DNA from: Candidatus Hydrogenedentota bacterium | GTDB lineage: Bacteria > Hydrogenedentota > Hydrogenedentia > Hydrogenedentales > JAEUWI01 | Length of the DNA: 54,257 nt | NCBI GenBank assembly: GCA_016182605.1 | Contig: JACPGE010000002.1 | Span: forward strand, 1-54,257 | Direction: 5' to 3' | Shown here: piece by piece, positions 1 through 54,257 of the stretch | Layout of the letters: the number at the start of each line of letters is the position of its first letter | Position numbering within the stretch: the stretch's first letter is position 1 | Notes under the pieces: model-generated | What the model saw: only the letters and a program-made list of their open reading frames with translations | The model's database searches: none | Told to the model about the DNA's origin: nothing | Translations under genes and position numbers: made by a program

Positions 1-138
1 GTCGGGCCAGTGCTTTGCCTGCGGCTTCCTTCAGATTCCGCCTCGCGACGGACACCCTTGCCGTCCGGCTAACAGTTCCTCCTATCAGGCCTGTAAGGGA
101 CTTGCACCCTCAAGTGAACGCGGCCCTGCCGGGCGCAC
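1..138 (-). ncRNA. Group II intron, 5' part of domain I (truncated by window edge)
   Basis: Read on the minus strand from position 138, the sequence begins GTGCGCCC, matching the GUGYG 5' boundary of bacterial group II introns. It continues with recognisable domain I blocks: GGTGCAAGTCCC, AACTGTTAGCC, GGCAAGGGTGTCC and GAATCTGAAGGAAGC. These follow in the order I know from bacterial introns that carry an LtrA-type maturase. The rest of the intron, including any maturase gene and domains V-VI, lies to the left of the window. The 5' exon (139-191) contains a strong hairpin just after the stop of the upstream gene. Insertion behind a terminator hairpin is the habit of class C introns, but I cannot assign the class from domain I alone. 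Identification rests on sequence memory, not on a covariance search. Confidence 0.8.
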
Positions 139-146
139 CATGCGAG

Positions 147-173
147 CGCCCGCGGCCGGGGTGGCCGCGGGCG
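147..173 (-). terminator. Terminator-like hairpin after the redoxin/cytochrome gene, and 5' exon of the intron
   Basis: Positions 147-157 and 163-173 form a perfect 11-bp GC-rich stem with a 5-base loop, 19 bases after the stop codon of the minus-strand gene ending at 192. There is no T run after it: eight other bases (CTCGCATG) separate the stem from the intron start at 138. The intron may have displaced the original T tract. Confidence 0.6.
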
Positions 174-191
174 AATTTTGGAGTGGGGTGT

Positions 192-2288
192 TTACTTCTG
201 GGCTTGTGGTGCGGGGGCGGGCTGGACGCGTTCGAGCATGCCGCCTTCGCTGAACATGTGGCTGCCGCGGATGGCGAGGTAGAACTCTTGTCCGGCGACT
301 TTGAGGAGGACGTTGTTGCCCTGCATTTCGTAGGCGCCGGGAATGCCGCCGTTCACGACGAGTTTGCCGCCGGCGTCGAAGTGCAGTTTAAACTCGCCTA
401 TCTGCCAATCGGTGCTAACGATGGTGCGTTCGTTGATGGCGGGTCCGGAATCTTCGAGGCCTTCGGGAAGGACGGCGTTTTCGGGCATCCACATTTCTTC
501 TTCGACGGCGCCTTCGCGCTTTTCGTAGACCTGCGGGGTGACGTAGGCGTAGTCCATGAAGGCGATGAGCATTTCTTCGAAGGACTGTTCGCCGAATCCG
601 ACGGAGAGGCTGGGGTCGGGGTTGTAAGGATTCTTCACGGAATTGTCGAAGGCGGCGGTGACGACGATCTCGGTGCCTTTGGGCAGGTGCCGGGGCTCTT
701 TGAGGACGTAGAGGTTTTGCCAGTTGAAATCGAAACGGGGCACGTTCAGCAGGGTTTCTTGGGAGCCGTCGGGCAGGTAGGCCTCGTACTTCATGGATTT
801 GCCGCGCAGGTGCATGTGCGGGGCCATGGAATAGAAGATGGCGTCGTCTTGCAGGACGTGTTTTACCTTGCGTACGTGGTTGCCGTCGTAGGGGGGGATG
901 TTGAGGTCGTCCGTGGCTGCAGTAGCGGAGCTGATTTCGAGGGCGGGTTTTTCCTTGTGGAAATAGAAGCCGACGCGGGACAGATCGGTTTCTTCCTTGC
1001 CGGTGGCGGTGTAGTGGAGTTGGAGAACGAGTTTCGAACCGGCGGGCAGGAATTTTCCGGTGCCTTCGGGGAAGGTGTTGACGTCTTTTCCGGCGCCGGG
1101 TGCGTAGGAGGCGAAGTAGCCGCCAAAGCCGCCATCGTACTGCGGCTGAAGGTGGGCGTATTCCGGGGGAAACTTCGCGAAGATCAGGCAGTGGTGCAAT
1201 GCGCGGAGGTTGCCTGGAACGATGTCGACCGCGCGCACCCACGCGTCCTGTTCCAGCTTGGTTTCCACGGTCATGTATTGGTAATCGAAGACGCCTTCGG
1301 CGGGGATTTTGAGTTCCTTGTCCATTGCGACGATGAGATCGGGCTCGCCCATGGCCCAGACCGGGGCTTCGGGCGGCGCATTCTCCGCGAGGGGGTCTTT
1401 ATCGCCGCCGGCGGGGGCGCCCGCGTCGATCCAGGCGAGCAGGGTCTGCCGTTCCGCCGTGCTCAAGGCGCGGTCATTCTTAAACGCGCTCACATCCGGG
1501 TCTGCGTCCCACGGGGGCATTCTGCGGGTCATGATGACTTCGCGCATCATCGGGGCCCATTGGCTCACTTTCTTGTGGCTGTTCATGGCGAAGGGGCCGA
1601 TGTTTCCCTTGCTGTGGCAGCTCACGCAGCGCTGTTGCAGAATGGGCGCGACATCTTTCGCAAAGGAAACCGATTGCGGAAGGGAGGCGTAGTCGATAAG
1701 GCAGCCTTTGCTTTCTGTGGCGGGGGTCGCGATGGTTTTGCCGGCGAGATGCGCGACGAGGGCTTCTTCGAGCCACGCACGATCGGCCTTCTCCTTTGCT
1801 GCGCCATAGTCGAAGCGATCGTCAATCGCACCCCGGTATTTCACGGTCCAGGTGGCGGGATCGATCAGTATGGCCTCGGCAGTGCGCACGGCATTGAAGG
1901 CGCGCGCCACGCTCTGGCTTGGATCGACCAGTACCGGAAACGCCACTTGGAATTCACGGGTTTCCTCGGCGATTTCCGCCGGGGTGTCTGCCGCGTTGGG
2001 GTTCAGCGCGAGAAAGAGCACGCCCTGTTCCGCATATTTTGCGGCCAGCGCGTTCAACGCCGGATAACTCTGGCGCACGATGGGGCAGCCGTTGCCGGCG
2101 ATGTAGAGGACCACGCCTTTTGCGTCACTGTTGCGGTAGAGTTCGTGGAAGACGCCCGCATGATCGATGAGGGCGAAGTTGGGCACTTTGGCCGGCTCCA
2201 CGCCGGCGCTGGCCGAGTCTGCCGCACAGAGATGAAGGGCCAAGATCACGGTGGGAATCAGGCGGCTAAAACGGGGATAAGGAATCAT
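192..2288 (-). CDS. Secreted redoxin / cytochrome c / copper monooxygenase-like fusion protein
   Basis: A 698-residue protein starting at ATG with GGAG upstream. Residues 1-29 are a signal peptide (hydrophobic stretch ending SASAG), so it works in the periplasm or on the surface. Residues 30-190 resemble a peroxiredoxin/thioredoxin-like redoxin domain with a single Cys in GCPIVR and no resolving CxxC. Residues 205-300 hold a c-type haem site, CVSCH near residue 219, with MPPW downstream. Residues 330-620 resemble the PHM/DBH type II copper, ascorbate-dependent monooxygenase fold: HHCLIF, LQLHYT and APHMHLRG are the candidate copper-binding histidine clusters. Proteins with this order occur in planctomycete-like bacteria, but their substrate is unknown to me. 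Redox function is likely; oxygenation of an external substrate is inference. It is not in an operon: 934 gene-poor bases lie upstream. Confidence 0.85.
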
Positions 2289-2648
2289 CGGACGGTTTCT
2301 CCAGGGTAACGCACAGCGATTTGGGTAAGCGTTGGAACAGCCATTGGATGCTGCACTGGTCAGTGGGGTTTAAAGGCTCCTATTGGGGAGCAATTGGCAT
2401 GCCGTGCACGCGTGAAGCTCTAAGTCATTGCAGTGGTATTACTTAGCACAAGAACCGAAAAACCCCAATCAAAGTAGGGTGGCGGATTCTACCACGGATT
2501 GGTCTAGCAGCCCGCTGCAAAACTCTTCCAGCGCGAGAAGGGACTTGACAGATCTCTAGACCGAAGTTCCAGCGGGAATTGAAGCTTAACCTCTTATGGC
2601 GCAACCGCTTAGGCATATTTCAAATGCATGGTTACTGGGTACGTGTGT
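2289..2648. other. Intergenic region without a recognised gene
   Basis: Upstream region of the redoxin fusion gene, about 360 bases with lower GC than the genes around it. I see no convincing open reading frame, RNA or complete promoter. A TTGACA at about 2546 has no matching -10 element at the right spacing. Confidence 0.5.
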
Positions 2649-2822
2649 TTATGGCTTGAGTCCGAGCAATCCGAAGACGTGTGCCTGGAAGGGCGTCACT
2701 TCGGTTAGTTGTTCGAACCGGGCCGCGGTTTTCCCTTCTCCCGCGCGGCAGGTGTTTTTGCATCGAATGGCGAGTTCGTCGAGGAGCGTGTGCAGGAATT
2801 CATCCTGCCCATACAGCCGCCA
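2649..2822 (-). pseudogene. C-terminal remnant of a transposase-like gene
   Basis: Read on the minus strand from 2822, a 57-codon frame ends at TAA (2651-2649). It encodes RLYGQDEFLHTLLDELAIR followed by KNTCRAGEGKT, then TPFQAHVFGLLGLKP at the C-terminus. The composition, acidic and basic helices and the TPxQ...LLGL ending look like the C-terminus of a DDE transposase (IS4/IS1634-like in my memory). An in-frame TGA at 2823-2825 closes it upstream and there is no start codon or body, so it is a fragment. The family assignment is tentative; coding origin is supported by a clean frame with no rare-codon clutter. Confidence 0.45.
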
Positions 2823-2960
2823 TCAGGATTGCGCAACCACGATGAATCGTAGTCTATTGGCCATTGCCCCCCCACCCAATCCACCGCTTCACCGTAGCAA
2901 CTTCTGAACGGGCTGATCGAGTATATCGGATAATTGGTGACGAACAATTGGGGATAGGAA

Positions 2961-3205
2961 CGCATGGCACTAATTTTTTTGTTCGGCTTTGGGCCCGGTT
3001 GGGGATAGCAAGACTTTCTACGTGTATATTGGGGTGCGGGCGGGTGCGTCGACGCGGAATGCCTACGCTCGGCGAGCGAAGGCCTACTTTGGCGGCGTGT
3101 CTGGTGAAAGCGCGTTGGGCGGTGTGGTTGGGGTGAGGCGGCGAAGGTTTGGTGCAGTTCGTTGGTGACGCCCTTTTTTCGATGGCGAGTGCAAACGGCG
3201 ATCCC
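2961..3205 (+). repeat. Long dispersed repeat, copy 1 (245 bp)
   Basis: Aligns end to end with 3968-4215 in the same orientation. A 73-base core (3029-3101) is identical to 4035-4107; the flanks carry scattered substitutions and small indels, for example around the T tract at the left end. Both copies end in GCAAACGGCGATCCC. The two copies bracket the gene at 3223-3759. No frame through the repeat is open in both copies in a way that suggests a protein. Confidence 0.85.
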
Positions 3206-3222
3206 TGCACAGTTTGCCGCGA

Positions 3223-3759
3223 TCAATTGGGGATGCGGCGGCTCATGCGCAGGGGCGGACCAGCATTTTGAAGTAGTTGCTTATGGGTGAGCGGCAAGAG
3301 AAACGGGGGCCCCGCGTCTGACTGAATGTAGAATCGATCCGCCTTTCCCTTCTCGGGTGTCGGCATCTGCGCGGGATGGGACGGATAGACCGACATAAAC
3401 ATGAGCCGGCCGTGCTCGAACCGGTATTGAAAGTAGTAGTCTTCTCCGTCCTTCAATCCGCCCTCGGGCGTTGTACCGCCGAGGGATTTCATCAGCGCCT
3501 CATTCATATCGGACAAGGGATAGGGCGTGCCCTTCACATGGACTGTCCAATTGGGCAAGGGGGACAGATCGCCGGGGGCGCGCCAGAAATGGAGCCTGTG
3601 ATATTCGGTGCCGAGGAGACCCTGTGCACCGCCGATGAAGGTCAGCCCGCCTGGATAGACAGCGTGGAACTGCAGGTTGCTCCGTATGAAGATCCAGGCG
3701 ACGGCGCAGAGCGCGAGAAGTACGAGGAGCATCACCGTGGGTTTGATCAATGTCTTCAT
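3223..3759 (-). CDS. Small single-pass membrane protein, function unknown
   Basis: A 178-residue protein from ATG, preceded by GGAG about 8 bases upstream. Residues 8-27 form one transmembrane helix or uncleaved signal anchor (VMLLVLLALCAVAWIFI), leaving a soluble domain of about 150 residues outside the cytoplasm. I recognise no family. The domain has motifs GGLTFIGGAQGLLGTEYHRLHFW, rich in aromatic residues, and ends in basic residues. The gene sits between two direct copies of a 245-base repeat, with its stop only 18 bases from the left copy, and no neighbour shares its direction closely. It could be cargo of a recombination event between the repeats. Confidence 0.65.
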   Translation of the reverse strand: MKTLIKPTVMLLVLLALCAVAWIFIRSNLQFHAVYPGGLTFIGGAQGLLGTEYHRLHFWRAPGDLSPLPNWTVHVKGTPYPLSDMNEALMKSLGGTTPEGGLKDGEDYYFQYRFEHGRLMFMSVYPSHPAQMPTPEKGKADRFYIQSDAGPPFLLPLTHKQLLQNAGPPLRMSRRIPN

Positions 3760-3967
3760 GGGTGCGTGCTCCAGGGAAAATACGAGCGAGAAAAGCCACC
3801 TGGAACTGCGCTCGGGAATCTGAACTTGTTTGCCGCTTCCATATACCCATCATATAACCGGATGTGTTTCTTGGCAAGGGTGGGGGGGGGGCGGGCGAAG
3901 GTTGCGCCAAACATTCCCGGTAGTGCCAGAGCCTGGGGTGGGTCCCGGGAAGAATCAGGGGCAGCAA

Positions 3968-4215
3968 CGCAAGGCACTAATTTTTTGTGCGGTATTGGGC
4001 CCGGATGGGGTTTGCAGGACATTCTACGTATATGTTGGGGTGCGGGCGGGTGCGTCGACGCGGAATGCCTACGCTCGGCGAGCGAAGGCCTACTTTGGCG
4101 GCGTGTCGGGTGGAAGCGCGCCGGGCGGTGAGTAGTGTGATCGGGGTGAGGCGGCGAGGGTTGGCGCCGTTCGTTGATGTCCTTTCTTTCGATGCCGAAT
4201 GCAAACGGCGATCCC
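3968..4215 (+). repeat. Long dispersed repeat, copy 2 (248 bp)
   Basis: Direct copy of 2961-3205, with the 73-base identical core at 4035-4107. The unit contains the run GCGTCGACGCGGAATGCC and a purine-rich tail. The spacing between the copies is 1.0 kb and includes one complete gene. Confidence 0.85.
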
Positions 4216-4226
4216 GGGGAGGGAAT

Positions 4227-4248
4227 TCACGCAAAGCCGCAAAGACGC
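4227..4248 (-). repeat. Short dispersed repeat of the CGCAAAGCCGCAAAGACGC type
   Basis: These 22 bases are the exact reverse complement of 27493-27514. The motif resembles a short repeat I know from many planctomycete, verrucomicrobial and bacteroidete intergenic regions. It follows copy 2 of the 245-base repeat by 11 bases. The next 230 bases up to the promoter at 4486 are G-rich and hold no gene that I can support. Confidence 0.75.
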
Positions 4249-4485
4249 TACCTGATTTGCTTTGTTGGGGCTGGGGGGACGGGGACAGCCACTTCGCTCG
4301 CGGAACTCGCGAAGATGACAGCCCCCTTGGGAATGCTGCGTTGAGGCTGGTGTTTGAGCGTGGGCGGTGCGGGGGACCGTCCCCGGGGGGGAGATCTCCC
4401 ACTGCGTTCGAGACGGCAGAAGCGAGGTAAGCTGTCAAGCCATTTGATATTCTTGCCGAGTCCTTGTCTTACCGGGGTACATTGA

Positions 4486-4514
4486 TTGATTGGCGGGCGC
4501 GGGTAGGGTATTCT
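4486..4514 (+). promoter_or_regulatory. Putative sigma70-type promoter of the pseudopilin gene
   Basis: TTGATT (4486-4491), a 17-base spacer, then TATTCT (4509-4514). Predicted transcription start is near 4521, giving a leader of about 25 bases before the ATG at 4545. Confidence 0.5.
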
Positions 4515-4544
4515 GGATCTGGAAACCCTTTGGAGCGATGGGAC

Positions 4545-5390
4545 ATGAAACGGCGGGACGGCTTTACCCTGATTGAACTGCTGGTGGTGATTGCCATTAT
4601 TGGCATTCTGGCGAGCATGCTCTTGCCGGCGCTGGCGCGTGCGCGGGAATCGGCGCGGCGCATCAGTTGCAACAACAACCTGCGTCAGTTGGGCATCGTG
4701 TTTGCCATGTACTCGAACGAGCACAGCGAGCGCTTTCCTTCGCTGCAGCGCTTCATTGGCAGCGGCTGCGATGTGAAGAACACGTCGGTGCTTTTTTTCG
4801 ACGGCCTGAGCATCTATCCGGAGTATCTCTCGGAGTCGCGGGTGCTGGCGTGTCCGTCTGGGGCGATTGCCATTGACGAGGTGAAGCTGGGCCGCTGGAA
4901 CCGTCCTGATGGCCGTGGCGGCAGCCGGGAGGACGGCTCCACGAATCCGTGTCTCTTCGATCCGTTGTCGTATTTTTATGTGGGCTGGATCCTGAAGTCG
5001 GACTGGATAGCGGAGCTGGGCACGCGGGACGCCTCCGCGCAATTCATGCAGTCGTTCCGGGGCATTCTGGAGAGCCCGGACGTGTCGCTGCTGGACAAGA
5101 CGTGGGTCTACACGGACGACTTCGATCGGATGCATGACGTGTACCGCATCAAGAATGGCATCGAGCGGTTTTTCATCACGGACATCAACAATCCGTCGGC
5201 GTCGAGCACGTCGCAGAGCCGGATTGCGGTGATGGCGGATCGGATCGACATGGATCCCGCGGGCTACAACCACATTCCGGGCGGGGGCAATGTGTTGTAT
5301 ATGGACGGGCACGTGGAGTTCATCAAGTATCCGGGCGAGTTTCCCATCAGCCGTGCCTGGGCCGGGTTGGTGCATGAGATGAACTTCTGA
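4545..5390 (+). CDS. Type II secretion-like pseudopilin, DUF1559-like (prepilin N-methylation motif)
   Basis: A 281-residue protein. The start at 4545 is chosen because it gives the short basic leader MKRRDG directly before [19 protein letters not shown], the classical class III prepilin signal cleaved by prepilin peptidase between G and F, with E5 of the mature protein present. An in-frame upstream start at 4464 would bury this leader. The globular part (residues 45-281) carries the HxnDG-type ending [17 protein letters not shown], diagnostic of the large prepilin families of planctomycetes and lentisphaeras. Such proteins are thought to form short pili or secretion pseudopili; no secretion machinery lies nearby. 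It stands alone, convergent with the ankyrin gene. Confidence 0.85.
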
Positions 5391-5437
5391 GGCGTGGCGG
5401 AGAGACGCGGTGTTCCGTCAGGCTTCTGCGGCTTCGC

Positions 5438-6235
5438 CTATCTCCCCCCGGCATTCCAGAGCGCTTCCCCCACGGCCACGTCGCCCTTTTCGTAGGCGAG
5501 GGCGTAGGGCGTGAGTCCCTGGCCGTTCACGCCATTCACGTCGGCGCCGTATTGCAGAAACTTATTGACGAGGAAGGCGCTGTTTGTGCCGACGAGCAGG
5601 TGCAGGGGCCGGTTGCCGCCTTTGCCGGTCTGGTTTGGGTCGGCGCCCTTGACGAGCAGTTGTTCCACCACGGCGGGCTCCCGGTGGGCCAGGGCCAGGA
5701 AGAGCGGCGAATTGCCTTCCTTGTCCGCGGCGTTCGGATCGGGTTTCCCATGGGTCTGGCTGCTTTCCCAGTCGAGATAGAGCATGTCGATCACGTCGGT
5801 CATGCCGCGCATGGCCGCCAGATGGAGGGGCGCCCAGCCTTCGGGGGTTTGTTCGGTGGCCAGGCCGCCGTAGCTGAGAATAAGGTTGGCCATGGCGGCG
5901 TGGCGATGCCACACGGCCAGGTGCACGGGGCTCCAGCCGTCGCGCGTTTTTATGTTGGGATCCGCACGGTGCTGCAGGAGCAATTCGGCCATTTGCAGGT
6001 TGCCATCGCGCGCGCAACGGTGCAACGGGGTGACCCCGTCGAGGTCGGTCACGTTGACCTGTGCGCCCTTTTCGAATAGGGCCTGCACTGCGGCAATGTC
6101 GCCCGAATCCACAGCCTGATGCAGCGCGAGTCTTCCGAGGACGTCGCGCCTGCCGTTCACCCCCGCGTTGCCACAGGCGGCGAGACACAGCGCCAGCGAA
6201 AGGATTATGATAGCCCTGCCAAGTGATTGAACCAA
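5438..6235 (-). CDS. Ankyrin-repeat lipoprotein
   Basis: A 265-residue protein. I place the start at TTG 6235 because GGAGAG (6243-6248) stands 7 bases upstream; the next in-frame TTG at 6250 would include that Shine-Dalgarno. The N-terminus is a lipoprotein signal, with IIILSLALCLAAC and Cys at about residue 21, so the protein is lipid-anchored in the periplasm or outer membrane. The rest is about seven ankyrin repeats (for example GVTPLHRCARDGNLQMAELLL and GNRPLHLLVG), with one irregular repeat widened by an insertion DWESSQTHGKPD. Ankyrin arrays bind partner proteins; no enzymatic residues are visible. It is divergent from the methyltransferase, with only 78 bases between the two starts. 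Confidence 0.85.
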   Translation of the reverse strand: MVQSLGRAIIILSLALCLAACGNAGVNGRRDVLGRLALHQAVDSGDIAAVQALFEKGAQVNVTDLDGVTPLHRCARDGNLQMAELLLQHRADPNIKTRDGWSPVHLAVWHRHAAMANLILSYGGLATEQTPEGWAPLHLAAMRGMTDVIDMLYLDWESSQTHGKPDPNAADKEGNSPLFLALAHREPAVVEQLLVKGADPNQTGKGGNRPLHLLVGTNSAFLVNKFLQYGADVNGVNGQGLTPYALAYEKGDVAVGEALWNAGGR

Positions 6236-6313
6236 GCCGGATCTCTCCAATTACAACAAACGCAGCGTCGACTTCCCACGGCCATCATAGCACAGCAACG
6301 GCAGGAGCGCACC

Positions 6314-7048
6314 TTGCAGACCGACGAATATGATCTCATGCGGCGGGTGGAAGACGCGCACTGGTGGTACGGCGCGTTGCGGGCGCACTTGAGGGCGGGC
6401 GTGCTTGCGGCAGACTGGCCGGGCGGCGCGCGCGTGCTGGATGCGGGCTGTGGCACGGGCGCCAACGCGCAGTTGCTGGGGGGACTCGGCTTCCGGGCGG
6501 TGCCGCTGGATCTGGCGCCGGAAGCGCTGGCGCACGGGCGGTCGAGGGGAATTCCGGGATTGGTGCGGGGCAACGTGCTCGCGCTGCCTTTTGCGCCGGA
6601 GCGTTTTGCGGGCGCCGTTCTTGCCGACGTGCTGTATCACAGCGCGGTGGGGGATCATGCGCAGGCCCTGCGGGAGGTTTACCGGGTGCTGGCGCCCGGC
6701 GGCAGCGTGCTGGTGAACGTGCCGGCCTTTCAGGGGCTGTACTCGGCGCATGACAAGCGCATCCACACGGGCAAGCGCTTTACCAAGGGCGAAGTGCGCG
6801 CATTGCTGGAAGCGGCGGGGTTCACGGTCACGCGGCTCTACTACTGGAACGTGTTCCTCTTTCCGCTGATTGCGGCGATGCGCCTGCTGCGCAGGGAACA
6901 GCCGGCAGCGTCGGATTTGGAGGGCGCCCCTCCCCCACTCGCGGGCGCGGTGCTGAGGGCCTTACTGGGCGTGGAGCGGCGGCTGATCGCGCGGGTGCCC
7001 GCGCCCTTTGGGGTGTCGATCTTTGCGGTGGCGCGGAAGACACCGTAG
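6314..7048 (+). CDS. Class I SAM-dependent methyltransferase
   Basis: A 244-residue protein. TTG at 6314 is preceded by AGGAG (6303-6307) at a 6-base gap and gives an N-terminus (M)QTDEYDLMRRVEDAHWWY, the usual beginning of this family. A longer frame from ATG 6227 would overlap the divergent ankyrin gene and has no ribosome site. Motif I is VLDAGCGTGANAQLL (residues about 48-62), followed by the acidic motif PLDLAPEAL, motif Post-I, ADVLYHSAV and the VLAPGGSVLVNVPAF strand. The C-terminal 60 residues include a hydrophobic stretch, YYWNVFLFPLIAAMRLL, that could touch the membrane. Relatives methylate small molecules or lipids; the substrate cannot be told. Confidence 0.85.
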   Translation: MQTDEYDLMRRVEDAHWWYGALRAHLRAGVLAADWPGGARVLDAGCGTGANAQLLGGLGFRAVPLDLAPEALAHGRSRGIPGLVRGNVLALPFAPERFAGAVLADVLYHSAVGDHAQALREVYRVLAPGGSVLVNVPAFQGLYSAHDKRIHTGKRFTKGEVRALLEAAGFTVTRLYYWNVFLFPLIAAMRLLRREQPAASDLEGAPPPLAGAVLRALLGVERRLIARVPAPFGVSIFAVARKTP

Positions 7049-7052
7049 AACT

Positions 7053-7092
7053 TATAGGTCATATACGACTTATATGACCTATACGACCTATA
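7053..7092. terminator. Palindromic ATAGGTC repeat cluster, probable bidirectional terminator
   Basis: TATAGGTCATA (7053-7063) and TATGACCTATA (7073-7083) form a perfect 11-bp inverted repeat, followed by a third related unit TACGACCTATA (7082-7092). It fills the gap between two convergent genes ending at 7048 and 7102. The AT-rich stem with T-rich and A-rich flanks fits a two-way terminator. The same unit family occurs as a dispersed repeat in other bacteria, as far as I recall. Confidence 0.55.
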
Positions 7093-7101
7093 AATTATGG
7101 T

Positions 7102-8268
7102 TCAGGCTTCCTGCAGGCGTTTCTTCGCGGAACCCGCGAGGAGTTCGTGGGTCTTGGCGAGCACGGCGGGGATCCGTGCCTTCTGCGTGGCGTTGCAGAG
7201 GGCCGGCGCCAGATCCAGCGCTTCGAGATTCTCGATGCGCTTGCCGGGGAACCAGGTGCCGCCACTGCCAAAGAGGTTGTAGCGCATCTTGCCGTACTCC
7301 ACCATGTCGTAGGCCATGGCGAGGTTGTGCAGGCGCAAAATCACGGGAATGTTAATCTCGCCGGGCGTCTCGTGCCATTGCGGCAAGCCTACGTCCCAAG
7401 TGCGCGCCCATTCCTCGCCGACGGCATCGATGAGTGCGGCTTCGAGCCGCTTGATGATGGGCGCGATCAGGTTTTTCGCGTCGTTAAGCTTCGCGACGGT
7501 GTCCATGTGGATGTCGAAGTCTTCGGGCCGGGAAACGCCACAGCTCAGGGTGTGCACCTCGGGATGCGCGAGACAGAAGAGGCCGTTGAAGACCATGGGG
7601 TGCAGCGGCGCGCACAACGCCAGCAATTTCTCCGACGGCTGGTAGAGCAGCCCGCCCTTGTCGTTGGGGCTGATGATGAATACGCCCATGTCGCGCCGGT
7701 GCGCCTCCGCGACGACGGGCCAGTTGTCCTGGAAGATGTAGTACCAGTGGAGATTGATGTGTTCGAAGAGGCCGGTCTGGACGGCCTGTAACAGAACCTC
7801 GGTGGGGCCATGGGTCGAAAAGCCGATATCGCGGATGCGGCCTTCTTTCTTCCATTGCAGCGCCGCGCCGTAACACTTCTTGGTCCATTCGAGTTCTTCG
7901 GCGGAATTAATGCCGTGAAATGAGAAGATGTCGACATAGTCCAGCTTGAGTAGGCCCATGGATTTTTCGAAGGTGGCCTTGAACTTTTCGACGTCGGCGC
8001 TGGGCGAGACCTTGGTTTGTACGATGAGGCCGCCTCGCGGGAAGCTGGGCAGGATCCGGCCCAACTGATACTCGCTGGTGCCATAGCCGCGGGCGGTCTC
8101 GATATGGTTGACGCCCAGTTCCACGGCGCGGTGAATGCATGCTTCCAGGTTCTTCTGGGAGGCGTCCGTGACGGGGTCGCTGTCCTTCCAGGACTGCTGA
8201 TAACGCATGCCCCCGCAACTGATCGCGGGGATCTGCAACTCGGTCTTGCCGAAACGGCGGTACTCCAT
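7102..8268 (-). CDS. Aldo/keto reductase family oxidoreductase
   Basis: A 388-residue cytoplasmic protein beginning MEYRRFGKTELQIPAISCGGM, the typical AKR strand. The catalytic region is GVNHIETARGYGTSEYQLG, with Asp of the usual D-x-A replaced by Glu (HIETARGYG) and the conserved Tyr present; Lys and His are expected in VQTKVSP and FSFHGIN. The C-terminal 110 residues form an extension where many related bacterial members carry an iron-sulphur CxxCxxC motif. Here that motif is absent and the region reads RYNLFGSGGTWFPG. It reduces an aldehyde or ketone with NAD(P)H by family knowledge; the substrate is unknown. It lies 54 bases after the rhodanese gene on the same strand, so the two are probably co-transcribed. 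Confidence 0.85.
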   Translation of the reverse strand: MEYRRFGKTELQIPAISCGGMRYQQSWKDSDPVTDASQKNLEACIHRAVELGVNHIETARGYGTSEYQLGRILPSFPRGGLIVQTKVSPSADVEKFKATFEKSMGLLKLDYVDIFSFHGINSAEELEWTKKCYGAALQWKKEGRIRDIGFSTHGPTEVLLQAVQTGLFEHINLHWYYIFQDNWPVVAEAHRRDMGVFIISPNDKGGLLYQPSEKLLALCAPLHPMVFNGLFCLAHPEVHTLSCGVSRPEDFDIHMDTVAKLNDAKNLIAPIIKRLEAALIDAVGEEWARTWDVGLPQWHETPGEINIPVILRLHNLAMAYDMVEYGKMRYNLFGSGGTWFPGKRIENLEALDLAPALCNATQKARIPAVLAKTHELLAGSAKKRLQEA

Positions 8269-8322
8269 CCTTCAACCTTTCAGCGCGTGTGCGCTTTGCA
8301 TTGCCGTGGGTCTGGCCGGCGC

Positions 8323-9210
8323 TCACTCTTTAACGGCGGGCGCCTGCTTGTGATCCCATTCCGCCATGGAGCCATCATAGACGGAGACGTTTTCATGTCC
8401 TTCCATGCGCAGGCCAAAATAGCCGACGGTGGCGTCGCGGCCCGAATTGCAGTAGGTGATGACGGGCTTGTTCCAGTCGCCCACGGCTTCGAGGAGGCTG
8501 GGCTTGAGGGACTCCGCCTTTGCAAAGGTGTAGAAGACCTTGCCATTCAATTCCTGTTTCTCGACCAGCGACGTGGCCTCCACATTGCTTGCGCCGGAGA
8601 TGTGGCCCGCCTGATTGAGGAAGGGTTTCTTGGTCAGGCCGGCATACTCTTCCGCGCTGCGGAGATCCAGCAGGCAGCCCTGGGAGGTTTGGATATTGGT
8701 CACGACCTGTTCGTAGTTGGTAAGGAGTTCGGGGCGCGCTTCGAGTTCGAATGTGGTGCTGCCTGCCACGGGCGCAGGGGCCGAACCCGTCGCAGTGGAG
8801 CGGCCTTCTGCGGTCCACTTGGCGAAGCCGCCGTCGAGCAGGGCAACATGGGGAAAGCCGAGGTATTCCAGAGCCCAGAAGAGCCGGGTGGCGCGCTTCG
8901 TGTCGTCCGGGGCGGCCATATCGCTGTAGATTACCAGGGTCTTGTCGGGGCGCAATCCGAGCGCCTGCACCTCCGCCTGCAAGGCCTTTGCGGGGCGCAA
9001 CATGTTCTGTACGCCGTCCCGCTCTTCACTGAGTCCATCGGGATCGAGGTTCAGGGCGCCGGGGAGGTGGCCGGCCTCATAGGCCGCCTTTGGGCGCGCG
9101 TCCACCAGGATCGGGTTTTCCTGGCCATCGAGGGCCGCCGTGCCCAGCAAGATGCTGGAGGCTGCCTGGGAAGCCGCGAGAAGCAGGGACAAACAGGCAT
9201 ATGCAAGCAT
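8323..9210 (-). CDS. Thiosulfate/3-mercaptopyruvate sulfurtransferase-like, two rhodanese domains, exported
   Basis: A 295-residue protein with an N-terminal signal peptide (MLAYACLSLLLAASQAA). Two tandem rhodanese domains follow. The first (about 20-135) has lost its catalytic cysteine: the loop reads YSDMAAPDDT. The second (about 165-285) keeps an active-site loop CNSGRDAT, with the nucleophilic Cys in YCNSGRD. This inactive-active pair is the standard layout of thiosulfate and mercaptopyruvate sulfurtransferases, which move sulphane sulphur to cyanide or thiols. The signal peptide indicates periplasmic action. Genes follow in the order hybrid kinase, rhodanese, aldo/keto reductase on one strand; the 79-base gap to the kinase leaves co-transcription possible. 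Confidence 0.85.
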   Translation of the reverse strand: MLAYACLSLLLAASQAASSILLGTAALDGQENPILVDARPKAAYEAGHLPGALNLDPDGLSEERDGVQNMLRPAKALQAEVQALGLRPDKTLVIYSDMAAPDDTKRATRLFWALEYLGFPHVALLDGGFAKWTAEGRSTATGSAPAPVAGSTTFELEARPELLTNYEQVVTNIQTSQGCLLDLRSAEEYAGLTKKPFLNQAGHISGASNVEATSLVEKQELNGKVFYTFAKAESLKPSLLEAVGDWNKPVITYCNSGRDATVGYFGLRMEGHENVSVYDGSMAEWDHKQAPAVKE

Positions 9211-9289
9211 GGGAAGAATCCTTTGGGTAATACCGCACCTTCATGATCGCACAATGGGGGCGGCAAGACAAATCGCCCGGTTCCAGTTG

Positions 9290-12200
9290 TCAGGTCATCT
9301 GGCGGGCACGGAGACTCTGCACGATATGGACGAGATCCTCGGGCTTGAACGGCTTCATCAAGTAGCCATCGGCCCCGCACTCGTTGATCTTAATCATGCT
9401 GTTGTCGATGGGCTTGGCAGTGACCATGTAGATCTTGAGGCCCGCCAGGGCGGCGTTGGTCTTCAACTGGCGGCAGGTCTCCCAGCCGTCCATGCCGGGC
9501 ATGGCGATATCGAGCAGCACAAGCCAGTACTCGCCGGTCTGCACCTTTTCGAGGGCTTCTTCGCCGGTGCTGGCGCTCTCGGTGTCGTAGCCCTCGGCCT
9601 GAAGGCAGCGCGAGATGAAGCGCACAATCTCCACGTCGTCATCGACGCAGAGCACCTTGTTGCCCAGTTGTTCGCCCGCGGGCACGCCGCGGCTGAGGGC
9701 GTAGTGAATGCCGCTGAGCAGGGTGCTCTTCCGGAATCCGCGCTGCACACGGCCCGCGATGTTGTCACGGAACCGTTGATAGAGGCCGTCGTCGTTGGTC
9801 AGAAGAATGATGGGTACGCTGGTGGAGATGGGATCGCTGAGAATCTCCTCGATCACCACACTGCCCAGCGGACCGGCCTCTGAATCCACGAGAATGCAAT
9901 CGGGGCTGTACTTTTCCGCGAGGGAGATGGCTGCCGAGGGATAGGCGGCGTGAATGACGTCCATGCCTTCGGAGAGCAAGAGATTGCGAATCTGCCCGCT
10001 GAGCGCGCGATCCTGCGTCACGAGTTCGATGAGCAGATGCGTTTCCGTGGGTATGGGCAGGTTGTTTTCGCGGGAATCGGCACTGCCCTGCTGGGCGCCG
10101 CTCAACACGAGCACAAAGCGGAATACGGTGCCCTTGCCCACCGTACTGGACACGGTGATGCTGCTGCCGTGCAGACGCATGATGTCCTGCGCGATGGAGA
10201 GGCCGATGCCGGTGCCCCCATATTTCCGGGTGGACGAGCCATCGTACTGATAGAAGCGGGTGAAGATTTTGTCCAGGGCCTCTTCCGGTATGCCGATGCC
10301 GGTGTCGGAGACGGAGACTTCCACGTTGTTGTCGAGGAGCCGCAGCCGCACGGTAACGGAGCCGCCCTTCTCGTTGAACTTGACCGCGTTCGAGAGCAGG
10401 TTGTTGAAGACCTGGCCGAGCTTGCCTTTGTCGCCTTCGACGAGCACGGGTTCTTCGGGGGCGTCGAGCACGAGCGCGATGCCGCGGCTGTCGGCCACGG
10501 GCTGCACGATCTGCATGCTGGTGCGCACGCAATCGGCCAAATCCAGGGTGTCGAAGACGATCTCTTCCGCGCCACGGTGCAGGCGGGAGAAATCGAGGAG
10601 GTTTTCGATCAGGGTAACGAGTTTGTCGATGTTGCGCAGGCTGATGCCGAGGTACTCGCGCTGCACCTCGTTGATGGGACCGACCTTGCCGTTCAGGATC
10701 ATGTCGGTATAGCCCATGACGGCGACGAGCGGTGTGCGCAACTCGTGCGAGACGTTGGAGAGGAGATTGGTCTTCATTTCGTCGAGGCTCTTGAGTTCCT
10801 CGTTGGCCTCGTGCAGTTTTTCGCGGGCGCGCGTCACTTCCTCCAGGGAATGCTGGAGGTTTTCCAGCAGGCGGGCATTGCGGATGGCCACGGCCATGTG
10901 CGGCGCCATCTGCTCGGAGATCTCCACTTCGTGTTTACCGAAGGCGCCCTTCTCTTCCGAGCCGAGGTTCAGCGTGCCGATGATGCGTCCGGTGGCGAAG
11001 AGGGGCACGCAGAGGCAACTGCGGATGTCGCGAGGGAACTGGCCGGCGAAGGGGGAATCGCCCGTTTGAAGATCGTCCACGATCAGGCACTGATTCTCGC
11101 GCGCCACCCATCCCGCACAGCTCTCCTCGTCGTCCATGCGCATGGAGGAGCCCTGCGCGCGGCGCAACTCGGGCCAGAGCTGGCGGGTTTCGAAGCCCTT
11201 GCCATCATTCTTCAGAAGCGCGATGGCAGCGTAGTTGAAGTCGATGAGTTTCTTCACCTCGACCACGATGCTCTCGTAGACGCGGCCCGCTTCGAGACTG
11301 GAGTTGATGGCGTTGGCAATCTGGTTGATGGCGCCGATGCGCTCGGAACGCTCGCGGGCCTCCTGCTCCAGCCGGACGTTCTGGGTGACATCGCGGAAGG
11401 TGCCTTCCACGCCAATCTGCTGGCCGTCCTCGCCGAAGACGCGGTTGATGGACAACTCCACACAGATTGGATGGGAGCGCTTCTTTTTCATCCACACCCG
11501 GGTGCGCTCCACGAAGCGGTGCTTTTCCAGATCGCTGGTGACGCGCGCGTAGTCCATCTGCTCGATGAAGAGGCCGCGGATATTGGCGCCAATGACCTCT
11601 TTTTCCTCGACAAAGCCGAGGATCTCGAGGCCGGCCGGATTGATCAGCGTGATCATGCCTTCCGGGTTCGTTTGGAAGATGCCGTCGCGCATGGCGGTAA
11701 TCAGGCTGCGGTAGCGCTCTTCGGAACCTTCGAGTTGCGAGATGTTCTGGCTGAGCGCCGTGGCCATCTTGTTGAACGACATGGCGAGTTCTTCGATTTC
11801 GTCGCCGGTGCCGATTTTCAATTTGAGATCCAGGTCGCCCTGGCGGATGATCTGCGCGCCTTCATTCAACAGGGATACCGGACGGATGATGTTGTTGTTC
11901 ACATTCCGGTAGGCGATGATGCAGAAGAGCAGGATGACGAGACTGGAAACGGCAAGGGTGAGCAGGGCCGCCAGGTTGATGTTCGCATAGGCTTCCGAGG
12001 CCGAGCGGTACACGAGCACATGCAGGTTGTTGCCGGGCCGCATCCGGTGGTAAGCGAGGAGCGCGGGAATGGACTGGCCGCGCGTATCGAAATTCCAGAG
12101 AGAGTAGCGGCCCTCTTCCTTGGCGCGGCTTTGTTCCATGACGGCCGCGAGATCGGGATCCAAATCCTGGTATTTCGTCACGACGCCGCCATTGGGTTCG

Positions 12201-12901
12201 TCGCGGTGCAAATAGAAAGAGACGTACTTGCCGTCGAGCTGGCGGTAGACCACTTCGTAGTAGACCTTGCCGCCGGAACCCGGCTGTTCGATGCCGTCTT
12301 GTCCGAGGATGAACAGGAGCAAGTCTTCTACCGACTGGGTCTCCGACAGGAAGCCGAGCAGATCGGCGCCGTTGTCGTCGTAGATGGGCGACGTGATGAC
12401 CACGGAATGGTGCACCGTATCCTCACCGAAATGAAAATTGGTGAACGTTGTGCCGTTAAGGGTCTTGTGCCAGTCAGGATCGGGGGAGGGATCGTCTTGC
12501 CCCAGTTCGCGGGTGCCGGCAAGATAGTTGCCCTCCACGTCGAACAACTGAAAGTGCACTTCCGCGCCTGCCCGATCGGCAGCCACGCTGAGCCCGTTCA
12601 GCATGGTTTCGGCCACCATGGCGGGGTTCGGGGCGGTCTGCATGACGCGAAGCACCTGGCGCACTTCTCCCGACTGCGCGATGCGGCGGGCCATGTCGAG
12701 CCGCCCCTCCAGCGCAAGCTGCGTGCCTTGGGCGGTCTTCTGGGCGGCCGTGGCCAGATTGTCCTGCACGGAAAGCTGCTGTCCCTGGCGCGCAAAGACA
12801 TAGCCGATGACAAGCGCCAAGGCCATCGGAAGCACGCCCACCCAAATGATGGATGTCAGGAACTTCCGCTCGATTCCGCCTCGTGTCTGCCGTCGTTGCA
12901 T
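9290..12901 (-). CDS. Hybrid sensor histidine kinase with sensor domain, HAMP, PAS, GAF, kinase and two receiver domains
   Basis: A 1203-residue membrane kinase, start ATG 12901 (MQRRQTRGGIERKFL); a longer frame to 13069 has no export-like N-terminus. Transmembrane helices are at about 17-35 and 330-350. Between them lies a periplasmic Cache-like sensor of about 290 residues. Then come HAMP (about 350-405), PAS (about 410-520), GAF (about 545-700) and HisKA with SHELRTPLVAVMGY (His near 718). HATPase has DTGIGIPEEALDKIF and GGTGIGLSIA. A first receiver-like domain (about 955-1065) is degenerate, lacking the acidic pair. A second (about 1080-1200) is canonical, with VDDD, LLDIAMPGMDGW (Asp near 1128) and MKPF. 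It senses an external ligand and probably passes phosphate to the HTH-receiver regulator encoded just upstream, though a terminator separates the two genes. Confidence 0.9.
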   Translation of the reverse strand: MQRRQTRGGIERKFLTSIIWVGVLPMALALVIGYVFARQGQQLSVQDNLATAAQKTAQGTQLALEGRLDMARRIAQSGEVRQVLRVMQTAPNPAMVAETMLNGLSVAADRAGAEVHFQLFDVEGNYLAGTRELGQDDPSPDPDWHKTLNGTTFTNFHFGEDTVHHSVVITSPIYDDNGADLLGFLSETQSVEDLLLFILGQDGIEQPGSGGKVYYEVVYRQLDGKYVSFYLHRDEPNGGVVTKYQDLDPDLAAVMEQSRAKEEGRYSLWNFDTRGQSIPALLAYHRMRPGNNLHVLVYRSASEAYANINLAALLTLAVSSLVILLFCIIAYRNVNNNIIRPVSLLNEGAQIIRQGDLDLKLKIGTGDEIEELAMSFNKMATALSQNISQLEGSEERYRSLITAMRDGIFQTNPEGMITLINPAGLEILGFVEEKEVIGANIRGLFIEQMDYARVTSDLEKHRFVERTRVWMKKKRSHPICVELSINRVFGEDGQQIGVEGTFRDVTQNVRLEQEARERSERIGAINQIANAINSSLEAGRVYESIVVEVKKLIDFNYAAIALLKNDGKGFETRQLWPELRRAQGSSMRMDDEESCAGWVARENQCLIVDDLQTGDSPFAGQFPRDIRSCLCVPLFATGRIIGTLNLGSEEKGAFGKHEVEISEQMAPHMAVAIRNARLLENLQHSLEEVTRAREKLHEANEELKSLDEMKTNLLSNVSHELRTPLVAVMGYTDMILNGKVGPINEVQREYLGISLRNIDKLVTLIENLLDFSRLHRGAEEIVFDTLDLADCVRTSMQIVQPVADSRGIALVLDAPEEPVLVEGDKGKLGQVFNNLLSNAVKFNEKGGSVTVRLRLLDNNVEVSVSDTGIGIPEEALDKIFTRFYQYDGSSTRKYGGTGIGLSIAQDIMRLHGSSITVSSTVGKGTVFRFVLVLSGAQQGSADSRENNLPIPTETHLLIELVTQDRALSGQIRNLLLSEGMDVIHAAYPSAAISLAEKYSPDCILVDSEAGPLGSVVIEEILSDPISTSVPIILLTNDDGLYQRFRDNIAGRVQRGFRKSTLLSGIHYALSRGVPAGEQLGNKVLCVDDDVEIVRFISRCLQAEGYDTESASTGEEALEKVQTGEYWLVLLDIAMPGMDGWETCRQLKTNAALAGLKIYMVTAKPIDNSMIKINECGADGYLMKPFKPEDLVHIVQSLRARQMT

Positions 12902-13030
12902 CGATTCTCGCGTCTGTTTCAGGGTTGGAGGGGAGCACGTATCGCCAGGGCGCGCCGGCGCATGCCAACTGCGGCCAGCCAGTCCCATCGTGGCGCAACG
13001 CGCTGAGGCATTATTAGAATCGATGCGCCC

Positions 13031-13078
13031 CTGAAAAGCAAGCCGCCGGGGGGGACTGCTGGCGGCCACCCCCGGCGG
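13031..13078 (-). terminator. Intrinsic terminator between the regulator and the kinase genes
   Basis: On the minus strand, CCGCCGGGGG (13078-13069) pairs with CCCCCGGCGG (13052-13043) in a perfect 10-bp stem, followed by GCTTGCTTTTC. It lies 43 bases after the regulator stop at 13121 and 130 bases before the kinase start, so the two genes may be transcribed separately or with attenuation. Confidence 0.65.
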
Positions 13079-13120
13079 ACCGGATATCGTTCGCTGTGTT
13101 GCATGGGAGACCGTGGCCGG

Positions 13121-13705
13121 TTAGTCGACGCTGCGCCCCCTGCCGATCAATTCCGTGACTTTTTCAAGCAGTTGATCCACCTTAAACGGCTTCGCAAGGT
13201 ATTCATCCGCGCCGCAAGCGAAGATGCGCTCAATGTCGCGCTCTTTGGTCAGGCAGGTCACGGCCATGATCGGAATGCTCCGGGTCAGCTCGTTCTCGCG
13301 CAGGGCCTTGCAGACCTCAAACCCGTTGATCTCGGGCATGAGAAAGTCGAGCAGTATAAGATCGGGCGCCAACTGGGCGGCCTTCAGGCCCACCTCGGTG
13401 GCGTTCGTCACCTTGATCAGATCGAAGCCGTCGTCTGCGAGAATGTTCTCCATCAGCGCAAGCGCGTCCGGATCGTCATCGACGACCATGACCCGCTGCT
13501 TCGACGGGCCCTTTTCGCGCGGGAACATGTCATACTTTTCCCGGAAACGATCCAGATCGTCTTCCAGAATCCGGTAGTGCCCGCCCGGCGTGCGCGAGGC
13601 CTTAATGAGACCCTGTTTAATCCAGTTTTTGATGCTGTGATGGGTCACATGGCAGATTTTTGCGGCCTCAAAGGTGGTGAAGGCCTTTTGTTCTCTATCA
13701 CTCAC
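13121..13705 (-). CDS. Response regulator with N-terminal MerR/excisionase-like HTH and C-terminal receiver domain
   Basis: A 194-residue protein. GTG at 13705 is chosen because AAGGAG (13714-13719) stands 8 bases before it. Residues 6-60 are a MerR/excisionase-type winged helix, FTTFEAAKICHVTHHSIKNW, followed by ASRTPGGHYRI, which is the classical wing. Residues 73-190 are a CheY-like receiver: MVVDDDPDA acidic pair, LILLDFLMPEING phospho-acceptor Asp, AVT switch Thr and AKPF lysine. The order DNA-binding domain first, receiver last is the reverse of OmpR and NarL types. It probably receives phosphate from the hybrid kinase at 9290-12901 and controls unknown promoters. It has its own consensus promoter upstream. 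Confidence 0.88.
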   Translation of the reverse strand: MSDREQKAFTTFEAAKICHVTHHSIKNWIKQGLIKASRTPGGHYRILEDDLDRFREKYDMFPREKGPSKQRVMVVDDDPDALALMENILADDGFDLIKVTNATEVGLKAAQLAPDLILLDFLMPEINGFEVCKALRENELTRSIPIMAVTCLTKERDIERIFACGADEYLAKPFKVDQLLEKVTELIGRGRSVD

Positions 13706-13747
13706 AGGAGCAACTCCTTTTATCCCGGGCGGGGGCCATCGGGGCAA

Positions 13748-14097
13748 TGGCCAGAACGGGGATTCTGGTCACAAATCATTGTGGCAACAAGCATTTGCAG
13801 CGAAGAGGCGTTGTACTTGTCAAAAGTGAACCTTGGGGCAATATTCGCAGTTTGCTCGTGTTTATTAACTATTATACCCTTAAGAGGCCATTCTTGTCAA
13901 CTACTTCTTGTCAGTTATCACCCTATTCTCTTTTCCAAGGCAAATCCCGTTCTCACACCTTGAGTAGCTTCAGAAAAAACGTGCCCAAATGCCGGCCAAG
14001 ATCGCGTAACGGCGGAGTGCAATAGGCATCGCAGGGCTCGCCTCGGCAACTTCGATACCGGATGCAGAGGGGCCATTCGGGGGCGGCAACGCTGCAA
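13748..14097. other. AT-rich intergenic region carrying the regulator promoter
   Basis: Three hundred and fifty bases between the HTH-receiver gene and the membrane protein ending at 14098, both on the minus strand. It is clearly lower in GC than its surroundings, with T/A runs at 13855-13930. Apart from the promoter at 13871-13900 I see no gene or RNA. The half near 14000-14097 is GC-rich and unassigned. Confidence 0.5.
13871..13900 (-). promoter_or_regulatory. Consensus sigma70-type promoter for the HTH-receiver regulator
   Basis: On the minus strand, TTGACA (13900-13895), an 18-base spacer and TATAAT (13876-13871): both hexamers match consensus exactly. The predicted start is near 13864, giving a leader of about 160 bases to the GTG at 13705. 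A further TTGACA-like site at about 13818-13823 lacks a -10 partner. Confidence 0.75.
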
Positions 14098-15669
14098 TTA
14101 GATCAGGAGACGATGCACTGCGGCAACTACCGCAAGTTCCTCTTCGGAGAGCCCATCGGCGAGCAGCACTTGCTGCAAGGGGTAGACCCCCTCCAGCAGG
14201 CGGAAGAGCATCCACCACACGGAGACGGTCATGAGATAGAGCCCAAACACGAGGCCGGTGTAGCGGTACATCAGGCTGAAGCAGGCGCCTCTCCAGGCAG
14301 CGCGAATCTGTGGGAGCACCAATTCCTGAGACTCATCGGAAGCCTTGGCCGCGAGGGCGCGGGGCGAAGCAAGTTGAAGATGCGGGAAAACGATCCCGAG
14401 GAAGACGATGGCCGCGAAGAGCGCAAACCAGAGCAGCCGCGCCCCGCCGAGCACCTGCAGCACATCCGGCGTCGTGCCCGAAAGCCCCATAAGGGCTGCG
14501 AGTAGCACGAGCGCGGCAAGGTGCATGCTGAGCAGCATCCTCAAGACCAGACGATGTATCGGGAGAGCGAAGGAGCGGTCTGTCGGGAAGAAGAAAAAGG
14601 CGATCGATTTGAGGAGGAGCCGGCCGGCCAGGAGGAGCACGCCCATGACCTCCACGATGATCAGGGGGCTCTCGGCAACGGATCGGCTAACGGCGATCTT
14701 GGCGTCCCGGCTCTCTTCAAACTGGCGGACCAGGTCGAGGGCCTGTTTCAGGCGGACCTCCTCGTCAACGACGCTACTGTCCGGGTTCTGGGTCATTTGC
14801 TTGCGGAGATCGAGCGCGTCCAATTGAAATTGAAGCCCGGCAAAGACCTGGCTGGTGCCGAGCGAGCGCGGCGGGGTCATGCGGTTTCCCGCGAGAGACG
14901 CGCCCATCCTCCCGAACTGAAGGAGGCGCTGCTCCCAGTCCTGCACGTGTCCGGCACGGATAGCGCTGCGCGCGCGGGTGATGACGAGATCCCGGAAGCG
15001 GTAGAGCGGTCCGCACGAGAGATCGACGAGTTCCCGGCGCTTTTGGGCATACCAGTAGCCCGATTCGGGGAGACTATGGTGCCAGAGGGGGGCGGGAAAT
15101 TCCAGGGGAGCGCTGCTGTCATTGGTGCGCGCGATGAGAGCGAAGGCCTCTTCCATGGCGGATTCGGCAGGATCGCCGATGGCCAGGGCAGCCGCTTCCA
15201 GATACTTGGCCAGACGGTTGTGCGGCGGGTGAACGCCGGCCTCGCGAAAGCGCTCCCGAGCCGCTTTGTGGTCGCCTTTAAGAAAGAGGTGGCAACCATA
15301 TTTAATCAAGAGCGGCACACTGGAGGGGTTCAATTCATGGGCATGGGCGAACTGATCGAGGATCTCGTCTTCTTCCTCGATCCCGGCGAGCGCCTCCACA
15401 TAGCGGGAATTGGGCTTCTCATGCAGTTCGGCGTCCCGCATGACCGCGTTTCGCAGCAGGGCGCGGGCCGAGTCTGGGTGCAGGGTGAGCGACATGCGGT
15501 AGATGGTCTCGGGCTGGTCATAGCGCAGGTACGATTCGGTCAGCCACAGGCCGCCGGTCAGCGCCATCACCGTCAGCACGGCAAAGCGAAAGGCCCTGCG
15601 CTGACGGCGCGCGCCCGTGATATCGCCTCCGTGCCCGTATTCAGGAATGACGGGGCCGTCGTCTCTCAC
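14098..15669 (-). CDS. Multi-pass membrane protein with TPR-like middle region, function unknown
   Basis: A 523-residue protein starting at GTG 15669, whose GTGA overlaps the stop of the isomerase gene, so translation is coupled. Residues about 28-48 form a first transmembrane helix (FRFAVLTVMALTGGLWL). Residues 50-330 form a helical, TPR-like region with motifs such as AHELNPSSVPLLIKYGCHLFLKGD. Four more membrane helices follow near 335-365, 385-410, 415-440 and 470-505, with a short tail. I know no family for the whole. The arrangement suggests a periplasmic helical-repeat domain held by a C-terminal membrane bundle. It is third in an operon behind the JAMM-DinG helicase and glucose-6-phosphate isomerase; the grouping gives no clear clue to function. 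Confidence 0.75.
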   Translation of the reverse strand: MRDDGPVIPEYGHGGDITGARRQRRAFRFAVLTVMALTGGLWLTESYLRYDQPETIYRMSLTLHPDSARALLRNAVMRDAELHEKPNSRYVEALAGIEEEDEILDQFAHAHELNPSSVPLLIKYGCHLFLKGDHKAARERFREAGVHPPHNRLAKYLEAAALAIGDPAESAMEEAFALIARTNDSSAPLEFPAPLWHHSLPESGYWYAQKRRELVDLSCGPLYRFRDLVITRARSAIRAGHVQDWEQRLLQFGRMGASLAGNRMTPPRSLGTSQVFAGLQFQLDALDLRKQMTQNPDSSVVDEEVRLKQALDLVRQFEESRDAKIAVSRSVAESPLIIVEVMGVLLLAGRLLLKSIAFFFFPTDRSFALPIHRLVLRMLLSMHLAALVLLAALMGLSGTTPDVLQVLGGARLLWFALFAAIVFLGIVFPHLQLASPRALAAKASDESQELVLPQIRAAWRGACFSLMYRYTGLVFGLYLMTVSVWWMLFRLLEGVYPLQQVLLADGLSEEELAVVAAVHRLLI

Positions 15670-17033
15670 CCGGCGCCCCCCATGAGGCGGCGGGCGATGA
15701 TCTTGCCGGCTTCGACACCCGGCTGATCGAAGGTGTTGACGTTATAGAGGCGTCCCGCCATGGCGGTTTCCACTTCAAGCAGGTAGAGCACCTGGGCCAC
15801 GGAGAACGCGTCCAGCTTGGGCAGGGTGATCCGGATGCAGGGGCGCTGGCTTTCCTTGAGGGCATCCAGCGTGCCGCGCAGTTCGGCGGCCATGAGCTTG
15901 TTCATCGACTTGCCACGCAGGTAATCCAGTTCCGCGATCGACGTGAGGGTGGCGGGAATCTTGAGCGATTTGTCGAAGCGCGCCACTTCGAGGAAGGTGT
16001 AGATTTTGTCGTTCGGGCCTTCCCGGTAGAGCTGCACCTGGGAGTGCTGGTCGGTGGCGCCGAGCGCCTTGACGGGGGTCTGTCCGGTGAAGACTTCCTG
16101 ACCCTCCAGGCTGTAGCGTTTGCCGAGGCTCTCCGCCCAGATCTGACGGTACCAATCCGCGATGTCGCGCAAGCCGTCGGCGTAGGGCATCATCACTGCC
16201 ATGTTCTTTCCCTTGGCCACATCCATCTGATGGTGGACGGCGGCGCGCAGGTACGCGGGATTGTCGTGGAGGCTGGCCTTGCTGCACGCGGCGTCCATGG
16301 CGGCGCAGCCCGCGGCCATGGCATCGAGGTCCAGGCCCAGCATGGCGGCGGGGAACATGCCGACCGGCGAAAACACGGAGAAGCGCCCGCCGACATTGAG
16401 CGGAATCTCAAAGGAGGTGCAGCCGTAGGCTTCTGCGACGGGGTGCAGGAGGCTCTTCGGCGCCTTGGGTCCTTTGGGGCTCGTCGTGATCGCGAGATGA
16501 TTCTTCACCGCGTCTTTACCGGCCTTTTTTTCCAGGGCTTCGACGACAATCATGAGCTGCGTCATGGTCTCGGCGGTCTCGCCGGACTTGGAGATGACGT
16601 TGTAGAAGGTTTTCTGGGGCGGACAGAGGCGCATCATGGCGCGGAAGGTGATGGGATCGATGTTGTCCATGACGAAAAGGCGCGGATGGCCCTTGCGTCC
16701 GCGCTTGGTGAGCAGGTTGTAATAGGGCGCATTGAGGGCGGTCTGCAGGGCCGTGATGCCCAGCGCCGACCCGCCGATGCCGAGGACAACGAAGTTTTCA
16801 TAGCCATGCTGCAGAAATTTGTCCGCTGCGGCCTTCACGCTCGTGAAGGATGCGGTGTCCTTGTAGAGATCGTAGAAGCCATACTTCTGCGCCTTGCGCT
16901 CCTCGGTCAGAATGGCGTGCGCCGCGAGCACGCGGGGTTCCAGGGCTTCGAACTCGCCCGGGGTGATCCCGTGATCCTTGCCCACTGCCGTGGACTTTGC
17001 GCGGCTGATGTCGATGCGAATGTCGGTCGTCAT
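15666..17033 (-). CDS. pgi: Glucose-6-phosphate isomerase
   Basis: A 455-residue cytoplasmic enzyme interconverting glucose-6-phosphate and fructose-6-phosphate. The first sugar-isomerase domain has VVLGIGGSALGITAL (about residues 82-96); phosphate contacts lie in SKSGETAETM (about 148-157); the second domain has the NVGGRFSVFSPVGMFPAAM signature, and the catalytic Lys region is QPGVEAGKIIARRL near the C-terminus. Length fits the shorter bacterial class (about 450 residues) rather than the 550-residue enterobacterial type. ATGA overlaps the stop of the helicase gene upstream and GTGA overlaps the gene downstream: a tightly coupled trio. No other glycolysis genes are nearby. Confidence 0.95.
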   Translation of the reverse strand: MTTDIRIDISRAKSTAVGKDHGITPGEFEALEPRVLAAHAILTEERKAQKYGFYDLYKDTASFTSVKAAADKFLQHGYENFVVLGIGGSALGITALQTALNAPYYNLLTKRGRKGHPRLFVMDNIDPITFRAMMRLCPPQKTFYNVISKSGETAETMTQLMIVVEALEKKAGKDAVKNHLAITTSPKGPKAPKSLLHPVAEAYGCTSFEIPLNVGGRFSVFSPVGMFPAAMLGLDLDAMAAGCAAMDAACSKASLHDNPAYLRAAVHHQMDVAKGKNMAVMMPYADGLRDIADWYRQIWAESLGKRYSLEGQEVFTGQTPVKALGATDQHSQVQLYREGPNDKIYTFLEVARFDKSLKIPATLTSIAELDYLRGKSMNKLMAAELRGTLDALKESQRPCIRITLPKLDAFSVAQVLYLLEVETAMAGRLYNVNTFDQPGVEAGKIIARRLMGGAG

Positions 17034-19594
17034 GATGGTTCCTCCCGCGTGGAATGAAAGAATTCCCGCATAGCCAGCTCAATTTCCGCACCGCTGCCCC
17101 GGACCATATGGAGGCTGGGCAAGGATTCCAGAAACAGTTTCCCATAGTATTTGCGCACGATACGCGGATCCAGCACCAAGACCACACCGCGGTCCGTTTT
17201 GCGGCGGATCAGCCGTCCGAAGCCCTGACGGAACTTGATGACCGCCTGGGGCACCGAATACTCCATAAATGCATTGCCGCCGGACGCTTCGATGGCTTCG
17301 GCCCGCGCCTGCATAACCGGCTCCGAAGGAACCCGGAAGGGGAGTTTCGGCAGTATAACACACTGTAATGCGGAGCCGGCAACGTCTACGCCTTCCCAGA
17401 AACTGTCTGTGGCGAAGAGCACGCTGCCGGGCACGTTACGGAATTGGTCGAGCAGTTGGGTCCGCGTGGCGAGCCCCTGTTTGAGCGGAGTGAGGCCCTG
17501 TGCGCGCAGTTCGGCTTCCAATTCCCGATAGGCGTGATCGAGCGCGCCAAAGGCCGTGAAGAGGACAAAGGCATTGCCCCGCGATATGGGCAGCACGCGG
17601 CGCAGGGTCTCCACCGTGGCGATCTGGAACTGGGGCGAGCCCGGATCGGGCATATCGGTCTGAATGTAAAGCTGGGCCTGACGCGCGAAATCGAAGGGGG
17701 TGTCCAACAGGAGGTTTTCGACGCGCCCCGGCTCCACCGCGTTGATGCCGAGGCGTTTCTCGACGTAGTTGAATTCCTGCCGCACGGTGAGGGTGGCCGA
17801 GGCGAGCACGATGGTCTTGAGATTGGGATAAACGCCGGAAGACAGGGACTCCCCCACTTCGAGCGGGCAGCGCGCGACGCGGACGATCTTTTCGTTGCGC
17901 GTGTCGAGTTCGACCCAGCGCACCGTGTTGCGCGCCACATCCGGGCTGGTGCTTTCGAGCAGGGCTCCGGCCATGCGCTCAATGCGCGCGGAATACGCGA
18001 TGAGCTGCTGCAGCTCGGTCAGCACGGGCGATTCCACCTGATCGGGCGTGGGCTCAATCTTGCGCAGGGCGCTGGCGAGGCGGCCGCAAGCCTGTGTCAG
18101 GACGCGGGCCTGTTCCACGGCGGGGATGATCTTTTCCTGGTGCAGTTTACGCACGGCCTCGTGCGCGAGCACCTCGGTGGTGAGGCGCCACTTGATTTCG
18201 CGCCCGATCTGGTTGGCCATCTTGCTGGCGAGTATGCGCAGCGAGAGAAAGGCCTGGGCCACCAGATCGCGCGTGTTGTCGACCGCTGGAATCACTTGTT
18301 CATCGCAGAGCGATTGCAGGCCGTCGAAGATGTCGCGCGTTACCTGGGGGCAGTCTTTGACGAGCTTGTGCCGGATGGTGGGCACCACCCCGCGAAGGTT
18401 TCTGCCATCGATGCGGTAGAGGCGGCTGAGCGTGGCCAGGAAACCGAAGTAAGACGCGGAGATCCCAAAATACTCGGTGGCGGAGTCCTCCACACTGTGC
18501 GCCTCGTCCAATATGACGCGCCGGTAGGTGGGGAGCACGGCCATGGTGGAGAAGTCCCCCGCCTCCTGCTTGATGGCGAGATCGGAGAAGAGCATGTGGT
18601 GGTTTACGATGAGCAAGTCGGCCTTGGCCATTTCGCGGCGCGCGCGGCCGACAAAACATTTCTTCGGATTGGGGCAGCGGGACATGCTGCACGTGTCGGC
18701 CTCGCTGCACACGCGTTCCCAGACCTCGCGATCGGGCACGAAGGTGAGGTCCGATCGGCTGCCGTCTACCGATTCTTCCGCCCAGGCGCCCAGGGTCTGC
18801 AACTGATCCCTGGTGTGATCGTCGTCGAAGAGCGTGGCTTCGGAGAGGGCGCGCTCCAGCTTGCGCAGGCAAACATAGTTGCTGCGCCCCTTGACCAGGC
18901 AGGCGCGGATGGGCTTGTTCAGGATGCGCTCCAGCAGCGGAAGATCCTTGTGGAGAATCTGCTCCTGAAGATTGATGGTGCGTGTGGAAATGACGACGCG
19001 CTCGCGGTTCTCGTGCGCCCAGAAGACGGCCGGCAGCAGGTAGGAAAAGGTCTTGCCCACCCCGGTGGGCGCCTCAATCAACGCCAGTTCCTCGCGGTTG
19101 AAGGCGCGAACCACGGCGGCCATCATCTCGCGCTGTTGCGGGCGCACTTCAAAATCCGGCAGGGCACGGGCGAGCAGGCCGGAGGGCGCGAGGATGGCGT
19201 CCAGCTTCTCCGCGGAAAGGGCCTTCTTGCTCGCATCCGGAAAGGGCTCGACCACGACGTAGACATGCGTGACCGTGTTGTCGACGATGTAGACCCCATG
19301 GCCCTGCGCGCTGTACATGGCGGCCAGGTGCAGGTCCGCGTCACTCGGGCGGATATCGCCGGAAGGGTGGTTATGCACGACCACTTCCCGCAGCATCAAC
19401 CCTTCGAAGAGGGCCGGCACGGCGCCCTGGTTGCCGCGCGCCAGTACGCGCACATCGGCGACCAGCCCCTCTGCGTCGGCCTTGCCCGCAAAAAAGACTT
19501 CATTGCCGCCCGCGGCCCGGATGGCGTCTTCCATGGCCTGTGCCGCCTCGGGGTGGAAGCGGTTAACGGCGGACTCTCCAACGAGATTTCCCAT
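17030..19594 (-). CDS. JAMM/RadC-like domain fused to a DinG/XPD-type iron-sulphur helicase
   Basis: An 854-residue protein from ATG 19594, with AAGGA 5 bases upstream. Residues 15-120 are a JAB/MPN domain close to RadC, with the complete metal motif HNHPSGDIRPSDAD (about residues 74-87) and an upstream Glu. Residues 150-854 are a superfamily 2 DinG/XPD helicase: Q-motif and Walker A EAPTGVGKTFSYLL; four cysteines for the iron-sulphur cluster in the segment CLRKLE...CSEADTCSMSRCPNPKKC; Walker B DEAHSVED; helicase C box with ATDSFWEGVDVAG and GRLIRRKTDRG. DinG-type enzymes unwind forked DNA and R-loops in repair. The metalloprotease-like domain may remove a protein tag or bind DNA, but its role is unproved. 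It heads the operon with pgi. Confidence 0.92.
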   Translation of the reverse strand: MGNLVGESAVNRFHPEAAQAMEDAIRAAGGNEVFFAGKADAEGLVADVRVLARGNQGAVPALFEGLMLREVVVHNHPSGDIRPSDADLHLAAMYSAQGHGVYIVDNTVTHVYVVVEPFPDASKKALSAEKLDAILAPSGLLARALPDFEVRPQQREMMAAVVRAFNREELALIEAPTGVGKTFSYLLPAVFWAHENRERVVISTRTINLQEQILHKDLPLLERILNKPIRACLVKGRSNYVCLRKLERALSEATLFDDDHTRDQLQTLGAWAEESVDGSRSDLTFVPDREVWERVCSEADTCSMSRCPNPKKCFVGRARREMAKADLLIVNHHMLFSDLAIKQEAGDFSTMAVLPTYRRVILDEAHSVEDSATEYFGISASYFGFLATLSRLYRIDGRNLRGVVPTIRHKLVKDCPQVTRDIFDGLQSLCDEQVIPAVDNTRDLVAQAFLSLRILASKMANQIGREIKWRLTTEVLAHEAVRKLHQEKIIPAVEQARVLTQACGRLASALRKIEPTPDQVESPVLTELQQLIAYSARIERMAGALLESTSPDVARNTVRWVELDTRNEKIVRVARCPLEVGESLSSGVYPNLKTIVLASATLTVRQEFNYVEKRLGINAVEPGRVENLLLDTPFDFARQAQLYIQTDMPDPGSPQFQIATVETLRRVLPISRGNAFVLFTAFGALDHAYRELEAELRAQGLTPLKQGLATRTQLLDQFRNVPGSVLFATDSFWEGVDVAGSALQCVILPKLPFRVPSEPVMQARAEAIEASGGNAFMEYSVPQAVIKFRQGFGRLIRRKTDRGVVLVLDPRIVRKYYGKLFLESLPSLHMVRGSGAEIELAMREFFHSTREEPS

Positions 19595-19707
19595 TTCATC
19601 CTTGTCGTCATATGGCTATACTGGGTGGATGCAGTTACGGCGCCTTGCGCCGGAAAGGATACTGGACTATGTGGCATCATTGCGAGATTACGCGGCATCT
19701 GGGGGAT

Positions 19708-21519
19708 ATGAGGCGCGGCATTGCCCTTGTTGCCTTCGTGGGCGGGCTTGCCTGGGTGGCGCCGGCAGCGGCGGAAACGCACACATACACCTTCGATCCT
19801 GCCATGGCCCCGGCGAGCAACCCTCTGAAAGGCTTTGTGCCCTTCACCGGCGGCTATGCTTCTTTTCCCTACAGCATGGAGTTCAACTACGTTGGCCTCG
19901 ACGAGGTGATGACGGGCTTGAACAGTTTCCGTTTCGAAATGGGCCTGGACCCCCTATTGGATGAGGTGGCCTCGCGGGGTAATCAGACCATCTTCCGCCT
20001 CTTTCTCGACTATCCCGGCGAGCGATTCGCGCTGCCCCAGTTCTTGATCGACGCGGGCGTGGAGAGCACGCCCTATACAAGCGATGGCGGAGGCCGCAGT
20101 CCGGATTATGGGAACGAGACGCTCGTGAGCGCGCTGGAGCAATGCATCGCGGCCCTGGGCGCTAGGTATGACGGCGATCCACGCATTGCCTTCATCCAGG
20201 CCGGGCTGCTGGGCCACTGGGGCGAGTGGCACACCCATCCCGATGAGAACCTTTTCGCGCCCCTCGCAACGCAGAACCGGATCATTGCGGCATACGATGA
20301 GGCCTTCGACAAGACCTTCGTACTGATCTCCCAGGACATGCTCGCCTACGAACCGCGCGCCACGTTTGACGGCACGCGCCTTGGACTGCACGACGATGAC
20401 TTTGCGAACAACACCCTCCCCCCCGGTCCCGACCAGTTCTGGTCGCGCGTGTTGCGGCTCGGCCTGGAAAACCGGTGGCGCACGCGCCCCATTGCCGGGG
20501 AAGCGCAGCCCGATTTCCAGGAGGCGATCTTTGATCAGCCGAGCGGAGCCCCGGAAGATTTTGCGGAGGCGGTCTCCACAACGCACGCAAGCTGGCTGAT
20601 TTATCATCAGGCCTTCGAAGGGGAAAACGGCGGCAGCAATGGCTGGTCCGCGGCGAAGCGGGAGCGCGCTATTGCCGGTGCGCGCAGCACGGGTTATACG
20701 CTCTACGTTTCAGAAGCGGACTTTCCCGCCACGGCCTCGGGCGCCGTCGCAGTCTCCGTGCGCCTGGAGAACCGGGGCGTCGCGCCGCTCTACTACGACT
20801 GGCCCGTAAGACTCGAATTGGTGAATGGCGCTGAACCCGTCTCCGCCTTCGACACCGCCTGGAGCATTTCCAGCGTGCTGCCCGGCAATCCCGTGAACTT
20901 TGAGCACATGATTCCAAGCGGCAGCCTGGCTCCTGGAAGCTATACCCTGTCTCTTCGCATCGAAAACCCACTGCCCGGAGGCAAGCCTGTGATTTTTGCC
21001 AATGCGGAGTACGCTGCAAGCGGCGTAAGGCTGGGCACCCTCACGATTTCGGGTGAAGGCGAGGGTGAAGGCGAGGGTGAAGGTGAAGGTGAAGGTGAAG
21101 GTGAAGGCGAAGGCGAAGGCGAAGGCGAAGGCGAAGGCGAAGGCGAAGGCGAGGGTGAGGGTGAGGGTGAGGGTGAGGGCGAGGGCGAGGACGCGTTATT
21201 GGAGATTGCGGATGCGCTCTTGAATGGCTTTGAAGACGCCGATCTCAATCGCGACGCCTCGTTAAGTTTTGCGGAGGCCAGCGCCGCGCAGCCAGGACTG
21301 AGCTTGGCAGGATTTGGTGTGTTGGATGGTGATGGCGACGGCGCACTCAACGAAGAAGAACTGGATGCGTATGTGGAGGAGAACGATCCGGATCCGGCGG
21401 GCTGTGCGGGAGCCAAGGCGGCAGCGCGTCGCAGGATCTCCAGTTTCTTTCCAGACCTGCTGTTAATGGGCGTGGTGCTAATCGCGTATCACGCCCGCTC
21501 CCGCTTCACCCGGATCTGA
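19708..21519 (+). CDS. Secreted DUF4874/DUF4832-type protein with (Gly-Glu)n linker, EF-hand loops and C-terminal anchor
   Basis: A 603-residue protein. Start ATG 19708 gives a normal signal peptide (MRRGIALVAFVGGLAWVAPAAAE); upstream ATGs only add a polar lead. Residues 30-430 hold the DUF4874/DUF4832 layout, NPLKGFVPF near the N-terminus and WLIYHQAFEG further on, in a TIM-barrel-like fold with acidic residues (FIQAGLLGHWGEWH) and a beta-sandwich end. Residues 449-494 are 23 Gly-Glu dipeptides. Then two EF-hand-like loops (DADLNRDASLSFAEA and DGDGDGALNEEELDAY) and a C-terminal Cys, basic cluster and hydrophobic helix, GCAGAKAAARRR...PDLLLMGVVLIAYHARSR, resembling a tripartite sorting signal. 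Probable role: surface carbohydrate-active or binding protein, inferred from fold and export. Divergent from the helicase. Confidence 0.85.
   Translation: MRRGIALVAFVGGLAWVAPAAAETHTYTFDPAMAPASNPLKGFVPFTGGYASFPYSMEFNYVGLDEVMTGLNSFRFEMGLDPLLDEVASRGNQTIFRLFLDYPGERFALPQFLIDAGVESTPYTSDGGGRSPDYGNETLVSALEQCIAALGARYDGDPRIAFIQAGLLGHWGEWHTHPDENLFAPLATQNRIIAAYDEAFDKTFVLISQDMLAYEPRATFDGTRLGLHDDDFANNTLPPGPDQFWSRVLRLGLENRWRTRPIAGEAQPDFQEAIFDQPSGAPEDFAEAVSTTHASWLIYHQAFEGENGGSNGWSAAKRERAIAGARSTGYTLYVSEADFPATASGAVAVSVRLENRGVAPLYYDWPVRLELVNGAEPVSAFDTAWSISSVLPGNPVNFEHMIPSGSLAPGSYTLSLRIENPLPGGKPVIFANAEYAASGVRLGTLTISGEGEGEGEGEGEGEGEGEGEGEGEGEGEGEGEGEGEGEGEGEGEGEDALLEIADALLNGFEDADLNRDASLSFAEASAAQPGLSLAGFGVLDGDGDGALNEEELDAYVEENDPDPAGCAGAKAAARRRISSFFPDLLLMGVVLIAYHARSRFTRI
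21052..21189 (+). repeat. In-frame tandem repeat coding for (Gly-Glu)23
   Basis: One hundred and thirty-eight bases of 6-base units GGT/GGC GAA/GAG, all in frame, encoding 23 Gly-Glu pairs. Codon choice alternates in blocks (GGTGAA, then GGCGAA, then GGTGAG), a sign of slippage-driven copy-number change. Any gain or loss of six bases keeps the frame. Confidence 0.9.
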
Positions 21520-21543
21520 AACGCGGTGGAGGGTGCGCCGGGA

Positions 21544-23187
21544 TCATCCTGCCGCGCCGGTATCGCACGCGGGCGCTTCATTTGCGGGCACTTCGCCTTC
21601 GAAGAGCACCACGTGATTACGCCCGGCGTCTTTGGCCTGGTAGAGCGCGAGGTCGGCCATGCGAATGAGTTCATTGGGGCTGTGGAGCCCGGAGGGCATG
21701 AGGGTGGCCACACCGATACTCACCGTGACCATGTGTGCGGCCCGGGAATGTTCGTGGAGCAATCCCAGCCCTGCTATGGCGCTACGAATCTCCTCTGCGA
21801 TCCGTTCCGCCGCCCGATCGTCCGATTCCATCAGGATTGCGGCAAACTCCTCGCCGCCATAGCGCGCGGGAAGATCCCCGGCACGGCGCATGGAACCTCC
21901 GATGACAAGTGCGACCCGTTTCAACACTTCGTCGCCACGCAGATGCCCATAGGTGTCGTTGTAGCGCTTGAAGTCGTCCACGTCGATAAGCACCAGGGAA
22001 AGGGGGAGCTGTTGCCGCCAATGCCTGCGCCATTCGCGCTCCAGCACGGTGTCGAAGGTGCGCCGGTTCACCAGCCCGGTAAGCCCGTCCTGCCGGGAAA
22101 GGGCCTCCAGTTCCTGATTGAGCCGGGTTTGCTCCAGGGCGTCCTTCTCCAACCGATCGAGCAGCATGTTGAACTCCTGGGCGAGTTCGCCAATTTCATT
22201 TTCCACGGCCAGGGGCACACGCGCGGAGAGGTGATCCGACTCCCGGATGCCGCGCATGCAAAGCGCCAGATCCTGGATAGGGCGTGCCACCGCGCGGCGC
22301 AACAAGAAGCCGAGGGCGGTCATCAAGACGAGCGCGCAGATCATGGTGAGCATCAGTGAAATAAGTACCGCCACGTTCCCCTGCTGCGTGATGGCACGCG
22401 GAAAACTTACCCCCACCAGCAGCGCCGGCGTGCCCGTGATGCCCTTGATCACGCCGTAGGCATCTATGGCATCCAGGTGGGATCCCGCAAGCAATACGGC
22501 GGACTCGTGCTCAAGTTTCCGCACGACCCCCTGGAGTTCTGGGGGCAGGATCGCCACATCGACCGGCCAGTAATTGAAATTGAGCCGGGTTTGACCGGCG
22601 AGTTCCGCCCGGAAATCTTCGTCCATGAAGCGCCCCATAAGCACGGCGCCCCGCGGCGGGCCTTCCAGATTTCCCTTCAAGATGTGTGCGCGCGCCAGCA
22701 GCATGGGGCCCATGCCCGTTAGTACGATGCCCGCCACCGATCGTTCCTGCCCCTCGCGAAACAGGAGCGGGTTGCCCGCCGGCCACCGGTCCGCGGGAAA
22801 CTCCGGCAACACAACAAACTCGCCCGTCCACGGAGAGAGGCATTGCCCGTAAAGAACCTCGCCGTCCGTTCGCACGAAGTAGAGCAGGTCCACCCCGGTC
22901 GTCTCAAAGGTTTCTTTGATCAGGTTGGACTCACGGTAGGCCGCATTGCGATCCTCCGCAAACGCGTAGGTATCGTCCCAGAACGCCCAATCCTGCGCCG
23001 TGCGCCGGAGATGTTCCGCCTCGCCGGAGATGGCCTCCAAGCCGCGCTGGAGATCCTTGGTGGCCTCCGCGCGCTCCAAACGCTCAAAACTCCCGAATAC
23101 GACGAAGCGCTGGATGGCATACGAAAGTACCACCAGGACAATAAGGACCGTAAGCAACAACACTTCTATTTGTGCGCGGACATTCAC
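21544..23187 (-). CDS. Membrane diguanylate cyclase, CHASE4-HAMP-GGDEF
   Basis: A 547-residue enzyme making cyclic di-GMP from two GTP. Residues 8-28 are a transmembrane helix; residues about 50-270 form a periplasmic CHASE4-like sensor (QDWAFWDDTYAFAED). A second helix at about 285-310 leads into HAMP (about 312-365). The GGDEF domain (about 385-535) has DGLTGLVNRRTF, DVDDFKRYND, the active motif RYGGEEF and an intact product-inhibition I-site, RAGD, five residues before RYGGEEF. It is therefore likely both active and feedback-controlled. Its gene is convergent with the GE-linker gene (24-base gap) and alone on its strand. Confidence 0.93.
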   Translation of the reverse strand: MNVRAQIEVLLLTVLIVLVVLSYAIQRFVVFGSFERLERAEATKDLQRGLEAISGEAEHLRRTAQDWAFWDDTYAFAEDRNAAYRESNLIKETFETTGVDLLYFVRTDGEVLYGQCLSPWTGEFVVLPEFPADRWPAGNPLLFREGQERSVAGIVLTGMGPMLLARAHILKGNLEGPPRGAVLMGRFMDEDFRAELAGQTRLNFNYWPVDVAILPPELQGVVRKLEHESAVLLAGSHLDAIDAYGVIKGITGTPALLVGVSFPRAITQQGNVAVLISLMLTMICALVLMTALGFLLRRAVARPIQDLALCMRGIRESDHLSARVPLAVENEIGELAQEFNMLLDRLEKDALEQTRLNQELEALSRQDGLTGLVNRRTFDTVLEREWRRHWRQQLPLSLVLIDVDDFKRYNDTYGHLRGDEVLKRVALVIGGSMRRAGDLPARYGGEEFAAILMESDDRAAERIAEEIRSAIAGLGLLHEHSRAAHMVTVSIGVATLMPSGLHSPNELIRMADLALYQAKDAGRNHVVLFEGEVPANEAPACDTGAAG

Positions 23188-23342
23188 GAATCACAACATC
23201 CCATCCAAGGACCGTTGACCAGCCCCAATGATAGCATGGCGGCGCACGAATACCACGCAAATTCTGAGCCGCCGGATTATCCATGCCCACGGGGAAATCC
23301 CGATACCTGTGTCCCCCTCCCCCCCCCGCAATGCCCGGCACG

Positions 23343-23371
23343 TTGTATTGGCCGGGGCCGGATCATATAGT
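23343..23371 (+). promoter_or_regulatory. Putative promoter of the large quinoprotein fusion gene
   Basis: TTGTAT (23343-23348), a 17-base spacer, then TATAGT (23366-23371). Predicted start is near 23378, 70 bases before the ATG at 23448. The Shine-Dalgarno AAGGAG is at 23437-23442. Confidence 0.55.
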
Positions 23372-23447
23372 ACGTGGCGCATCTTCACGCACCTGAAATA
23401 CAAACACACTGCGGGCGCACCCGCCACGCCCGTCTCAAGGAGCGCTT

Positions 23448-26400
23448 ATGAAATTGTCCCCCTTTCTGCTGATTGCCCTCACTATTGCGGGCACGGCCGC
23501 GCCGGCCCTCGCACAACCCGCACAGGGGCAAACGGGCGCCGCGCTCTTCGAACGCGGCAACCTCATGGCGTGGTGTATCGTGCCCTTCGATGCGAAAAAG
23601 CGCGGCCCGGAGGCACGGGCCGAGATGCTCTCCCGCATGGGCTTCACCCAGCTCGCCTACGACTGGCGGGCGGAGCACATCCCCACCTTTGACGAGGAGA
23701 TCGAGACCCTCGCGCGCTATGGCATTGCGCTGCGGGCCTTCTGGTTTCCCGGGGCGCTGAACGAAGAGGCCGAGGCCATTCTCGCGGCCCTGAAGCGCCA
23801 CAACGTGCAGACCGAATTGTGGATCACCATGGGCGGCGGCGAGATCGTCTGCACGCCCGAGGAACAGACGAAACGCGTGGCGGAACACGTGGCCGCCATA
23901 CGCCCCCTGGCGGAACGGGCCGCGCAGCAGGGCTGCAAAGTGGGCCTCTACAACCATGGAAGCTGGTTTGGCGAGCCCGGGAACCAGATCGCGATTGTCG
24001 AGGCGCTGAAGACCCAGGGCATCACGAATGTGGGCCTTGTCTATAACCAGCACCACGGTCACCATCATGTGGCCCGATTCCCGGAACTCCTGAAGCAGAT
24101 GCTGCCCTACCTCTACTGCATCAACCTCAACGGCATGGAGCCGGACGGCGATCGGACCGGGAAGAAGATCTGGCCCCTGGGTTCCGGGTCGCAGGACAAG
24201 GAGTTGCTGCGCACGATACGCGACAGCGGCTATACCGGGCCCATCGGCATTCTGAACCACACAGAGAAAGACGCCGAGGCCGTGCTGATGGACAACCTGG
24301 CCGGGCTGGACTGGATCGTGCCGCAGTTGGACGGCACCGCCCCCACCGCGCCACGCCCCAACCTCCTACCCGAAGAGCAGGGCGCGAACGTGGCGGCGCC
24401 GGGCCGCTCCGAGGCCTTTGGACTCGCGCTTACGGGCGGCCTCGTGGCGCCGGGCAACGCGGCCTTCCGCACACCGCCCTTCACGGTGGAGTGCCGGACG
24501 AAATTGAACGGCGCGGCCAACTTCAACATCCTCGTGGCAAACGACACGAAGGCTTCCGGCACGCACTGGGAGATTTTCACCGAAGCGGGAACGGGCCGGC
24601 TCGCGGTGTACACGCCGGGCCTCAGCCCCGATCACCTGCGCACGGACTGGGCGCTGACCGACGGCAAGTGGCGCCACGTGGCGATGCAGGTGGGCATGGA
24701 CACGATCGCGCTCTACGTGGATGGCAACCTCATCGCAGAGCAGGCCTTCACCGTGAAGGGCCTGGCGCCCGTGCCGGGGAGCCTGGCCATCGGGCGGCTC
24801 GTGGAAGGCGGCCTCTCCTGCGATGGCGCGATGGACGACGTGCGCATCTCCTCGGGCCTGCGGAAGATTGAGGACGGGGATAGGCCGCTGCAAGAGGACG
24901 CATCGACGCTCGCCCTGTGGTCCTTCGACGATCTGCCCAAGACCGCCCAAGCCCCGGCGCGACCGGCGCCCGTGGAGGATGCTGCACGGCGGGCAGCCCT
25001 GCCGGAATTCCAGATCATTCCCGCGGCGGACACGGAATCCCTCGCGCCTGCCCAGGCCCCGCCGCCGGGCTACTACACCACCTGGCAACGTTCCCACGGC
25101 GATGCGCACAACACGCGCTATGCGGCGGCGCGCGAGATCACGCGGGAAAACGTGGGGCAGTTGCAGCAGGCCTGGATCTACCGTTCCGGCGACGGCCCGG
25201 AGAACGTGCAGTGCAATCCCATCGTGGTGCGGGATCTTCTCATCGCCCCCACGTCCGGCCAGCACCTGGTGGCGCTGGACGCGGCGCGCGGCATGGAACG
25301 ATGGCGATTCAAACCGGAGGGCCGGCCCGCGCACCGGGGCCTCGTCTATTGGCCCGGCGACGCAACGAACGCGGAGCGCCTCCTGGTGCCCGCCGGCGAG
25401 TACCTCTATGCCCTGGACCCCACCACGGGAGCACCGCTTGACGCCTTCGGCCAGCACGGCCGGATCGCCTGTGGTGTCTCCGTGGTGGCGCCCGCGGTCT
25501 ATCAAAACGTGCTTGTCGTGCCCGGCTACCTACGGGACGTGTGGGGATTCGATGTGCGCAGCGGCGCGCGGCTCTGGACCTTTCACACCATCCCGGCCGA
25601 CGGCGAATGGGGACGCGACACGTGGGACGAACCCGAAGAGGGCGCGAACTGCTGGGGCGGCATGGCCCTCGATGAAACACGCGGCATCGCCTACATCTCC
25701 ACGGGATCGCCGAAGGACAATTTTGCGGGCAACACGCATCAGGGCCAAAACCTCTTCGCGAATTGTGTAATCGCCCTCAATGCGCTCACCGGCGAGCGGC
25801 TGTGGCATTTTCAGGAAATCCGCCATGACATTTGGGACCTGGACCTCCCCGCGCCGCCGAACCTCGTGAGCATCGGCTGGAAGGGCAAGCGTGTGGACGC
25901 CGTCGCGCAGGTCACCAAGATGGGCAACACGCTGCTGCTCGACCGCGTATCCGGAGCGCCCCTCTTCCCTTTTCGGTTGCGCCGGGCACCGGCTTCCCTG
26001 CTGCCCGGCGAACGCACCTGGCCCTACCAGCCCGCGCCTGAACTGCCCGAGCCTTTCGCGCGCGTGGGCTTCACCCCGGGCGACGTCACCGAGCGGACCC
26101 GGGAAGCCCACACCGCCATCATGCTGCGTCTCGCCAGCGCGAACACCGGCTGGTTCGCGCCCTTTGAAGAGAACAAGGGCACGGCGCTCTACGGGTTTCA
26201 CGGCGGCGCGGAATGGACCGGCGCGGCCTTCGATCCGGAATCGGGCCGGCTCTATGTTTCGGCCAACAACATTCCCTGGCTGGTCACGGTCTTTCGTCCC
26301 GATCCCGCCGTGCATGCGCCTGGGGCGCCCCCCACACGGGGACGGGTGGTCTACGAAGAGCTGTGCATGAAGTGCCACGGGACGGATCGCTTCGGTGTGG

Positions 26401-27020
26401 GCATGGCCCCGCCGCTGCACCGCCTGAAGCACCGCTTTAACGACGACGAAGTGCGGCAACTCCTGAAGACCGGGCGCAATGGCATGCCCGTGGCCGAGGG
26501 ACTGAAGGACGAAGACGTGCAGCCGCTGCTGGACTACCTCTTCCTGCGCGACGTGCCTGCGGAGGCCCTGAGGGACGCGCCTGAAGGCGAACTGCGCTAC
26601 ACCTACAATGGCTATCCCAAACTGCTCGATCCTGATGGCTATCCCGGCTGTAAGCCGCCCTGGGGCACCTTGAACTGCATCGACCTCGCGTCGGGCAAGC
26701 TCGTGTGGCAGGTGCCGCTGGGGGTGTACCCGGACCTGGCGGAATGGGGCGAGGACGATACCGGCGCGGAAAACTTCGGGGGACCCACGGTGACTGCGGG
26801 GGGCGTGGTGTTCTGCGCGGGCGCCGCAGACAACCTGATCCGCGGCTTCGACTCGGCAACCGGCGCAGTATTGTGGGAGCACAAACTGCCCTTCGGCGGC
26901 TATGCGCCACCTGCGGTCTACGAGGTGGGCGGCAAGGAGTATGTGGTTATCCCGGCCACGGGTGGCGGGAAGCTGGGTACAGAGAAGGGCGATGCGTGGG
27001 TGGCGTTTGCGCTGCCGTGA
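23448..27020 (+). CDS. Exported fusion of TIM-barrel isomerase-like, LamG, PQQ quinoprotein propeller and cytochrome c
   Basis: A 1190-residue protein with signal peptide MKLSPFLLIALTIAGTAAPALA. Residues 30-290 resemble the xylose isomerase-like/AP-endonuclease-2 TIM barrel (HNVQTELWITMGGGEIV, NQHHGHHHVARFPELL, NLNGMEPDGD), with metal-ligand-type Glu and His. Residues 320-500 resemble a LamG/concanavalin sandwich. From about 540 a PQQ-type eight-bladed propeller begins (WQRSHGDAHNTRYAA), with tryptophan-docking repeats such as ALDAARGMERWRF. A c-type haem domain interrupts it, with CMKCH at residues 973-977 and distal Met in NGMPVAEG. Propeller blades resume after it and end at 1190. The architecture suggests oxidation of a sugar-derived substrate at PQQ, electrons leaving through the fused haem, with binding and isomerising modules attached. 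PQQ binding is inferred; no PQQ synthesis gene is nearby. A shorter paralogue is at 39018. Confidence 0.88.
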   Translation: MKLSPFLLIALTIAGTAAPALAQPAQGQTGAALFERGNLMAWCIVPFDAKKRGPEARAEMLSRMGFTQLAYDWRAEHIPTFDEEIETLARYGIALRAFWFPGALNEEAEAILAALKRHNVQTELWITMGGGEIVCTPEEQTKRVAEHVAAIRPLAERAAQQGCKVGLYNHGSWFGEPGNQIAIVEALKTQGITNVGLVYNQHHGHHHVARFPELLKQMLPYLYCINLNGMEPDGDRTGKKIWPLGSGSQDKELLRTIRDSGYTGPIGILNHTEKDAEAVLMDNLAGLDWIVPQLDGTAPTAPRPNLLPEEQGANVAAPGRSEAFGLALTGGLVAPGNAAFRTPPFTVECRTKLNGAANFNILVANDTKASGTHWEIFTEAGTGRLAVYTPGLSPDHLRTDWALTDGKWRHVAMQVGMDTIALYVDGNLIAEQAFTVKGLAPVPGSLAIGRLVEGGLSCDGAMDDVRISSGLRKIEDGDRPLQEDASTLALWSFDDLPKTAQAPARPAPVEDAARRAALPEFQIIPAADTESLAPAQAPPPGYYTTWQRSHGDAHNTRYAAAREITRENVGQLQQAWIYRSGDGPENVQCNPIVVRDLLIAPTSGQHLVALDAARGMERWRFKPEGRPAHRGLVYWPGDATNAERLLVPAGEYLYALDPTTGAPLDAFGQHGRIACGVSVVAPAVYQNVLVVPGYLRDVWGFDVRSGARLWTFHTIPADGEWGRDTWDEPEEGANCWGGMALDETRGIAYISTGSPKDNFAGNTHQGQNLFANCVIALNALTGERLWHFQEIRHDIWDLDLPAPPNLVSIGWKGKRVDAVAQVTKMGNTLLLDRVSGAPLFPFRLRRAPASLLPGERTWPYQPAPELPEPFARVGFTPGDVTERTREAHTAIMLRLASANTGWFAPFEENKGTALYGFHGGAEWTGAAFDPESGRLYVSANNIPWLVTVFRPDPAVHAPGAPPTRGRVVYEELCMKCHGTDRFGVGMAPPLHRLKHRFNDDEVRQLLKTGRNGMPVAEGLKDEDVQPLLDYLFLRDVPAEALRDAPEGELRYTYNGYPKLLDPDGYPGCKPPWGTLNCIDLASGKLVWQVPLGVYPDLAEWGEDDTGAENFGGPTVTAGGVVFCAGAADNLIRGFDSATGAVLWEHKLPFGGYAPPAVYEVGGKEYVVIPATGGGKLGTEKGDAWVAFALP

Positions 27021-27036
27021 AGGGGGGATCTGAATT

Positions 27037-27094
27037 GCGGGCGGGACGCCCACCCTCCTGTCTCGTTCCCACGCTCCCCCGTGGGAATGCATAC
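27037..27094 (+). repeat. Dispersed palindromic repeat, copy 1 (GCGGGACGCCC + GTTCCCACG...CGTGGGAATGC)
   Basis: Two parts: a GC hairpin unit GGGCGGGACGCCCACCCTCC and a second palindrome, GTTCCCACG to CGTGGGAATGCATAC. The same two-part unit recurs at 27845-27904, and the second part again, inverted, at 27921-27950 and 44054-44082. It begins 16 bases after the stop of the quinoprotein gene and may serve as its terminator. Confidence 0.8.
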
Positions 27095-27844
27095 ATACAG
27101 CGCCAAGTTGATCTGGCGCAGAACCGCCAACGCCTGCGAAATCGAACCCATCCATAATAATCGTATTTTTCGTATATATAGAAATTATTGACAATAAAAT
27201 ACCCCTCGTTTCGCAAGTCAGGGCGCGTCCTATCTGTGAAAACCATCGCAATCCACGGACGCCCTTCCCCATCCTCCTTCAGTGCGCTCCGTGTCTTCCG
27301 TGGTTTCATTTCCTTCCCAACTCGTGCCTTATGAGGTTGCCTGCCCCTCGTTTCGCACAGCACCGACCCCTCCCCATTCGTGTGCATCGGCGTTCATTCG
27401 TGGTTTTATGCTTCCCCGATCCCCTCCCGCTCAGGGGCGATCGGACTTCTCCTGAGACACCCTTTATCGCGCGGCCGCCCTTCAACTCCTTTGCGTCTTT
27501 GCGGCTTTGCGTGAGACAGCTTTCCCACAGCAAGCCTCAGCTCCCCCCTCGTCTCGCCAATTCCCCGTCCTCACTTTCGTTCCGTACGTGGTCGATCGCC
27601 GCTTCCGGACCCTCGTTTCGCAAACCCACCCCACGTCCACCGGTCTGCGGCACTCCCAGCAGTTTCCGACCCCAGACTTTCTTCCCCCCCCCCCACTGCA
27701 ATCCCTGCCCAATATAGATAGAGCCGCACAAGTGGCGTTCCTCTGCGCCCCCTGCCGGGCTCAGGAAATGGGATGGAATAATCCGGGGTAGCAGTGAAGG
27801 TGATGAAAAAAACTGGGGGGTTGAGGGCGGATTCGCGACAGGCT
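27095..27844. other. Gene-free mosaic of dispersed repeat fragments
   Basis: No open frame here looks coding. From left to right: an AT-rich stretch (27140-27200) with TATATA runs; text-like units CCGTGTCTTCCGTGGTTTC (27287-27305) and CATTCGTGGTTTTATG; three copies of CTCGTTTCGCA (27206, 27347 and 27613 regions); and the 25-base TTTGCGTC unit at 27490-27514. These unit types are widespread intergenic repeats in PVC-like and related bacteria. No promoter for the downstream gene is obvious. Confidence 0.6.
27490..27514 (+). repeat. Short dispersed repeat of the GCGTCTTTGCGGCTTTGCG type
   Basis: Positions 27493-27514 are an exact inverted copy of 4227-4248, 23 kb away, showing a mobile or convertible sequence family within this genome. 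Confidence 0.75.
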
Positions 27845-27950
27845 CGGGCGGGACGCCCGCCCTCCTGCCTCTCGTTCCCACGGTCCCCCGTGGGAATGCG
27901 TATGCGTTGCGAGGTAGTCGTATGCATTCCCACGGAGGACCGTGGGAACG
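27845..27950. repeat. Inverted pair of the GTTCCCACG palindromic repeat
   Basis: 27845-27904 is a direct copy of 27037-27094 and 27921-27950 is the second half in inverted orientation. The two can fold into an imperfect hairpin with arms of about 32 bases (27873-27904 with 27919-27950) around TTGCGAGGTAG, and each arm contains its own palindrome. This nested structure lies 150 bases before the cyclic-nucleotide-binding gene. Confidence 0.75.
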
Positions 27951-28100
27951 GGTAACACCGGGACATTTCTAAGGAATTTTGACAGTTGGAGCTTGCCGCA
28001 TTGCGCCTCTTCCCACCGATGCGCTAGAGTAGCCGCAACGGCCGGGACTTCCGCCTTTCCGGCCCGTTGCGGGGCATGGGCGTACCGAAGGGAACAGAAA

Positions 28101-28538
28101 ATGAGCACAGAAGAAATCATCGATCGCATCAAGGCCATCGGATTCATGAAGGCCATCGATTCCCAATTGCAGAACAAGGTAATCGACCTGTTTCGCACGT
28201 GCAGCCAGGGATCCACGGTCAAGGCGGGCACGCCCCTCTTTCGAGAGGGCGAGGCAACGACAAACGAAGGCATACTCTTCCTGAGCGGCACGGTGCTGAT
28301 ACGCAAGGCGAACGCCCCGGAGATGGAGGCGCATGCCCCCGACCTGTTGGGGGAAATGGGCCAGTTCAATCCGGCGAACAAACGCACGGCCACGGTGCTG
28401 GCCCAGAGCGATTTGAAGGTGTTGCGCTTCGACTGGAAGGTCTTCTACGAAGGGGCGGAGCAGAAGCTTAGTCAGGCCGAGCGCGGCAAGCTCAGCCAGG
28501 CCTTGCAGGAGCACGCCTGGAAACACTTCACAGAGTAA
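28101..28538 (+). CDS. Stand-alone cyclic nucleotide-binding domain protein
   Basis: A 145-residue cytoplasmic protein; ATG 28101 is preceded by GAAGGGA. A longer frame reaching back to 27942 runs through the repeat region and is not credible. The whole protein is one cNMP-binding beta-roll: N-terminal helix, GTPLFREGEATTNEGILFLSG, then the phosphate-binding cassette LLGEMGQFNPANKRTATV with the cyclic phosphate-binding Arg. There is no DNA-binding HTH, so it is not a Crp-type regulator; it probably signals through protein contacts. The ligand (cAMP, cGMP or other) is unknown. It shares direction with the secreted enzyme that starts 44 bases later. Confidence 0.8.
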   Translation: MSTEEIIDRIKAIGFMKAIDSQLQNKVIDLFRTCSQGSTVKAGTPLFREGEATTNEGILFLSGTVLIRKANAPEMEAHAPDLLGEMGQFNPANKRTATVLAQSDLKVLRFDWKVFYEGAEQKLSQAERGKLSQALQEHAWKHFTE

Positions 28539-28582
28539 GAAGCGAGGCCGCGCGTGCCCACGCGCGAGCGCGGGAGATTCAC

Positions 28583-30109
28583 GTGCGCCTGAGCGCCCCA
28601 TTCACACGATCCCTGGCCATCGCTTCGCTCCTGCTTGCGCCCGCCGCACGGGCCGCGGAGCCGCTGACGGCGGAGGAACTGCTGGGCGCGGTGACCGGCT
28701 GCATCGATCGCCTGATTGCGCATGGAACGGATCGTTATGGCGCGGTGCAGACGCCCATGTTCATGAGCGTGATCGATGTGCGCACGAATGCATCGCCGCG
28801 CGAGCCGGAAGTCTTTGATGCCATGATCCGCAGCGAGGGGCGCCTGCACCGGCGCAATCCCGGCGGCGCCGACCTCTGGGAGGATCAACCCCTCCTGCGC
28901 GCGATGTATCACCTCGCGGAGCACCACGGCAAGACACACTACGCCGATGCCGCGGATGCGTACACCCGGGCCTTCTTCGAGCGTTCGGTGAAAGAAAATG
29001 GGCTGCTCGCGTGGGGTTCGCACATCTACTACGACGCGTATACCGACGCGCCCGGCGGCGATGGGGAGGGCAAGGGCCCGAATGAGACGCTGGTGCTATT
29101 GCCCGAGTGGGAGCGGATGTGGGCGGTCGATGCCGCGCGCGTGCGGCGGGAAGCCGATCTCATGTGGGAATGGCACATGGTCGATCCCGCGACGGGCGAA
29201 TTCAACCGGCACGACGACAAGCAGCCCGGCTGCGACTTTGCGTTTTACGGCGGCGAGCTGGCATGCGTATCCGCGTTTGTGTATGGCAAGACGCAGGAAG
29301 CGCTCTACCTGGAGCGGGCGAAGATCGTTGCGAACCGGCACTGGAACGCGCGCGATCCGGACACCAACCTGTGCCCCGATGCGCCAGGCACGGGGGACCG
29401 CTATGACGCGCACCACTGCTTCACCACGATTACAGGGCCGTACGCGGCGCTGCTGCTGCGCTGCAGCGAGTACTCGGGCGATCCCCTGTTTCGCGAGATG
29501 GCGCTGGCCTACCTCCGCGCATATTTGAAGCACGGCTGGGACGGCGAGGCGAAACGCTGGCGCGCGATGCTTGCACTGGATGGCACGCCGGTCATGGAGC
29601 AGGAGAAGGGCGGCGGCTACGACGTGTGGAAACCAACGGGCTATATCGACGTCTGGCGCGCGATCATGTTTTCCTACGAGTTCCCGTCCATCGCGGCACA
29701 GAGCGCCGTCTATGCCTGGGAAGTAACGGGCGATGCGGACGCACTCGCGAGCGCGAAACATTGGGCCGAAAACATTCGCGCGGAAATGCCCGCTTCGTAT
29801 GGGCGGCGCTGGGGCGCGGAGATCGAGAAGGCCATGCCCGGGGCGCAGGCCCTCGGCGGCGCGTACGCGGAAGAATATGGCCGCATGATTTCTTTTTTTC
29901 TGCGGCTCCACCGCGCCGCGGGAAACCCTGCCGATCTATCCACGGCGCAGGATCTGGCGCGGGAAGCCTTGGCGAAGCTCTCTGAAAATGGCTGGCTCAA
30001 GGGCTGCCCGGCCAAACCATACTATGAATCCACCGACGGCGTGGGCTTTCTGCTTTGCGCGTTGCTCGAGCTTGCCGAACCCGGCACGGCGATGCCGCCC
30101 AATTTTTGA
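28583..30109 (+). CDS. Secreted (alpha/alpha) helical-barrel protein, probable glycosidase or polysaccharide lyase
   Basis: A 508-residue protein starting at GTG 28583, with GGGAG (28572-28576) six bases upstream. Signal peptide: MRLSAPFTRSLAIASLLLAPAARAA. The rest is almost all paired helices separated by short loops, with repeated WxxN, DLWEDQPLLRAMYHL, GLLAWGSHIYYD, HHCFTTITGPYAALLLR and GGYDVWKPTGYIDVW. This pattern is typical of six-hairpin glycosidases and helical pectate-lyase-like enzymes. Acidic and His residues (GCDFAFYGGEL, DAHHCF) could be catalytic, but I cannot name the family. It probably acts on extracellular carbohydrate; this is inferred from fold and export. It follows the cNMP-binding gene closely. 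Confidence 0.7.
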   Translation: MRLSAPFTRSLAIASLLLAPAARAAEPLTAEELLGAVTGCIDRLIAHGTDRYGAVQTPMFMSVIDVRTNASPREPEVFDAMIRSEGRLHRRNPGGADLWEDQPLLRAMYHLAEHHGKTHYADAADAYTRAFFERSVKENGLLAWGSHIYYDAYTDAPGGDGEGKGPNETLVLLPEWERMWAVDAARVRREADLMWEWHMVDPATGEFNRHDDKQPGCDFAFYGGELACVSAFVYGKTQEALYLERAKIVANRHWNARDPDTNLCPDAPGTGDRYDAHHCFTTITGPYAALLLRCSEYSGDPLFREMALAYLRAYLKHGWDGEAKRWRAMLALDGTPVMEQEKGGGYDVWKPTGYIDVWRAIMFSYEFPSIAAQSAVYAWEVTGDADALASAKHWAENIRAEMPASYGRRWGAEIEKAMPGAQALGGAYAEEYGRMISFFLRLHRAAGNPADLSTAQDLAREALAKLSENGWLKGCPAKPYYESTDGVGFLLCALLELAEPGTAMPPNF

Positions 30110-30127
30110 GGGCCCAGGATCTGGGGC

Positions 30128-33100
30128 TTACTGCGCAGATGTATCCGGTGCGGGAGCCTCATCGCCGCGCGCGAGCCACCGGCCCAGCACTTCCGCCAGC
30201 ATCCCGGGGCTGATCGGCTTGGATACGTAGTCATTCATCCCCACTTCGAGGCAATGCTCCCGGTCCCCCTGCATCGCGTTGGCCGTCATGGCAATGATGG
30301 GGATGGCGTGATTCAGCACCGCCGATTCCGGATCCCGCACCCTGGAGGTGGCTTCATAACCGTCCATCTCCGGCATTTGACAATCCATGAAAACCAGGTC
30401 ATACGCGGTCATGCTCATTGCCTGCAGGGCTTCGGCGCCATTCACGGCCGTATCGGCGCGGTAGCCCAGCTTCTGCAGAATTTTCAACGCCACTATCTGA
30501 TTCGTGCGGTTGTCTTCCACCAGCAAAATGCGCGCGTGCTGCTTGTTCGCCTCGGAAACCGTGTGCCGCGTGACGAGTGCGGCCGGCGCCGGATCTGAGG
30601 GCGCGGGATGGGCGCCCAGCACAAGCCGCAGACATGCGTGCAATTGGGTCTCGCGCACGGGCTTGACCAGATAACCCGAGAAACCCAATTGCTCCAGGCG
30701 CGCGGCATCCCCGCGGCGCCCCATCGAAGTCATCATAATCAGCCGGATCCCGGAGAGGAGCGGATTCTCCTTAATCCGCCGCCCGAGTTCCGCACCGGGC
30801 ATGTCCGGCATTTGCACATCGATGATCGCCACTTGCAGGGGCAGGCCGCGCTGGGCCGCGGCTTCCAGGGCGGCCAGGGCCGAAGGGTTGTCTTCCGCCT
30901 CTTCACACTGGCAGCCCCACTGGGTCACAAGCGAACGGACGAGCGCACGATTGTTCGCGTGATCGTCCACGACGAGCACCCGGACGCCCTGGAGGTCGGC
31001 CAGGTGCGGTGGCAGTTGCGATTCGCCCGGCTGTTGTTTCTCGAAGGCGGCAGTAAACCAGAAGGTGGAACCCTCGCCGGGCGAACTCTCGGCGTCAATC
31101 ATGCCGCCCATGAGTTCCACGAGCTGCCGGCAGATTGCGAGGCCCAATCCGGTGCCGCCATAGAGCCGGGTGGTGGAGGCATCGGCCTGGGTAAACGGGG
31201 AGAACAGGGAATCCAGTTTGTCGTGGGAGATACCGATGCCGGAATCCTTCACGCTGAACCGCAACAAGGCTCCCCGCTCATCTTCGCGCGCCACTTCGAC
31301 GCGCAGCATCACCTCGCCTTGGGGGGTGAACTTAATGGCATTGCCGCACAGGTTGAGCAAGACCTGCCGCAGGCGGCCCGGATCGCCCCGCAACAACGAA
31401 GGAACGTTTGGGTCGACCATGCTCAAGAGCTGGATTGCCTTTTCATGGGCCTTGACCGCAATGATCGCGGTGATATCTTCGAGGGCGAGCCGCAGATCGA
31501 AATCGATGGATTCCAGCTCCACTTTCCGGGCTTCGATCTTCGAGAAGTCCAGAATATCGTTGATGAGGGTCAGCAGCGATTCCGCGCTCGTGCGCACGAG
31601 CGTCGCATACTGCTGCTGCTCCTCATTCAGATCGGTCTCGAGCAAGAGGCACGTCATGCCGATCACGCCATTCATCGGCGTGCGAATCTCGTGGCTCATG
31701 TTGGCGAGAAACTCGCCCTTCGCGATATTGGCCTGTTCCGCGCGCGCGGCCATGGCATTCGCAATGGTAATGGCATCTTCCAGTTGCTCGTTAATCCTCA
31801 AGAGTTCGGCTTCCGCTTTCCGGCGATCGGTAATGTCTTGCGCAATGCCCAGATAGCCGGTCACTTCGCCGGTAACGGAGCGGATCGCCGTCACGACCAG
31901 GGAGATGGGCAGGGTGGCGCCGTCATTCCGGACATAGGTCCATTCGCGCCGTTCCGAGCCCTCGCGCTGGGCTTTGGCAACGAACACGCCGAATCCGTTG
32001 ACCTCGCGGCCAAGTTCCTGGCTCAACTCCCGGCTGCGCTGTGCGATTTCCGGTTCGAGATGGATCAGGGCCAGGGTTTGCTTGCCCACCATCTCCGATT
32101 CGCGGTATCCGAGCATGCGCGCGGCGCCACGATTGAAAACCTTAATTAACCCGTCTGGATCGGTGGCAATGATGGCGACTTCGGAGGCGGCCTCCAGCAC
32201 GTCGCTGAGCATCTTCTGGGAACGCCGCACGGCCTCCTCGGACTGCAGGCGCGCGGTAATGTCCCGTGCGGCGGTATACACCAGGTTGCCCGCGGGATAC
32301 GAACGCCACTCCACATCCCGGTACGAGCCATCGTAACTGCGGTAGCGGTTGATAAAATTCATCACCGGGTCCCCCTGTCCCAGCCGGCTCAGAACCTCCA
32401 GGGTGGCGCTCATGTCATCGGGGTGCACGAAACTGAGGAAGCTTTGCCCCTCCAAACTGCTGCGGGGATAGCCGAGAATCTGTTCCCACGCGCGGTTGAC
32501 CTTGACAAAATTGCCCTTTACATCGGCGATGCAAAGGAGATCCAATGCGACATTGAAGAAGCTTTCCAATTCCCCGGTAATCACGCGCAGCTCCGCGGTT
32601 CGGGCGGCCACCTCCGTTTCGAGGAAGGCCCGCCGGCGCACGAGGAAGGCGGTGAAGACAATCAATACGATTGTCACCACGGATCCCGCGAGACCGGCGG
32701 TCCAGCCCGCGCGCAAGGGGTGGGCTGCGAGAAATCCCTCGCCCGGCTCCACCACGAGCACGTAGCACCTGCCGAAGGAAAAGACGGGGAACAAGAGGGC
32801 CGGGCCGCGATCCAGCAAGACCTCCATCCCGTCTTGTCCGGAACTTCGGGCGTCGATTGGGGCGTCCACCGTGGAACAGAGAAAGCGGGGCTCCTGCGAC
32901 ACGCCGAGCAAGAAGAAATCCGCCCGCGTGGCGGTGGCTTGGCTTCCGGCATGACCGAGCGAAGCGCGCAGGTAGCCGCCCAATTCGAGCACGGCGATCA
33001 CGAAATCGCTTTTTCTGCCAGACGCCTCTCCCCCGGCGGAAAGTGGATAGAACACGAGGATGCTGGCCTCCGGCGCCGGCCCGGCATCCTGGACCAGATT

Positions 33101-34345
33101 GACGGCATCCGACGCGCAGGACAATCCCGTATTCATGGCCTCGGAGAGCGCTGCAAAGCGCAACTGCTCCGAACCGAGATCGTAGCCCAGGGCGGCGATA
33201 TTCTCTTCCTCTGGCACCACATAGCGCACGGGGAAATAGGCTTCGCGGCCACGCGCGGGCTCCTTGGCGCCGCCGGGGCCGCGCTGCCAGATCTGAAAGC
33301 CGGGCATTCCATCTGATCTTGCGGCGGCTTCGATGGAGGCCAATTCCTCCGCAGGAATCCGCGGCGCCCATTCCAGGGCCTGGATGCAATTCTGCCGCGC
33401 CATGGCGCCGGCAAAGCGCCGGAAGTCTTCGCGGCTCATGCTTTCGGAAGCGGCGCAGTAGCGCGCGAGGCTTCCGAGCAATTCCTCCCGGAGGTCGTGA
33501 AAACTGTCCACCACCTGGGCGGATTCCGCTTCCGCGAGGTGCGCAAAGACCGATCGGGCCGCCCTCTCTTCGCCCTCATGCAGCACCACGGCCACCAGCA
33601 CGGTCAGCACCGCGCCGAAGACGCCAAGAATCTGGCACTCGGCGTAACGCAACCCATGCTGTTGCGCGACGGGTAGCGCATCCCGCACCCCCAGGAGCAG
33701 CGCCCCAACGGCAAGCACCAAAACCAGGAGGGCTGTCCAAATCAGGGTCTGCCACCACTCCCAATCCTTTGCAGCCTGAAACTCGCCGGCCTCAATATCG
33801 AGACCCACCGCCATCAGTACGCCGCCGGTACGCGGGTCGAGCACCGGAGCAAACGCTGAAATGAAGGTGCCGTACTCGTCTGTATAGGGGCCCTGTGTAA
33901 ATGCGTTGCCTTCACTGAAGAGCCGGATGTTGGCTTCGGTGGGCTCCTCGTAGACGGTGCCGGGCGCGGAAGACATGGGGTCCCCCGGCGTGTAGGTTTC
34001 CGGACCGAAGAGGATCCGGTCCGCGCGGCTGGTCTGCGTATAGATTCCCATGCAGTTTGCCGCGGGAAGATAGGCGGCTAACTGCTGGCACAACCGTTGA
34101 TATTCCGGATTGTGCAAGTCGGCTTCCGTGAAAGTGAGCGCCTTCACGGACTCGGGGGAAATGGCGCGAGCGATGGAGCGCGCCTGAGAGAGAAGCCCCG
34201 CGCGCAGCTCCTGGTCCACCAATTCCGCACGGCGTTCTGCCGTCCAGATGCCGCCGCCGAGCACGACGGCCAAGACCAGCGGTATGGTCCAGCGCCACCA
34301 GCGCGATTCCCTGCCCGCCATATGCATATTTTTCACTTCTACCAT
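30128..34345 (-). CDS. Hybrid sensor histidine kinase with CHASE-like sensor, PAS repeats, kinase and two receivers
   Basis: About 1405 residues. The true start is uncertain (GTG 34390, ATG 34345, 34327 or 34321); I chose ATG 34345, and all precede the first transmembrane helix (TIPLVLAVVLGGGIW). Membrane helices lie near 20-35, 205-235, 250-270 and 565-590, with two extracytoplasmic sensor parts; the second (about 275-565) is CHASE-like. PAS domains follow at about 600-725, 730-850 and possibly a PAC at 840. HisKA has SHEIRTPMNGVIGM (His near 883), HATPase has GGTGLGLAICRQL. Two receivers have IIDVQMPDMPG (Asp near 1173) and FMDCQMPEMDGY (Asp near 1319). It perceives an outside signal and probably feeds a partner regulator that is not adjacent. 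Confidence 0.88.
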   Translation of the reverse strand: MVEVKNMHMAGRESRWWRWTIPLVLAVVLGGGIWTAERRAELVDQELRAGLLSQARSIARAISPESVKALTFTEADLHNPEYQRLCQQLAAYLPAANCMGIYTQTSRADRILFGPETYTPGDPMSSAPGTVYEEPTEANIRLFSEGNAFTQGPYTDEYGTFISAFAPVLDPRTGGVLMAVGLDIEAGEFQAAKDWEWWQTLIWTALLVLVLAVGALLLGVRDALPVAQQHGLRYAECQILGVFGAVLTVLVAVVLHEGEERAARSVFAHLAEAESAQVVDSFHDLREELLGSLARYCAASESMSREDFRRFAGAMARQNCIQALEWAPRIPAEELASIEAAARSDGMPGFQIWQRGPGGAKEPARGREAYFPVRYVVPEEENIAALGYDLGSEQLRFAALSEAMNTGLSCASDAVNLVQDAGPAPEASILVFYPLSAGGEASGRKSDFVIAVLELGGYLRASLGHAGSQATATRADFFLLGVSQEPRFLCSTVDAPIDARSSGQDGMEVLLDRGPALLFPVFSFGRCYVLVVEPGEGFLAAHPLRAGWTAGLAGSVVTIVLIVFTAFLVRRRAFLETEVAARTAELRVITGELESFFNVALDLLCIADVKGNFVKVNRAWEQILGYPRSSLEGQSFLSFVHPDDMSATLEVLSRLGQGDPVMNFINRYRSYDGSYRDVEWRSYPAGNLVYTAARDITARLQSEEAVRRSQKMLSDVLEAASEVAIIATDPDGLIKVFNRGAARMLGYRESEMVGKQTLALIHLEPEIAQRSRELSQELGREVNGFGVFVAKAQREGSERREWTYVRNDGATLPISLVVTAIRSVTGEVTGYLGIAQDITDRRKAEAELLRINEQLEDAITIANAMAARAEQANIAKGEFLANMSHEIRTPMNGVIGMTCLLLETDLNEEQQQYATLVRTSAESLLTLINDILDFSKIEARKVELESIDFDLRLALEDITAIIAVKAHEKAIQLLSMVDPNVPSLLRGDPGRLRQVLLNLCGNAIKFTPQGEVMLRVEVAREDERGALLRFSVKDSGIGISHDKLDSLFSPFTQADASTTRLYGGTGLGLAICRQLVELMGGMIDAESSPGEGSTFWFTAAFEKQQPGESQLPPHLADLQGVRVLVVDDHANNRALVRSLVTQWGCQCEEAEDNPSALAALEAAAQRGLPLQVAIIDVQMPDMPGAELGRRIKENPLLSGIRLIMMTSMGRRGDAARLEQLGFSGYLVKPVRETQLHACLRLVLGAHPAPSDPAPAALVTRHTVSEANKQHARILLVEDNRTNQIVALKILQKLGYRADTAVNGAEALQAMSMTAYDLVFMDCQMPEMDGYEATSRVRDPESAVLNHAIPIIAMTANAMQGDREHCLEVGMNDYVSKPISPGMLAEVLGRWLARGDEAPAPDTSAQ

Positions 34346-34550
34346 TTCCAGCCAATCGCAACGGATCCCGCTTCCCGGTGAAGAGCTCACCAGGGCAGAC
34401 CATCGCGAAACCGTTCGAACCCCATCCCGGCCGTGTGACCGTCAGCCCGCGGAGCAGGCCGCATCCAGTTTGAAACACAGAATATTATAGTCACAAGGGC
34501 GCTTCCCTGCATACCTTGTACTTCCGGCGCGCACTGCGCCCCCTGCCGCC

Positions 34551-34580
34551 TTGCCTTTTCGGCCAGACTGCGCCTATAGT
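34551..34580 (+). promoter_or_regulatory. Putative promoter of the MEMO-type gene
   Basis: TTGCCT (34551-34556), an 18-base spacer, TATAGT (34575-34580). The predicted start falls at about 34586-34588, on the ATG itself, so the message may be leaderless; no ribosome site is visible before the ATG. Confidence 0.45.
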
Positions 34581-34587
34581 TGGGTAC

Positions 34588-35817
34588 ATGAGCGCAATAT
34601 CTCCGTTACGAGCCATAGACACCCACCCTTGCGAACAGAATGGGGAAAAATTCATCGTCATCACGGATCCAAGCGGCTATGTCGAAGAACAACTGATGCT
34701 CTCGCCTGTGGCCTTTGTGATTGCGCTGAGCCTGGACGGGAAACGGGACGCGGCCGATGTGCAAGCGCTGATTCAGTCCCAATACAATGCCGAATTGCCC
34801 CTCAGTGCCATTGAGCACGTGACGGCGTATCTGGACAAACACGGATTTCTCGTCAGCCCGCTCTTTTTCGAGAAGCAGAAAATCGTGGAGGACGCGTATA
34901 AGGCGTCTCCCATCCGCCCTGCTTACATTGCGGGACGCGGCTACCCCGAAGCGCCCGAGACCTTGCGCACCTTTATCGACGCCTGTTTCACCCGGAAGGG
35001 CGGGCCTGGCGCGCTACCCACGCTGGGTCCTGAAGATGCGCCCCCGCAACGGTGCCTCATTGTGCCCCATATCGATTTTCACCGGGGCGGGCATTCCTAC
35101 GCGCATGGGTATGGGTGCATGGCCGGGAAGGGGCGGCCTCATACGGTGTTTGTTTTCGGCGTGGCCCATGCGGCGCCCCCGGCGCCGTTCATCCTCACGA
35201 AGAAGGCGTTTGAAACGCCGCTCGGCACGTTACAGGTGAACGAAGCGATGGTGGATGCGCTGGCGGGCGTGTGCAGTTGGGATCCGTTCCGCTACGAAAG
35301 CACGCATCGCACGGAGCACTCTATCGAATTTCAGGCGGTGATGCTGGCCTACCTCTATGGCAGTTCGGTGCAGATCGTGCCCATCCTGTGCGCCTGCCTG
35401 GACGAACACGACGCGGGCACGCCCCCGGAACACCTGGCTGCAGTGAGCCGTTTTCTCGACAGGTGCGAGGAACTCGCGGCCGATCCTGCGCATCGTGTAA
35501 CGGTGATTGCGGGCGCCGATCTGGCGCATGTGGGCAAGCGCTTTGGCGATCCCTTTGATATCGATGATCTGGTGATTCAGGAGGTGGCTTCAAGAGACGA
35601 AGAAGATTTGGATCACGTGCTTCGGGGCGACGCAGACGGCTGGTACGCCTCTGTGATGAAGGACGATAACGAACGCAAGGTCTGCGGCTTGGGCTGCATC
35701 TATGCGGCATTGCGCACGGCGGGTTCGCCCGCGGCGCCCGAGGGACTACTTCATTACGGCTATGCGGAAGATCCGGCAGGGGGCATCGTGTCGTTTGCAA
35801 GTATCGGCCTTGGGTAA
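34588..35817 (+). CDS. MEMO-family protein (AmmeMemoRadiSam system B) with PqqD-like N-terminus
   Basis: A 409-residue protein starting at ATG 34588. Residues about 15-110 look like a PqqD-type winged helix (LSPVAFVIALSLDGKRDAAD ... AYLDKHGFL). Residues 130-409 are a MEMO domain: VPHIDFHRGGHSYAHGY and FGVAHAAP supply metal-ligand histidines, AGADLAHVG an Asp, and NERKVCGLGCIYA the conserved Cys. MEMO proteins are metal-dependent dioxygenase-like proteins; in bacteria they are often part of AmmeMemoRadiSam systems with a radical SAM enzyme and an AMMECR1 protein. Neither partner is visible in this window. The substrate is unknown. It is transcribed alone between the giant kinase and two small membrane proteins. 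Confidence 0.85.
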   Translation: MSAISPLRAIDTHPCEQNGEKFIVITDPSGYVEEQLMLSPVAFVIALSLDGKRDAADVQALIQSQYNAELPLSAIEHVTAYLDKHGFLVSPLFFEKQKIVEDAYKASPIRPAYIAGRGYPEAPETLRTFIDACFTRKGGPGALPTLGPEDAPPQRCLIVPHIDFHRGGHSYAHGYGCMAGKGRPHTVFVFGVAHAAPPAPFILTKKAFETPLGTLQVNEAMVDALAGVCSWDPFRYESTHRTEHSIEFQAVMLAYLYGSSVQIVPILCACLDEHDAGTPPEHLAAVSRFLDRCEELAADPAHRVTVIAGADLAHVGKRFGDPFDIDDLVIQEVASRDEEDLDHVLRGDADGWYASVMKDDNERKVCGLGCIYAALRTAGSPAAPEGLLHYGYAEDPAGGIVSFASIGLG

Positions 35818-35953
35818 GGCATCCTAAAGCGGGAATGCGCTTTGCGCTATAGAGTCATTGTTCACTGCGGCGGCGATACCCCCGGCCCGGGTTCCGGGGC
35901 ACGCGTGGCGGAAACGGCCACTTACTGGCCGGCAAAAAAAAGGAAATGCTTCA

Positions 35954-36595
35954 ATGGTGGCACACAAGTGTGGTGGAGAACGGGGCTGGACTGCTCATAT
36001 CATGAGCACCCGGGGCAACGCGTGGATTTATGGGTGCGGGATCGGATGCGCCGTCATGCTGCTCATAGCGGTGGCGGTATCGGTTGCGGGATACTTCTTC
36101 GTAAGCAAGGCCGCGAAAGAGGGCCAGAGCGCGCTGCGCGAGGAGATAACGGGGCGGTATGCTTCGTTGAAGGAAACGGGAAAGGTGCCTGCCGAACATG
36201 TTGTGATGTATGACCGATTTGTCGAATTGATGAACCGGGAAACGACGGGATTGACGGTAGGCAGCACAGCGATGATGGCGTTGGACGTCACCCTGCAAGA
36301 CGGCGCAGTCTCCGAGACGGAGGTCAAATTTATTCTGGACTTCATTGCGTTCATGGAAACTTCGCCCGATGCGGGGCCGATCAAGCTTGGCGAGTTTCTC
36401 GCCGCACATCCGGAGTTTAACCAGGTGATGGAGGATGCTTCCCGCGCGCCGGGCTCGTATAGCCCCCAATTCCCGGTCGAAGATCTGCCTGGCGACACGC
36501 CGGTTGTTGGCGATGCGCCGGTTGCGAGCGATGTGCCGGAGGAGGCGCCGGTTGCGCCGGAAGTCACTGAGGCGCCCGCTTCCCCGGGCGCGTGA
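35954..36595 (+). CDS. Single-pass membrane protein, paralogue 1 of a tandem pair
   Basis: A 213-residue protein if it begins at ATG 35954, which has AAAGGA about 10 bases upstream; ATG 36002 is a second candidate giving 197 residues and an N-terminus more like the next gene. A transmembrane helix (CAVMLLIAVAVSVAGYFFV) is followed by a helical domain of about 110 residues (TGRYASLKETGKVPAEHVVMYDRF, TSPDAGPIKLGEFLAAHPEFNQV) and a Pro/Glu/Val-rich tail of about 50 residues. No family recognised. The domain sequence LGEFLAAHPE is echoed as IGAFLDAHPE in the following protein. Probably membrane-anchored with the soluble part outside. Confidence 0.7.
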   Translation: MVAHKCGGERGWTAHIMSTRGNAWIYGCGIGCAVMLLIAVAVSVAGYFFVSKAAKEGQSALREEITGRYASLKETGKVPAEHVVMYDRFVELMNRETTGLTVGSTAMMALDVTLQDGAVSETEVKFILDFIAFMETSPDAGPIKLGEFLAAHPEFNQVMEDASRAPGSYSPQFPVEDLPGDTPVVGDAPVASDVPEEAPVAPEVTEAPASPGA

Positions 36596-37083
36596 TTCCC
36601 TACAGTATGACGAAGAATTTGAGCACACAGGTTTTCCGGGGCGCCGCGGCAGGCGGGGGCGTGTTGTTGCTCTTGCTCGCCGTGGCGCTGGGTGCGCTTT
36701 ACATGTATCCAGACGCTACAACAGGCCAAAGCGGCGATGGTCTGCGCGCGGAATTGCGTGAGGTGGCGGGAAGCCTCAAACGCGAGAACCGGATTCCTTC
36801 CGACTTGGTCCCGGTGTGCGATCGACTCATCGCCACCGGACTTAAAGCGGACGTTGGCCTCTTTGCGCCCTGGCTGGTAACGGGCGTGCTGCGCGAGACC
36901 TTGTCCGACGGTATCGCGAGCGATTCAGACCGCCAGGTCTTGGACACGTGCCTCGAGTTTCTGGAATCCCATCCTGCGCCCAACCCGCTGGCTATTGGTG
37001 CCTTTCTGGACGCGCACCCGGAACTCGCCGCGTTGCGGGAATCGCTTGGTGCGGTGGAGGGATCTGTTCCACCGGGCGCGTGA
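36592..37083 (+). CDS. Single-pass membrane protein, paralogue 2 of a tandem pair
   Basis: A 163-residue protein whose GTG start (36592) overlaps the stop of the previous gene as GTGA, giving translational coupling; an ATG at 36607 is the alternative. The helix (AGGGVLLLLLAVALGALYM) is at residues 20-40. The soluble part has the same order of features as paralogue 1: E/R-rich helix, a VPVCDRLI segment, SDGIASDSDRQVLDTCLEF and IGAFLDAHPE. The final residues PPGA match the SPGA ending of paralogue 1. They look like divergent duplicates, perhaps acting as a heteromeric pair. Function unknown. Confidence 0.7.
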   Translation: MIPYSMTKNLSTQVFRGAAAGGGVLLLLLAVALGALYMYPDATTGQSGDGLRAELREVAGSLKRENRIPSDLVPVCDRLIATGLKADVGLFAPWLVTGVLRETLSDGIASDSDRQVLDTCLEFLESHPAPNPLAIGAFLDAHPELAALRESLGAVEGSVPPGA

Positions 37084-37141
37084 AGGCGCTGTGCGGGTGG
37101 TCAACAAGCGGCTTCAATCTCCGGGGGAGCATTCAAAACCC

Positions 37142-37357
37142 GGGTTAGCCCGCATATTTCACCACTTTGCGATCTTCGGATCGCATTCGGATTGGCAACG
37201 TGGTGAAATATGCTCAGCGCAACGTCGATGCTGGCGTTCACTGGGCAGGCTAAATCACGGGCCGTCTGTCATTTCCGGATCCAAGGTTTGGGCAACAACA
37301 AGTGTGAGTGAGAGTTATGGCTCCGTCGGCTGGAGCCCGTGATTTATGCGGGTTAGC
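37142..37357. repeat. Nested palindromic element with stable hairpin
   Basis: Flanked by GGGTTAGC at 37142-37149 and 37350-37357. Inside: 14-bp perfect inverted repeats (37152-37165 and 37200-37213); between them a stem GCGATC-TTCG-GATCGC (37069+100 to 37184, i.e. 37169-37184), the C(UUCG)G extra-stable tetraloop; and a second 12-bp inverted repeat (37251-37262 with 37335-37346). No frame is convincing. The 21 bases at 37145-37165 recur exactly at 54003-54023, which suggests the edge of an insertion sequence or MITE family, perhaps IS1380-like. The last bases overlap the stop of the DinB-like gene at 37353. Confidence 0.7.
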
Positions 37358-37877
37358 ACCCCTCCCGTTCCCGCGTTGTGGTGATGTGCGCCACATGGTG
37401 GCGCCCGTGCCAGGAATAGATGCCAAGGTTGACATCCAGCCGGGTCAGGCCCGATTCCGGATGAACGAAGGTGCGATTGAAATCCGGATCGCTCATGTTC
37501 CGCAACGCCATCGACCAGCGCGCATGCAAAGCATCAATCAGATCGAGGGAGACGTCAATCGGAGCGGTGCGCGCCTCCTGCTGCTCTGCCCAGCGCTCTT
37601 CAAAATAAGGCTTGATTGTGGGGCTTTCCTCCGTAAGCGCGAGCTTGAAGCGGATGTAAGCATTCATGTGGCTGTCCGCAAGGTGATGCACCACTTGGCG
37701 CAAGGTCCAGCCGTCTTCCCGGTAGGGCGTGTCCAGTTGGGCGTCGTTCAGGCCGGCAACGGCGGCACGCAACTGGGCCGGCAATGCGGCGACATCGTCC
37801 TTCCATCCCGCCAGTTTCTCCGGTGTTATTTCCTGGCCACGGTCGAATCGTCCTATGGGATAGCGCGGATCACTCAT
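37353..37877 (-). CDS. DinB/YfiT-like metal-dependent hydrolase or thiol transferase
   Basis: A 174-residue protein from ATG 37877, with AAAGGAG (37886-37892) at an 8-base gap; the frame extends further but the ribosome site decides. It is a four-helix DinB-fold protein with the YfiT/BstA layout: N-terminal YPIGRFDRG, then LRQVVHHLADSHMNAYIRF and the late WHGRHHVAHI, providing three candidate metal-binding histidines. Relatives are bacillithiol- or other thiol-S-transferases. Length and start match that group. It is divergent from the esterase with about 150 bases between. Activity is inferred; the thiol used is unknown. Confidence 0.85.
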   Translation of the reverse strand: MSDPRYPIGRFDRGQEITPEKLAGWKDDVAALPAQLRAAVAGLNDAQLDTPYREDGWTLRQVVHHLADSHMNAYIRFKLALTEESPTIKPYFEERWAEQQEARTAPIDVSLDLIDALHARWSMALRNMSDPDFNRTFVHPESGLTRLDVNLGIYSWHGRHHVAHITTTREREGC

Positions 37878-38026
37878 GGTCTCGTCTCCTTTGCGGTGGT
37901 GTTTCGTTCGTAATATCGTCCGGGTATGCGCAGGTGGCATAATCTGCCGCACCGGTATACAATCTCAGGATTCCGCGTTCCCGTCAACATCATGGGCGTG
38001 CCCGCCACGCCCCGGAGGATTCCGCC

Positions 38027-38998
38027 GTGCGACAATTTGCCCTTTTCGCCGCCCTGTGTCTCCTGTCTCTGGCCGGCTCCGCCGCGAGCCCCTTTGACGG
38101 CGCTCCCGCCGCGCCTCCAGGCTATGCCACGGTGCAGGAGGTTCATGACGCGCTCTTGAAGGGCGAAGTGGCCATGATCAAGGCCCCCGATACGCCCCCA
38201 GACTCGGTCGCCATCACTAAAGATCTTGTATACGCTTCACCGGACGGCCAGGATCTGAAGCTGGACCTTTTCGAGCCCAAAGATGCGAAGCAGGCCCGGC
38301 CGCTCTTGCTCTTCATTCATGGCGGTGGCTGGAAGAAAGGCAAGAAGGAGGACTACATCTACTACAACCTCAAGTTCGCCGAATTGGGTTACGTGACCGC
38401 GTCGATGCAGTACCGGCTTGCGCCGGATCATCATTTCCCGAAGGCCCTCCAGGACGTTCGTTGCGCGCTGGCCTATTTGCGCACCCACGCCGCGGAGCAT
38501 CACATCGACGCCACGAAGATCGCGGTGCTGGGCGGCAGCGCGGGCGGGCACCTCTCGCTGATGGCCGGATACGCCACGGATCCGGCGTTGAGCTGCCCCG
38601 GCGCCGCGCCGGAGGTGAGCGGGCCGGTGCAGGCTGTGGTGAATTTTTACGGGGTGGTGGACTGCACACCGGAGTACGCGCGGGAAGCGGGCGAAGTGAC
38701 CGGGTTCCTGGGCACGACCTGGGCAGAGAATCCGGAGATTTTCAAGCAAGCCTCCCCCATCTTCCACCTGGCCAAGGGCGCGCCGCCCACGCTGACCTTT
38801 CACGGGACGATCGATGAACTCGTGCCGATCGAGCAGGCGGATCAACTGCACAAGAAACTCGATGAATTGGGCGTGCCCAACTACTGCGATCGCGTGGAAG
38901 GCTGGCCGCACACGATGGACCTTGCCGTGCCGGTCAATGCGCGGTGCTGTTACGTGATTGAGAAGTTCCTGGCGATGCACCTGCCGCTGCCGAAGTGA
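38027..38998 (+). CDS. Secreted alpha/beta hydrolase, BD-FAE/acetyl-esterase type
   Basis: A 323-residue enzyme from GTG 38027, with GGAGG (38014-38018) eight bases upstream. Signal peptide MRQFALFAALCLLSLAGSAAS. The fold is a hormone-sensitive-lipase/BD-FAE-like hydrolase: HGGGW oxyanion motif, VLGGSAGGHLSLM nucleophile elbow (Ser), acidic residue near DELVPIEQ and His in WPHTMD. Relatives remove acetyl or feruloyl groups from plant polysaccharides, so a role on plant-type carbohydrate is plausible. The quinoprotein gene begins 19 bases later on the same strand, suggesting co-expression and a shared substrate. Confidence 0.9.
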   Translation: MRQFALFAALCLLSLAGSAASPFDGAPAAPPGYATVQEVHDALLKGEVAMIKAPDTPPDSVAITKDLVYASPDGQDLKLDLFEPKDAKQARPLLLFIHGGGWKKGKKEDYIYYNLKFAELGYVTASMQYRLAPDHHFPKALQDVRCALAYLRTHAAEHHIDATKIAVLGGSAGGHLSLMAGYATDPALSCPGAAPEVSGPVQAVVNFYGVVDCTPEYAREAGEVTGFLGTTWAENPEIFKQASPIFHLAKGAPPTLTFHGTIDELVPIEQADQLHKKLDELGVPNYCDRVEGWPHTMDLAVPVNARCCYVIEKFLAMHLPLPK

Positions 38999-39017
38999 TG
39001 TGAAGACCGCACCGGGA

Positions 39018-41126
39018 ATGCGCACCATGGCAATCTGGAAAATGGCTGCTCTCTGTATTGCCTTGGCGGGCGCGGCGGTGGCGCAGGACGCGGATTGGCC
39101 GGTCTATCTCGGCGACGCGCACAGCAGCCACTACTCCGCCCTGACCCAAATCGATCGCGGCAATGTGACGCGGCTCGTGCCCGCATGGGAATATGCCAGT
39201 GAAGGCGGGGTGGGCAAGGGCCAGATGCAGTGCAATCCCCTTATCCTTGACGGCATCCTCTATGGGGTGTCGCCCATGATGAAGGTCTTCGCGCTCCGTG
39301 CGGACACCGGCAGGGAGCTGTGGGCCTTCACTCCGGAGAAGCCTCGGGCGGCGGTATGCCGCGGGCTGGCGTGGTGGCAGGGGGGCGAAAAAAAGCGCCT
39401 CTTTGCCGCGTTGGGTAGCGCGCTGTATGCACTCGATGCCATCGACGGGCGGCCTGATGGCGGCTTTGGCAACGGCGGCATGGTGGACCTGCGGGAGAAC
39501 CTGGGCCGCGAGGGGGAAAGCGCCTTTGCCATGGCGACCTCGCCGGGCGTTGTTTACCGGGACCTGATCATCATGGGGACGCGGGTGAGTGAGGCGCTGC
39601 CGGCCGCGCCCGGACACATCCGCGCGTACGACGTGCGCACGGGCGCCTTGCGCTGGACCTTTCACACCATTCCGCAGCCCGGGGAGTTCGGATATGAGAC
39701 GTGGCCCGAAGGCGCGCACGAACGCGCGGGCGGCGCCAACTGCTGGGCGGGCATGAGTCTCGATCGCGAACGCGGCATGGTCTATGTGCCCACGGGCAGC
39801 GCGGCCTTCGACTTCTACGGCGCAGACCGGCACGGGCAGAACTTGTTTGCGAATTGTCTTCTCGCGCTGGATGCCGCGACCGGAGAACGCAAGTGGCACT
39901 ACCAGTTGGTGCACCATGATCTGTGGGATCGCGATCTCCCCGCGCCGCCAAACCTGCTCACGGTCACACACGACGGGACGCGCATCGACGCGGTTGCGCA
40001 GATCACGAAATCGGCGCATGTGTTCCTCTTCAATCGCGAGACGGGCGAACCCCTCTTCGCCATTGAGGAACGTCCCGCGCCGCAATCGACGCTGGAAGGC
40101 GAGGCCGCGTGGCCGACCCAGCCCGCGCCCGTACTGCCGCCGCAGTTCTCCCGCGGCAGCTTCGATCAGAAGGACATCACCCGCCGCACGCCGGAAGCGC
40201 AGGAGTATGTGCGCAAGCGCTGGGACGCGATCCGCCGGGGCAAGCCCTTCCTTCCGCCAAGCCGCGAGGGCACGCTCATCTTCCCCGGCTTCGATGGGGG
40301 CGGCGAATGGGGCGGTGCGGCCGTGGATCCGAAGGGCGTACTTTACGTCAATGCGAGCGAGATGCCGTGGATACTCACCATGGTCAACATTGCGCAGGCG
40401 GGCGGCGACGCGAAGACGCAACAGGGCCTGATGATCTACGCGCAACAGTGCCTGTTTTGTCATGGTCCGGATCGGGAGGGGAACCCATACAGCATGTTTC
40501 CCGGGCTGAAGGACCTTGCCCAGCGCCTGCCGCGGGAACAGGCGGAGATCATCACGCGCGATGGCAAGGGCTTTATGCCGGCCTTTGCGCACCTCGGCGA
40601 GCGCAACCTGAGCACGGTACTGGATTATATTTATGGCGCGGACACGCCGGCGAATGCCCCTGAAACGCCTGCCGCAGAGGCCCCGCCGCTTCCGCCGGAC
40701 TACCGCCACACGGGCTACGACCGCTTCGTGGATCAAGAGGGCTATCCCGCCATCACGCCGCCCTGGGGCACACTGAATGCGATCGATATGAACACCGGCA
40801 CGATCTTGTGGAAGTCGGTGCTCGGCGATACCCCGGAATTGCGCGAAAAGGGCATGGAACAGACCGGCACGGAGAACTATGGCGGACCCGTGGTCACTGC
40901 GGGTGGTCTGGTGTTTGCCGGCGCGACGAAAGATGCGATGTTTCACGCCTTCGACAAGGACACCGGCGCGCTCCTGTGGGAAACGAAACTGCCCTTCGCA
41001 GGATACGCCACGCCCGCAACCTATATGGTCAACGGCAAACAATTCATCGTCATCGCCGCAGCCGGCGGCAAGATCGGCAGCCCCGAAGGCGACCGTTACG
41101 CGGCCTTTGCGCTGAAGCAGGAGTAA
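39018..41126 (+). CDS. Exported PQQ-type quinoprotein dehydrogenase with inserted cytochrome c domain
   Basis: A 702-residue protein from ATG 39018 (ATG 39027 also possible). Signal peptide ending ALAGAAVAQ. The propeller begins WPVYLGDAHSSHYSALTQI and contains FANCLLALDAATGERKWHYQ and QNLFANC-type blades; propeller repeats are interrupted by a haem domain with CLFCH (478-482) and FMPAFAH as possible distal ligand, then blades resume (PPWGTLNAIDMNTGTILWKS). The blade and haem order matches the second half of the 1190-residue protein at 23448, its paralogue. Probably periplasmic sugar or alcohol oxidation with electrons passed to the fused haem. PQQ dependence is inferred by fold. It follows an esterase in the same operon. 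Confidence 0.9.
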   Translation: MRTMAIWKMAALCIALAGAAVAQDADWPVYLGDAHSSHYSALTQIDRGNVTRLVPAWEYASEGGVGKGQMQCNPLILDGILYGVSPMMKVFALRADTGRELWAFTPEKPRAAVCRGLAWWQGGEKKRLFAALGSALYALDAIDGRPDGGFGNGGMVDLRENLGREGESAFAMATSPGVVYRDLIIMGTRVSEALPAAPGHIRAYDVRTGALRWTFHTIPQPGEFGYETWPEGAHERAGGANCWAGMSLDRERGMVYVPTGSAAFDFYGADRHGQNLFANCLLALDAATGERKWHYQLVHHDLWDRDLPAPPNLLTVTHDGTRIDAVAQITKSAHVFLFNRETGEPLFAIEERPAPQSTLEGEAAWPTQPAPVLPPQFSRGSFDQKDITRRTPEAQEYVRKRWDAIRRGKPFLPPSREGTLIFPGFDGGGEWGGAAVDPKGVLYVNASEMPWILTMVNIAQAGGDAKTQQGLMIYAQQCLFCHGPDREGNPYSMFPGLKDLAQRLPREQAEIITRDGKGFMPAFAHLGERNLSTVLDYIYGADTPANAPETPAAEAPPLPPDYRHTGYDRFVDQEGYPAITPPWGTLNAIDMNTGTILWKSVLGDTPELREKGMEQTGTENYGGPVVTAGGLVFAGATKDAMFHAFDKDTGALLWETKLPFAGYATPATYMVNGKQFIVIAAAGGKIGSPEGDRYAAFALKQE

Positions 41127-41208
41127 ACCGGTGCTTGTATTGGTGCGCACACCCGAATCCACCCGCGCGCCGTCCAATCGTGTTACACCTTGAGGAGGAA
41201 AGATACGC

Positions 41209-43044
41209 ATGTGCGGTATTGTCGGTTATGCCGGGAGCGCGTACGCGCAAGACATTATCTTGGACGGCCTCAAGCGCCTCGAATACCGGGGCTACGACTC
41301 CGCGGGGATGGCGGTACTGGATGGAGACCGGTTGCAGGTCCGCAAGCGGGCCGGAAAACTGGCAAGGCTTGTAGAATCGCTGACCGGGAATTCACTGCCC
41401 GGCTCGCTCGGTGTTGGCCATACCCGCTGGGCTACGCACGGTGAGCCGAACGAGACCAATGCCCATCCCCACTTGAGCGCGGATGGACGTATTGCGGTGG
41501 TGCACAATGGCATTGTGGAGAACGCCAGCCAATTGCGCCATTCGCTGGAAGCGGAGGGCATCGTATTTCGAAGCGGCACCGACACCGAAGTTCTAGCGCA
41601 CCTCATTGCCCGCCACTATGCCGGGAATCTTCCTGAAGCGGTGGCCCGATGCATGCGGGAGGCCGAGGGCGCCATGGCGATCTGCGTGGTGATGCAAGGC
41701 CAGGGCGGGCTGATGGTCGGCGCGCGCAGGGGCAGCCCCCTGATTGTGGGATTGGGTGATGGCGAGATGTTTATCGCGTCTGACGTCCCGACGATTCTCA
41801 GCCGAACCCGGCGCGTTATCTACCTGGAGGAGGGTGACATCTGTACGCTGCGCCGCGACCGCTGTGACATCCTGGATGCCGCCGGCGCGCCCGTCGAGCG
41901 CCTGGTGGTGGAAGTGACCTTCGACAGCGCGGCCGCGGAGAAGGAGGGCTATCCCCACTTCATGCTGAAGGAGATCCATCAGCAACCCTCCGTGGTTTCG
42001 CACCAAATCCTTACCTATGCTGGCGATCGCGGAGGGCACATCAGCCTGCCCGGCCTGATTCCACTCTACGAACGCATGGAGTCCCTCAACCGCATCGTCA
42101 TCGTGGCGTGTGGCACCGCGTGGCATGCCGGCATCGTGGGCAAGTACCTGATCGAGCGGTTTGCGAGGGTCCCCGTCGAAGTCGAAATGGCATCGGAATT
42201 CCGTTACGGAGATCGGGTGCTGGACGACCGCACGCTCGTGCTGCTTATCACCCAGTCTGGCGAAACCGCGGATACGGTGGAAGCCATGCGGATGGCCAAG
42301 CGTTCTGCCCGCTGCACCCTCGCCATCGTCAACGTCGAGGGCTCCACGATCGCCCGCGAGGCCGATGCCGCGCTTTTTACTCACGCCGGGCCCGAGGTGG
42401 GCGTCGCGTCCACGAAAGGATATACATCGCAGTTGTCTGCGCTGGCGCTTTTCGCTTTGGACCTGGCCGGCAAACGCAATGTGCTTTGCGAAGAAGAATT
42501 GTGCGTATGGCTGGATCGCCTTCGCGCGATCCCTGACATGATGGAACGCTGTATCAGCCGCCGCGATGCGGTGCGCAACTGCGCCCGGAAACCGGTGTAT
42601 CGGGACGCCTTGCATGCGATGTTTATCGGCCGCGGTTTCGGCTACGCATCGGCGCTGGAAGGCGCGCTCAAGCTGAAGGAGATCAGTTATATCCACGTAG
42701 AAGGTTATGCGGCCGGCGAAATGAAACATGGCCCCATAGCGCTGGTTACGGACGCGTTGCCCGTGATATGCATCGCTACCCGGGACGCAGTCCACTCGAA
42801 AATGCTGTCCAACATGCAGGAAATCAAGGCACGGGGCGGACAGATCATCGGGATCGTCAGCGACGGCGACACAGCCGGTGCGGAACTCTGCAACGATGTC
42901 TTTTTTGTGCCGGAATGCCCCGCGCCATTTTCCCCGCTGCTGGCCGCGATTCCTTTGCAATTGTTTGCCTACTATGTTGCCGATGCCCTCGGGCGCGATG
43001 TGGACCAGCCGCGCAACCTGGCGAAAAGCGTTACAGTGGAGTAG
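41209..43044 (+). CDS. glmS: Glutamine-fructose-6-phosphate aminotransferase (isomerising)
   Basis: A 611-residue cytoplasmic enzyme making glucosamine-6-phosphate from fructose-6-phosphate and glutamine, the first step to UDP-GlcNAc for wall and LPS. Cys2 in MCGIVGYAGS is the glutaminase nucleophile, with HTRWATHG in that domain (residues 1-220). Two sugar-isomerase domains follow (about 280-430 and 455-600), with CGTAWHAG, TQSGETADT and STKGYTSQL, and the end NLAKSVTVE is standard. The length matches E. coli GlmS (609). GAGGAGG lies 10 bases before ATG. No glmS riboswitch or small RNA is apparent upstream; the 82-base gap is too short. Confidence 0.97.
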   Translation: MCGIVGYAGSAYAQDIILDGLKRLEYRGYDSAGMAVLDGDRLQVRKRAGKLARLVESLTGNSLPGSLGVGHTRWATHGEPNETNAHPHLSADGRIAVVHNGIVENASQLRHSLEAEGIVFRSGTDTEVLAHLIARHYAGNLPEAVARCMREAEGAMAICVVMQGQGGLMVGARRGSPLIVGLGDGEMFIASDVPTILSRTRRVIYLEEGDICTLRRDRCDILDAAGAPVERLVVEVTFDSAAAEKEGYPHFMLKEIHQQPSVVSHQILTYAGDRGGHISLPGLIPLYERMESLNRIVIVACGTAWHAGIVGKYLIERFARVPVEVEMASEFRYGDRVLDDRTLVLLITQSGETADTVEAMRMAKRSARCTLAIVNVEGSTIAREADAALFTHAGPEVGVASTKGYTSQLSALALFALDLAGKRNVLCEEELCVWLDRLRAIPDMMERCISRRDAVRNCARKPVYRDALHAMFIGRGFGYASALEGALKLKEISYIHVEGYAAGEMKHGPIALVTDALPVICIATRDAVHSKMLSNMQEIKARGGQIIGIVSDGDTAGAELCNDVFFVPECPAPFSPLLAAIPLQLFAYYVADALGRDVDQPRNLAKSVTVE

Positions 43045-43065
43045 ACACTGCCGGCGCGACGCCTG

Positions 43066-43121
43066 GCGCGTGGAAGCGCGGCGCGCCGAAGGGGCCGTAG
43101 CTGTAGCGCTTCTCCACGCGC
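43066..43121 (+). repeat. Imperfect palindrome after glmS, REP-like
   Basis: GCGCGTGGAAGCG (43066-43078) pairs with CGCTTCTCCACGCGC (43107-43121) apart from a two-base bulge. The loop contains GTAG twice (GGCCGTAGCTGTAG). GC-rich bulged palindromes with GTAG resemble REP units, and a REP-associated transposase gene follows at 43166. It may also act as terminator for glmS. Confidence 0.45.
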
Positions 43122-43126
43122 CCGGG

Positions 43127-43970
43127 GAAAAATGGGGACAGTTGAAAAATGGGGACAGTAACCATTTATTGTAATTCCCCGCCCGCTCGTATGCCTTTCC
43201 GGAGGGTGCGGGGCTTTGTGTCGGCGCTTCCCTTGGGCCGTCCACGCGGGACAGCACGCACCTCCCTGCCAAGCCAGTCTTCGACCTGGCCAAGAAAGTT
43301 ATCGTCTCCCAGTGGCCGGCCGCTGCGCGTGTGCAGGCGCAACAGATCCGTGTTATCGCAGTCACCGGCAATGGTCTCCAGAGTCAGGCGCCATTCGGGT
43401 GCAGACCACTGTGCAAACCACTGTGCCAAGTCGAGGACACCCGATCGGTCCGCGTGGCTGCCGCAATGGACGCCTGCGCTCGACCACGGGTAGTCCCACG
43501 CTACGCTCACCATCCCGGCGCGAAGCGGATTGAGTTCCACGTAAGCCGCCGCATTGCAGGCGTGCGATTCATCGAGAGGGCAGGAATAAAAGCGGCCCTG
43601 CCAGAGATGGCCCAGCCGGGCGTGGGTGCGGTGGAGGTGCTGCGCATACATCAGGTGCGTCCGGCCGACGGCCTTCGCCAGCGAATCTTCGCGCTCGGGT
43701 ACCACCACCAGGTGCACGTGGTTTGTCATCAAACAGTAAGCGATTACGGCCACACCATACCGCTGCGCACTCTCCCGCAAGAACGCCAAATAGATGCGGC
43801 GGTCGGCATCGGTGAAGAAGACATCTTGCCGGTAGTTGCCCCGCTGGGTGACGTGATGCGCCACCCCGGGGAGGACGATGCGCGCTTGTCTTGCCATGAA
43901 AACAGGTTAGCATGACGGACTGTGATTACGCAATAAATAGTTACTGTCCCCAATTTTCCCCAATTTTCCC
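43127..43970 (-). mobile_element. REP-associated (IS200-like) element with terminal inverted repeats
   Basis: The transposase gene is bracketed by inverted repeats: 43145-43175 on the left and 43925-43957 on the right, sharing GGGGACAGTAACNATTTATTG in opposite orientation. The outermost ends carry duplicated short units: GAAAAATGGGGACAGT twice at 43127-43160 and CCCCAATTTT twice at 43949-43967. The sequence between the right repeat and the gene is only 27 bases. The element sits 82 bases after glmS. Confidence 0.85.
43166..43897 (-). CDS. REP-associated tyrosine transposase (RAYT, Y1 HUH type)
   Basis: A 243-residue protein beginning MARQARIVLPGVAHHVTQRG, the standard start of the family. 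The HUH metal motif is NHVHLVVV (about residues 59-66), and the catalytic Tyr is in AYVELNPLRAGMV (about 117-129). Like other RAYT proteins it should cut single-stranded DNA at a REP hairpin. The C-terminus extends past the core to GRPKGSADTKPRTLRKG, rich in basic residues, with the stop inside the left terminal repeat region (43166 overlaps 43145-43175). It appears intact. Confidence 0.92.
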   Translation of the reverse strand: MARQARIVLPGVAHHVTQRGNYRQDVFFTDADRRIYLAFLRESAQRYGVAVIAYCLMTNHVHLVVVPEREDSLAKAVGRTHLMYAQHLHRTHARLGHLWQGRFYSCPLDESHACNAAAYVELNPLRAGMVSVAWDYPWSSAGVHCGSHADRSGVLDLAQWFAQWSAPEWRLTLETIAGDCDNTDLLRLHTRSGRPLGDDNFLGQVEDWLGREVRAVPRGRPKGSADTKPRTLRKGIRAGGELQ

Positions 43971-44425
43971 TAGGCCACGCTGAGCGTGCGCGGCCCAGGG
44001 CCCGGCGCGGCGAAGGCCGCCGTGCCCAGAATGGAAAGGCCGCCATCCTTCATTGCATTCCCACGGAGGACCGTGGGAACGAGGGCAAGGATGGGTCAGT
44101 CGTTGGGATCGGGATCGACGGCGCGGGCAAAGTTCTTTATGGGGCGCAGCGGATCCGCGCGCCAGGCGACCGGGGATTGCCAGTGGGCGGGCTCTGGAAA
44201 GAGAGCGTGGGGGGCATGTCATCGGCGTTCTTCATACGCTGGATCCTTGCATGCGCCGCGGGCCAATATCAGGAAGTAAACCCTGTTTATAGCCGGAGGC
44301 GCGGAATCAGTCAAGGGTTATGGGCTGTATGGACGGAATGGACAGGGGGACTGGAGTCTATGGGAAACGGCCCCGAAACGGGGGAAGGCCGGGTCGAGTC
44401 AGACTGCTTGGGGCGCTCTTCCAGC
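43971..44425. other. Intergenic region with repeat remnants
   Basis: From the element end to the nitronate monooxygenase promoter. It holds the palindromic repeat at 44054-44082 and short imperfect tandem ATGGACGGAATGGACAGG units near 44328-44345. A 98-codon frame at 44177-44473 runs through these and has no ribosome site or domain signal. No RNA gene seen. Confidence 0.5.
44054..44082 (-). repeat. Dispersed palindromic repeat, GTTCCCACG family, inverted copy
   Basis: TGCATTCCCACGGAGGACC continues to GTGGGAACGA; nearly the same sequence as 27921-27950, 16 kb away. Its arms, CATTCCCACGG and CCGTGGGAACG, can pair. Confidence 0.75.
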
Positions 44426-44454
44426 TTGACAGGGCTTGTACCGGCTCTTATAAT
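44426..44454 (+). promoter_or_regulatory. Perfect consensus sigma70-type promoter for the nitronate monooxygenase gene
   Basis: TTGACA (44426-44431), a 17-base spacer and TATAAT (44449-44454): exact consensus hexamers at the ideal spacing. The predicted start near 44461 gives a leader of about 68 bases; AAGGAT (44515-44520) is the Shine-Dalgarno. Confidence 0.85.
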
Positions 44455-44528
44455 TAGACTTCTAACAGTTTGATTTCTTTCAGACTTTTCCCGGACCTGA
44501 ATCCGGTACTCCATAAGGATCCTGGCTT

Positions 44529-45974
44529 ATGACACATCCCACAATTATTCAAGGCGGCATGGGGGCGGGTGTATCGGGGTGGCGGCTTGCGCGTTCGGTG
44601 GCGCTGGAGGGGCAGTTGGGGGTGGTGTCCGGGACAGCGATCGCGTCGATCGTGGTGCGGGTGCTTCAGTCGGGGGATCCGGAGGGCCATATTGCGCGTG
44701 CGGTGACGGCGTTTCCGTTGCGTGCGATGGCGGAGCGCGTTTATGCGAAGTATTACAAGGCGGGCGGCGTGGCGGAGGGCGAGCCGTTCAAGCGTCAGAC
44801 GATGCACACGCTGAAGCCGTCGCAGGAGTTGATGGAGTTGACGGTGTTTGCTTCTTTTGCGGAGGTGTATCTGGCGAAGGAGGGCCACGACGGTCTGGTG
44901 GGGATGAATTTGCTGGAGAAGATTGTGCTGCCGAACCTGCCGACGATCTATGGCGCGTTGCTGGCGGACGTGGACTATATCATCATGGGCGCGGGAATTC
45001 CGCTGGAGATCCCGGGATCGATCGACAAGCTTTCCCAACACGAGGCGTGCCAGCTTCGTGTGCACGTGACGGGTGCGGAGAAGGGTGAGGAACACTTCAT
45101 TCATTTCGATCCGAAGAGCGTGAATCCGGATGCGGTTGCGCCGTTGAAGCGGCCGAAGTTTCTGGCGATCATTTCTTCGAACGTGCTGGCGCTGGCGCTG
45201 TTGAAGCGGGCGAACGGGTACATCGACGGGTTTGTGGTGGAAGCGCCGACGGCGGGCGGGCACAATGCGCCGCCACGGGGGAAGCTGGAACTGAATGATC
45301 GGGGCGAGCCGATCTATGGGGAGAAGGACGAGGTCGACCTGCCGAAGCTGGCCGAGCTGGGGCGTCCGTTCTGGCTTGCTGGTTCGCATGCGACACCGGA
45401 GAAGGTGCGCCTGGCGATCGAACACGGGGCGGCGGGGATTCAGGCGGGGACTATCTTTGCGCTGTGTGAGGAGTCGGGCTTCACGCCGGAGATTCGCTCG
45501 CGCATCATTCGGGCGTTGCTGGATAACAAACTGGATGTGTTCACGGATCCGCTGGCCTCGCCTACGGGATTTCCGTTCAAGGTGGCGTTGTTGCAGGGGA
45601 CGCTTTCTCATGGGCCGAGCTATGAGGCGCGGCCGCGTTGCTGCGATTTGGGCTTCCTTCGCACGGCGTACAAGAAGGCGGATGGGAAGGTGGATTACCG
45701 GTGTCCTTCGGAGCCGGTGGATCAGTACCTGAAGAAGGGCGGCGAAGAGAGCGCGACGGAAGGCCGGAAGTGCCTGTGCAACAGCCTGGTGGCGAACATC
45801 GGGTTGCCGCAGCACCAGACGAGCGGCTACACGGAGCAGCCGCTGATCACGATCGGCGATGACGTGCTGAACATGAAGCATCTCTTCCAGAACGAGGAGA
45901 AGCGGATCCACAGCGCGGATGTGATCCACCTGCTGCTGTCGGAAGTGCCAGGGGCGGCGCTGGCGCACGCGTAA
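44529..45974 (+). CDS. Nitronate monooxygenase family FMN protein
   Basis: A 481-residue cytoplasmic protein starting MTHPTIIQGGMGAGVSGWRLARSVALEG, the usual glycine-rich FMN-binding start. It has the barrel features GLPNLPTIYGALLADVDYI, the catalytic His and FMN region GGHNAPPRG (about residues 240-248), and the phosphate strand IQAGTIFALCEESG. It is longer than ordinary nitronate monooxygenases (about 320-370) because of a C-terminal segment of about 100 residues containing cysteines (RRCCDLG, CRCPSEPVD-like, CLCNSLVAN). This extended type is known from several phyla. It may oxidise alkyl nitronates or act as an enoyl reductase-like flavoprotein. Expressed alone from a consensus promoter. 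Confidence 0.85.
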   Translation: MTHPTIIQGGMGAGVSGWRLARSVALEGQLGVVSGTAIASIVVRVLQSGDPEGHIARAVTAFPLRAMAERVYAKYYKAGGVAEGEPFKRQTMHTLKPSQELMELTVFASFAEVYLAKEGHDGLVGMNLLEKIVLPNLPTIYGALLADVDYIIMGAGIPLEIPGSIDKLSQHEACQLRVHVTGAEKGEEHFIHFDPKSVNPDAVAPLKRPKFLAIISSNVLALALLKRANGYIDGFVVEAPTAGGHNAPPRGKLELNDRGEPIYGEKDEVDLPKLAELGRPFWLAGSHATPEKVRLAIEHGAAGIQAGTIFALCEESGFTPEIRSRIIRALLDNKLDVFTDPLASPTGFPFKVALLQGTLSHGPSYEARPRCCDLGFLRTAYKKADGKVDYRCPSEPVDQYLKKGGEESATEGRKCLCNSLVANIGLPQHQTSGYTEQPLITIGDDVLNMKHLFQNEEKRIHSADVIHLLLSEVPGAALAHA

Positions 45975-45996
45975 GTGCGTCGGCGGGTGGCCAAGC

Positions 45997-46260
45997 CTAT
46001 TGTTGTACGGCGGTGGTGAGCAGCCCCAGAAACACCACGAAGAACATGACCGCGCCTGCAAGCAGCATGGCCAGCACTGCCCAGATGAGCATGGCCCTGG
46101 CCCAGTTGGCTTTGCTCTGCGGCGCACCTCCGCCGAAGGCCCACACGACCAGCATGATCAGCCCGACGATGGGAATGCCGGCGAGAAACGTGGTCAATAG
46201 CCAGTCTCCGGTGGATACCGGCGTTTCGGTGGGCTGGCGATCGGTATAGTGCTGGCTCAT
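45997..46260 (-). CDS. Small two-helix membrane protein
   Basis: An 87-residue protein from ATG 46260, with GGGGAG about 10 bases upstream. Two transmembrane helices: LLTTFLAGIPIVGLIMLVVWAFG (about 20-42) and AMLIWAVLAMLLAGAVMFFVVFLGLL (about 56-81), with a short positive loop between. The polar N-terminal segment MSQHYTDRQPTETPVST lies before. No family recognised; the layout resembles short membrane stabilisers or subunits. It is the last of a minus-strand run, 156 bases after the alpha/beta hydrolase. Confidence 0.65.
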   Translation of the reverse strand: MSQHYTDRQPTETPVSTGDWLLTTFLAGIPIVGLIMLVVWAFGGGAPQSKANWARAMLIWAVLAMLLAGAVMFFVVFLGLLTTAVQQ

Positions 46261-46416
46261 TGGGCAAGTCTCCCCTTATGTAGTTGGCCATTGCGGCACG
46301 GTTTGCCACCCAGGTTGATGGCCCGTGTTCGCGCGATACCATTACAATATATCAGGTACTTTCCGGGCAAACCAATCTTGTTCACGCTGTATCGACTTTA
46401 AACGGGAATACCGGGT

Positions 46417-47253
46417 TTACGAATCCGTTGCGGCAAAAAATGCCGCGAGCATCTCCCCCACTCTCTCTGGTTCATCTTCCTGCAAAAAGTGGCCGCACTG
46501 GGGGAGCGGCGTAACTTCCGCGTGCGGAATATCCTTCTTCAGGCGTGCCACGGTTTGGGCAATATCGGGGAGCACACGGTCGTTTTCTCCATAGATGACA
46601 CGCACGGGGACCGTGACGGCGGGGAGCCAATCTGCGATGGTGCGGAAGCCGCCGGGGTGCAGTCCCATGAAGGTCTGGTGCAGGGCCTGGCGCGCCTCGG
46701 GGCTTTGGAAGGGGGCGCAGATGGCGTCGAGGACGGCGTCATCCATACGATCCTTGTGCACCACGCCTGCGCGCATGAGGAAGCGCAATCCGGAGGAAGA
46801 CGTCAGCCACGAACGCAGCCCCGGAATACGCAAGGAGACGCCGAAGGCGATGACGGCCCAGGAAAACTCCGGATAGATCAGCGTGTTGAGCATGGCGATG
46901 CGGTGGATGCGTTCCGGGTTCTGTGAAGCCCAGTAGAGGCCGATGGGTCCACCGAGATCGTGGCCCACGATGCTCACGGTGGACACGTCGAGCGCATGCA
47001 AGAAATCGGTGAGGGCTTTCGCCTGATAGCGGAAGCTGTAGGAGGCGTCGCGAGGTTTGTCTGACGCGCCGAATCCCGGGAGATCCAGTGCGATGACGCG
47101 GTTGTGCGTGGCGAGCGGCGGCATGATGTTGCGCCAGAGATGGCTTGAGGTGGGCCAGCCATGCAACAGGAGGACGGGCGGGCCGGAACCCAATTCGCGG
47201 TAGGCCAGTGTCAGGTCTCCTGCGCGCACGGTCTTGACAGGTATCTCGTTCAT
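46417..47253 (-). CDS. Alpha/beta hydrolase, haloalkane dehalogenase/epoxide hydrolase-like
   Basis: A 278-residue cytoplasmic hydrolase (no signal peptide). HGWPTSSHLWR gives the HGxP oxyanion loop, VGHDLGGPIG the nucleophile elbow with Asp in place of Ser, YGENDRVLPD the acid region and CGHFLQED the catalytic His. The Asp nucleophile indicates haloalkane dehalogenase or epoxide hydrolase chemistry rather than an esterase. The cap domain is residues about 135-215. The substrate is unknown. It stands 61 bases after the GDSL gene on the same strand, third in the run with the synthetase. Confidence 0.88.
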   Translation of the reverse strand: MNEIPVKTVRAGDLTLAYRELGSGPPVLLLHGWPTSSHLWRNIMPPLATHNRVIALDLPGFGASDKPRDASYSFRYQAKALTDFLHALDVSTVSIVGHDLGGPIGLYWASQNPERIHRIAMLNTLIYPEFSWAVIAFGVSLRIPGLRSWLTSSSGLRFLMRAGVVHKDRMDDAVLDAICAPFQSPEARQALHQTFMGLHPGGFRTIADWLPAVTVPVRVIYGENDRVLPDIAQTVARLKKDIPHAEVTPLPQCGHFLQEDEPERVGEMLAAFFAATDS

Positions 47254-47314
47254 TGCACACTCCCTTTCACGAAAATGGGCCTCTCCCCCAGTCTATGTTA
47301 TGCGCGCGCAGGAA

Positions 47315-48499
47315 TCACATTGCGGGCCGGTTGACGAGGAAATGGGCGATGCGCACGGCGGTGCCGCTGCTTTCGCGGTTTTTCTCCGGGAGTATTCTCA
47401 ACGACAACGCGTGGGGGCCCGGGGGCAGTTCATCGGCAAGCACGTAGGACCAGGGGAGGTGGAGCCCCGCACTCCAGGGGGTAAAGAGATCGAGGGTTTG
47501 TTCCGGCGCGCCGTCGATCTGCCAGGCCACGGCGCCGGCATCGGGTCCGGCGGCAACCCAGATGCCCGCGGCGATGCCCTCGAAAGCGAAGGTCAGCGAT
47601 GCGCCTGGTGATTCGGCGACCAGCATGGGGACGTCCGTGAATCCGGGACGCGTTCCCTTGCCGTCTGTCGGCTGCCATTGATCGACGAAGCGAAATCCGG
47701 CGACGGGGATCGCGTTGCCGATAGGGACGATGGCCGGATGGGTATAGCTGAAGTTGTCCAAAGGCTTGGCGGGGAGCATGTAGGGCGCGGCTGTGCCGGG
47801 CGGGCTGTTCCAGGCGGCGTCGAGAAGCCGGGCAATACTCCGTCGGTAGAGTTCGTGACCGAAAGGTGATGGATGGAGATCTTTGAAGTCGCCTTCCCAG
47901 GAAAATTCGCCGGCGCGGATGCGCTCGGTGACTTCCAGTGCGAGATTGAGACTGGGAAGAGCGTAGAACTCCGCCACGCGCTCATGCTGAAGAATAACCT
48001 CGGGGGTTGTGCCCTCGTTGTACGCGGCCAACTTCTCCGGATCGGCGAAATACATAAACACGATGTCGATCTTCGGGTTGAGGAGACGCGCATGCCGCGC
48101 AATGCCTTCCATGCCGCGAATCATCTGTTGTGGCGGGCACAGGTTGGTGGAGTCGTTGACTGCGGCCTCGACGAAGAGGAGATCCACGGGCCCCCGGGCG
48201 AAGACGTCCCTTTCGAGGCGGAAGGCGCCGGGGGTGGAGCCCATGGAGGCCACACCGGCCTGAACGAAATCGAGGGCGGCCTGTGGAAATCGCGCCTTGA
48301 GATCCTCGGTGACGCCATCGCGCCAACCGGGCATCTGTGTGATGGAGCCGCCGAGAAAGGCCACGCGCCCCTGTTGCTGTGCGTGTACGGCGGCGGGGAA
48401 ATTTTTCAATCCGTCGCGCAGCGCGTGGTACTGTCCGGCGGCGGCCAGCAGTGAGGGGAGCAGGACGCACGCGAGGAAAGCGAAGACGAATCGAGGCAT
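47315..48499 (-). CDS. Exported SGNH/GDSL-family hydrolase with C-terminal beta domain
   Basis: A 394-residue protein from ATG 48499 (GGGAGA about 9 bases upstream); a longer frame to 48574 lacks an export signal at the start. Signal peptide: MPRFVFAFLACVLLPSLLAAAG. Block I is FLGGSITQM, with the Ser nucleophile; block III is VEAAVNDST; block V is DLHPSPFGHELY, with the catalytic His. Residues 265-394 form a beta-sandwich-like end with no catalytic motif, perhaps carbohydrate binding. It probably removes acyl groups from an extracellular glycan, lipid or natural product. It begins 37 bases after the synthetase stop and is likely co-transcribed with it. Confidence 0.88.
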   Translation of the reverse strand: MPRFVFAFLACVLLPSLLAAAGQYHALRDGLKNFPAAVHAQQQGRVAFLGGSITQMPGWRDGVTEDLKARFPQAALDFVQAGVASMGSTPGAFRLERDVFARGPVDLLFVEAAVNDSTNLCPPQQMIRGMEGIARHARLLNPKIDIVFMYFADPEKLAAYNEGTTPEVILQHERVAEFYALPSLNLALEVTERIRAGEFSWEGDFKDLHPSPFGHELYRRSIARLLDAAWNSPPGTAAPYMLPAKPLDNFSYTHPAIVPIGNAIPVAGFRFVDQWQPTDGKGTRPGFTDVPMLVAESPGASLTFAFEGIAAGIWVAAGPDAGAVAWQIDGAPEQTLDLFTPWSAGLHLPWSYVLADELPPGPHALSLRILPEKNRESSGTAVRIAHFLVNRPAM

Positions 48500-48536
48500 A
48501 GGATCTGGTCTCCCGTGGCCGGCCAGCGAACGGAGT

Positions 48537-51206
48537 TTACCGCGCTTTGGGACAGATGAATTCGAGATGGGCATTCATTTTGTCCGCAAGAACGGTCACG
48601 TTGGGCGCCTGGAGCATGCCGAGATGGTCGCCAGGCACTTCTTCGACGGTGAGTTTATTGCCAACCAATCTGCGCCAGCCCAGCGAACGATCGATGCGAT
48701 GCATGATGCTGTGCACGGAATCTTTTGCGATGAACAGCACGGTGTTGCTGTCGTAGGGGGTGTAGGTATGTTCCCGGGAGAGGCGCAGATAAACGCCGAT
48801 GCGGATCTTTTCCAGAATGGCGGCATCGGGCAGGAGCTGGCCGGAACGCTTGGCATCCTGCAGGGTGCGCCACTTCAGGGATGAGTACCAGCGCCGGAAG
48901 CGCGGGCGAACCGACCCATAGATTCGAATCAGGGACTGCCAGGCGCCCAACTTGAGCACGAGCCTAATCTGGTGGGTCAGCCATTGGCGGGACCTGCGGG
49001 AAGGCGCCTGCAAGAGCGAGGGATCGAACATGGCGAGGAAGGACACCTCTTTTCCCCGCGCGCGCAATTCCTGGGCGACCTGAAAGGCCAGTTTGCCGCC
49101 GAAGGAGGACCCTGCCAGACAGTAGGGGCCTTCTGGTCGAAAAGCGAGGATGGCCTCCACTTCAGCGACGGCCAAATCCTTGAGTGTGGGCGCCGTGCCC
49201 GCTGCCTGGCCGGCTGCCTGCCCGAGCAGGATATCGTTTTCCCACTGGAGCATGACCGTGTACAGGGAAAATGCCGGGTGCAATTGGTTGGCGAGGGGCC
49301 GGTAGATTTCGCCGCCAAGGATAAAGAAGAGCGCCGGGCCGTTGCCGCCAGGGCGCAAGGGAAGCACCGCCGCAGAACAGACGGGTGGTGCTTCGCCGCG
49401 CAATATTTGTGCGACTGCCTCCGGGGTGGGGTTGGTGAAGAATGCCGCGAGCCCGACCTGCGCGCCAAGGCGGGCCTCGATTTCCGCGAGAAGGCGGACG
49501 GCCTCTAAGGAGGTGCCGCCGGCCTCAAAGAAGTTGGTGCGCAGTCCGATCCCTGGAATCCGCAAGAATTCGCTGAACAGTGCCGTCACATTACCTTCAA
49601 GGGCATCCCTGGGCGGCACGACTTGGCCGGTGTCCACGACGGGCGCCGCAGTCAGGGTGGTCAATGTCTTGCGGTCAATTTTTCCGGTGGGCGTCATGGG
49701 CAGGCGCTCTTCGAGACGGTATCGTCCGGGCACCATATACGAAGGGAGTGTAGCTTCCAGGTACTTGCGCAGGAGGAGCAGGGCAATATCCTGGCCCACC
49801 GACGGCTCTACAAAGGCAGCCAAGACCGCGTCGCCGGATAGTTCTTCCTGTACCACTACGGCGGTCTGGGCCACGTTCGGATACTGGAGTATGAGCGACT
49901 CGATTTCGCCGGTTTCCACGCGAAACCCGCGGATACCGACTTGATCGTCCCTGCGGCCGGTAAGGCGCAGCACTCCGTCGCTGGACAGGACACCCAGGTC
50001 GCCCAAGTGGTAGATCCGGGCACCGGGTTCTCCGGGGCAGTCTTGAAACACGCCCGAGGTGGAGGATGGGGCGCTCCAATAGCCGGCACTGAGATAGCGG
50101 CTGCGCACCACGACTTCCCCTTCCACTCCTGGCGGCAGGCTGGCTCCATTTTCATCCACCACCTGCACCTCCATGCCGGGCGCGGCACGTCCAACGGGCA
50201 GTACATTTCCTTCGGAGTGCGTTTGCCGGTCAACGATCCATCCGGTAATATTCCCGGTCTCCGTGGTATCCAGGCCCACGAAGGTCTTGACGGATTCCGG
50301 GAAGTGCTGCCAGACCTTGTCGAGATCGGAGCGGGTAGTGCGTTCCCCCCCGAAGATGATCAGGCGCACGGCGGGAAAGGACTTGTCTTGGGGCATATGC
50401 TGAACAAGGGTGCGGAAGACTGTGGGGACGGAGTGATACACGGTAATGGCCTCCTCGGCGAGCCAGTGAATCAATCCGTGGATTGTATCGTCCCGGAAGT
50501 TATTGGTGTAGAGCGCGGCGCCTGCGAGCAGGCCCGTGTAGATACTTTGCATCGCCCCGGTCACGCAACAGGAGTAGAGCATCGTCATCCGGTCGTCAGG
50601 GGCGATCTCCTGCATGATCCTGCGGCGGTATCCGATGTGAAGCAGGCTGCGATGGGTGTGCAGTACGCCCTTGGGCTTGCCCGTCGAGCCCGAGGTGTAG
50701 ATGATGCACGCTGGCGTGCCGGAAGCCAGGGCCAAATGGGGCGCCTGGGAATGGGGCGCCCGAAAGGCTGGATCGAGATTAAGCACGGCCATACCGGGCC
50801 GGGCCAGCGATCGGGCAGCCATTTCGTTTGCGTTGTCGGTGAGAATCATGGCGGCATTTGCATCACTGATGATCAGGCTGTTTCGTGCCGCGGGATGCGT
50901 CGGATCGACGGGGACATAGACCGCACCGGCCTTGAGGACCCCCACCATCGCCGCGATGGCACGTGCACCGTTGTTCATATACAGGATGACACGCGCGCCC
51001 GCCGGCGCATGATCCAGTACGTGTCGAGCGATTGTATTGGCGCAGCCATCCAATTCACCATAGGTGAGTTTGGCGTCCTTGCCTTTCAGGGCAAGCCGAT
51101 GCCGATGCGCCGCGGCAACCGTGCTGAAGCAATCGGGAAAAGACTGGGATTCGGCGTGACCCTCCGGAAGAGACTCCAATTTGACGGACGAAAAACTTGG
51201 TTTCAT
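48537..51206 (-). CDS. Single-module A-T-TE synthetase (adenylation, carrier, thioesterase)
   Basis: An 889-residue protein from ATG 51206 with no condensation domain. Adenylation core (about 25-530): LTYGELD, A3 YTSGSTGKPKG (170-180), GGE, A5 LDTTETG, A7 LGDLG, A8 GRRDDQVGIRGFRVETGEIE, A10 PTGKIDRKTL. By my alignment the A4 segment MLYSCCVTGAMQS has Thr216 where amino-acid-activating domains carry Asp235 (FDxS). The carrier is FFEAGGTSLEAV (Ser566 takes phosphopantetheine), the thioesterase AGSSFGGK (Ser701, His861 in PGDHLGM). This A-T-TE design is that of enzymes condensing two alpha-keto acids (RalA, AtrA, TdiA); loss of the Asp fits a non-amino acid substrate. The product is not known. 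It leads a run with two hydrolases and a membrane protein. Confidence 0.88.
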   Translation of the reverse strand: MKPSFSSVKLESLPEGHAESQSFPDCFSTVAAAHRHRLALKGKDAKLTYGELDGCANTIARHVLDHAPAGARVILYMNNGARAIAAMVGVLKAGAVYVPVDPTHPAARNSLIISDANAAMILTDNANEMAARSLARPGMAVLNLDPAFRAPHSQAPHLALASGTPACIIYTSGSTGKPKGVLHTHRSLLHIGYRRRIMQEIAPDDRMTMLYSCCVTGAMQSIYTGLLAGAALYTNNFRDDTIHGLIHWLAEEAITVYHSVPTVFRTLVQHMPQDKSFPAVRLIIFGGERTTRSDLDKVWQHFPESVKTFVGLDTTETGNITGWIVDRQTHSEGNVLPVGRAAPGMEVQVVDENGASLPPGVEGEVVVRSRYLSAGYWSAPSSTSGVFQDCPGEPGARIYHLGDLGVLSSDGVLRLTGRRDDQVGIRGFRVETGEIESLILQYPNVAQTAVVVQEELSGDAVLAAFVEPSVGQDIALLLLRKYLEATLPSYMVPGRYRLEERLPMTPTGKIDRKTLTTLTAAPVVDTGQVVPPRDALEGNVTALFSEFLRIPGIGLRTNFFEAGGTSLEAVRLLAEIEARLGAQVGLAAFFTNPTPEAVAQILRGEAPPVCSAAVLPLRPGGNGPALFFILGGEIYRPLANQLHPAFSLYTVMLQWENDILLGQAAGQAAGTAPTLKDLAVAEVEAILAFRPEGPYCLAGSSFGGKLAFQVAQELRARGKEVSFLAMFDPSLLQAPSRRSRQWLTHQIRLVLKLGAWQSLIRIYGSVRPRFRRWYSSLKWRTLQDAKRSGQLLPDAAILEKIRIGVYLRLSREHTYTPYDSNTVLFIAKDSVHSIMHRIDRSLGWRRLVGNKLTVEEVPGDHLGMLQAPNVTVLADKMNAHLEFICPKAR

Positions 51207-51521
51207 GAATCTGCCAGCTCGTTGGACGCGTATGATTGCAATCGATCCAGACGCAGGGGCACTTGCGCCAGGAGGACGCCAGCTTCAGGACGTATTTTCG
51301 TCGAAAATCGCCGATGGATCAACTGATATTTTCTCCAACTCCGGTTTTTTGAATGCCTGTTCTGCGGGGCAGGCGGCCTCATCAGGCACGGCTTGGAGAG
51401 ATTGCGGCAGGCGACTGTCCGTGAAGAAATGCGGAATCAACTTGCCTGAAGCGCGCACACGCGCATAGACTATTGCGAATTCTTATTCCATGCAGTTCTT
51501 ACCCAAAGGAAATTCGCTCAG
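51207..51521. other. Divergent intergenic region between the synthetase and the SNF2 helicase
   Basis: A 315-base gap between opposed genes. The plus-strand promoter at 51442-51471 and the AAAGGA site at 51505-51510 serve the helicase. No clear promoter could be defined for the synthetase; no small gene or RNA was seen. Confidence 0.5.
51442..51471 (+). promoter_or_regulatory. Putative promoter of the SNF2 helicase gene
   Basis: TTGCCT (51442-51447), an 18-base spacer and TAGACT (51466-51471); both hexamers differ from consensus at two positions. It would give a leader of about 45 bases before the ATG at 51522. Confidence 0.4.
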
Positions 51522-53993
51522 ATGGCCACGAAGAAACTGGCGGACAGCAAGAAAAAGACGGCCCCGAAGGGCCACAAGTTGGCGGCGGGAGTAGTGCCAA
51601 GGAAAACGCCGCGCACGCGCAAGCCGGATAACATGACGGTTGAGGCTTGGCAGATCGCATTGCGGCGGGAGTTTGGGCGGGAGCAGGATTTCCAGAGCAA
51701 GAATCTCGGGGAGGCGCCGTTCTTTTCGGATTTTCACGTGAGCAATCCCAAGAGCGGGCGAAGCTACCGGGTGGCGATTCGCGGGGCGGGGCTGGGCGAC
51801 AACTATTGTTCGTGTCCGGACTTTTCCGTGAACACGCTGGGGACCTGCAAGCACATTGAATGGCAGTTGTCGAAACTGATGCGCAAGCGCGGCGGCAAGC
51901 AGGCTTTCGAAGCGGGCTTTCATCCGCCCTACTCCGAGGTTTATCTCCACCATGGGGCGCAACGGGAAGTGCGGTTCCGTGCGGGCACGGCGTGCCCCAA
52001 GCTCTTCTTGCAGTATGCCGATCTGTTTTTTGACGACCGGGGAGCCTTGCGCGGTTCGGCCGGTGCGCGCTTCGAGGAATTTGTGCGGAAGGCCGGGGAG
52101 CAGGCGCACGATGTGCGCATCTATGATGACGCACTGGGCTTTGTGGCGCGGCTGCGCGATGACGCCGCGCGGTGCAAGGCCGTGGAACGGCGCTTCGGCG
52201 CGGACCGGCCCGCGGCGGCGTGGAACAAGCTTTTGAAGGCGCCGCTTTTCCCGTATCAACGGGTGGGCGCGGCTTTTGCGGCCGCGGCAGGGCGCTGCAT
52301 CATCGCGGACGATATGGGACTGGGCAAGACGATCCAGGCGATTGCGGCGGCGGAGATTCTGGCGCAAACGGCGGGGGTGGAGCGCGTGCTTGTGGTGTGT
52401 CCGACAGCGTTGAAACACCAATGGCGGCAGGAGGTGGAGCGGTTTAGCGGGCGCACGGCCACGGTGGTGGAAGGATTCACCCACGAGCGGGCGGCGCTGT
52501 ACAAGCAGGGCGATTTTTTCCTGATCACCAACTACGATGTGGTGCATCGCGATGTGGAGGCGATACGGGGGTGGCAGCCCGACCTGGTGATCCTGGACGA
52601 GGCGCAGCGGATCAAGAACTGGAAAACGCGGCGGGCACAAGCCGTGAAGCAGATCGAATCGGAGCATGCGATTGTGCTCACGGGCACGCCGCTGGAGAAC
52701 CGCCTGGAGGAGCTGCACTCGATCATGGAGTTTGTGGATCGCCATCATCTGGGCCCGCTCTTCCGGTTTCTGCACGAGCACCAGCATGTGGACAACACGG
52801 GCCGGGTGATTGGGTACCGGCGCCTGGACCGGATTAAGGAGAGCCTGGCGGGGATACTGATCCGGCGCCGCAAGAGCGAAGTGCTGAAAGAGTTGCCCGG
52901 ACGCACGGACAAGCATTTTTTTGTGGAGATGACGTCCCAACAGCGCACGATTCACGAGGATAACGCGGAGATCGTGACGAAGATCGTGGCGAAGTGGCGG
53001 CGCTATCATTTTCTGACGGAAGCGGATCAGCGCCGGCTCATGGTGGCGATGCAATTCATGCGGATGAGCTGCAACAGCACCTTTCTGATCGACAAGGAGA
53101 CGGATCACAGCACGAAGATTGACGAGTGCCATCTGTTACTTCGCGATCTCCTGGAGGCCCCGGAGACCAAGGCGGTTGTCTTCAGCCAATGGCTGGGCAC
53201 ACACGAGCTGTTGATTCGGCGGCTGAACGCGGATCGGGTGGGGCATGCGTTCTACCATGGATCGCTGGACAGCAAGGCGCGCAAGGAGGTGCTCGCGCGA
53301 TTCAAGTCCGATCCTGCCTGCCGTGTGCTTCATTGCACGGATTCCGGCGGCGTGGGCCTGAATTTGCAGGAGGCCTCGGTGTTGATCAACATGGATCAGC
53401 CGTGGAATCCCGCGGTGCTGGAGCAGCGTATCGCGCGGATCCACCGATTGGGTCAGCGGAAGCACGTTCAGGTGTATCACTTTGTGTCGCAGGGCACGAT
53501 TGAGCACAGCATGCTCGACGTGTTGAAGTTTAAGACCTCCATGTTTGAAGGCGTGCTTGATGGCGGCGAGAAGGAGGTTTTCCTCGGCGGGACAAAGATG
53601 AAGAAGTTTATGGAGTCCGTGGAACAGGTGACCGAAGCCATGCCCGCGGCGTCTCCTGGCGCACCGGAGCCGGGGGGGCTGGCGTCGGAAGCAGAAGCGC
53701 CAGACGTTCCTGACACGCAAGCCGCGCCACCCGCCACCCCGCCGGACGAAGCGCTGGGCGCTCTGCTCGCCACAGGCGGCGCCCTGCTTGCGCGTTTCGG
53801 TCAGGCCCTTTTGTCGGCGCCGGCCGTGGATGGCGCGGTGGGCCTGGAGCGGCTGGTACACCGGGATGCCAAGACTGGCGTGGCGGAACTGCGGATACCA
53901 CTTGCCAGCCCCGAGGACACGCGGCAGTTGGGCGATCTGCTGGCGGGTTTTGCCGAGGTACTGCGTGGAATGAGCGCGAAAGCGGGACGATAG
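51522..53993 (+). CDS. SWIM zinc-finger SNF2-family helicase
   Basis: An 823-residue cytoplasmic ATPase. Residues 1-40 are a basic tail; residues about 75-115 form a SWIM zinc finger (CSCPDFSVNTLGTCKH) that binds DNA or protein. The SNF2 ATPase core (about 240-460) has DDMGLGKTIQAI, LDEAQRIKNWKTR and LTGTPLENR; the helicase C domain (about 530-680) has VFSQWLGTHE, FYHGSLDSKAR and the arginine finger motif QRIARIHRLGQ. The last 130 residues are Ala/Pro-rich and then helical, not a known domain. SNF2 proteins translocate on duplex DNA, moving or displacing bound proteins; in bacteria some belong to restriction or defence systems, but here no nuclease or methylase lies nearby. Divergent from the synthetase. 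Confidence 0.9.
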   Translation: MATKKLADSKKKTAPKGHKLAAGVVPRKTPRTRKPDNMTVEAWQIALRREFGREQDFQSKNLGEAPFFSDFHVSNPKSGRSYRVAIRGAGLGDNYCSCPDFSVNTLGTCKHIEWQLSKLMRKRGGKQAFEAGFHPPYSEVYLHHGAQREVRFRAGTACPKLFLQYADLFFDDRGALRGSAGARFEEFVRKAGEQAHDVRIYDDALGFVARLRDDAARCKAVERRFGADRPAAAWNKLLKAPLFPYQRVGAAFAAAAGRCIIADDMGLGKTIQAIAAAEILAQTAGVERVLVVCPTALKHQWRQEVERFSGRTATVVEGFTHERAALYKQGDFFLITNYDVVHRDVEAIRGWQPDLVILDEAQRIKNWKTRRAQAVKQIESEHAIVLTGTPLENRLEELHSIMEFVDRHHLGPLFRFLHEHQHVDNTGRVIGYRRLDRIKESLAGILIRRRKSEVLKELPGRTDKHFFVEMTSQQRTIHEDNAEIVTKIVAKWRRYHFLTEADQRRLMVAMQFMRMSCNSTFLIDKETDHSTKIDECHLLLRDLLEAPETKAVVFSQWLGTHELLIRRLNADRVGHAFYHGSLDSKARKEVLARFKSDPACRVLHCTDSGGVGLNLQEASVLINMDQPWNPAVLEQRIARIHRLGQRKHVQVYHFVSQGTIEHSMLDVLKFKTSMFEGVLDGGEKEVFLGGTKMKKFMESVEQVTEAMPAASPGAPEPGGLASEAEAPDVPDTQAAPPATPPDEALGALLATGGALLARFGQALLSAPAVDGAVGLERLVHRDAKTGVAELRIPLASPEDTRQLGDLLAGFAEVLRGMSAKAGR

Positions 53994-54002
53994 CCGGACC
54001 GC

Positions 54003-54023
54003 TTAGCCCGCATATTTCACCAC
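54003..54023 (+). repeat. Exact 21-bp copy of the palindromic element edge
   Basis: Identical to 37145-37165 in the same orientation. It starts 10 bases after the SNF2 helicase stop and is followed by TGTAATTTGGTC and a T-rich tail (54103-54112), which has the look of an insertion sequence or MITE end. No second arm was found before the window ends. The stretch 54024-54207 contains no gene I can support. Confidence 0.6.
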
Positions 54024-54207
54024 CCCGTTGCGTACGTTGGTTCGGAGAGGATTTGCGGGTGTAATTTGGTCAATGCCGCCTTTACGAGGGGTTTGGCTGG
54101 CTTTTTTTGTTGATCCGGACACACTTCCCCCTTTCCCCCACGTTCTTATCGCGCCGGCTTGCCTCGCACCGCGAGGCATTCGCCCGTGGGGGGAGCGCTG
54201 CAGGGGT

Positions 54208-54257
54208 CTACGTACGCAGGGGATAGTTCTCGAGGTTGCGCAGGGCTTGGGTGAAGA
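54208..54257 (-). CDS. C-terminal end of an unidentified gene (partial)
   Basis: Reading inward from the window edge on the minus strand, a frame with plausible coding composition (FTQALRNLENYPLRT) ends at TAG (54210-54208). It is too short to identify, and only the last 15 residues are in view. It would be the neighbour beyond the right edge, convergent with the SNF2 helicase. Confidence 0.3.
   Translation of the reverse strand, partial: FTQALRNLENYPLRT

Follow-up and report, generated by a model that had tools for sequence, protein, structure and literature searches.

A single gene in a window of 54,257 nucleotides from a bacterium of the little-known phylum Candidatus Hydrogenedentota (the window being the whole stretch of DNA analysed, from contig JACPGE010000002.1) raises the question of what chemistry might be carried out by one chain that joins a xylose isomerase-like (XI-like) TIM barrel to a LamG domain, a PQQ-type propeller and a haem c. 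The reading frame at 23448-27020 of the forward strand starts with ATG and runs for 1190 codons, with internal stops absent, and is laid out as follows.

23448..27020, + strand, whole four-part fusion gene, 1190 aa (open reading frame and orthologues)
23448..23513, + strand, signal-peptide-like N-terminus, aa 1-22, ending in ALA followed by Q (sequence; orthologues similar)
23544..24365, + strand, XI-like TIM barrel of the NLMAWCIVPFD family, aa 33-306
24378..24947, + strand, LamG-like domain, aa 311-500, with the Pfam stretch at 336-470 (Pfam)
25068..26312, + strand, PQQ-type propeller, first part, aa 541-955 (Pfam; fold search)
26313..26552, + strand, inserted cytochrome c domain, aa 956-1035 (Pfam; residue alignment)
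26364..26378, + strand, haem motif CMKCH, aa 973-977 (residue alignment)
26628..27017, + strand, PQQ-type propeller, closing part, aa 1061-1190 (Pfam)

Layout and conservation of the fusion

This single-chain order of signal peptide, XI-like barrel, LamG and propeller with inserted haem c, which a preliminary description of the locus had proposed, is confirmed by Pfam matches, by the barrel fold and by orthologues, and the CMKCH motif lies at exactly the residues named there. Specifically, the propeller matches Pfam PQQ (PF01011) at residues 546-954 with 465.8 bits against a cut-off of 26.7 and PQQ_2 at residues 1073-1158 with 58.5 bits, while Laminin_G_3 (PF13385) at 336-470 reaches 59.9 bits (cut-off 27.6) and Cytochrome_CBB3 (PF13442) at 961-1031 reaches 40.3 bits (cut-off 27). 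The match of the barrel to AP_endonuc_2 (PF01261) at residues 128-268, at 30.5 bits, falls slightly below the cut-off of 31.1, which is clearly exceeded by the barrels of other fusions (44.7 bits in L024, 44.4 in L008 and 40.2 in L033). A model of the full-length chain is of modest confidence (pLDDT 73.7, pTM 0.51). The expectation that the protein is exported is likewise upheld by its signal-peptide-like N-terminus and by the hydrophobic signal-like stretches at the N-termini of the orthologues, that of L021 being lipobox-like.

The same order of parts occurs in ten further genomes at about 51-65% identity, including that of the isolate Chthoniobacter flavus, giving 11 non-redundant fusions from Hydrogenedentota and Verrucomicrobiota with a conserved architecture. 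Thus the fusion is not an assembly error, a possibility that had been raised at the outset. The only point in favour of a misassembled or chimeric contig is that the assembly is a draft in 130 contigs, and set against the ten other genomes the probability of such an artefact is negligible. In two species pairs the barrel has a dN/dS of about 0.03-0.11 and the propeller one of 0.06-0.17, indicating strong purifying selection on both, and the reading frame is conserved far beyond chance. LamG is dispensable in the fusion, being absent from L008 and L033, one of which shares its genus with a LamG-bearing fusion. We also sought a common operon around the fusion across these genomes and found none, the neighbours varying from genome to genome.

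A barrel with a replaced metal site

The barrel belongs to the XI-like TIM barrel (PF01261) fold. Comparison of its AlphaFold model (pLDDT 90.5) with XI-like barrels gives Z of about 20; for 2q02 the Z is 20.3, with an rmsd of 3.3 over 244 aligned residues. Its fold neighbours are keto-sugar enzymes, including the 3-keto-glucoside 4-epimerase YcjR, D-tagatose 3-epimerase and the C-glycoside-cleaving DgpB-C, the last being the 3-keto-glycoside lyase of XI-like fold that turned up in the fold search. The positions that hold the canonical Glu-Asp-His-Glu metal site of XI-like isomerases and epimerases are occupied as follows, with counts from 70 non-redundant barrel relatives.

23949..23951, + strand, Tyr168, position of the first canonical metal Glu (Tyr in 70/70 barrels)
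24045..24047, + strand, Asn200, position of the canonical metal Asp (Asn in 68/70)
24123..24125, + strand, Asn226, position of the canonical metal His (Asn in 69/70)
24252..24254, + strand, Leu269, position of the second canonical metal Glu (Leu, Ile or Met in 70/70)

The canonical site is therefore not present in this barrel family. The equivalences come from two alignments, one to MJ1311 by HMMER and one to a canonical barrel of Spirosoma by hhalign, which are concordant where both are clear; in the latter both Glu positions and the His are clear and the Asp is gapped. They rest on these two because the barrel profile could not be aligned usefully by hhalign with individual canonical barrels (Hyi, YcjR, UlaE and Sphingobium).

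The preliminary description had pictured the barrel isomerising a sugar and had named loss of its active-site residues in homologues as evidence against this. For the canonical metal site such a loss is observed, all four ligands being replaced across the 70 barrels, and isomerisation by known barrel chemistry is not supported. However, a different set of invariant or nearly invariant residues, Tyr168, His170, His203, His271 and Asp48, lies on the catalytic face, and the barrel is thus not decayed. Conserved positions are enriched at the C-terminal strand ends (29 of 58 fall on 64 of the 267 sites, p = 7e-7), and the same comparison for the opposite face gives p = 0.88.

The propeller cofactor site and the inserted haem

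By its PF01011 profile the fused propeller belongs to the PQQ dehydrogenases in the broad sense, and it matches sorbose dehydrogenase 4mh1 at a Z of 33.7. The best NCBIfam match, at 312.8 bits, is to TIGR03074, the PQQ glucose/quinate family, and lies below that model's cut-off of 832.65. The sites that bear on its cofactor, and a second propeller gene in the window that serves as an internal control for the fused copy, are these.

25836..25838, + strand, Asp797, equivalent of the catalytic base Asp466 of E. coli Gcd (kept in 25/25 rows)
25917..25919, + strand, Lys824, equivalent of the PQQ-contacting Lys493 of Gcd (kept in 25/25 rows)
25515..25556, + strand, site of a shortened loop, aa 690-703, whose counterpart in relatives carries a metal-ligand Glu or Asp (residue alignment)
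38958..41126, + strand, stand-alone PQQ-haem paralogue without a barrel, Glu loop intact

The claim that a sugar is oxidised at PQQ fared unevenly. All propellers compared retain the catalytic Asp and Lys and the floor Trp (Gcd Trp404), but the loop carrying the carboxylate that binds the PQQ metal (Gcd Asp354, the Glu177 position of methanol dehydrogenase) is deleted in 11/11 fused propellers. Counting two sister genes it is missing from all 13 barrel-associated propellers, and it is present with Glu or Asp in each of the 12 other rows, E. coli Gcd included. The fusions have Ser or Thr where Gcd has Asn607; R201, H262 and T424 of Gcd align unreliably and were excluded from the comparison. Neither pqqC nor pqqE was found in the window's genome, which is 97.9% complete, and PQQ would therefore need to be scavenged there. 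In the seven other Hydrogenedentota genomes with the fusion we found no pqqC and no pqqE above the cut-off, and both genes are present in the fusion-bearing Chthoniobacter flavus.

The inserted domain is a predicted c-type cytochrome, as judged by its PF13442 profile, its CxxCH motif and a distal Met-Pro (GMP) at about residue 1013 that is also conserved. The preliminary description had treated this insertion as a special feature. We rejected its novelty, and regard the insertion as ordinary, because unfused proteins from Sphingobium and Emticicia carry it, as does the window paralogue. Indeed, unfused PQQ dehydrogenases with an internal haem c (Sphingobium, Emticicia, Spirosoma and the paralogue at 38958-41126) have the same insertion before the last blades, share the catalytic Asp and Lys, and are about 33-45% identical to the fused propeller. 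They differ in lacking the barrel and LamG, and most of them keep the Glu/Asp loop lost by the fused clade, although the sister from Spirosoma has lost it too. The membrane glucose dehydrogenase Gcd and its TIGR03074 relatives share the Asp466, Lys493 and Trp404 equivalents, whereas the fusion has no membrane domain, no Asp354/Asn355 loop and an inserted haem. Type II quinohaemoprotein alcohol dehydrogenases (1kb0, 1kv9 and 1yiq) also combine a PQQ-type propeller and haem c in one chain; however, their haem domain is C-terminal, whereas that of the fusion is inserted at 956-1035 with the propeller closing at 1061-1190, and the fusion adds the barrel and LamG.

Partners of the barrel and a proposed activity

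The barrel family is a module that has been joined repeatedly to exported redox parts, namely PQQ-haem proteins, DUF6797-cupredoxin proteins, PVC-type haem proteins and multihaem c; in one case the partner is a GH29 fucosidase, and about 20 copies stand alone. Chthoniobacter flavus Ellin428 has both kinds of gene, the fusion L033 and the stand-alone barrel L162. A quick tree of the barrels needs at least 15 architecture changes, with many weak nodes that leave the number of fusion events uncertain. The fused propellers form one clade (100/100); the genes grouped with it as sisters (96/99) are unfused but likewise accompany a barrel. In the sister L164 the two genes, for barrel and PQQ-haem protein, overlap. 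In Spirosoma they lie within one polysaccharide-utilisation locus, which also contains SusC/SusD, a Gfo/Idh/MocA oxidoreductase, GH5, GH140 and a GH78 rhamnosidase. Sphingobium has an overlapping pair as well, there a PQQ-haem gene and a canonical XI-like barrel gene, and their operon includes a permease, a cytochrome c and a Gfo/Idh/MocA oxidoreductase. The sugar context that had been proposed is likely.

No activity is known for any member of the family. The reading we tentatively favour, though we put it at somewhat less than an even chance, is that the fusion is a secreted enzyme for two-step sugar oxidation and processing in which the barrel works independently of metal. The gene would encode an exported multi-domain carbohydrate enzyme whose propeller, a relative of glucose/quinate PQQ dehydrogenases, would oxidise a sugar hydroxyl to a keto-sugar or lactone and pass electrons through the haem c of its own chain to the respiratory chain; PQQ binding, the direction of electron flow and the identity of the substrate are all presumptive here. 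Either before or after this oxidation, the barrel may process the same sugar through acid-base chemistry that does not need the customary divalent metal, most plausibly epimerisation or beta-elimination of a keto-glycoside, and LamG may help, optionally, to hold the glycan. The model for such post-oxidation chemistry is provided by YcjR, D-tagatose 3-epimerase, UlaE and the C-glycoside lyases DgpB-C and PuCGE. The first three share the fold of the fusion barrel at Z of about 19-20, but all of these enzymes use a divalent metal. The barrel family differs from them in having no canonical ligands, in being exported and in being joined to redox modules. The two-step reading is supported by the conserved architecture, by selection, by the clustering of conserved residues on the catalytic face, by the keto-sugar enzymes among the fold neighbours, by the barrel-associated sisters of the fused propellers and by the sugar and redox genes found with the barrel; the missing PQQ-metal carboxylate, the Asn607 replacement and the pqqC and pqqE searches count against it.

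A rival reading is a propeller that is an 'empty quinoprotein' without PQQ, a scaffold placing haem beside a barrel, with the barrel itself or another cofactor doing the redox chemistry. The strict association of loop loss with the barrel, the lack of pqqC and pqqE matches in the Hydrogenedentota genomes, and the variety of electron carriers joined to the barrel, which include cupredoxin, haem c and multihaem c and suggest electron transfer in its service, fit this idea, and NCBIfam TIGR04528 (Acido-empty-quinoprotein) supplies a precedent by name. However, the fusion scores only 158.8 bits on TIGR04528 against a cut-off of 650, the catalytic Asp, Lys and floor Trp are retained throughout, Chthoniobacter flavus has both pqq genes, and XI-like barrels are not known to carry redox cofactors; we consider an empty propeller rather unlikely. 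A non-catalytic barrel that binds sugar and presents it to the propeller would explain why all four ligands are replaced, and is consistent with its place next to LamG and its fusion to several dissimilar enzymes; the stand-alone copies, and a cluster of conserved His, Tyr, Asn, Asp and Trp on the catalytic face beyond the usual needs of binding, make this a little less probable still. The original picture, in which a standard PQQ dehydrogenase is fused to a standard metal-dependent sugar isomerase or epimerase, has the fold, the Pfam family and the Sphingobium gene pairs with canonical barrels on its side. Against it stand the family-wide ligand replacement, which largely refutes the metal-dependent barrel, and the missing PQQ metal loop, and the picture as a whole is highly improbable.

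With both the barrel metal site and the propeller cofactor loop lost, the chemistry of the fusion is probably new. A bolder and doubtful proposal is that these proteins form a new class of exported sugar enzymes, in which XI-like barrels that gave up the metal site and acquired another active site serve as a module, combined on several occasions with different periplasmic electron carriers. In the PQQ-haem form the propeller would have given up canonical PQQ-metal binding and work with altered or no PQQ, and the barrel-haem unit would perform an undescribed sugar redox reaction. A literature search on the fusion architecture, DUF6797, and PQQ and TIM barrel fusions, with many subscription journals outside its coverage, found nothing. 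The barrel family may yield an XI-like barrel that works independently of metal, and a PQQ-type propeller whose cofactor site is altered. PVC bacteria and their neighbours hold many exported haem proteins without an assigned role, possibly relevant to polysaccharide turnover, and the barrel family links PQQ-haem proteins, DUF6797-cupredoxin proteins, PSCyt/DUF1501 operons and PVC-type haem proteins to one partner with a sugar context, a concrete entry into their chemistry. The PVC multi-domain cytochrome and carbohydrate-binding-module proteins (PSCyt/PSD) occur in overlapping phyla and share haem and LamG-type modules with the fusion; the text describing them has no TIM barrel, and we found no PQQ propeller with a barrel described there (PMC5615132). 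Some of the stand-alone barrels adjoin genes for multi-domain cytochromes of these PSCyt/PSD families.

Conservation of the four-part fusion

The reading frame at 23448-27020 (+), in a genome of 6.76 Mb (130 contigs), is intact, and domain matches bear out the parts and the order that the preliminary description gave to its product:

start of the protein: signal-like N-terminus
about aa 33-306: xylose-isomerase-like (XI-like) barrel
aa 311-500: LamG
aa 541-955: PQQ-type propeller, first part
aa 956-1035: haem c, with CMKCH at 973-977
aa 1061-1190: closing propeller blades

End-to-end relatives with about 51-65% identity are present in genomes of the same phylum (G001, G003, G006, G018, G028 and G033) and, outside it, in Verrucomicrobiota-type records (loci L022 and L023). 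The fusion gene of G033 is the one carried by contig JADLHJ010000003 (locus L024). The same order minus LamG is exhibited by G010 and by the isolate Chthoniobacter flavus Ellin428 (locus L033). G010 and G033 are members of the same genus; relative to G033, G010 lacks LamG as a single clean block of about 190 residues. An assembly error joining the barrel, the earlier worry, is ruled out by the same order in these other genomes, the isolate included. Estimates of dN/dS, rough as dS is near saturation, are about 0.03-0.11 for the barrel, 0.06-0.17 for the propeller plus haem and 0.17 for LamG. Overall the fusion is real, conserved and partly explained.

A literature search found no description of this barrel family or of the four-part fusion; a survey of freshwater Verrucomicrobia reported cytochrome-bearing proteins of unknown function with carbohydrate-binding modules, LamG included (PMC5615132). 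What makes the system of interest is that the barrel family lacks the metal site and has repeatedly been joined to exported redox modules, and that its partner clade has an altered PQQ site.

At L027:8001-9281 an apparent four-part fusion gene is missing most of its middle (query 368-1039, no Ns), which looks like either decay of the gene or a deletion made in assembly. Loci L034, L035, L036 and L039 are near-identical to one another, and the titles of records L022, L026 and L039 (Akkermansia muciniphila or Kuenenia) are doubtful for such metagenome bins.

The barrel and its family

Modelled alone, the barrel reaches a pLDDT of 90.5; it resembles XI-like barrels (Z about 20), with no single enzyme preferred. 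Metal-ligand positions were mapped by sequence alignment to MJ1311 and a canonical Spirosoma barrel, not via a metal-bound structure; in canonical relatives the ligands are Glu, Asp, His and Glu. These positions align with Tyr168, Asn200, Asn226 and Leu269 of the fusion, and are Tyr (70/70), Asn (68/70), Asn (69/70) and Leu, Ile or Met (70/70) among non-redundant family members. The metal site expected of the proposed sugar isomerase is thus replaced across the family. However, conservation is 90% or more at 58 positions, half of them at the C-terminal strand ends that form the catalytic side (p = 7e-7), with no such enrichment on the opposite face (p = 0.88), indicating that the family is not decaying. 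Conserved residues include Asp48, Tyr71, Asp72, Arg74, Tyr168, Asn169, His170, Trp173, Asn200, His202, His203, Asn226, Asn228 and His271. The canonical ligands are also absent from a sister family (L072-L077, about 30% identity; motifs LYPH..W, MFNLCH, SING).

Family barrels occur in 14 of 68 Hydrogenedentota (matches below 1e-90), in 18 of 388 genomes of Chthoniobacter's phylum and in 28 of 392 genomes of the phylum of a Planctomycetaceae genome (both E <= 1e-50). Among 40 loci from these searches that were fully read, 20 code for stand-alone barrels (285-375 aa) and 18 for barrel-DUF6797 fusions (cupredoxin in 17, LamG in 12, a CxxCH motif in 9), with one fusion each to a PVC-type haem-binding protein and to a GH29 alpha-L-fucosidase. 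Locus L017 (Hydrogenedentota) has the barrel downstream of a four-CxxCH cytochrome in one chain, the stand-alone barrels of L028 and L029 adjoin PSCyt1/DUF1549/DUF1553 and DUF1501 genes, and at L164 the barrel gene and a separate PQQ-haem gene overlap.

A triple-CxxCH protein with HZS_alpha and F5/8 domains (L151:5118-8381, -) directly adjoins a stand-alone family barrel. Hydrogenedentota proteins of 1366-1439 aa (L169-L172) carry a fusion-like LamG; the two scanned, L169 and L170, also have a Mala_s_1-like propeller and the middle domain of hydrazine synthase alpha, in bacteria that are not anammox organisms.

The propeller and its haem

Equivalents of Asp466, Lys493 and Trp404 of Gcd (E. coli membrane glucose dehydrogenase) are present in every propeller sequence compared. 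We take Asp466 to be the catalytic base and Asp354/Glu177 the metal ligand (Gcd, methanol dehydrogenase). The loop of Gcd Asp354/Asn355 is about eight to ten residues shorter in 11/11 fusions; the unfused sisters L164 and Spirosoma have the same loop without an acidic residue, while Gcd and the eleven remaining relatives carry a Glu or Asp in it. In the fusions, a conserved Asp (R/G-D-V) immediately after the deletion could be a substitute metal ligand. A tree computed without the shortened loop groups the fused propellers in a single clade (100/100), with L164 and Spirosoma as sister group (96/99); the PQQ lineage was therefore probably already associated with the barrel when it lost the acidic ligand, ahead of the fusion.

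The inserted haem, singled out in the preliminary description, is ordinary. It lies at the same place in the window's second PQQ-haem gene (38958-41126), which has no barrel, and in barrel-less Sphingobium and Emticicia proteins annotated as hypothetical or PQQ-dependent dehydrogenase, indicating that the insertion is older than the fusion. At 38027-41126 (+) a BD-FAE family esterase overlaps this stand-alone dehydrogenase, which retains the Glu loop lost by the fused copy.

A possible route and its sugar context

Glycoside C3 oxidation followed by beta-elimination, in which the lyase depends on Mn2+ and uses a catalytic His, provides a precedent (PMC13273386), and one such lyase, DgpB-C, is among the fold matches of the barrel. 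In the fusion, one exported chain would follow the same order of events: the propeller would oxidise a glycoside, electrons would exit through haem c, and the barrel would act on the keto-sugar, though without the metal that those lyases use. The chief alternative holds that the propeller is empty and that the barrel and haem together have some other function. Profile searches of the window genome and seven other Hydrogenedentota fusion genomes, several incomplete, found no pqqC and no pqqE over cut-off. Both genes are present in Chthoniobacter flavus, and G009, a genome with many PQQ-type genes and no fusion, encodes pqqE together with a pqqC that is divided between two contigs; external PQQ uptake is possible.

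A periplasmic pectate lyase family gene (PF06917; 28583-30109, +) lies 1.6 kb downstream of the fusion, which may be chance. The Spirosoma oryzicola plasmid cluster holds, in this order, a PQQ-haem gene, a GH78 rhamnosidase (spanning the plasmid origin, hence missing from the record's table), a small opposite-strand gene, GH5, SusC, SusD, a sugar isomerase, a Gfo/Idh/MocA oxidoreductase, a dioxygenase, the family barrel, GH140 and ThuA. Sphingobium has an operon with a permease, a Gfo/Idh/MocA oxidoreductase and a cytochrome c in which the gene of a canonical, metal-type XI-like barrel overlaps that of a PQQ-haem protein; here the same two kinds of enzyme have been paired independently.
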